NCBI GenBank assembly: GCA_007280375.1
Contig: QYQG01000055.1
Location: 1 to 42,515 of the forward strand
DNA length: 42,515 nucleotides
Direction of reading: 5' to 3'
DNA from: Betaproteobacteria bacterium
GTDB taxonomy: Bacteria; Pseudomonadota; Gammaproteobacteria; Burkholderiales; Thiobacillaceae
Notes under the pieces: generated by a model
Seen by the model: only the letters and a program-made list of their open reading frames with translations
Database searches by the model: none
Told to the model about the DNA's origin: nothing
Translations under genes and position numbers: made by a program
In this document: in pieces, positions 1 to 42,515 of the stretch
Layout of the letters: each line of letters starts with the position of its first letter
Numbering within the stretch: position 1 is the first letter of the stretch

Positions 1-1788
1 CGCATCCGTGGCCGCGTCAAGCGGCAGATGGAAAAGACTCAGCGCGATTATTACCTCAACGAGCAGGTCAAGGCGATCCAAAAAGAACTCGGCGACGAGG
101 AAGAAAGCACGGAGATTGACGAGCTGGAAAAACGCATGACGGCGGCTAAGTTACCTAAAGAGGCCTTGAAAAAGGCGCAGGCGGAGCTTAAAAAGCTGAG
201 GATGATGCAGCCGATGTCGGCCGAGGCCACCGTGGTGCGCACCTATCTGGACACCTTGGTCGAGCTGCCGTGGCATAAAAAAACCAAGATTAGTAAAGAT
301 CTGCCCAAGGCCGAGGCGACGCTGGAGCTGGATCATTATGGTCTCGAAAAGGTGAAAGAACGCATCGTTGAATACCTCGCGGTGCAGCAGCGGGTGGACA
401 AACTCAAAGGACCTATCTTGTGTCTCGTGGGGCCGCCGGGCGTAGGCAAGACCTCGCTGGGCGAGTCCATCGCTAAGGCCACCAATCGCAAGTTTGTGCG
501 GATGGCCTTGGGCGGCGTGCGCGATGAGGCGGAGATTCGCGGTCATCGGCGTACCTATATCGGCGCGCTACCGGGCAAGGTCTTGCAAAGCCTGACCAAG
601 TCGGGTGTGCGTAACCCCTTATTCCTGCTCGATGAAGTGGATAAGATGGGGCAGGACATGCGCGGCGACCCGGCCTCGGCCTTGTTGGAGGTGCTGGATC
701 CTGAGCAGAATCACACCTTCCAAGACCATTATGTCGATGTCGATTTTGATCTGTCCGATGTCATGTTTGTGGCCACGGCCAATAGCATGAATATCCCGCC
801 GGCCTTGCTCGACCGTATGGAGGTGATTCGTCTCTCGGGCTACACCGAGGACGAAAAGATCAACATCGGTCAGCGCTATTTGTTGTCGAAGCAGATCAAA
901 AACAATGGCCTGAAAGCGGCGGAGATCAGCGTCGATGAATCGGCCCTGCGCGATATCGTGCGCTATTACACTCGTGAGGCGGGCGTGCGTTCCTTGGAGC
1001 GTGAGATCGCCAAGATCTGTCGTAAGGTGACGACGGCCTTGCAGATGGGCAAGACACAGGCGCCGGTGGCGGTGGACAGCAGCAACCTCGAAAAATACCT
1101 CGGCGTGCGTCGTTATAGTTTTGGCATGGCCGAAAAGACCAACCAAGTGGGGCAAGTGACCGGCTTGGCGTGGACCGAGGTCGGCGGCGAGTTGCTCACC
1201 ATCGAGGCAACGCCGATGCCCGGCAAGGGGAATACGATCCGCACCGGCCAACTCGGCGATGTCATGAAGGAATCGGTCGAGGCCGCGCGTACCGTAGTGC
1301 GTAGCCGTGCCGATCGTCTGGGTATTAGCGCGGAGGCCTTTGAAAAGACTGACCTGCATATCCATTTGCCCGAAGGCGCGACCCCCAAGGACGGCCCGTC
1401 GGCGGGTATCGCCTTGGTCACGGCCATTGTCTCGGCCTTTACCGGCATCCCGGTGAATTGCGATGTCGCGATGACCGGTGAGATCACCTTGCGTGGCGAG
1501 GTCTTGCCGATCGGGGGTCTCAAAGAAAAACTGCTTGCGGCCCTGCGGGGCGGCATCAGGAAGGTGTTGATCCCGATCGACAATGTCAAAGATCTCGTCG
1601 AGATGCCGGACAATATCAAAAACAATCTGGAAATCGTACCGGTGAAGTGGATCGATGAGGTGCTGACGCATACCTTGGAACGTGCACCGCAGGCGTTGAC
1701 GCCGACGGCAGAGGCGGTTGCGATAGAGCCGTTGACGCCGGCGGTCGTACGCCGTAAACGGGCCGCACGGCCGGCTACGCAGCATTGA
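1..1788 (+). CDS. lon: ATP-dependent protease La (Lon), C-terminal portion, truncated at window start
   Basis: Frame is open from base 1 ([22 protein letters not shown]...). Walker [16 protein letters not shown] and protease active-site region [15 protein letters not shown] are present. Confidence 0.97.
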
Positions 1789-1848
1789 TCTAGGGGGTAT
1801 CCTGTATGAATCGTTGCGTAAGTTTCTGCTGGAAACAATAGGATCTCG

Positions 1849-1919
1849 CCCTCTGGGGCGGGCTTTAGCCCGCCATAGCGCGTTGGCGTCGTTGGCGGGC
1901 TAAAGCCCGCCCCACAGGG
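1849..1919. repeat. REP/BIME-like inverted repeat, arms of about 26 bp with nested palindromes
   Basis: Arms 1849-1874 and 1894-1919 are reverse complements with one mismatch (core GGGGCGGGCTTTAGCCCGCC / GGCGGGCTAAAGCCCGCCCC). Each arm is itself palindromic (GGCGGGCT-TT-AGCCCGCC). Confidence 0.8.
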
Positions 1920-1998
1920 ATGCCATTCGGTCTGTAGCATGATCCATCGTTACAAACTCCGGTAGCAAGGACTACAAGAACCTTCGCAACGATTAATA

Positions 1999-2027
1999 TT
2001 GACAAAGGGGGCGGGGCGCAGTAAAAA
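1999..2027 (+). promoter_or_regulatory. Candidate sigma70-type promoter upstream of hupB
   Basis: Consensus -35 TTGACA (1999-2004), 17-bp spacer, weak -10 TAAAAA (2022-2027), about 75 bp before the hupB ATG. Confidence 0.4.
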
Positions 2028-2101
2028 ATCCTCGCGCTACGGTAAGCGGTTTGTAGCGTATGCTACTGTACATAAACGGCAATACATAAATGGAGCGATA
2101 A

Positions 2102-2374
2102 ATGAACAAATCTGAACTGGTAGAGGTCATGGCCGAGGGCGCGGATCTTTCTAAGGCCGCAGCAGGTCGTGCCTTAGAGGCGGCGATGGAGGCCATCAAA
2201 AAGGCCCTTAAAAAAGGCGACATGGTGACCTTGGTGGGTTTCGGTAGTTTTTATGTAGGCAAACGCGCTGCGCGTACAGGGCGTAACCCACGCACCGGCG
2301 AGGCGGTCGAGATCAAGGCTGCAAAAATTCCTAAATTTAGGGCTGGCAAGACGCTTAAAGATGGGGTAAACTAG
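2102..2374 (+). CDS. hupB: DNA-binding protein HU-beta
   Basis: 90 aa [67 protein letters not shown]. Classic HU signature, located after lon. Confidence 0.96.
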
Positions 2375-2497
2375 CGGGATTGGTTGGTGCAACGCGAAGG
2401 TGTTTCATACGGTGTTTTGGGTGCATTTAAGGTGAGCCTTTAAGGTGCACTTAAAGACTCTTTTCATGGGCGCATAGGTGTTGTAATGCTTTTTACC

Positions 2498-2573
2498 GGG
2501 TGCTTAGCTCAGTTGGTAGAGCGTCTGCCTTACACGCAGAATGTCGGCGGTTCGAGACCGTCAGCACCCACCA
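2498..2573 (+). tRNA. tRNA-Val (anticodon TAC)
   Basis: Acceptor GGGTGCT/AGCACCC, D-arm AGCTCAGTTGGTAGAGC, anticodon loop CTTACAC, T-arm GGTTCGAGACC, encoded CCA. Confidence 0.95.
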
Positions 2574-2586
2574 ACGAAAGATTTTA

Positions 2587-2663
2587 GGAGTGGTAGTTCA
2601 GTTGGTTAGAATACCGGCCTGTCACGCCGGGGGTCGCGGGTTCGAGTCCCGTCCACTCCGCCA
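2587..2663 (+). tRNA. tRNA-Asp (anticodon GTC)
   Basis: Acceptor GGAGTGG/CCACTCC, anticodon loop CTGTCAC, T-arm GGGTTCGAGTCCC, encoded CCA. Confidence 0.95.
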
Positions 2664-2670
2664 ACACTCA

Positions 2671-2698
2671 AAAGGCGAACCTAGGTTCGCCTTTTTTT
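2671..2698 (+). terminator. Rho-independent terminator after the tRNA pair
   Basis: Perfect 24-bp palindrome AAAGGCGAACCTAGGTTCGCCTTT followed by a T run. Confidence 0.85.
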
Positions 2699-2737
2699 CG
2701 TTTGTTTTTTATCGTCGTTACGGGAAGGGATCTCCTC

Positions 2738-4621
2738 ATGCTAGAAGCCATTCGTGATCGTGCGCAGGGTTGGATTGCCCGCGTTATCTTGGGGTTAGTC
2801 ATCCTAACCTTTGCCGCATTTGGCGTTGATTCTTATGTCAATGATCGATCGACAACGATTGATGTGGCCGAGGTGGGGGGGCATTCCATTAGCCAGAATG
2901 ATTTTCTCTTGGCGCTACGCAATCAGAAGGATGCCCGCGAGGCCAATGGCGATACCAAGGTGAATACCGAGGACCCCAAGTTCCGTCAGGCGGTACTTGA
3001 TGAGTTGATCACTACCCGCGCCATGGCGTTGTCGGCGCAGAAGAGCGGGATCGCAGCTAGCCCGCAGCGGGCGTTGCAGGCCTTGGCTGATATCCCTGTG
3101 TTTCAGGAGGGCGGTAAATTTTCCAATGCACGCATGGAGTCCTGGCTGCGTAATCGGGGTATGACACAGACCCAGTTGCTGGCCTTACTGCAAGACGATA
3201 TGCAGATCGGCCAACTTGAGGTCGGCCTGCGCGAAGGCGGTGTGGTGGCCGAGGGTAGCGTCACTACCGTGGTCACAGCCTTGTCGGAACAACGCGAGGT
3301 CAATGAGCAGTTCTTTGACGCGCGTCGTTTTAGTCACCCAGAGAAGATCGATGCGGCCGCGATGGAGGCCGAATATAAGGCGCAGCGCGCCCAGTTTGAG
3401 ACCCCGGCGCAGGTGCGGGTCGAATATCTGTTGCTCTCTCTGGATACCTTCAAGGCGCAGGTCAAGGTGGATGATGCCGCCGTGCGTAAGCTTTATGACA
3501 GCAACCTGACACGCTTTAGCGAACCTGAGCAACGCCGCGCACGCCATATCTTGATTGCCTCACGCGCCGATCAGCCGGCCGCTGAACGCAGCAAGGCGAA
3601 AAAAACGGTCGAGCAGATCTTGGCCGAGGTCAAAAAGACACCGGCCCAGTTTGCTGACTTGGCGCGTAAACACTCACAAGATCCGGGTTCGGCGCCGAGC
3701 GGCGGTGATCTGGGTTACTTTACCCGCGACCGTATGGTTAAGGTCTTTGCCGATACGGCCTTTGCCTTGAAGAAGGGCGAGATCAGCGCGGTGGTCGAGA
3801 GCGAGTTTGGCTATCACATCGTGATGCTAGAAGACATTCGTGCCGCGCAGGCGCAGCCCTTTGAACGCCTGAAGCCGCAGTTGACGGAAGAATGGCGCAC
3901 GCAAGAGGCGCAACGGCGTTTTGCTGAACAGGCCGATAAGTTCGCCAATCAGGTTTATGAGCAGGCCGATGGTCTAGCCGCCGTGGCCAAGGCGTATAAC
4001 CTCACCGTGCAGACCTCGGGCTGGATCAGCCGTGCCCAGGCCGAGCCTAGCTTCTTGGCCCATGCGGGCCTGATGGATGCGATCTTCTCCCCTGAGAGTC
4101 TTGCTAAAAAGACCAATACCGATGCTATCGAGGTCGCGCCAAACACCTTGGTGGCGGCGCGGGTGCTGGAACACAAACCGGCAGGCGTGCGTCCGCTGGC
4201 TGAGGTCGCGGCCTCATTGCGTGAGCAGTTGGCCGCGCGTGCGGCCCTCGCTGAGGCGCGCAAGGCGGGCACGGCCGCTTTGGCTGCGAGCAACACAGAC
4301 ATGGCACGCTGGAGCGCCCCGCTGACGCTGACGCGTATGCGTACGCTGAGTCTGCCACCGGAGGCGGTCAAGGCTATCTTCAAACAATCGGCGAAACGCC
4401 TGCCGGTGCTGCTCGGTGTGAACACGGCCGATGGCTATCGCCTTTATCGCCTCAACGGGGTGAGTGCGGGTAACGAGGCAGCGCAACATGCCGAGCGGAT
4501 CCGCGAAGATCTGCGTCGTATGCAGGCGCAGAGCGAGGTGCGCGCCTTTGTCGCGGCGGCCAAGGCGGATCTGGGGGTCTCTATCGACGCGAAGGTGCTA
4601 GGACAGACCGAAGCTCGCTAA
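2738..4621 (+). CDS. ppiD: Periplasmic folding chaperone / peptidyl-prolyl isomerase D (SurA_N + parvulin)
   Basis: MLEAIRDRAQGWIARVILGLVILTFAAFGVDSY N-terminal TM anchor. Parvulin motif RARHILIAS...FADLARKHSQDPGSAPSGGDLGYFTRDRMV. Start taken at the internal ATG 2738 rather than 2702. Confidence 0.93.
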   Translation: MLEAIRDRAQGWIARVILGLVILTFAAFGVDSYVNDRSTTIDVAEVGGHSISQNDFLLALRNQKDAREANGDTKVNTEDPKFRQAVLDELITTRAMALSAQKSGIAASPQRALQALADIPVFQEGGKFSNARMESWLRNRGMTQTQLLALLQDDMQIGQLEVGLREGGVVAEGSVTTVVTALSEQREVNEQFFDARRFSHPEKIDAAAMEAEYKAQRAQFETPAQVRVEYLLLSLDTFKAQVKVDDAAVRKLYDSNLTRFSEPEQRRARHILIASRADQPAAERSKAKKTVEQILAEVKKTPAQFADLARKHSQDPGSAPSGGDLGYFTRDRMVKVFADTAFALKKGEISAVVESEFGYHIVMLEDIRAAQAQPFERLKPQLTEEWRTQEAQRRFAEQADKFANQVYEQADGLAAVAKAYNLTVQTSGWISRAQAEPSFLAHAGLMDAIFSPESLAKKTNTDAIEVAPNTLVAARVLEHKPAGVRPLAEVAASLREQLAARAALAEARKAGTAALAASNTDMARWSAPLTLTRMRTLSLPPEAVKAIFKQSAKRLPVLLGVNTADGYRLYRLNGVSAGNEAAQHAERIREDLRRMQAQSEVRAFVAAAKADLGVSIDAKVLGQTEAR

Positions 4622-4639
4622 GGGGCGATGCGGGCGATC

Positions 4640-4681
4640 TCGGGGTAATCTCGGGTCGCACCGAGGATTACTCAACCCCGA
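4640..4681. repeat. Imperfect hairpin between convergent ppiD and queF (possible bidirectional terminator without clear T-tract)
   Basis: TCGGGG-TAATCTCGG-GTCGCA-CCGAGgATTA-ctcaa-CCCCGA; two stem segments with bulges. Confidence 0.5.
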
Positions 4682-4693
4682 CTCAACATCTAC

Positions 4694-5113
4694 TCAACCC
4701 CGCGTGTTTGAATTGCCCGCAAACTGACCTAGTTCGACGCGTGGGGCGGGTTGCCAGCCGGGCTGACGATGCTCGGCGACGACATTGGTAAAGATGCCGC
4801 CACGGACATAAAACTTAGCGGTCAGACGCATAAAGCGCGGCGCGGTGGCTAACACCAAGTCGTCGAGGATGCGATTGGTGACATCTTCGTGAAAATGCCC
4901 TTCTGCGCGGAACGACCACATATACAATTTGAGACTTTTGAGTTCCACGCAGGCCTGATCGGCGATGTAATCTAGGATGAGTGTCGCAAAGTCTGGTTGT
5001 CCGGTCTTGGGACACAGACAGGTGAACTCGGGGATCTCCATGTGGATATGGTAATCCCGTGCCGGATGTGGGTTGGGGAAGGTCTCAAGGGTCTTGCTGG
5101 CGTGAGTGGACAT
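4694..5113 (-). CDS. queF: NADPH-dependent 7-cyano-7-deazaguanine reductase QueF (short form)
   Basis: 139 aa; [58 protein letters not shown] matches the QueF family signature. Confidence 0.95.
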
Positions 5114-5145
5114 AAAAAAACGAAGGGTTAAGTTACAATCGCGTG

Positions 5146-5174
5146 ATTATACCCAATCCATATCCTTCGCTTGC
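5146..5174 (-). promoter_or_regulatory. Candidate queF promoter: perfect -10 TATAAT, -35 region overlapping the smc start
   Basis: Minus-strand TATAAT (plus ATTATA 5146-5151), 38 bp upstream of the queF ATG. No strong -35; a 17-bp spacer would place it at the first codons of smc. Confidence 0.4.
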
Positions 5175-8100
5175 GCCTTAAACACATCCACCTTGCCGGA
5201 TTCAAGTCCTTCGTTGATCCGGTTAGCATCCCCGCCAGCACGAACCTGACCGGTATCGTCGGGCCGAACGGGTGTGGCAAGTCCAATGTCATCGACGCGG
5301 TGCGCTGGGTGTTGGGCGAGTCCAAGGCACGCGAACTGCGTGGCGAGACCTTGCAAGATGTCATCTTTAACGGTTCGACCCAGCGCAAACCGGCTTCGCG
5401 CGCCGTCGTTGAGTTGTTGTTTGATAACAGCGATGGACGCGCGCCAGGGGCTTGGGCCGCGTATGCGGAGATCGCTGTCAAGCGGGTGCTGACGCGCAAG
5501 GGCGATTCCGGCTATTTCCTCAACAACCTCCGTGTGCGGCGTCGCGATATCACCGACCTCATCCTCGGCACGGGCTTGGGCGGTGATGCCTATGCCATCA
5601 TCGAACAAGGGACGATCTCGCGGCTGATCGAGGCTAGACCCGAGGAGTTGCGCGGTCACCTTGAAGAGGCGGCCGGCATCTCTAAATACCGCGAGCGGCG
5701 GCGCGAGGCCGAAGGTCGCCTCAAGGATACGCGCGAGAACTTGGCGCGGGTGGACGATGTCCGTATTGAATTGCGGGCGCAGATCGAACGCCTGTCCGCT
5801 CAGGCCGAGGTCGCGCGGCGTTACTTTGAGCTTCAGGCCGAGCAGCACTGGCGTGCGGTACAACGCGCCTTCGTACAACGCCGCGAGGGCGAGATCAAAG
5901 AGGCGCGTATCGCCCAAGACCTCGCCCAGACGCAGATCGAGATCGAGGCCAGTGCGGCCGCGATGCACCAAGCCCATGCCGAGGCCGAGGCCGAGCGCGA
6001 ACACCAGCAACGCCGCTCGGGCGCGCTTAACCTTGCCCAAGCGGCGTATTACGAGACCGGGGCCGAGGTGACGCGGCTAGAGCAGGTGTTGACCCATCTG
6101 CGTGCCCACGCACAACGCCTGGGGCTGGCCTTGCAAAAAGACCAAGACCGCCGTCAACAATTGGCCGCAGAGGGGATCGACCGCGAGCAGGAGCAAACAA
6201 GCACGCAGGCCGCCCTGACCGAGGCTGAGGCGCATAGCGTGACGCTAACGGCCGCGCTACAGACGCAACGCGCCGCCGTGTCTGCGTTTGATGCCGCCGT
6301 CTCAGCCGCGCGAGCGGCACATGCCGCCAGTCAACGCCAGTTGGCCGGCCACCAGCAAGACACGGCCTTGGCACGCACGCAAGGCGAACATGCACAGCGC
6401 AATCTGCACGCACTCCTGCAACGGCGGGCGCGTTTAGATCAAGAGCTTGCGGCCTTGCCTGCGCCAGATGCGGCTGAAGAGGCGCGTCTAGAGGCCGCGC
6501 AGACGACGGCCGAGGCGGCCTTGGCGCAGGCTGAGACCACGGCCCTGACCGCTCGGCAGGCGTTTCTTCAGGCCGAAACGCACTGGCGTAGCGCGCACAC
6601 CGATCAGGTCGAGGCCGAACGGGCCATCCATCATTGCGACGCACAACATGCGGCCCTCACGCGTTTGCAACAGCAGGGCGAGCAGGCGGAGGCGCAGACC
6701 GCCGCGTGGTTGACGCGCCATGCCCTGGGCGCAGGACCGCGCCTTTGGCAGTTGATCACCGTTGAGCCGCGCTGGGAGACCGCGGTGGAGGCCATCCTGG
6801 GGCCGCGTCTAGAGGCCTTGGCGCAACCGCTAGCCTCGGATTGGCTGGATGATCTACCCACGGCGCGGCTGGATTTTCCCTTGGCCAATGGCGCAGCGGA
6901 TGCGGCGATCGATAGTATCCCGTTGCCTGCGGGCATCCCTCGTTTGATTGATCGCGTCCGTTGTACGGATGCGGGGTTGTTGAATTTTGTAAGCGCGGCC
7001 TTGGCGGGGGTGGGCGGGGTAGAGGATCTCGCGGCAGGACTGGAACAACACGGCGCGTTAGCGGCAGGGGCGCTCTTGGTGACGCGAGACGGGCATGTCC
7101 TTAGCGCACACGGCGTGGCCCTTAATGTCCCCGACCCCGCGCGTTCGGGGATCTTGCGCCGGGTGCGCGAACTGGCCGAACTGGCCGTCGAGCTTGCCCG
7201 CCTGCGTCAGGGTTTAGTGGTCGCGACCCAAACACTACAGGCGGCCGAGGCGGCTCGTAGTACGACGCGTAAACAGCATGAGGCGGCTGATGCTGCGGTG
7301 CGCACCTGTCAAACGCAGGGGCATCAGGTACAGTTGCGCGTTCAACAAACCCGTGCGGCCAGCGCGCGTAGTACGGCACGCCGCGCTCAGATCGTGACCG
7401 AGCAGGGCGAGATCGCACAGCAGCAGCAGGATGAACAGACCCGTCTGACCGCGGCCGAATCTAAGCAGGCCGAGGCGCACACGGCGCACACGGCACAGCA
7501 GGCAACGATACACACGCAACGCCAGGCACTGCAACAGGCTGAGACGCAGGTGGTGCAAGGGCGTGCGGCGGAGCGGGAGGCGCAACAGGCTGTGCAGCAA
7601 GGACAGATGCACGCGCACACCTTGGCCCTGCGCGCACAGGGCTTGCACGCAGAGACACAACGGCGGCTAGGAGAGGCCCAGCAACTGGAGGCACGGATCG
7701 CAGAGGTGCAGGCCGAGGCGGCGGCCATGGCCCCGGAGGCGCAGACGATGATCGCCCTAGATCTGGCGCTAAATGCCCGCACTAGGGCCGAGCACGCGCT
7801 CATCGCCGCACGCGAGGCCTTGGAGACCTCGGGCCTGGCCCTGCGGAATTTGGAACAGGCTCGCAGTCGCGCCGAACAGACCTTGGAGCCTTTGCGCGCG
7901 CGCCTGCAAGGGCTGGAACTCAAACGACAAGAGGTGCAGATCAAGACGGCGGCCTATGCCGAGCAGCTCCAGCAGCAGCGCGCCGCCTTGACGGGGGCGT
8001 GGGCAACGGCATTGGCTACACGCGGCGAGGCGGCGATCGCCACCAGCCTGACCCCTGACGATTTGGCGCCGCGTCTGGCCGAGACGGTCATGCGTTTAGG

Positions 8101-8740
8101 GCGCGAGATCGAGGCCTTGGGCGCGGTCAACATGGTGGCCTTGGCCGAACTAGAGACAGCGCAGACGCGCATTGCCTATCTGGACGCGCAGGCGACCGAT
8201 CTAGAGACGGCGCTAGCGACCTTAGAAGGGGCCATTGCCCGCATCGACAGCGAGAGCCGGGTGAAATTGCAAGCGGTGTACGACCGCGTCAGCGTCGAGT
8301 TCAAGGGCTTTTTTAACGAACTTTTTGGCGGTGGCGAGGCGCAGTTGGTCTTGACCGGCGAGGATATCCTAGAGGCGGGCTTATCCATCATCGCTCAGCC
8401 GCCGGGCAAGAAGAACAGCTCCATCCATCTTTTATCGGGCGGTGAGAAGGCCTTGACGGCGTTGTCCTTGGTCTTTGCCCTGTTCCGTCTCAACCCTGCG
8501 CCGTTTTGTCTGCTCGACGAGGTGGACGCGCCGCTCGACGACAGCAATACGGAACGCTATTGTCGGTTGGTGCAAAAGATGTCGGCCGAGACGCAATTCC
8601 TGTTTATTACCCATAACCGCCTGACCATGGAGATGGCGCGGCATCTGATTGGCGTGACCATGCCGGAGCCCGGCGTCTCGCGCCCCGTGATGGTCGATGT
8701 CGAAGATGCCCTGCGGATGACCGAGGCTGGGCTGTCATGA
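5171..8740 (+). CDS. smc: Chromosome segregation protein SMC
   Basis: 1189 aa, TTG start; MRLKHIHLAGFKSFVDPVSI, Walker A GIVGPNGCGKSNVIDAVRWVLGE, coiled coils and hinge, ABC signature LLSGGEKALTALSLVFALF, Walker B PFCLLDEVDAPLDD. Confidence 0.97.
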   Translation: MRLKHIHLAGFKSFVDPVSIPASTNLTGIVGPNGCGKSNVIDAVRWVLGESKARELRGETLQDVIFNGSTQRKPASRAVVELLFDNSDGRAPGAWAAYAEIAVKRVLTRKGDSGYFLNNLRVRRRDITDLILGTGLGGDAYAIIEQGTISRLIEARPEELRGHLEEAAGISKYRERRREAEGRLKDTRENLARVDDVRIELRAQIERLSAQAEVARRYFELQAEQHWRAVQRAFVQRREGEIKEARIAQDLAQTQIEIEASAAAMHQAHAEAEAEREHQQRRSGALNLAQAAYYETGAEVTRLEQVLTHLRAHAQRLGLALQKDQDRRQQLAAEGIDREQEQTSTQAALTEAEAHSVTLTAALQTQRAAVSAFDAAVSAARAAHAASQRQLAGHQQDTALARTQGEHAQRNLHALLQRRARLDQELAALPAPDAAEEARLEAAQTTAEAALAQAETTALTARQAFLQAETHWRSAHTDQVEAERAIHHCDAQHAALTRLQQQGEQAEAQTAAWLTRHALGAGPRLWQLITVEPRWETAVEAILGPRLEALAQPLASDWLDDLPTARLDFPLANGAADAAIDSIPLPAGIPRLIDRVRCTDAGLLNFVSAALAGVGGVEDLAAGLEQHGALAAGALLVTRDGHVLSAHGVALNVPDPARSGILRRVRELAELAVELARLRQGLVVATQTLQAAEAARSTTRKQHEAADAAVRTCQTQGHQVQLRVQQTRAASARSTARRAQIVTEQGEIAQQQQDEQTRLTAAESKQAEAHTAHTAQQATIHTQRQALQQAETQVVQGRAAEREAQQAVQQGQMHAHTLALRAQGLHAETQRRLGEAQQLEARIAEVQAEAAAMAPEAQTMIALDLALNARTRAEHALIAAREALETSGLALRNLEQARSRAEQTLEPLRARLQGLELKRQEVQIKTAAYAEQLQQQRAALTGAWATALATRGEAAIATSLTPDDLAPRLAETVMRLGREIEALGAVNMVALAELETAQTRIAYLDAQATDLETALATLEGAIARIDSESRVKLQAVYDRVSVEFKGFFNELFGGGEAQLVLTGEDILEAGLSIIAQPPGKKNSSIHLLSGGEKALTALSLVFALFRLNPAPFCLLDEVDAPLDDSNTERYCRLVQKMSAETQFLFITHNRLTMEMARHLIGVTMPEPGVSRPVMVDVEDALRMTEAGLS

Positions 8741-10707
8741 GTGAGGTTGTAAGTGAGGTTGTAAATGAAGTGGCCGCACTCTTCACGGCGGATGGCCGGT
8801 TAGCGCAAGTCATCCCCGCGTTTCGCAGTCGGCCGCAGCAGGTCGAGATGGCGGAACGCATCGCCACGGCCATCGCCGCACGGGAGGCCTTGGTGGTCGA
8901 GGCCGGCACGGGGACGGGCAAGACCTTGGCCTATCTCGTCCCCGCCTTGCAATCGGGGGGTAAGGTCTTGCTCTCGACCGCCAGCAAGACCCTGCAAGAT
9001 CAGCTCTTTCAGCGTGACCTACCGGCGGTGCGCGCGGCCTTGCAGCGCCCGATCACGATCGCCCTGCTGAAGGGGCGCGCCAATTATGTCTGTCACTTGC
9101 ATCTGGGGCGCGCCTTAGAATCGGGGCGTTTCCATGCCCCGACCGAGGTACGCGATCTGAAAAAGATCGCCCAGTTTGCCGCCCGCACGACGGACGGCGA
9201 CCGCATGGCCTGCCAGAGCGTCAGTGAGGATTCCGTCGCGTGGGCCTATGCCGTCTCTAGTCGCGACAATTGTCTGGGCAGCGACTGCCCCCATGTGCGT
9301 GACTGTTTTATCCTGAAGGCGCGCAAGCAGGCGATGGAGGCCGATGTGGTGGTGGTCAATCATCACCTCTTTTTTGCCGATGTCTGGCTCAAAGACGAGG
9401 GCGCGGGCGAGCTGTTGCCCGCCGCGCAGGTGGTGGTCTTTGACGAGGCGCATCAGTTGCCGGAGATCGCCGGGCTGTTTTTTGGCGAACGCATCGCGAC
9501 CGGGCAGTTGCTGGACCTCTGTCGCAGTGTGCGTGAGGCGGCGGCCGTGACGGCGGCCGATTACGCGCCGCTACCCAAGGCCGCCCACGCGCTGGAAAAA
9601 CAGCTAAAAGACGCGCGTTTGGCCTTTAGCGCCCCCACGAGCGGGGGGCGGCTGCCGGCCGAACGACTGGCTGAGAGTGAATCAGGCGCATTAAATGTGG
9701 TTTATAGCGGATTGATTTTATTATGCGATGAGATCGCGACACAGGCCGAACGGTCCGATGAGCTGGGTCGTCTGGATGAGCAATGCGCCGAGGCGAAACA
9801 GGGTTGGCAGCGTTGGCTGGACGGGGCGTGCGGGGCCGATTGGGTGCGCTGGCTAGAGATTACGACCTATGGACTGACCCTGCATGCCACGCCGTTGGAT
9901 ATCGGTAGCGAGTTCGAGCGCCGCATCAAAGGCAGCGAGCAAGGTGAGGGGACCGCTCGCGCGTGGATCTTTACCTCGGCCACCTTATCGGTGAACGGTG
10001 ATTTTACGCACTATCTGCGTCAGATCGGCCTGCCTGATGCGGCCACCCAGGTCTGGGACAGCCCGTATGATTATGAGCGGCAGGCCTTGCTGTATGTGCC
10101 GCAGGGGATGCCAGAGGCGAATACGCCGGGCTATACCGCCGCCGTGGTCGCCCGCGCGTGGCCGGTACTACAGGCTAGTCGCGGTCACGCCTTTATGCTT
10201 TTTACCAGTCTGCGCGCCTTGCGTGAGGCGCAGGGTATGCTCACGCAATGCTTGGCGGAGGCTGGCCTGAACTGGCCCTTGCTGGTGCAGGGCGAGGACA
10301 GCCGTTCGTCCCTGTTGGAACGCTTTCGTAGTCAGCCCAACGCCATCCTGCTCGGTAGCCAATCGTTTTGGGAGGGGGTCGATGTGGCCGGCGAGGCGCT
10401 CTCGGTGGTTATTATCGACAAGCTCCCATTCCAGCCCCCCGACGACCCGGTGTTGGCGGCACGGATGGAACAGATCAAACAGGCGGGCGGTAAACCCTTC
10501 TTTGAGGTGCAATTGCCGCAGGCCGTCATTAGCCTTAAACAAGGGGCAGGGCGCTTGATCCGCCGTGAGGCCGACCGCGGCGTGTTGATGATCTGCGATG
10601 TCCGTTTGGTTGAAAAGCCTTACGGAAAACGCATCTGGCTATCCCTGCCACCGATGCGCCGCACGCGCTTAGAAGGCGATGCGGTGGCCTTTTTTGCGGC
10701 GGGATGA
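8737..10707 (+). CDS. yoaA: XPD/DinG-family ATP-dependent helicase, YoaA-like
   Basis: VVEAGTGTGKTLAYLVPAL (Walker A), Fe-S cysteine cluster around NCLGSDCPHVRDCF, VVVFDEAHQL (DEAH), SFWEGVDVAGEALSVVIIDKLPF, QGAGRLIRR. Located next to tsaB as in E. coli yoaA-tsaB. Confidence 0.9.
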   Translation: MSEVVSEVVNEVAALFTADGRLAQVIPAFRSRPQQVEMAERIATAIAAREALVVEAGTGTGKTLAYLVPALQSGGKVLLSTASKTLQDQLFQRDLPAVRAALQRPITIALLKGRANYVCHLHLGRALESGRFHAPTEVRDLKKIAQFAARTTDGDRMACQSVSEDSVAWAYAVSSRDNCLGSDCPHVRDCFILKARKQAMEADVVVVNHHLFFADVWLKDEGAGELLPAAQVVVFDEAHQLPEIAGLFFGERIATGQLLDLCRSVREAAAVTAADYAPLPKAAHALEKQLKDARLAFSAPTSGGRLPAERLAESESGALNVVYSGLILLCDEIATQAERSDELGRLDEQCAEAKQGWQRWLDGACGADWVRWLEITTYGLTLHATPLDIGSEFERRIKGSEQGEGTARAWIFTSATLSVNGDFTHYLRQIGLPDAATQVWDSPYDYERQALLYVPQGMPEANTPGYTAAVVARAWPVLQASRGHAFMLFTSLRALREAQGMLTQCLAEAGLNWPLLVQGEDSRSSLLERFRSQPNAILLGSQSFWEGVDVAGEALSVVIIDKLPFQPPDDPVLAARMEQIKQAGGKPFFEVQLPQAVISLKQGAGRLIRREADRGVLMICDVRLVEKPYGKRIWLSLPPMRRTRLEGDAVAFFAAG

Positions 10708-11114
10708 CGGTGCGGTTGGGGTTTTTGAGCAGGGCTTGCGTTGCGCTACTGATGCTAGCGTGCTCATGGGCTTGGGCCGAGAGGACACCACGGGTAGAGA
10801 ACCATATCATCATCCAGACCTCGCCCTTGGCAGGGTTTCAATACTACGCGGGGCGCGCCTTATTTCCGCTCATGCGGGTGGGCGACCGGCTCGACCTCGT
10901 GCGCGAGCCTGAAAATGCCTTTGACCCGCGCGCGGTGCGGGTCGATTGGCGCGGCGTGCAGATCGGCCATGTGCCGCGTATCGAAAACCTCGACCTTGCC
11001 CGTCTGATCGACCGTGGCGCGCCCTTGGAGGCGCGCATCCTGCACTTGGAGGACAGTCGCGACCCGTGGCAACGCCTACTTTTTGAGGTCATCGTGGTCG
11101 AGCCGGGCCGCTGA
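10704..11114 (+). CDS. Stand-alone HIRAN-domain protein with predicted N-terminal signal peptide
   Basis: 136 aa. Signal-like MTVRLGFLSRACVALLMLACSWAWA|E, then HIRAN-like core SPLAGFQYYAGRALFPLMRVGDRLDLVREPENAFDPRAVRVDWRGVQIGHVPRIENLDLARLIDRG. ATGA overlap with yoaA. Confidence 0.82.
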   Translation: MTVRLGFLSRACVALLMLACSWAWAERTPRVENHIIIQTSPLAGFQYYAGRALFPLMRVGDRLDLVREPENAFDPRAVRVDWRGVQIGHVPRIENLDLARLIDRGAPLEARILHLEDSRDPWQRLLFEVIVVEPGR

Positions 11115-11162
11115 CCCGTTACAATAGCGCGTGTTCTCCATACCGTTTCCCCTACGCTGACC

Positions 11163-11849
11163 GTGATCCTCCTCGCCCTTGAAACCGCTACCGAATGGTG
11201 TTCTGCCGCACTTTGGCTGGACGGTGAGTTGCGTCTGCAGGAGGCCCATGCGGGCAATCGCCACTCGGAGCTGCTCTTGCCGATGGCGCAGCACCTCTTG
11301 GCCGAGGCGGGACTACGCTATGTGGACCTCGATGCGATCGCCTATGGCGCAGGCCCCGGTTCGTTTACCGGCCTGCGTATCGCCTGTGGGGTAACGCAGG
11401 GGCTGGCCTTGGCGGTGGGCTGTCCGGTGATCGGCGTCGGCAGCCTGCATGCCTTGGCGGCGGCCGTGCCCGTGCAACCGTCCACGGAGGTCTTGGCCCT
11501 ACTCGATGCCCGGATGGGTGAGGTCTATGTCGCGCGCTATCGTGGTGGGGTCGAGATGGCCGCGCCGGCGGTGTTGAAACCGGGCCTAGTGCCGCCGCCA
11601 ACTGCCGGCGCGTACATCGCCGGGACGGGCTTTGCCGCCTATGAGGCCGAATTGCGTGCCGCCTGGGCCGCGTGTTCCGATGGCGCCGATCATGATTACA
11701 CCTTGAGCGATGTGCGTTACCCCAGCGCGGCACAGATCGCCCACTTAGCCGCACCGCGTTTGGCGGCGGGCGAAGGTCGACCGGCTGAGACCGCCGAGCC
11801 TATCTATGTGCGCAACAAGGTCGCGCTCAAAAAGGGGGAGCACGGATGA
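11163..11849 (+). CDS. tsaB: tRNA threonylcarbamoyladenosine biosynthesis protein TsaB
   Basis: GTG start; MILLALETATEWCSAALWLDGE...AYGAGPGSFTGLRIACGVTQGLA is the TsaB/YeaZ signature. Confidence 0.95.
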   Translation: MILLALETATEWCSAALWLDGELRLQEAHAGNRHSELLLPMAQHLLAEAGLRYVDLDAIAYGAGPGSFTGLRIACGVTQGLALAVGCPVIGVGSLHALAAAVPVQPSTEVLALLDARMGEVYVARYRGGVEMAAPAVLKPGLVPPPTAGAYIAGTGFAAYEAELRAAWAACSDGADHDYTLSDVRYPSAAQIAHLAAPRLAAGEGRPAETAEPIYVRNKVALKKGEHG

Positions 11850-12307
11850 GCATCGCGTTTCGCCCCATGCAAACGGACGATCTCGCGCAGGTTCACGCGA
11901 TAGAGTGCGCAGCCTATCCGTTTCCGTGGTCGGTGGGTAACTTCGCCGATTGCCTGACCTCGGGCTATTTATGCGAGGTCTTGTTAGAAGATGACACGAT
12001 CCAGGGCTATAGCGTCGTGGCCAGCATGGTGGACGAGGCGCATGTGTTGAATTGTTGCGTCGCGCCCGAGGCGCAGGGGCGGGGCTTGGGGCGGCAGATG
12101 ATGCACCATTTGATGATGGGCCTGCCAGACATGCTGGGATCTGGACATGGCCCGTTGACGAGTCTGCTATTGGAGGTACGCCCGTCGAACGCGGCGGCGA
12201 TCCATCTTTATACCGATTTAGGCTTTTGCGAGATCGGCCGGCGGCGCGATTATTATCCGACCGCCGATGGACGCGAAGAGGCCGTGGTGATGAGGTATCC
12301 GGCATGA
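11846..12307 (+). CDS. rimI: Ribosomal-protein-S18-alanine N-acetyltransferase RimI (GNAT)
   Basis: IECAAYPFPWSVGNFADCL...VLNCCVAPEAQGRGLGRQMM...LEVRPSNAAAIHLYTDLGFCEIGRRRDYYP. Overlaps the tsaB stop. Confidence 0.94.
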   Translation: MSIAFRPMQTDDLAQVHAIECAAYPFPWSVGNFADCLTSGYLCEVLLEDDTIQGYSVVASMVDEAHVLNCCVAPEAQGRGLGRQMMHHLMMGLPDMLGSGHGPLTSLLLEVRPSNAAAIHLYTDLGFCEIGRRRDYYPTADGREEAVVMRYPA

Positions 12308-12786
12308 CGCAGACCGCGCGTTTAGAGGCCTTGGGCCTATGGCCGATCTGGCGGCAACGCGATCGCTCAGATGACACTGGACAGGAGACCGGAGGACAGC
12401 CTATTGCCGTGCTAGATGCCGTGGTGATCGGCGATGCGCGCATGACCGATGCTGCGGCAGAGGCGTTATTAGTGGCGATGTTGGCGGCGATAGGGCTACG
12501 GCGCGGGGAGAATGCGACGGTGGTCATTATCGGGGCGGACGGCATGAAACCCGCCTTACAACACACCCCTGCGCGGGTGATCATCGTCTTTGGCCAAGCG
12601 GCTGCACAGACCGTCTTGGGCACGCAGGCCGTCCTTGAAGACCTGCGCGGTACGGTGCATCGTCATCAAGGCGTGCCGCTGGTGGTGACCTATCACCCCG
12701 CGTATCTGCTGCGTAGTCCGGCGTATAAAAAGGCGGCGTGGGGCGATCTGCGCGTGGCGCAGCAACAGATACAGACAACGCCCTAG
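12304..12786 (+). CDS. UDG-fold, cysteine-free small protein; candidate DNA polymerase III psi (HolD)-like subunit
   Basis: ATG at 12304 overlaps the rimI stop (ATGA). 160 aa with N-terminal ARLEALGLWPIWRQRDR and C-terminal RVIIVFGQAAAQTVLG...GVPLVVTYHPAYLLRSPAYKKAAWGDLRVAQ (family-4 UDG-like), but no GEAPG motif and no Fe-S cysteines. Confidence 0.6.
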   Translation: MTQTARLEALGLWPIWRQRDRSDDTGQETGGQPIAVLDAVVIGDARMTDAAAEALLVAMLAAIGLRRGENATVVIIGADGMKPALQHTPARVIIVFGQAAAQTVLGTQAVLEDLRGTVHRHQGVPLVVTYHPAYLLRSPAYKKAAWGDLRVAQQQIQTTP

Positions 12787-12804
12787 GCTGTGTCTTATAC
12801 TCAA

Positions 12805-12912
12805 GGGCACCTCTATAAATCGTCATTCCAGGATTGACCCGGAATCCAGTGGCTAGTATTTACTGGATTCCGGCCTACGCCGGAATGACGAAGAGGTGCT
12901 TATAGAAGCCCC
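12805..12912. repeat. MITE-like/dispersed inverted repeat between the psi-like ORF and ugd
   Basis: Left GGGCACCTCTATAAATCGTCATTCC...GACCCGGAATCCAGT, right ACTGGATTCCGGCCTACGCCGGAATGACGAAGAGGTGCTTATAGAAGCCCC. Nested inverted repeats of the widespread CGTCATTCC...GGAATCCAG type. Confidence 0.75.
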
Positions 12913-12940
12913 TTTAAACGATTCGTAACGAGAGCACCCT

Positions 12941-14107
12941 ATGAAGATCGCTATTGCCGGTACCGGTTATGTTGGATTGTCGAACGCCATGTTATTGGCA
13001 CAGCACCACGAGGTCGTCGCGCTCGACATTGTGCCCGAGAAGGTGGCGATGCTAGGGCGGAAAGAATCGCCCATCGCCGATACCGAGATCGAGGACTTTC
13101 TCAAGAACAAGCCGCTTAATTTTCGCGCCACGCTGGATAAACACGATGCCTACACCGGCGCGGCCTTTGTCGTCATTGCGACGCCGACCGATTACGACAC
13201 GGCCAACAATTATTTCAACACCCGCTCGGTCGAGGCGGTGATCCGCGATGTCATGGCGATCAACCCGGACGCGGTGATGATCATCAAATCGACCGTGCCG
13301 GTGGGCTATACCGCCAAGATCCGTGCCGAGTTTAACTGCCCCAACCTCATCTTTTCGCCCGAGTTTCTGCGTGAAGGCCGCGCGCTCTATGACAACCTCC
13401 ACCCCTCGCGCATCATCGTCGGCGAACGCTCGGCGCGCGCCGAGGTCTTTGCCGGCCTGTTAAAGGAAGGCGCGATCAAGACCGATATCCCGGTGTTGTT
13501 CACCGACTCCACCGAGGCCGAGGCGGTGAAGCTATTTTCCAACACCTACCTCGCCATGCGCGTCGCCTATTTTAACGAACTCGATACCTACGCCGCCTCG
13601 CACGGACTCGACTCACGCCAGATCATCGAGGGCGTCGGCCTAGACCCGCGTATCGGCGGTCATTACAACAACCCCTCGTTTGGCTATGGCGGGTATTGTC
13701 TGCCCAAAGACACCAAGCAACTGCGCGCCAACTACAGCGAGGTGCCGCAAAACCTGATCAACGCCATTGTCGAGGCGAACAGCACGCGCAAGGACTTCAT
13801 TGCCGACAGCATCCTCGCCCGCAAACCCAAGGTGGTCGGCATCCATCGTTTGATCATGAAGTCCGGTTCGGATAACTTCCGCGCCTCGTCGATTCAAGGC
13901 ATCATGAAACGGATCAAGGCCAAGGGCGTCGAGGTCATCATCTACGAACCCGAGCTACACGAGGTGGAGTTTTTCCACTCACGGGTGGTCAAGGACTTGG
14001 CGGCGTTTAAACGAGAGGCCGATGTCATCGTCGCCAATCGCATGTGCGACCCACTAAACGATGTCGTCGATAAGGTCTATACGCGCGACCTATTTGGCAG
14101 CGATTGA
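12941..14107 (+). CDS. ugd: UDP-glucose 6-dehydrogenase
   Basis: 388 aa; [73 protein letters not shown] (catalytic Cys). Confidence 0.94.
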
Positions 14108-14125
14108 TCTATTAGATCAATCGCT
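14099..14125. repeat. 27-bp palindrome (13-bp perfect arms, 1-nt centre) spanning both convergent stop codons of ugd and rnhB
   Basis: AGCGATTGATCTA-T-TAGATCAATCGCT. ugd TGA at 14105-14107, rnhB stop at 14112-14114. Confidence 0.85.
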
Positions 14126-14672
14126 TAACCGGCGCGAAGCTGCGCCGATGTTCGGGACAGGGGCCATGCGTCTCTAAGGCTTTGAGATGATCGGGCACCG
14201 GATAACCGGCATGACGCTCAAACCCATACTGCGGATACTGCTGCGCGAAGTCTAGCATCAGCGCATCGCGCGCGGTCTTGGCGAGGATGGAGGCGGCGGA
14301 GATGCATGGTTCTAGCGCGTCGCCCTTGACGATGGCGCGGGCGGGGAGGGTCAGTTTAGGTAATTGATTGCCATCGACTAAGACCTGTTCCGGGCGTATC
14401 GCCAATCCTTCCACGGCGCGTTGCATGGCGAGCAGGGTGGCTTGCAAGATGTTGATCGCATCGATCTCCGCCGCGCTGGCCCAAGCGATAGACCAACTCA
14501 AGGCGTGTTCTTTGATCTCCAAGGCCAAGGTCGCGCGCCGTTTGGCGGAGAGTTTCTTGGAGTCTTTGAGCCCCACGATGGGGCGCGCGGGGTCAAGGAT
14601 GACGGCCGCCGCACACACCGGGCCGGCCAAGGGGCCGCGCCCGGCCTCGTCCACGCCGCAGATCAACGGCAT
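14112..14672 (-). CDS. rnhB: Ribonuclease HII
   Basis: [52 protein letters not shown] active-site motif. Confidence 0.96.
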
Positions 14673-15817
14673 GGCAAAAATGGTTTTAAGGCCTCAACCA
14701 GCAGACGCGGCGTGTCGCGGGTCAGGTCGTGGCGCAGGGCGGCCAAGGCCTCGCGTTGCGCGCTGGCCGTGACGGGATCGGTCAGTAGTTGTTCTAAGGC
14801 CGCGGCCAAGGCCAGGGGGGTGGCGGCCGCTTGCAGGAACTCAGGCACGATAGGACGACCCGCTAGGATATTGGGCAGGGCGACGACGGGCGTTTGGCCG
14901 CGTTTGAGCTTGGCCTTGCGACGCATGATCCACGCGGTCAGCCACGGCACTTTGTAGGCGACGACATGGGGACAGGCCATGAGGGTGGCCTCTAAGGTGG
15001 CCGTGCCGGAGGCGATGAGGGCGCAATCGGCCGCTTCCAACGCATCTTGACCGTGGCCAAAAAGGATACGAATCGGCAGGCCCCAGGCATCGAGGCGGCT
15101 TAAGGTCGCCTCAAACAGGGTCAGCGTCTCGCGGGTCACCAAGGGGACTAAAAACTGCACCTCGGGTTGGCGGGCGTGTAAGGCCTTGGCGGCTAGGATG
15201 AAGGCCTCCGCCAAGGCATTGATCTCGCCGACGCGACTGCCCGGCATCAAGACGCAATAGCGTGTCTCTGCACGAAGTTTGAGCCGTTCGCGGGCCGCTT
15301 TTTGATTGGGCAGCGGTAGTCTATGGGCGAAGGGGTGGCCGACATAGGTCGCGGGGATCGCCGCCTTTTGGTACAAGGCGGCCTCCATCGGGAAGATGAG
15401 CAGGGTATGGTCGGCGGCGGCACGCATTTGGGCTAGCCGTTCCGGTCGCCACGCCCAGACAGCGGGGCTGACAAAATGCACGGTGGGGATGCCGGCGCGT
15501 TTTAGGCGTTTTTCAACGCCCAGGTTGAAGTCGGGCGCGTCCACGCCGATGTAGAGGTCGGGCCGTTGGCTCAGGCAATGGGCGATCAATTGACGGCGGA
15601 TCTTTAGGATGCGCGGCAGGGCAGACAAGGCCTCGACATAGCCGCGCACCGAGAGGGCCGCCATGGGGAATAAGGTCTTTGCGCCTGCGGCTTGCATCTT
15701 GGGGCCGGCGATGCCTTCGATCTCGACGGCGAACCCAGCGTCCTTGACCGCCTTGATCAGGGCGCTGGCGATGAGGTCGCCGGAGGCCTCACCCGCAACG
15801 ATGCATACCTTGGTCAT
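14663..15817 (-). CDS. lpxB: Lipid-A-disaccharide synthase
   Basis: [22 protein letters not shown]...[11 protein letters not shown]...[39 protein letters not shown]. Confidence 0.96.
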
Positions 15818-15823
15818 CGGCGA

Positions 15824-16594
15824 TTAGCGCAGGATGCCGCGTTCAGATTGGGCGATAAAGGCCAGAAACGGTGCAATCTCAGGCGTGCTGGCGACCATCT
15901 CGGCCAAGGCGGCTTGCGCCTCGGCGAGTGATAAACCGTTGCGATAGACCACCTTGTAGGCGCGTTTGATCGCGGCGATGGCCTCCACGCTAAAGCCGCG
16001 TCGTTTTAGCCCTTCGCTGTTGATGCCGTGCGGCGCGGCAGGGTTGCCGGCGACGGTGAGGTAGGGCGGTACATCTTGGCGGATGACGGAGGCGATGCCC
16101 AAGATGCAATGCGCACCGATATGGCAGAACTGGTGGATGCCGACAAAGCCGCCCAAGATGGCGTGGTCGCCGATATGGACATGGCCCGCCAAGGTGGCGT
16201 TATTGGCCATCACGATGTGGTGGCCGAGCTGGCAATCGTGGGCGACATGGACATAGGCCATGATCCAGTTGTCGTCGCCGATGCGGGTGACGCCGCCATC
16301 TTGCACCGTGCCGGTGTTGAAGGTGCAATATTCGCGCACGATGTTGCGGTCACCGATCTCGAGTCGCGTCGGTTCGCCGGCGTATTTTTTATCTTGCGGT
16401 TCGCCCCCGAGGGCATTGAAGGCGAAGATGCGGTTGCCACGGCCGAGCGTCGTGTGACCTTCGATGACGCAATGATGAGCAATCTCGCAGTCGTCGCCGA
16501 TCTCGACATCGGGGCCGATGAGGCTGAAGGCGCCGATACGCACATTCGCGCCGATGCGCGCCTTGGCGTCTATGATCGCCGTCTTGTGTATCAT
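15824..16594 (-). CDS. lpxA: UDP-N-acetylglucosamine acyltransferase
   Basis: MIHKTAIIDAKARIGANVRIGAFSLIGPDVEIGDDCEIAHHCVIEGHTTLG...AFNALGGEPQDKKYAGEPTRLEIGDRN; hexapeptide repeats. Confidence 0.97.
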   Translation of the reverse strand: MIHKTAIIDAKARIGANVRIGAFSLIGPDVEIGDDCEIAHHCVIEGHTTLGRGNRIFAFNALGGEPQDKKYAGEPTRLEIGDRNIVREYCTFNTGTVQDGGVTRIGDDNWIMAYVHVAHDCQLGHHIVMANNATLAGHVHIGDHAILGGFVGIHQFCHIGAHCILGIASVIRQDVPPYLTVAGNPAAPHGINSEGLKRRGFSVEAIAAIKRAYKVVYRNGLSLAEAQAALAEMVASTPEIAPFLAFIAQSERGILR

Positions 16595-16598
16595 CGTC

Positions 16599-17036
16599 TT
16601 AGCCTATCTTTTTGAGGGTACACATTAACTCTGCCTCGGTCGCCAGTTGGCCATCGACCATCGCCTTAGCGGTGAATTTCCAGATGCCGCGCTTGTGGGC
16701 GGTGATGCTGGCCTCGATGATGAGTTGATCGCCAGGCACGACCGGGCGCTTGAAACGCGCGCCGTCGATGCCGACAAAATAGACGATGGTGTTCTCGTCG
16801 ACCGGCTCGGCGGAGGATTGAAAGGCCAACAGACCGGCGGCCTGCGCCATCGCCTCGATGATGAGAACACCCGGCATGACGGGGTGCTGGGGGAAATGGC
16901 CGGGGAAGTGCGGCTCGTTCATGGTGACATTCTTGAGGGCGACGATGCGCTCACCCGGCACGAGTTCCGTAACCCGATCGATCAGTAAAAAGGGGTAACG
17001 ATGCGGCAGGTGTTTCATGATCTCGGTAATATTCAT
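16599..17036 (-). CDS. fabZ: 3-hydroxyacyl-[acyl-carrier-protein] dehydratase FabZ
   Basis: [68 protein letters not shown]. Confidence 0.97.
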
Positions 17037-18067
17037 GAGGATTCCTTAGATGAGAGTGGTTTTTCTGCTTTTTCAAGTGTGCGCACACGATCGACGAGGC
17101 GGTCGGGGTGACGCAGGTGGGCGATGTTTTTGAGCCACTCGGCATGCGGTTGTTGCGGTTGCACCGAGGTGTAAACGCCGGCCTTGGGGAGTGATTTGGC
17201 GATAAAGGTGCCGGCCGAGACCATCACCTCGTCACCGATCGTGAGGTGACCGATGATCATCGCCGCGCCGCCGATCTGGCAACGCTGGCCGATGCGTGTG
17301 CTGCCGGCGATGCCAACGCAGGCGGCCATCGCGGTGTCGTCGCCGATGATGCAGTTGTGGGCGATGTGGATCAGGTTGTCGAGCTTAACGCCGTTGCCGA
17401 TGACGGTGTCCGTCAACGCGCCTCGGTCTATGCAGGTGTTGGCGCCGATCTCGCAGTCGTCGCCGATGATGACGCGGCCGATCTGCGGGATCTTGACCCA
17501 GTGGCCGTCTTCCAGCGCATTGCCAAAACCATCAGAGCCGATGACCGCGCCGCTGTGGATGCGAACGCGTGCGCCGATCTGGGTGTCGGCATAGAAAATC
17601 ACCTTGGGAAATAATCGGCAATCAGGCCCAATCTCGCAATTCGCGCCGATCACGCAACCGGCGCCGATGCGTGTGTTCGCGCCCATCTGCACACCGGCCT
17701 CGATGACCACCTGAGGGCCGATCTCGCAGCCAGCGCCGATCTGCGCCGTGGGGTGCACAACCGCGCTGGGGTGGATGCCGGCGGTTAGCGCGGGTTCGGG
17801 GTGGAAGAGGGCGGTGATACGGGCGAAGGCGGCGAGGGGATTAGCGGCGATGAGGGTGGGTCTGTCGATCTTAATGGACAAGGTCGGCGGGATGACTAAG
17901 GCCCCCGCGTGACTGGCCATGGCGCGTGGCCAGTGTTTCATCGAGGTCACGAAGCTCAGTTGCAGGGGCGTAGCCGTATCTAAGGGGGCGACCCCTGTCA
18001 GCGTGGCGATACCTATGGCTTCAAGATGCAGCTGTGTCGCGATCTCGGAGAGCGTCAGCATCATCAT
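17033..18067 (-). CDS. lpxD: UDP-3-O-acylglucosamine N-acyltransferase
   Basis: Hexapeptide repeats, [63 protein letters not shown]. Start uncertain (ORF extends to 18091; the MMM cluster at 18067-18059 fits better). Confidence 0.94.
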
Positions 18068-18080
18068 GGCTGCGGCGGGT

Positions 18081-18569
18081 TCAGCGATCAAGGGCCTTGA
18101 TGACGCGTGGCGTGATATCTACCTTAGGACTGGCATAGACGGCATTTTCGAAGATGATGTCGAATTTTTCTCTCTCGGCGATCTCGAGGATGGCCTTGCG
18201 GGCGCGTTCTTGGAAGGCGCCTAGTTCTTCGTTGCGGCGTTGGCCCAAGTCTTCGCGGAAGGCGCGTTTGTCGTTCTCAAGCTCACGGCCCTGTGCGGCG
18301 AGTTCGCGTTGCCGTTTGGCGCGTTCGGTCTCTGATAAGGTCAGGCTGTCTTTTTCGAGGGCGGATTGCAGGTCGCGGGCGTGTTTGATCTTTTTGTTTA
18401 ATTCTTGCTCGCGTACCGTGAATTCCTTTTCGAGTTTTTTGCCGGCCTTTTGCGCTATTGCCGAGTCGCGCAGGAGGTAATCAATATTGACATAGCCGAT
18501 GTGTAGCTCGGCGGCGTACACCGAGCCATTTAACGCGGCCATGGCCAGTACGGCGTATATGAATTTCAT
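18081..18569 (-). CDS. skp: OmpH/Skp-family periplasmic chaperone
   Basis: Signal peptide [36 protein letters not shown], charged helical middle, between bamA and lpxD. Confidence 0.92.
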
Positions 18570-18588
18570 AATAGTCTCCTCTTAGGGG

Positions 18589-20907
18589 TTAAAACGCCGA
18601 GCCCATCTGGAATTGGAAGGACTCGGTTTTATCGGTGCTTAGTTTCTTCAACGGCGTGGCAATGCTGAGCTTGATCGGGCCCATCGGCGACATCCAGGTG
18701 ACGGCCATGCCGGTCGAGGCGCGCAGATCAGCGAATGAATAGGTGTCCGCATAGGCTGCGCCGACATCGACAAAGGCGGAGAGGCGCAGTTGTTTGTCTT
18801 GACCCGAGCCGGGGAAGGGGAAGATGGCCTCGGCGTTACCGATGAGTTGTTTGTTGCCACCGAGCGAGACGATGTTGCCGCTGCTGTCGGTGGTCGTGGG
18901 GCCCAAAGAGCCGTTTTGGAAACCGCGTACCGAACCGATGCCGCCAACATAGAAGTTGCGCCAGAAGGGCAGTTCGCTACCGCCAATGCCGCCGCCATAA
19001 CCGGCCTGACCGTTGAGTAGCAGGGTGGAGTTGGTCCACGGCAAGGGTTTTAGCCATTGGTGTTGATAGTTGATCTTGTAGAACTTGAGGTCATCGCCCA
19101 GACCGGGGGCGATCTCGCCATAGAGGCGCTGTAAAGAACCTTTGGTCGGGTTCAGCACCGAATCACGCGAGTCAAAGGCCCAGCCCATGTCGAGGCGTAG
19201 CCAGGTGGCATCGAGGCCGGTGGCCGTGCCGCCATTGCGGATGGCAAAATCGGTGTAGTACGGGACGGTGCTCGTGGTGCTGATCTTGAGATTATTGTTT
19301 TCTACGGCGGCGCCCACGCTGAGGCTATTGGTCTCGGAGGTCGGGATGCCTAGACGCAGGCCTAGGCCGGCGGTGTCCATGGCGTAGGGGGCGACGCTGG
19401 TCGTGCTAGAGGCGCTGGTCAGGTCGGTCTTTTTGAGGTAGGCATCCCAGCCTAGGCTGATGCCGTCGGGGGTGAAATAGGGGTTGGTCCAGCCGAACAC
19501 ATAGGTGGTGTTGGTCTTGCTGGTGTTGACCTGCGCCGAGGCGCGGTTGCCGGTACCGAACAGGTTGTTTTGGTTTAAAGAGCCGGTCAGCACTAGGCCG
19601 TCCGAGCTAGAAAAACCGGCGCCGACCATGACCGAGCCGGTCGATTGTTCCGCGACATCGACATTGAGGTTGACCTGATCCATGGTCCCCGCGACGGGCG
19701 GGGTCTCGATGTTGACCTCTTTGAAATAGCCTAGGCGTTCGATCCGTTCGCGCGAGCGTTTGATCTTGCCCTCGTCATACCACGCGCCCTCCATCTGCCG
19801 CATCTCGCGCCGCACGACCTTGTCTTGGGTGCGCGTGTTGCCAGCGATGTTGATGCGGTTGACATAAACCTTGCGGCCCGGATCGACCATAAAGGTGAAG
19901 GCGACGGTCTTTTTCTCGCGATCGAGTTCGGGCGCGGCGTTGATGTTGGCGAAGGCATAGCCCTCGTTGCCCAGTCGCTCGCCGATCTTTTTGACCGCCT
20001 CGTTGAGCTTTTCGCGTGAAAAGGTGTCGCCGGCCTTGAAGCTGACCAGTTTTTGCAACTCGGCCTCGGGCACCGGCATCTCGCCCGCAAAACCAAACTT
20101 GGCGATGCTGAACTTCTCGCCTTCCTTGATGTTGAGGGTGAGATAGATGTCTTTTTTATCCGGCGTGATCGAGACCTGAGTGGAGTCGATGGTGAACTCT
20201 AGATGGCCGCGATTGAGGTACCACGAACGCAGGGTCTCGATGTCGGCGGCGAGTTTTTGCTTGGCGTATTGGTCGTTTTTGGTGAACCAAGTCAGCCAGC
20301 CCGGGGTGCGCAACACGAATAGATCTTTGAGGTCTTTTTCTTTATAGGCCGCTGCGCCGATGAGGTTGATGGCGCGAATCTTGGCAACCTCACCCTCGCT
20401 GACCTCAAAGCTAATCGCCATGCGATTGCGTTCTAGGGGCGAGGTGTTGGCCTTGATCTGTACGGCATAGAGGCTGCGGTTGTAATACTGGCGTTTGAGT
20501 TCTTGTTCGGCGCGGTCGAGCAGCGATTTATCGAGGATGCGACCTTCAGCCAGACCCAAGTCTTTGAAGGCACGACGGATATCGTCCTTTTGAAACTCCT
20601 TCATGCCGGTGAATTCAACGCTGGCGATGGCGGGCCGTTCTTCGAGCAGGACGATCAAGACCTGACCTTGGCTCTCCAGACGCACATCCTTGAAAAACCC
20701 CGTAGCATAAAGCGCCTTGATCGCGGCCGTGGCCTTATCGGCGGTCAGCGTCTCACCGACCTTGACCGGTAGATACGAAAAGACGGTGCCGGCCTCGGTG
20801 CGCTGGATGCCTTCGACGCGGATGTCTTTGACTTCGAATTCGTCTAAGGCGAGGGCGGTCGTCGAGGCTAAGGCGGCTGCAAGTAGGGTTAATGCAAATG
20901 TTTTCAT
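18589..20907 (-). CDS. bamA: Outer membrane protein assembly factor BamA
   Basis: 772 aa; signal peptide, POTRA domains (FEVKDIRVEGIQRTEAGTVFSYLPVKVGE), C-terminal barrel with VGGIGSVRGFQNGSLGP and terminal F. Confidence 0.97.
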   Translation of the reverse strand: MKTFALTLLAAALASTTALALDEFEVKDIRVEGIQRTEAGTVFSYLPVKVGETLTADKATAAIKALYATGFFKDVRLESQGQVLIVLLEERPAIASVEFTGMKEFQKDDIRRAFKDLGLAEGRILDKSLLDRAEQELKRQYYNRSLYAVQIKANTSPLERNRMAISFEVSEGEVAKIRAINLIGAAAYKEKDLKDLFVLRTPGWLTWFTKNDQYAKQKLAADIETLRSWYLNRGHLEFTIDSTQVSITPDKKDIYLTLNIKEGEKFSIAKFGFAGEMPVPEAELQKLVSFKAGDTFSREKLNEAVKKIGERLGNEGYAFANINAAPELDREKKTVAFTFMVDPGRKVYVNRINIAGNTRTQDKVVRREMRQMEGAWYDEGKIKRSRERIERLGYFKEVNIETPPVAGTMDQVNLNVDVAEQSTGSVMVGAGFSSSDGLVLTGSLNQNNLFGTGNRASAQVNTSKTNTTYVFGWTNPYFTPDGISLGWDAYLKKTDLTSASSTTSVAPYAMDTAGLGLRLGIPTSETNSLSVGAAVENNNLKISTTSTVPYYTDFAIRNGGTATGLDATWLRLDMGWAFDSRDSVLNPTKGSLQRLYGEIAPGLGDDLKFYKINYQHQWLKPLPWTNSTLLLNGQAGYGGGIGGSELPFWRNFYVGGIGSVRGFQNGSLGPTTTDSSGNIVSLGGNKQLIGNAEAIFPFPGSGQDKQLRLSAFVDVGAAYADTYSFADLRASTGMAVTWMSPMGPIKLSIATPLKKLSTDKTESFQFQMGSAF

Positions 20908-22250
20908 GAATTAAGCAGTCGAGTAAGGTCGTTATAGATGGCAAAAGTCATTAAGGTGAGTAATAAGGCCATGCCCACGCGCTGCGCCTGTTCTTGCAGA
21001 CGCTCAGAAACAGACCGCCCGGTCACCCATTCGATGAGATAGTACAACAAATGTCCCCCATCTAGCATAGGGATAGGCAAGAGATTCAACACGCCGAGGC
21101 TGACGCTGATCAGGGCGAGGAAGCCGACAAAGGCGACCCAACCGGCCTGTGCCGATTGCCCAGCATAATCGGCAATGCTGATCGGGCCGGAGAGGTTCTG
21201 CAAGGAGGCCTCGCCGATCAACATGCGACCCATCATGCGTAGACTAAAGACGGAAAGGTCCCAGGTGCGCTGAATGGCCTGCGTGGCCGCGTCGATCGGG
21301 CCATAGCGGTGGATGACGCGCATCTTTGCTAAGAGGGCTGGGTCGATGCGGGGGGCGATGCCGATGCGGGTGATCGTCTGGCCGGCATCAACAACCCGTT
21401 CGGGGCGCACGCTCAGGGTGAGGGTCTGGCCTGCCCGTTCGAGGCGGATGGATAGATCGCCTTGGCGGGTTTGACGGATGCGTTGCACCAAACCTTGCCA
21501 GTCTTCGGTCAGCGTTTCGTCCACGGCGAGGATGCGGTCGCCCACCTGTAAACCGGCCCGTGCGGCGGGACCGTCGGCGATCACCGCACCCACGACCGCC
21601 GCCATGGGCGGTGTGCCAGGAGATAGGCCCAAGGCGTGGATGGGGTTGGCCTCCTGCGCGGCGGTCAACAAGGCCTCGCGCGGCAAGACGGCGTGGCGGA
21701 GATGGCCGTGTGCGTCTTCGACCTCTAGGCGGGCATCGGTCTGGTTATCGAGTAGGAGTTGCTCGGCCAGCGTTTGCCAATCGGGTATCGATAGGCTATT
21801 GAGGGTGACGATCACATCACCGCCACGCAGGTCGGCTAAGGCCGCCGCGGTCCCGCTCGGCGGTTCGGCTACGATGGGGCGCAGGGCCGGGATGCCGTGC
21901 ATATTTAAGATCCACAGCAGGCCTATGGCGAGGAGGAAGTTGGCTATCGGCCCGGCCGCGACGATGATGGCGCGTTTGCCTAGCGGTTGGCGGTTGAAGG
22001 TGTAGGCCTGTTGATCGAGTGCTACGCTGTCCTCGCGCTCGTCCAAAAACTTAACAAAACCGCCCAAGGGGATGGCCGCGACGGCCCATTCGGTGCCGTG
22101 TCTGTCGGTGCGCTTGAACAACGGGCGACCGAATCCAACGGAGAACTTTAACACCCGCACCCCCGCCCAACGCGCGGCGGCATAGTGGCCCAGTTCATGC
22201 ACCACAATCAACAAGGCGAGGGTGGCGAGAAAGGCGAGGAGGGTGGTCAT
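20904..22250 (-). CDS. rseP: Site-2 RIP metalloprotease RseP
   Basis: HELGH zinc motif ([26 protein letters not shown]), two PDZ regions, [24 protein letters not shown]. Confidence 0.96.
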
Positions 22251-23419
22251 GCCGGGATGATCGCCGTTGCTACGCGGCGCGCCTCTGCGTCGGCCACGAA
22301 CAGGTCGTCTAGGCTGTTGGCGGGTAGCGTGCCGATCTGGTCTAAGGTCGCTTGCAAGGTGTGGGCGATGCCGAGATAGGGGAGTTTATGGTCTAAAAAC
22401 GCCGCCACGGCGATCTCGTTGGCGGCGTTGAGGATGGCCGTGGCCGCGCCGCCGGCGCGGAGCGCGTCGAAGGCCAAGCCCAAACACGGAAAACGCGCCG
22501 GGTCGGGTTTTTCAAAGGTCAGCGTGCCGATCTTTGCCAGTTCTAGCCATGGCACGCCGCAGGCGATGCGATCGGGAAAGGCCAAGGCGTGGGCGATGGG
22601 CGTGCGCATGTCGGGGTTGGACAACTGCGCGATCACCGAGCCGTCTTGATATTCGACCATCGAATGGATGATGCTCTGCGGGTGGATGACGACCTCGATC
22701 TCATTAGGTTTGGCGTTAAACAACCAGCGCGCCTCGATGACCTCCAAGCCCTTGTTCATCATGGTGGCGGAATCGACGGAGATCTTTTTGCCCATCACCC
22801 AGTTGGGGTGGGCGACGGCCTCCTCTGGCGTGACCGCCGCCAAGCTCTCGACCGCGCGGGTGCGGAACGGGCCGCCCGAGGCGGTCAATAAGATGCGGCG
22901 CACGCCATGCGCCTTGAGGTCGCCGTCATAGGCGTCGGGCATGGACTGGAAGATGGCGTTGTGTTCGGAGTCGATCGGCAACAGGGTCGCGCCACCCTGT
23001 TTAACCGCGTCCATAAAGAAGGCGCCGGCCATGACCAGCGTCTCTTTATTAGCCAACAGGATGCGCTTGCCGGCGCGGGCGGCGGCCAGCGCTGGGCGTA
23101 GACCGGCCGCCCCGACGATGGCGGCCATGACGCTATCGACCTCGGGCGCGGCGGAGACCTGTTCTAGCGCGTCGATGCCATACAACACCTCGGTGCGTGT
23201 TCCGGCCAGCAGGGTTTGCAACTGACTGGCCTTGTCGGCGGTTAAGACCACCGCATAGCGCGGCTGGAATTGGCGGCATTGCGCGGCCAGCTTATCGATC
23301 TGGTTCGCGCCCGACAAGGCAAAGAGGCGAAAACGCTCGGGGTGCATGGCGCAGACCGCCAGCGTAGAGACGCCGATGGTGCCGGTCGAGCCTAAGATTG
23401 TGAGGGTGTGGACGCTCAT
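22247..23419 (-). CDS. dxr: 1-deoxy-D-xylulose 5-phosphate reductoisomerase
   Basis: [30 protein letters not shown]...[15 protein letters not shown]...[15 protein letters not shown] extends to 23437, but MSVHTL overlaps cdsA by 4 bp. Confidence 0.96.
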
Positions 23420-24222
23420 CGCGTAAACCAATGCCACAGCAAGGCGGCGACCGGCAGGGTGGCGATCAGGCTATCGAGACGGTCGAGCACGCCACCGTGG
23501 CCGGGCAGGAGTGTGCCGCTGTCTTTCACCCCGGCCTGGCGTTTGATCCACGACTCGAACAGGTCGCCGACGATAGAGAGGATGAGCATCAGGGCGAAGA
23601 AGCCCAGACCGCGCGGCAGGCAGTCGATGCCGCACAGCGGCCACCACGGATAGAGGGCGAGGCCATAGAGCAACACGGCAACGGCCGCGCCCAGCGCGCC
23701 TTCGATGGTCTTGCCGGGGCTGATGGCCGGGGCGAGTTTGCGTTTGCCAAAGCGGCGACCGGTGAAATACGCAGCGGAGTCGGCGATGGCGATGGCACCG
23801 ATGATGGCCAAGATGACATTCGGGCTAATGGCGCGCAGGTCGATCAAGGCCCACCAGAACGAGGGCAAGAGGATCAGCCCTAGCGGTAACAGTCGCGCCG
23901 CGGTCGTCGCCCAGCCTTTGGATAGCCAGAGCGGCGCGATCAGCCACCAAAACACACTGGCGGGTAAGAAAAGGTAGAGTGGCTCTATAGGCAGGGCAGA
24001 GATCGCAACCGCCAGCGCACCGAGACCCAAGGTGTAGAGTGCGCGTCCATTGGTTTTTAGGCCGGCCAGACCCGCCCACTCCCACGCGGCGAGCAGGGTG
24101 ACGATCAGGGTCAAGACACGCCAGACCTCATTGGAGGCGAAATAGAGCGCGGCCACGACGCCGCTAATGAGCAGGGCGGCCGTCATCAAACGCAACTGCA
24201 GGTTAGAGCGTGCTGTGGTCAT
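23416..24222 (-). CDS. cdsA: Phosphatidate cytidylyltransferase
   Basis: Multi-[26 protein letters not shown]...[37 protein letters not shown] (CdsA signature). Start at MTTARSN, 4-bp overlap with uppS. Confidence 0.96.
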
Positions 24223-24974
24223 ACGGGGGCCCCGAGTTGTTCGCTGGTGCGGCCAAAACGGCGCTCGCGTTGTTGATAGGAGGCGATGGCGGCCTTCAAG
24301 GTGTCGCCGTTGAAATCGGGCCACAGGGTGTCGGTAAAATGGAACTCGGTATAGGCGAGTTGCCAAAGTAAGAAGTTGCTGATGCGCTGTTCGCCGCCGG
24401 TGCGGATAAAGAGGTCAGGCTCGGGGGCATCGCCCATGGCTAGGTAATCGGTCAGGGTCGCCTCGTCGATCTCGGTCGCCTCGGGGTTGGCGGCGCGCCA
24501 ACGGTTGACCGCGTTCAAGAGGTCCCAACGGCCACCGTAATTGGCCGCGATGGTGAGGGTGAGTTTGCTGCAACCGCCGGTACGCACCTCAGCGACGGTG
24601 ATGAGTTCTTGGATGCGCGGCGAGAAACGCGACAGGTCGCCGATGATATTGAGGCGCACACCGTTTTTGAGCAGGCGGTCCACCTCGTCTTCGAGGGCAT
24701 GAACAAAGAGTTCCATCAGGCGCGTGACCTCGGCCTCGGGGCGACGCCAGTTTTCGGAGCTAAAGGCGAATAAGGTGAGGTATTCCACACCCTGCTCGAT
24801 GCAGGCTTGCACGACATCGCGCACCCGTTTGACCCCGACGGCGTGGCCGGCCACGCGCGGCATGAGGCGTTTTTTGGCCCAACGCCCATTGCCGTCCATG
24901 ATGATGGCGATGTGTTTTGGGACGATCGCGACGGGCGGGATCGTTTGCGTGGGGCTGATGAGTTTGCGGAGCAT
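24219..24974 (-). CDS. uppS: (Di-trans,poly-cis) undecaprenyl diphosphate synthase
   Basis: [37 protein letters not shown]...[14 protein letters not shown]...[36 protein letters not shown]. Confidence 0.97.
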
Positions 24975-24994
24975 GGTGCTACCTTAACCGCTCG

Positions 24995-25552
24995 TCAAAC
25001 AACCATCAATTCTTTTTCTTTTTCGGCGGTCGCCTTGTCCATCTCGGCGATGTGTTTGTCGGTCAGTTTTTGAACCTCGTCGCTGGCGCGGCGCTCGTCG
25101 TCCTCGCTGATCTCGCTCTTTTTGAGCAGGTCTTTGAGGTGGGCGATGGCATCGCGGCGGATGTTGCGCACCGCGATCTTGCTTTCTTCCATCTCGTGTC
25201 GCACCACTTTAACGAGGTCTTTACGGCGCTCTTCGGTCATCGCGGGGATGGGGATGCGCACGATGTCGCCAATGGTGGAGGGGTTGAGGCCGAGGTCGGA
25301 CTCGCGGATGGCCTTTTCGATCTTGGCCAACATGGGTTTTTCCCAGGCCTGCACGCCTAGGGTGTGCGAGTCCAGCACCGACACATTGCCGGCTTGGTTG
25401 ACGGCGATCAGGCTGCCGTAATAATCGACCTTGATATGATCCAACAATCCCGCGTGTGGGCGGCCGGTGCGCACCTTGCCAAACTCGGTCTTGAGGGCCT
25501 CAACCGATTTGTGCATCTTATCGGCGGCGTTCTTTTTGATGTCATCAGTCAT
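24995..25552 (-). CDS. frr: Ribosome recycling factor
   Basis: [49 protein letters not shown]...[17 protein letters not shown]. Confidence 0.97.
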
Positions 25553-25566
25553 GTGTGTCTTCCGGA

Positions 25567-26274
25567 TTAAAGGGTGACTCGCGTGCCTTCATCCTCACCT
25601 AACACCACGCGCTTGAGCGCGCCGGGGGTGAAGATATTGAATACGCACAGAGGGAGTTTTTGTTCGCGGCAGAGGGCAAAGGCGGCGGTATCCAATACGC
25701 CGAGATTGCGCGCGATGGCCTCGTCAAAGGTCAGCGTCGTGTAACGGGTGGCGGTCGGATCTTTCTTGGGGTCAGCGGTGTAGACGCCATCGACCTTGGT
25801 GGCCTTTAACATCAGATCGGCGTCGATCTCCGCTCCGCGCAGGGCCGAGGCCGTGTCGGTGGTGAAGAAGGGGTTGCCGGTGCCACCGCCAAAGATGACG
25901 ACACGGCCCGCATCCAGATGACGCACCGCGCTGTCGCGTTCAAACGGCTCGCCGACATGGCCGATGGGGACGGCGGTTTGCACCCGTGTGTCTAGCCCCG
26001 CCTGTTGCAAAACATCTTTTAAGGCAAGGGCGTTCATGACCGTGGCCAGCATCCCCATGGAATCGGCGGTAGCGCGATTCGTCCCAGACAGGGCGCCGGT
26101 CGCGCCGCGAAACAGGTTGCCGCCACCGACAACGATGGCGACCTGCACGCCGAGATCGACGATCTCTTTGATCTGCGCACTAATGCCTTTGAGCGTCGCG
26201 GCGTGGTAGCCAAAGGTGTCCGGCCCCATCAGGGCCTCGCCAGAGAGTTTGAGCAGGATGCGTTTGATCTTCAT
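25567..26274 (-). CDS. pyrH: UMP kinase
   Basis: [24 protein letters not shown]...[14 protein letters not shown]...[21 protein letters not shown]. Confidence 0.97.
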
Positions 26275-26344
26275 CGTGTCCTCGTGCGTCGATCGGGTTA
26301 GGTTGGGCTTTTGATTAAACCCGGTGGCTCAGTTTAACCTCAAT

Positions 26345-27220
26345 TTAAACCTTAGATGCCGCCGCAACCTCGGCCGCGAAGTCGTTGACCTTTTTCTCGA
26401 TCCCTTCGCCGACCATGTACAAGGTAAAGCCGTGCACCGCGCCGCCTTTGGACTTCATCAACTGTTCGATGGTCTGCTTGTCGTCCTTGACGAAGGGCTG
26501 GGTGAGTAGGGCCACTTCTTTGAGGAACTTTTGCACAGTGCCTTCGGCGATCTTGTCCAGCATCGCCTCGGGCTTGCCGGCTTCCCTCGCCTTTTCGATG
26601 GCGACGCGACGCTCGGTGTCGATCAGGGCGGGCGACACGCCAGAGGCATCTAAAGACTTAGGCTTGGTGGCGGCGATGTGCATCGCGACATCGCGGGCTG
26701 TGCCTTCGTCACCGGTAATGTCGGCCAGGACACCGATCTTGGCGCCGCCGTGGATATACTGCGCCATCTTACCTTGCGCAGCAACGCGAACAAAGCGGCG
26801 CAGGCTCATGTTTTCGCCTACTTTTCCGACTAGCGCAGTGCGAATCTCTTCGACCGTCTGGGCGCCAATCTTCATGGCGGAGAGGGCGGCGACATCGGCC
26901 GGGCTTTGCGTCACAACCATCTCGGCGAGGTTTTTGACGAAGGTAAGGAACTCATCGTTCTTAGCCACGAAGTCGGTCTCGCAGTTCACCTCGATCATCG
27001 AGCCCAGCTTGCCATCGGCGGTGATGTGGATACCGACGATGCCTTCAGCCGCGATGCGGCTGGCGCTCTTGGCGGCCTTGTTGCCAAACTTGACGCGCAG
27101 GATCTCTTCGGCGCGGGTCATATCGCCCTCAGCCTCGGTGAGGGCCTTTTTGCAATCCATCATCGGCGCGTCGGTCATCTCGCGCAATTGTTTGACCATA
27201 GAGGCGGTAATGTCAGCCAT
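26345..27220 (-). CDS. tsf: Elongation factor Ts
   Basis: [60 protein letters not shown]...[13 protein letters not shown]. Confidence 0.98.
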
Positions 27221-27283
27221 TGTGTATTCTCCAAAAGTAAATCGTGTTTATGGTGTTTATGCGCTCATTGAGACGCGTGTTAT

Positions 27284-27315
27284 ACAATAACGCGCCACAG
27301 TGGGCGCGTTATTGT
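27284..27315 (-). terminator. Strong hairpin in the rpsB-tsf intergenic region (attenuator/partial terminator candidate)
   Basis: ACAATAACGCGCC-ACAGTG-GGCGCGTTATTGT: 13-bp perfect arms, 6-nt loop, with AU-rich stem base TTATTGTATAA in the minus-strand transcript. Confidence 0.6.
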
Positions 27316-27345
27316 TACGGACATCTACGGCAAACGCGGCCTAGA

Positions 27346-28089
27346 TCAGGTCGCGCTGGCCTCAACCTCGACATACTCGTCTTGCACGGCCGCGACAACA
27401 TCGTCGATGATGTGCGAACGACCTTCCAGCACGGCATCAGCCATGGCTTGGGCATACAAACGAATTGCGTTCGAGGCATCGTCGTTGCCCGGGATGATGT
27501 GCTCAACGCCGGCCGGGCTGTTGTTGGTATCGACCACGCCGATGACGGGGATGCCCAACTTGTTCGCCTCTTGGATGGCGATCTTTTGATAACCGGTGTC
27601 GATGACGAAGAGTGCGTCCGGCAGTTTGTCCATCTCTTTGATGCCACCCAAGCTACGGTTTAGATTGTCAAACTCGCGTTGGATGGTCAGCAGCTCGCGC
27701 TTGGAGATGGCGGACTCGCCCTCGGCCGCAAGCTGTATCTCTAGATCTTTCAGGCGCTTAACCGACTGCTTCACGGTCTTGAAGTTGGTCATTAAGCCAC
27801 CCAACCAGCGGTGGGAGATCCACGGCATGCCGCAACGGGCCGCCTCTTCAGCGACGATGTCACGCGCCGCGCGCTTGGTGCCGACAAAGAGCACCGTGCC
27901 GCGTTTAGCCGCGATTTGACGCACCGTCTTGGCCGCGTCTTGCAGCATGGGCAGGGATTTTTCGAGGTTGACGATATGAATCTTATTGCGCGCCCCGAAG
28001 ATGAAGGGGGCCATTTTGGGGTTCCAGAAACGGGTTTGGTGGCCGAAGTGGCAACCGGCTTCCAGCATTTGACGCATCGTGACAGACAT
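27346..28089 (-). CDS. rpsB: 30S ribosomal protein S2
   Basis: [45 protein letters not shown]...[16 protein letters not shown]. Confidence 0.98.
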
Positions 28090-28205
28090 AGATTACTCCA
28101 GTTAAGGTTGACAATGACGACCGCCGGAACCAAAGGGAACACCCCAAAAGCACCTTAACAGGCGGACGCGTAAGATTTTCGCCGCTTCATGCAACGAAGT
28201 TCGTG

Positions 28206-28234
28206 ATTATGAACCAAGACGCAGTGCTGTGCAA
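28206..28234 (-). promoter_or_regulatory. rpsB promoter candidate (sigma70-like)
   Basis: Minus strand TTGCAC (28229-28234), 17-bp spacer, CATAAT (28206-28211); predicts a leader of about 110 nt before rpsB. Confidence 0.6.
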
Positions 28235-28337
28235 GCGTCAATACAGGGGAGTGCTGGCCGCTTTTGTAGTAAATTGTTTTGGCCCTATGCGGGGCGAGGG
28301 CGTCTTGCCCTCTTTTTAGAGGTGTGCGCGCCTCACG

Positions 28338-29663
28338 CTATGGCGCAGCATCATCCAAGCGGCGTAGCCAAGCGAGCCGCTCACCGATGCGTTGCTCCAG
28401 GCCGCGGTCGGTGGGTTGATAGAGTGTGACATCGAGGCCGTCGGGCAGATAACGCACGCCGGCGGCATAGGCATGTGGTTCGTCGTGGGCGTAGCGGTAG
28501 TCTTGACCGTAGCCCAAGTCGTGCATCAAACGCGTCGGGGCGTTGCGCAGGTGTTCGGGGACGGGGAGCGAGCCGGTCTGCTCGACCAGACGGCGCGCGG
28601 CCTTCCATGCTGTATACACCGCGTTGCTCTTGGGCGCGGCGGCGAGATAGATGACCGCTTGCGCCAAGGCTAGCTCGCCTTCGGGGCTGCCCAAACGCTC
28701 AAACGCGGCGACGGCCTCTAGCGCGAGGGTGTGGGCGCGGGGATCGGCGAGGCCAATATCTTCACTCGCCATGCGGATCAGGCGACGGCCGATGTAGAGC
28801 GGATCGGCGCCGCCGTCCAGCATCCGTGCCAGCCAGTACACAGCGGCATCCGGATGAGAGCCGCGCACCGATTTGTGCAAGGCCGAGATCTGCTCGTAAA
28901 ACTGATCGCCACCCTTATCGAAACGACGCGGGGTAGTGGCCAGCGCAGCGAGGCAGAAGGCCGCGTCTATCTGTTGAATACCGCTCACCGTGGCGGCGCT
29001 ATCGAGTTGCTCAACGAGGTTTAGCAGTCGCCGCGCGTCACCATCAGCGCGCTCTAAGAGGACCGGATGCGCACTAGCCTCTAGGTGTAGATGGGGTAAG
29101 CTTGCACAGGCGCGCTCCAAGAGGGCGGCTAGGGCGTCCTGAGTCAAGGCGTTCAAGACATAGACCTGGGCGCGGGAGAGCAGCGCGCCGACCACTTCGA
29201 AGGACGGGTTTTCGGTGGTCGCACCGATAAAGGAGACGAGGCCGGATTCTACATGCGGCAGAAAGGCGTCCTGTTGCGCCTTGTTGAAGCGATGTACCTC
29301 ATCGACAAAAAGCAGGGTGCGGCGGCCGGCATGTTGGTTCATCTGCGCCCTAGCGATGGCCTCGCGGATCTCTTTGACCCCGGCGAGGACGGCGGAGATC
29401 TGGATGAAATCGGCCTGAAAATGCTGTGCGGCGAGGCGGGCGAGGGTGGTCTTGCCCACACCCGGCGGGCCCCACAAGATCATCGAATGCAGGTGACCTG
29501 ACGCAAACGCCAAGGCCAAGGGCATCCCGGCGCCGAGGAGATGGGCCTGACCGACCACTTCCTCTAAGCGGGTAGGGCGCAGGCGTTCAGCCAACGGGAC
29601 GGAGGATGCGGCAAGCTCGGACGCCGCATCTGGCATCAAAGGCATGCCAAACAAATCGTTCAC
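28338..29663 (-). CDS. rarA: Replication-associated recombination protein A (RarA/MgsA AAA ATPase)
   Basis: [26 protein letters not shown]...[21 protein letters not shown]...[23 protein letters not shown]. Confidence 0.96.
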
Positions 29664-29666
29664 GCG

Positions 29667-30302
29667 TCAGTGCTCGCCGATGACATCGACACCCTTAGGC
29701 GGTTTGAAGCGAAACAGATCCGCCGCCAGCGCCGGATTGTGCTGTAGTTGAGAAAAGTTCATGCGGCTTGTCTGGCCTAGATTATCTTTTAATTCAAGTA
29801 TTTCAATCTGACTCTTGCGAAACCCGATGCGTACCTGCTCAAAGGTGCCTTCACCGCTTTTGGGCGTGGCGATCAGCCACTCCAGGCCCTCATGCGTGCC
29901 GCCATCTTTCAATCGGAAGTGCTTTTCAATGTCATTGCTGCCGGCCAACAAGGCGGCGGGGGATTGGCCGATGGCCTGACCCATGCGTTGGACGGTGACT
30001 TGTTCCAGATCGGGGTCGTAGAACCAGACCTTTTTGCCATCGCCAACGATGACCTGCGCGTAGGGCTTTTCGTAGGTCCAGCGAAACAAACTGGGGCGGG
30101 CGAAGACCATCTGGCCGCTGCTGCTCTGCAACTTGCGGCCATTACGGTCGTTCACCGTTTGCGTGAAGTGACCGCGCAGGCTACGGGTGTCGGCGAGGTA
30201 TTCATTTAGCCTATCCAAGGCATCGGCAGAGGCGGGGGCAGAGGCGGGGACAAAGAGGCCCGTCAAGGTAGCCATTAAAAGGTTTAGTAGGGGTTTATTC
30301 AT
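29667..30302 (-). CDS. lolA: Outer-membrane lipoprotein carrier protein LolA
   Basis: Signal peptide, [70 protein letters not shown]; located between ftsK and rarA. Confidence 0.94.
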
Positions 30303-32613
30303 GATCGTGGCGTGGGCCTAGGACCTCACGATTCCCGTTGGTTTGCATAGGGGAGACGATACCGGCCGCCTCCATCGCTTCAATCAGCCGTGCGGCGCGG
30401 TTGTAGCCGATACGCAGGGCGCGTTGCACACCGGAGATCGAGGCGCGGCGCGACTTTAAGACGATGGCGACGGCTTCGTCATAGAGCGCGTCAGACTCGG
30501 CATCCCCTGTCTCGGCCTCGCCCGCATCCTCTTCGTTGGCCTGATAGAGGACGCTCTCGTCGTAGTTCGGTGGCGCGATCTCGCGTAGATAGGCGGTAAC
30601 ACGATGCACCTCGTCGTCCGAGACATAGGCCCCGTGGACGCGCGTGGGGATGCCGTGACCGGGCGGCAGATAGAGCATATCGCCCATGCCGAGCAAGGTC
30701 TCCGCCCCTTGTTGATCGAGGATGGTGCGCGAATCGATACGACTGGAGACCTGAAAGGCGATACGCGTAGGGATATTGGCCTTGATCAGCCCGGTGATGA
30801 CATCGACGGACGGTCGTTGCGTCGCCAGTACCAGATGGATGCCCGAGGCGCGTGCCTTCTGGGCGAGACGGGCGATGAGTTCTTCCACCTTTTTTCCCGT
30901 CACCATCATCAGGTCGGCCAACTCGTCGATGATGACCACGAGGTAGGGCAGGTGGGCGATGCGCTCTGGCGCGTCAGGGGTGATGGAAAACGGGTTGGTC
31001 AGCGGCGTGCCGGCCTTTTCGGCCTCGGCAATCTTTTGATTGAGGCCGCCGATGTTGCGTACCGCCATGGCCGCCATCAGCTTGTAACGCCGATCCATCT
31101 CGGTGACGCACCAATTTAACGCCGTGCCGGCGAGGCGCATATCGGTCACCACCGGCGCCAAGAGGTGCGGGATGCCTTCATAGGACGACAATTCCAGCAT
31201 CTTAGGGTCGACCATGATCAGGCGCACATCGCGCGGTGAGGCCTTGTAAAGCAAGGACAAGATCATGGCATTAATGGCCACCGACTTGCCCGAGCCGGTC
31301 GTGCCGGCGACCAGCAGATGAGGCATCTTGGCGAGGTCGGCCACCATCGGCATGCCACTGATATCCTTGCCGAGGGCGATGGTCAGCGGGCTGTGCATGT
31401 CGTGATAGACCTTGGCACCGATGACCTCGGAGAGCTGCACGGTCTGCCGCTGGGTGTTGGGGATCTCCAGGGCCATGCAACTTTTGCCGGGGATGGTCTC
31501 GACCACGCGGATGCTGACAACCGACAACGAACGCGCCAAATCTTTTGATAAATTAGTGACTTGGCTACCCTTAACCCCCGAGGCCGGTTCGATCTCATAC
31601 CGGGTCACCACTGGGCCGGGATAGGCCGCCAAGACCTTGGCCTTAACCCCGAACTCCTCCAAACGACTTTCAATCAAGCGTGAAGTAGCCGTTAGCGAGG
31701 CCTCGTCGATCTGTATCGTCGCTTGATTGGCCTCATCTAGCAGGTGTAACGGCGGTAATTGTGTATGAGGATCATCATGGAAGAGTGGCGCTTGTCGCTC
31801 TGCTTGCCGCTCTTTCTCGGTGCGTGTATGCACAGGTACACTCTGCGGCTGTTCGATCTTGAGGACAGGGTCGCGCGTCATGCGTACACGCTCAAGGCTA
31901 ACCACGGCGTCGCGACGATTGCCCGCACTCAGTCCTGCTAATCTATCCTGTCGATCATTCCAGCGTTGAACGATGAACTTTGCAAACCGCTCTAGACGAT
32001 TGCCTAGCCCTTCACTGACTCGGAACCAAGAAAGGCCGCTAAACAAGGAGATACCGACAGCCAATAGCGTAATCAAGAACAGTGTCGCGCCATCAAAACC
32101 AAAGGCGAGACGCAATACACCTTCTAGTCCTTGTCCCAATACGCCACCCGCGCGATGCGGTAATCCTGTCGCAAGGCTATACAGGCGCATAGCCTCAAGG
32201 GCGGCACTTGAAAACAGCGTCATCACAAAGCCCAAAGCGATCACGGCACCGTGATGGGGAGGGAGGGGAGCATCGGTCGTAGGGCGCAAATATTGCCAAG
32301 TCCAATACACGCCAAGCGCACTTAAGATTACCCACCACCACGCAGAATAGCCAAACAAATACAAAAGCAGGTCAGCCAGCCACGCGCCAAATCCGCCACC
32401 TAAATTAGTGGCTGGGTCGTTATAACCGCTCCGCGACCAGCCCGGGTCATCCAGTGTATGTGTGCCCAGCGACATGACGGCGTACACCATCACGGCCATA
32501 AACAACAGCCACTGTGCTTCACGCAGGATGCGGGTACGGGTAGGCAGTTCTGTATGCGGGATGCGCCGATTACGCGTCGGCGTGGTCAGTCGATTAAAGA
32601 GGGCATTTAACAT
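30295..32613 (-). CDS. ftsK: DNA translocase FtsK
   Basis: N-terminal TM region, [38 protein letters not shown]-terminal winged-helix gamma domain ([41 protein letters not shown]). Confidence 0.97.
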
Positions 32614-32664
32614 AGGCCGTAACTATAGAGGCAGTTACCCCAAGACGCTACGGATTCGTATGCT

Positions 32665-32692
32665 ATGGATGAATTCCATAATGTATATTATG
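32665..32692. promoter_or_regulatory. AT-rich divergent ftsK/trxB intergenic region with clustered small inverted repeats (possible operator/promoter)
   Basis: ATGGA-TGAAT-TCCAT directly followed by CATAAT-GTAT-ATTATG (32677-32692), in a marked AT-rich patch. Confidence 0.35.
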
Positions 32693-32775
32693 TTAAATAT
32701 GATTCAATACGGCAGGTAAAACACACAAAACCATGCCACTGACATGGCTGACCGCGCCCGCACAAACAGGCATAA

Positions 32776-33756
<981 letters not shown>

Positions 33757-33787
33757 GTGCCGGCAGGCCGTCGTTCTGGGCAAGCCA

Positions 33788-34524
33788 CTAGGCTGTCAGG
33801 ATCATCTTTGCCCCGGCGATGGCCAGCACCAGTGCTAATATCTTCTTTATCATGGAGTTTCCTAAACGGCGGCTGCCGTATTCCGCACCGATCCAGCCGC
33901 CAATGACGGCCGCGATTACCCACCCTGTCAGGCTTGGCGGTAGCTGAGCGGATGTTTGCATAACGCCAAGTAGCCCCGCGATCGAGTTCACCAAGATAAA
34001 GGCGGCGGAAACGCCAGAGATCACCTTGATATCGGCCCATCGTAGCAGGAGCAGCAAAGGGCTGAGAAAGATCCCGCCCCCTACCCCCGTCAACCCGGAG
34101 AGAAATCCGAGTGCGGCGCCGCAGAATAGCCGTAACGAGATGGGTGGGTGGGCGATGAAATGGGATTCTTGGCGATGCGCGGTACGAAACGAATACCACG
34201 CAGCGTAGATCAAGATAATCCCGACCAATGGCTTGTAGAGATGATCGGGGAGGTTGATCCAACCGCCCAGCCAGGCGAAGGGGACAGAGGCCAGCGCGAA
34301 CGGCCAGAACAGCGTCCAGGAAAACGCCCCGGCGCGATAAAACTTCATCACCGCGATACTGGCAACGAAGATATTGAGCGTCAATGCGGTGGCTTTCATG
34401 ACCTCCGGGGCTACACCCATGAGCGCCATGGCGGCAAGATAGCCGGAGGCACCCCCATGGCCGACAGAAGAATAGAGCAACGCCGCGATAAAGATGAGCA
34501 GCGTTAGCAGGACATCAAAGGTCG

Positions 34525-34528
<4 letters not shown>
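33788..34528 (-). CDS. TauE/SafE-family sulfite/organosulfonate exporter-like permease
   Basis: Multi-TM, VGHGGASGYLAAMALMGVAPEVMKATALTLN...GAALGFLSGLTGVGGGIFLSPLLLL; duplicated TauE-type motifs. Confidence 0.88.
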
Positions 34529-36123
<1,595 letters not shown>

Positions 36124-36130
36124 AAATCGA

Positions 36131-37366
36131 TCACAGCAGGTGTGAGGCCATCCCATCGGCCAGCTTAGGTTCAAACCAAGTGGACTTGGGCGGCATCACC
36201 TGATTATCGTCGGCGACCGCGATCAAGTCGGCCATACTGGTCGGATAAAGGGCCAAGGCCACGGCCATCTCGCCCGAATCGACACGCTTTTCCAGCTCGG
36301 GCAGACCACGGATCCCGCCCACGAAGTCGATGCGCTTATCACGGCGCGGGTCGGCCACGCCCAAGAGGGGCGCGATCAGGTAGTTTTGCAGCAAACTGAC
36401 ATCGAGGCGTTCGACCGGATCGGTCGGGATCAAGGCAGGGTTCACCCGCAGGCGTCGCCATTGACCCTTCAGATAGAGGCCAAACTCACGCGGGCTGGCC
36501 GGTTTGACCGGGCCGTCGGCCAGTTCAATGCTAAAACTCGCACTCACGCGGGCCAAGAACTCCGCTTCGCTGAGGCCATGCAAATCCTTGATGACGCGGT
36601 TGTAATCCAAGATCTTCATCTGGTGATCGGGGAAGATCACCGTGAGGAAATAGTTGTACGGCTCCGCGCCCGTGTGTTGCGGGTTGGCCGCCTTGCGCGC
36701 CGCACAGATACGGCTGGCCGAAGCCGAACGATGATGGCCATCGGCGATATAGAGCGCGGGCAAGGCATCAAATAAGGCCGTCAGGCGTGCCACCGTCGCC
36801 GCATCACGGATCACCCAAAGCGTATGTTGCACACCGCTCTCAGCCGTGGCATCGGCATCTGGCATCGCCGCGCAAGCATTCGCCACGATCTGATCGACCG
36901 CGGGCGCCGCCGGATAGGCCAACAGCACCGGGCCGGTCTGGGCGTTCAGCGCGTCGATCTGGCGCACGCGATCGTCCTCCTTGTCCGGGCGGGTGAACTC
37001 GTGCTTACGGATGCGGTTGCTGTCGTAATCCGCCACCGAGGCCGCCGCTACGATCCCCGTCTGCACATGCACCCCCATGATGAGGCGATAGGCGTAGTAA
37101 CACGGCGCGTCATCCTGCACCAAGACCCCGGCCGCGATCATCGCCTGCAGGTTCTCAGCCGCCTTGGCATAGACCTCCGGCGCATACGGGTCGGTGCCCG
37201 CCGGCAGATCGATCTCCGGCTTGGAGATGTGCAAGAAACTAAACGGCCGCCCCGCCGCCATGACACGCGCCTCCTCGGTGTTTAAGACATCGTAGGGCGG
37301 TGCAATGACCTCGGGGGCGCGACCCGACGCGGGACGCAAGGCGGCAAAGGGGCGAACAAGACTCAT
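36131..37366 (-). CDS. DUF1015-family conserved protein
   Basis: MSLVRPFAALRPASGRAPEVIAPPYDVLNTEEAR...LYIADGHHRSASASRI; characteristic PPYDV and ADGHHR motifs. Confidence 0.88.
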   Translation of the reverse strand: MSLVRPFAALRPASGRAPEVIAPPYDVLNTEEARVMAAGRPFSFLHISKPEIDLPAGTDPYAPEVYAKAAENLQAMIAAGVLVQDDAPCYYAYRLIMGVHVQTGIVAAASVADYDSNRIRKHEFTRPDKEDDRVRQIDALNAQTGPVLLAYPAAPAVDQIVANACAAMPDADATAESGVQHTLWVIRDAATVARLTALFDALPALYIADGHHRSASASRICAARKAANPQHTGAEPYNYFLTVIFPDHQMKILDYNRVIKDLHGLSEAEFLARVSASFSIELADGPVKPASPREFGLYLKGQWRRLRVNPALIPTDPVERLDVSLLQNYLIAPLLGVADPRRDKRIDFVGGIRGLPELEKRVDSGEMAVALALYPTSMADLIAVADDNQVMPPKSTWFEPKLADGMASHLL

Positions 37367-37437
37367 GGCAATTCTCTCGTGTTAAAAACAGACCCCATTC
37401 TAACGGTTAGGCCACCTGTTGAGGGATAGCGCCAAGG

Positions 37438-38217
37438 TCAATTTCGATCGGCATACATCTGCCCAATCACCCCGCGCATCGTCTCGGGGACATAGTGCCA
37501 AGCGGCAATCTGGATCTCTTCTGGAATACCATATAAGGCCTCGGCTAGGCCGCCGGCAATCGCCGCCAGCGTATCCGCGTCGCCGCCCAGCGACACCGCG
37601 TTGCGGATCGCATCTTCAAAATCGGTCGACTCCAACGCGCAGGTCAAGGCCTCGGGCACACAGCCGGCCGCCGTCTCGTTGTATTCATGGACAGCGCGAA
37701 TCGCATCGACGCTACGGCTGAGGTCATAGCCATAGACCTGGCTGATCTCGGCACGGATCTGCGCCGACGTGTGTTTTTGCCGCGCCAGCCAGATCGCGTG
37801 CGCCGTGGCCAACGCGCCCTTCATCCCTTCGGGGTGATTGTGCGTGATCTCGGTGACACGCGCCGCCATCGCTAAACACGCATCGAGGCTAGTCGCAAAA
37901 AACGCCGCCGGCGAGACGCGCATCGCACCCCCGTTGCCGTAACTGTTGTACGGCGGCTGCACCGTAGGCGCGGCCAACCAATTGATAAATCGCTGGCCAT
38001 AGCCCCCGCGTTGATCACCGATGGTCACCCGCCGCCCCCATGCACGCAGGGTCGTGGCGGGATCTTTAGCATTCATCACCGCATCGGCCACCGCCACGGT
38101 CATGATACTGTCATCCGTCACCCCATTGTCTGCGCCAAAAAGTGGGAACTTTTTCGTGGTGATGCGGTGAAACTCCCAAGGTGCGCCAATGATGTCCCCG
38201 ATAATGGCTCCGTACAT
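37438..38217 (-). CDS. ADP-ribosylglycohydrolase family protein
   Basis: MYGAIIGDIIGAPWEFH...VTDDSIMTVAVADAV...YGNGGAMRVSPAA...AVSLGGDADTLAAIAGGLAEALYG; metal-binding TDDS and GGDADT motifs. Confidence 0.92.
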   Translation of the reverse strand: MYGAIIGDIIGAPWEFHRITTKKFPLFGADNGVTDDSIMTVAVADAVMNAKDPATTLRAWGRRVTIGDQRGGYGQRFINWLAAPTVQPPYNSYGNGGAMRVSPAAFFATSLDACLAMAARVTEITHNHPEGMKGALATAHAIWLARQKHTSAQIRAEISQVYGYDLSRSVDAIRAVHEYNETAAGCVPEALTCALESTDFEDAIRNAVSLGGDADTLAAIAGGLAEALYGIPEEIQIAAWHYVPETMRGVIGQMYADRN

Positions 38218-38266
38218 AGATGTCCTTATAAAAGGTTTTCGTCAAAATTTCCGACCGTGTGGCAAT

Positions 38267-38617
38267 CTAGGATGGCGGCGTATCCTCAACGCGCGTAGGC
38301 TCATCCAAACCCATAGGGACATAAATCTCCACCGCTTGGGCCGTATCCCCATGTAACACGATCGTCCCTTGATGGCGATCGACGCCGCTGAGCGAGTATT
38401 CAAAGCCATAGAGGCGCCGCCAGACGAGTTGACCCTGTCCGTTCCGCGCCGTGCGGAGCGAGCGTAAGGCCACCGTCTCGTCCAGAAACTGCACGCCACG
38501 CCGAGCGCAGGCGGCGCGCGCAACCGTAATGGCCGTTTCGCGCACCTTGAGGCCGTCAAACCAAAACCAGACGAGGGCGGCGATGACAAAGAAGGGGATA
38601 AGGTCGCTGGCAGACAT
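38267..38617 (-). CDS. DUF3301-like small membrane-anchored protein
   Basis: MSASDLIPFFVIAALVWFWFDGLKVRETAITVARAACARRGVQFLDETVALRSLRTARNGQGQLVWRRLYGFEYSLSGVDRHQGTIVLHG; single N-terminal TM, start chosen inside a longer spurious ORF. Confidence 0.75.
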   Translation of the reverse strand: MSASDLIPFFVIAALVWFWFDGLKVRETAITVARAACARRGVQFLDETVALRSLRTARNGQGQLVWRRLYGFEYSLSGVDRHQGTIVLHGDTAQAVEIYVPMGLDEPTRVEDTPPS

Positions 38618-38666
38618 CGCAACATGATACGGCATCCCCTTCGCACTGCCCTTATAATCGCGCCCC

Positions 38667-41600
38667 ATGAGCAACACCTTACGCGACCGCAGCCTTCCGC
38701 CCCTTCCCGCTTTCCCCCCGCCCGCACAACGTCTCTCTTTACCGCTGCCGCCGGGGTCCGCCGATGCGGCCTTGATTGCGGAATGGGCAAAAGGGCAACG
38801 CGTGCTCGTATTGACGGCCACGGCGGCCGATGCGCAGCGCTTGGCGAACGAGATCGCATGGTTTGCGCCGCAACTCGCAGTGGGCCTGTTCCCGGACTGG
38901 GAGACCTTGCCGTATGACCCGATCTCGCCGCACCCAGACCTGGTGTCCGAACGCTTGGCGACCCTGTGGCGCAGCCTGCAAGGCGAACTCAATTGTCTGA
39001 TCGCGCCCGTAGCCACCGCGATGCAACGCCTCGCGCCGACCGAGTTTCTCTCTGCGCAGGCCTTTCTTTATCAACCGAAAAGCCGTCTCAACTTTGATGC
39101 CTTGCGCGCGCGCCTGATTGCGGCGGGTTATACGGCGGTCAGCCAAGTCTATACGCCGGGCGAGTTTGCCTTGCGCGGTGGCATCTTTGACCTTTTCCCC
39201 ACCGGCGCGGCCCTACCTTATCGCATCGAGTTGTTCGACGACGAGATCGAGTCGATCCGCAGTTTTGACCCTGACACGCAACGCACGCTCTACACGGTGG
39301 GCGAGATGCGTCTCTTGCCAGCGCGTGAGTTTCCGCTCGATGACGCCGGTGTCGCCCTGTTTCGTGCCAACTTTCGCGACCGCTTTGAGGGCGATCCGGG
39401 GCGCAGTCGGCTATATAAGGATGTCTCGAACAAACTCGCGCCAGCGGGGATCGAATACGCCCTGCCGTTGTTTTTTACCGCCACCGCCAACCTCTTCGAC
39501 TACCTGCCCGCCGGCTGTAAGGCCGTCCTGCATGGTGACCTGCACCGCGCCAGCGAGACCTTTTGGCACGAGGTAGGTGCCCGCCATCAACTCCTCAGCG
39601 GTGACCGCGAACGGCCCTTGTTATCCCCCGCCGAGGTCTTTTTATCGGTCGATCAGTTCTTCGCCCAGTTACGCCCGCTGGCGCGTATCGAGCTGAATCT
39701 TAGCCAAAATAACGCTGCCACCCTACCCTACGACAGTGCGCCAGCGGTGCAGTCGGAGCGGCGTGACCCTGCGCCCTTTGCGCGACTCACTGCGCATCTC
39801 AACGCCTATGCCGGGCGCACCGTCTTGGTGGCCGAGACCTTAGGACGGCGCGAGACCTTGGCCAATGCCTTGGCCGAACACGGGATCAAGACACTGGCGC
39901 AAGAAGGGGTTGTACCCCCGGGCGAGGGGCCGGCCTTTATCCTCACCACCGGCCCGCTGGCGACGGGGTTTATCGACACGCGCACGGGGCTGTGCCTCCT
40001 CACCGAGACCGAACTCTACGCCCGCACCCCGCAGCAGCGGCAGCGCCGCGAGGGACGCAAGACACTGGTCGAGGGTCTGGTGCGCGACCTATCCGAGCTC
40101 AAGCTGGGCGATCCGATCGTGCATATCGAACACGGCATCGGCCGTTATCTAGGACTCACCACGATGGATTTGGGTGAGGGCGACGAGGAGTTGCTACATC
40201 TGGAATACGCCAAGGGCGACAAACTTTTTGTGCCGGTGGCGCATCTGCACCTCATCGCCCGTTATCTCGGCGCCAACCCCGAAAACGCGCCCCTGCACGC
40301 GCTAGGTAGCCCGCAGTGGGAAAAAGCCAAGCGTCGTGCGCAAGAAAAGGCCAATGACACCGCCGCCGAGTTGCTCAACCTCTACGCCCTGCGCGCCGCC
40401 CGCGAGGGCTATCGCTTCAACTGGCGCGAGACCGAGATGACCGCCTTTGCCGAGGGCTTCGGTTTTGAAGAAACGCCCGACCAGCAAGCCGCCATCGACG
40501 CGGTCTTGACCGACATGCGCTCTGGCCAACCCATGGATCGCTTGGTCTGCGGCGATGTCGGCTTTGGCAAGACCGAGGTTGCCTTGCGCGCCGCCTTTGC
40601 CGCCGTCGCTGACAATAAACAGGTCATCGTGCTGTGTCCGACCACCTTATTAGCGGAACAGCATTTCCAGACATTTTCCGATCGTTTCGCCGATCTTCCC
40701 GTGCGTATCGCGGAGTTATCGCGTTTTCGCTCGACCAAAGAGATCAACGCCGCGCTGGCGGGTTTAGCGCACGGCAGCGTGGATATCGTCATCGGTACGC
40801 ATAAACTCCTGCAACCCGATGTCCGACTCGCGCGTCTGGGCTTGGTCATCATCGACGAAGAACACCGCTTTGGTGTGCGCCAAAAGGAAGCCCTGCGTAG
40901 CCTACGCAGCGAGGTCGATTGTCTCGCCCTGACCGCCACGCCCATCCCGCGCACCCTCGCCATGTCGCTCGAAGGCATCCGCGAGTTTTCCGTCATCGCT
41001 ACCGCGCCGTCAAAACGCTTAGCGATCAAGACCTTCGTCCAGCCAGAGAGCGACGGCCTCATCCGCGAGGCCGCCCTGCGCGAACTCAAACGCGGCGGGC
41101 AGATCTATTTCCTCCACAACGAGGTCGAGACCATCCTCAACATGCGCACCCGTCTCGAACAACTACTCCCCGAGGCGCGCATCGAGGTCGCGCATGGTCA
41201 GATGCCTTCACTCCAACTCGAGCATGTGATGCGCGATTTCTATCACCAGCGTTTTAATCTACTGCTCTGCACCACCATCATCGAGACCGGCATCAATGTG
41301 CCCAGCGCCAACACCATCTTGATGCACCGCGCCGACAAGTTTGGCCTTGCCCAGTTGCACCAGTTGCGTGGCCGCGTCGGCCGCTCGCACCATCAGGCCT
41401 ACGCCTACCTGCTCACGCCCGCGAACGAAGGCGGCATCACCGTCAACGCCCAACGCCGCCTAGAGGCCATCTGCCAGATGGAAGAACTCGGCTCCGGTTT
41501 TCATCTAGCGATGCAAGACCTAGAGATTCGTGGCGCGGGCGAGGTCTTGGGCGACGCGCAAAGCGGCGAGATGCAAGAGGTCGGCTTTAACCTCTATAAC

Positions 41601-42101
41601 GAGATGCTGACGCAGGCGGTCAACACCTTGAAGGCCGGTCATTCACCTGATATGGCCGCGCCTTTGGCGGTGACAGCGGAGATCAACCTGCACCTGCCAG
41701 CGCGCCTGCCGGAAGATTACTGCGGCGACATCCATGAACGCCTAGTGCTATACAAACGACTCGCCAGTTGCAACAGCACGGCCGATTTAAGCGAGATCCA
41801 AGAGGAGATGATCGACCGCTTTGGCCTATTACCGGACCCCGTCATCACCCTCTTAGCCGCACATCGGCTACGCATCCGCACCCGTCCATTGGGGATTCGC
41901 CGTCTCGATGCCAGCGAGATCGGACTTACCGTACAGTTCGTCCCCAAACCGCCGATCGACCCGATGCGGATCATCACCCTCATCCAAACCCGCCGCGACT
42001 GCAAACTCGCCGGCCCCGATCGTATTCGCATCACCCTACCGTGCGCAGGTTTGCCCGAACGACTCATGGCGGTAGAATCCATTATCCAATCTTTGAGTTG
42101 A
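38667..42101 (+). CDS. mfd: Transcription-repair coupling factor
   Basis: 1144 aa; LKLGDPIVHIEHGIGRYLGL (RNAP-interacting domain), DRLVCGDVGFGKTEVALRAAF, DEEHRFGVRQKE, TATPIPRTLAMSLEGIREFSVIATAP, LRGRVGRSHHQAYAYLL. Confidence 0.97.
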   Translation: MSNTLRDRSLPPLPAFPPPAQRLSLPLPPGSADAALIAEWAKGQRVLVLTATAADAQRLANEIAWFAPQLAVGLFPDWETLPYDPISPHPDLVSERLATLWRSLQGELNCLIAPVATAMQRLAPTEFLSAQAFLYQPKSRLNFDALRARLIAAGYTAVSQVYTPGEFALRGGIFDLFPTGAALPYRIELFDDEIESIRSFDPDTQRTLYTVGEMRLLPAREFPLDDAGVALFRANFRDRFEGDPGRSRLYKDVSNKLAPAGIEYALPLFFTATANLFDYLPAGCKAVLHGDLHRASETFWHEVGARHQLLSGDRERPLLSPAEVFLSVDQFFAQLRPLARIELNLSQNNAATLPYDSAPAVQSERRDPAPFARLTAHLNAYAGRTVLVAETLGRRETLANALAEHGIKTLAQEGVVPPGEGPAFILTTGPLATGFIDTRTGLCLLTETELYARTPQQRQRREGRKTLVEGLVRDLSELKLGDPIVHIEHGIGRYLGLTTMDLGEGDEELLHLEYAKGDKLFVPVAHLHLIARYLGANPENAPLHALGSPQWEKAKRRAQEKANDTAAELLNLYALRAAREGYRFNWRETEMTAFAEGFGFEETPDQQAAIDAVLTDMRSGQPMDRLVCGDVGFGKTEVALRAAFAAVADNKQVIVLCPTTLLAEQHFQTFSDRFADLPVRIAELSRFRSTKEINAALAGLAHGSVDIVIGTHKLLQPDVRLARLGLVIIDEEHRFGVRQKEALRSLRSEVDCLALTATPIPRTLAMSLEGIREFSVIATAPSKRLAIKTFVQPESDGLIREAALRELKRGGQIYFLHNEVETILNMRTRLEQLLPEARIEVAHGQMPSLQLEHVMRDFYHQRFNLLLCTTIIETGINVPSANTILMHRADKFGLAQLHQLRGRVGRSHHQAYAYLLTPANEGGITVNAQRRLEAICQMEELGSGFHLAMQDLEIRGAGEVLGDAQSGEMQEVGFNLYNEMLTQAVNTLKAGHSPDMAAPLAVTAEINLHLPARLPEDYCGDIHERLVLYKRLASCNSTADLSEIQEEMIDRFGLLPDPVITLLAAHRLRIRTRPLGIRRLDASEIGLTVQFVPKPPIDPMRIITLIQTRRDCKLAGPDRIRITLPCAGLPERLMAVESIIQSLS

Positions 42102-42108
42102 ACCCTTT

Positions 42109-42318
42109 ATGGAAACCATGACCCTCAACATCTCCGGCATGACCTGCATGGGCTGTGCCGCCAGCGTCGAACGCAAACTACGCGAACAACCCGGCGTCAG
42201 CCGCGCCGTAGTCATCCTAGAAGACGCACAAGCCGAGATCGATTTTGATCCACAGATTGCCACGGCCGAAGCCTTAAAACAGACCCTGCGCGCCGCCGGT
42301 TGGGGCGTGGTTAGTTAA
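42109..42318 (+). CDS. Heavy-metal-associated (HMA) domain protein, CopZ-like metallochaperone
   Basis: 69 aa; MTLNISGMTCMGCAASVERKLREQPGVSRAVVILEDAQAEIDFDP with MxCxxC motif. Stop TAA at 42316-42318, so not a P-type ATPase N-terminus. Confidence 0.9.
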   Translation: METMTLNISGMTCMGCAASVERKLREQPGVSRAVVILEDAQAEIDFDPQIATAEALKQTLRAAGWGVVS

Positions 42319-42371
42319 AGACGCGAGGACGGGGCCTGTATCCCTTGGCCATCGTGTCAAGGCTGACACCC

Positions 42372-42515
42372 TCACCACGCAGCTAGGGCTTTTTTGCTTT
42401 CTTTACGCAACGCGGCCAGATAGTCCGCATGAGCGGTCTGCTCTGTGGCGGTCGCCGACAGGACGCGCAGGACGGCCGGGCCATCCGCCAGCGCAAAGGC
42501 CTTAGGGGCCAGGAC
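42372..42515 (-). CDS. C-terminal end of an unidentified protein, truncated at window end
   Basis: Minus strand is open from the window edge to TGA at 42372: ...VLAPKAFALADGPAVLRVLSATATEQTAHADYLAALRKESKKALAAW*. Too short to assign. Confidence 0.45.
   Translation of the reverse strand, partial: VLAPKAFALADGPAVLRVLSATATEQTAHADYLAALRKESKKALAAW

Follow-up and report, generated by a model that had tools for sequence, protein, structure and literature searches.

A psi-like derivative of the rimI-linked uracil-DNA glycosylase family in a betaproteobacterial genome that has lost chi

Does the short open reading frame (ORF) that overlaps the end of rimI in a small-genome betaproteobacterium encode the psi subunit (HolD) of DNA polymerase III, as a sequence-only reading of this locus had claimed, or is it what remains of a uracil-DNA glycosylase (UDG)? 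The N terminus of psi contacts the DnaX collar and stabilizes the clamp loader, and the body of psi contacts chi, which binds SSB (PMC3290774, PMC3197488, PMC11253446). Chi is found in alpha-, beta-, and gammaproteobacteria, and psi is recognized in gammaproteobacteria alone; a review suggested that the psi not found elsewhere may have diverged past detection (PMC3290774). Psi has greatly diverged where chi retains its psi-binding site (PMC3197488). In Pseudomonas aeruginosa, psi (PA4679, 278 aa) is cryptic and undetectable by homology search; it carries an extra N-terminal ssDNA-binding domain, binds chi, and is required for normal growth (PMC8879598, PMC3197488). The protein studied here, P0001, is likewise a psi-type candidate that escapes homology search, although PA4679 is much longer.

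The window, by which we mean the whole 42,515-nucleotide stretch that was analyzed (contig QYQG01000055.1), has the gene order tsaB, rimI, P0001 ORF. As the sequence-only reading had stated, the ORF starts inside the rimI stop codon, its ATG lying within an ATGA shared with the rimI TGA (12305-12307), and encodes 160 residues with no cysteine. Its description of the ORF as “fused” to rimI was the wrong term, as the reading frames merely overlap by 4 bases. The features of the locus are as follows.

11163..11849, + strand: tsaB, with a TsaD-family domain; 4-base overlap with the rimI start; conserved neighbor
11846..12307, + strand: rimI, with a GNAT domain; 4-base overlap with the ORF start; conserved neighbor
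12304..12786, + strand: P0001 ORF, 160 aa; derived from a rimI-linked family-4 UDG and of psi size, as judged from the comparisons below
12307..12363, + strand: N-terminal psi-type motif, aa 2-20 (TQTARLEALGLWPIWRQRD); near-universal in relatives; putative DnaX-binding peptide
12364..12408, + strand: linker, aa 21-35; low model confidence; length differs among relatives
12409..12444, + strand: first core strand and motif A remnant, aa 36-47 (VLDAVVIGDARM versus ..WLIVGEAPG), from alignments
12451..12498, + strand: core helix, aa 50-65 (AAAEALLVAMLAAIGL), common to UDG and psi
12556..12753, + strand: UDG-like C-terminal half, aa 85-150 (Pfam UDG)
12694..12714, + strand: retained UDG motif B, HPAYLLR, aa 131-137, from the sequence

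The ORF is followed, ahead of the next gene, by a palindromic element (12839-12873, within about 12810-12896) with 12-nucleotide perfect arms, CCGGAATCCAGT/ACTGGATTCCGG, and outer copies of GGAATGACG; this is perhaps a small repeat element. Upstream of tsaB (10704-11114), the window encodes a short HIRAN-domain protein whose start resembles a signal peptide.

The C-terminal half of P0001 had been called UDG-like, and this was borne out by the Pfam UDG superfamily model (PF03167), which matched residues 85 to 150 with an E value of 7.5e-08 and 33.0 bits, above its cut-off of 24.3. The NCBIfam model for family 4 (TIGR00758, UDG_fam4) also matched (1.8e-12, 47.3 bits), far below its cut-off of 125.3. 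AlphaFold2 predicted a truncated UDG fold with fair confidence (pLDDT 84.9, pTM 0.71), with linker residues 21 to 30 at a pLDDT of about 50. Every significant Foldseek match of this model was a family-4 UDG or UdgX (best 1ui1, E 7e-8). P0001 therefore resembles family-4 UDGs (solved structures 1ui0 and 4zbx) in the sequence and fold of its C-terminal half and in HPAYLLR.

Unlike these enzymes, P0001 does not have the catalytic site. The alignment with the full-length relatives showed that the Fe-S segment (C..C) ahead of the first core strand and the EPFVG loop after GEAPG are deleted and that the K(C/S)RPP.N..C segment, which holds the Asn, is lost. Motif A reads GDARM in place of GEAPG. The earlier statement that a GEAPG-type motif and the Fe-S cysteines are absent was thus upheld by comparison with the homologues. 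Erosion of motif A is graded within the genus, from GEAPG (G003) through GEAPD (G002) and SEAPD (G004) to GDARM with deletions in P0001. These alignments and model matches show that P0001 descends from a family-4 UDG and has lost the active site, and P0001 most likely no longer removes uracil. We rejected “family-4 UDG” as a name for P0001 itself, given the absence of motif A and the Fe-S cysteines and a score under the family cut-off. A second UDG-superfamily protein is encoded in this genome (L031, G000:C68:7109-7615; 213 aa). Its motifs look like those of family 5, not family 4, and it is probably not the working family-4 enzyme of this genome.

Of 61 genomes, comprising that of P0001 and 60 relatives, 59 had a match to P0001, and almost all of the matches in relatives were full-length family-4 UDGs. 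Among loci whose flanks were covered, these homologues usually follow tsaB and rimI. When P0001 was the lone query, no match was found in the genome collection; the search succeeded with an alignment as the query instead. In the tree, P0001 sat on a very long end branch (5.38) and was placed nowhere, and its nearest relatives were therefore judged from gene order and identity. Loci from other members of the same family are similar to those of Thiobacillus, and the window probably comes from a relative of Thiobacillaceae with a small genome. Most close relatives (e.g., L024 and L030) already carry a serine in place of the third Fe-S cysteine (KSRPP rather than KCRPP), so that throughout this family even proteins with an intact motif A may have a changed Fe-S cluster or none. 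Other rimI-linked UDGs (L124:2195-2929, L188:1912-2706, L083:1908-2633 in G054, and L067 in G037) also have catalytic motifs that are eroded (GEHPV, GDKPS, GEALG, and GAAPG). This pattern suggests that glycosylase activity was lost repeatedly and independently in rimI-linked UDGs while the remainder of the protein was kept.

We then asked how the core of P0001 relates to psi. Using hhalign, a profile of canonical psi cores with the N terminus removed aligned to the UDG set with a probability of 98.4% (E 6e-15) and to P0001 alone with 96.3% (E 2e-9) over 118 columns, in agreement with the proposal that this protein and psi are related. The reverse search also worked: a UDG-core profile detected canonical psi cores with a best domain E value of 1.6e-11 (search space 1000), compared to a best E value of 0.2 among 1,700 shuffled cores. 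With E. coli left out, the psi-core profile recovered the E. coli psi chains of known structure with an E value of about 5e-5, and therefore the psi-core set is psi. Its matches to TAL effectors were dismissed as repeat artefacts without a significant stretch. A profile of UDG plus N terminus did not reach the psi chains in the PDB. Two homologues fall between the families. L121 clears both Pfam cut-offs (UDG, 6.8e-34; psi at the N terminus, 23.4 bits versus 22.2). L118, directly upstream of rimI, is above the psi cut-off and has a weak UDG match (0.0016); it reads THHPSHLLHHPSDKRHAWEALKRV at the UDG position VTYHPAYLLRSP.EKRKAWEDLKLA. Judged by these profile comparisons, psi cores and UDG cores are homologous.

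Structure comparison gave a different outcome for the sequence-only reading. In the Foldseek search, UDGs alone were significant and psi was not among the top 50 matches of the predicted P0001 model, so any likeness of P0001 to solved psi is indirect. Neither PF03603 (Pfam) nor TIGR00664 (NCBIfam), the psi models, matched P0001. With the family model unmatched and the chi partner missing, we also rejected P0001 as a PF03603 psi.

The N terminus of P0001 (RLEALGLWPIWRQR) resembles that of E. coli psi (LQQLGITQWSLRR) by eye, as had been claimed, and Trp16 of P0001 corresponds in position to Trp17 of E. coli psi. A profile of psi N termini nevertheless gave P0001 alone only 2.9 bits, which is not above chance (1% shuffle level, 3.3), and the residue matches to E. 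coli psi listed in the sequence-only reading are not significant by themselves. As a group, the N termini of its relatives are significant against this profile. Median scores were 23.5 bits for gammaproteobacterial rimI-linked UDGs, about 6 for those of betaproteobacteria, and 0.75 for alphaproteobacterial UDG controls, with a best score of 8.7 bits among 2,060 shuffles. The alphaproteobacterial N-terminal helices (YLREIGVQTP), in which W..R is missing, have scores close to chance. The likeness of the P0001 N terminus to psi is thus significant only because of its relatives.

The plan of the rimI-linked UDGs is some 20 residues with L..LGL.PVWR.R, then a linker, then the UDG domain. The Trp of the N-terminal motif was present in 100 of 102 proteins, a count that is biased in that motif-less proteins were partly dropped in parsing; L067, L071, L156, L190, and L193 are exceptions to the motif. 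Linkers range from 22 to 287 residues, and the longest hold a transposase-like domain. An IS200-like transposase domain lies in frame within the linker of L022:283-1716 (G018), L010 (G025), and L021 (G007); the Pfam Y1_Tnp match in L022 has an E value of 3.8e-07, and these proteins are about 440 to 480 aa with both ends intact. From analogy with psi, we infer that residues 2 to 20 of P0001 are a candidate DnaX-binding peptide.

The distribution of psi and chi was examined across genomes. Among the 61 genomes (that of the window and 60 relatives), chi (PF04364) was above the cut-off in 57 and psi (PF03603) in none. The check for a holD elsewhere in the genome of the window turned up no other recognizable psi gene. 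Across a class-wide sample, psi was recognized in 9 of 229 genomes, and a profile of the UDG with its psi-type N terminus matched at most 183 of the same 229; this is an upper bound, as many matches stop short of the N terminus owing to the linker. Three genomes encode a psi-sized protein after rimI (G044, 154 aa; G039, 132 aa; G053, 123 aa). All three are 99 to 100% complete, with chi present and Pfam psi absent, and their short proteins have a psi-like N-terminal motif with a core remnant at most. No Pfam or NCBIfam model recognizes the G039 or G044 protein.

In several gammaproteobacteria, among them Methylococcaceae, Thioalkalivibrio, Thiogranum, and Ectothiorhodospiraceae, a full UDG is encoded directly before rimI, which is the holD position in E. 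coli. These UDGs begin psi-like, e.g., YLDAMGIPVWKLR. The claim that P0001 occupies a holD-like place by rimI holds in part: the ORF adjoins and overlaps rimI downstream, whereas holD is upstream in E. coli.

Chi itself has been lost from its usual locus in this genome. In the sister species G001 to G003, the order is rplU-rpmA-holC-valS; here, holC is cleanly deleted and rpmA is directly followed by valS (L297, G000:C48:14500-24000). This comparison covers G001 to G003; in G004, for which 78 of about 140 contigs were examined, the contig breaks off shortly after rplU. A search of the rest of the assembly for PF04364 gave no match at E values up to 10. As holC is absent, P0001 cannot bridge to SSB via chi.

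Loss of chi also provides the main rival explanation. With chi gone from a shrinking genome, selection on P0001 could have relaxed, leaving a rapidly evolving remnant that has little function, if any. The clean deletion of holC fits such decay, as does the very long branch of P0001. Its identity to sister species is 48 to 52% compared to 71 to 72% for rimI, so that it evolves much faster than its neighbor, and its middle part is weakly constrained. However, the N- and C-terminal parts are better conserved than the middle, and residues 89 to 158 have a dN/dS of 0.13 to 0.23, indicating constraint. The frame has stayed open through several in-frame deletions with synonymous divergence near saturation, and GC by codon position is coding-like (0.71/0.48/0.69). 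The N-terminal motif and core are kept, and G039 and G044 underwent the same reduction yet keep chi. We consider decay unlikely, though it deserves serious weight.

Another explanation is that P0001, as an inactive or altered UDG, still uses motif B to bind uracil or damaged DNA and is unrelated to the clamp loader, with its N-terminal motif used otherwise. The intact HPAYLLR and the fold matches to family-4 UDG and UdgX are what this explanation would predict. It accounts poorly for the loss of motif A and the EPFVG loop, of the Fe-S cysteines, and of the Asn segment, and for the match to psi of the N-terminal motif in gammaproteobacterial homologues, including one that clears the Pfam psi cut-off. 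We regard it as improbable. Last, an assembly or sequencing artefact, with the deletions reflecting a misassembled full-length UDG gene, is highly improbable: the genome is a draft of 102 contigs with 89.9% completeness, but there are several separate in-frame losses without a frameshift, divergence spans the entire ORF, the locus is mid-contig, and sister species show the same motif eroding without deletion.

We therefore lean toward the explanation that P0001 is a UDG cut in frame to a psi-like minimal core, which probably docks on the clamp loader without chi. In our model, the family consists of an N-terminal, probably DnaX-binding, psi-type peptide, a flexible linker, and a family-4 UDG core, and is encoded next to rimI throughout betaproteobacteria and in many gammaproteobacteria. 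For the family as a whole, the linker would give the UDG domain access to DNA at the fork. In this small-genome betaproteobacterium, in-frame deletions have removed the Fe-S segment and the catalytic loops, reducing the UDG part to a minimal core as in canonical psi subunits. By analogy with psi, the N terminus would dock on DnaX, without chi because holC is deleted, and the remaining role would be stabilization of the clamp loader. Binding to DnaX and this stabilizing role are our extrapolation from psi.

Compared to HolD (PF03603, TIGR00664), P0001 is alike in size, in its rimI neighbor, and in the 118-column core alignment, and its family shares the N-terminal L..LG(L/I)..W..R motif. It differs in having no family-model match, in lying downstream of rimI, in the absence of chi from the genome, in one more residue ahead of the Trp, and in retaining UDG motif B. 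The claim that the ORF is psi therefore stands in part: P0001 derives from a UDG and lacks the catalytic site, its core is homologous to psi, and its family has a psi-type N terminus, but no psi model matches, its own N terminus scores at chance, and chi is absent. Derivation of P0001 from the psi/UDG family, at psi size, is well supported by these comparisons, and it may work as psi in this genome. The most fitting description of P0001 is that of a psi-like protein derived from the rimI-linked UDG family.

Taken together, we find it rather probable that psi arose by decay of a family-4 UDG and that the “missing” psi of most betaproteobacteria and many gammaproteobacteria is a full UDG with a clamp-loader-binding N terminus, the catalytic part having been lost repeatedly, once here. 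In the open-access papers searched, we found no link between psi and UDG or rimI-linked UDG; therefore, both the proposed origin of psi from a decayed family-4 UDG and the proposed identity of the betaproteobacterial psi with the rimI-linked UDG are new as far as we have checked, with novelty not assured. The rimI-linked UDG is a concrete candidate for the missing psi of betaproteobacteria, one overlooked since the family model calls it a uracil-DNA glycosylase. If true, psi would originate from a repair enzyme, and a replisome-tethered uracil glycosylase would be predicted in many common bacteria, e.g., Burkholderia and Nitrosomonas.
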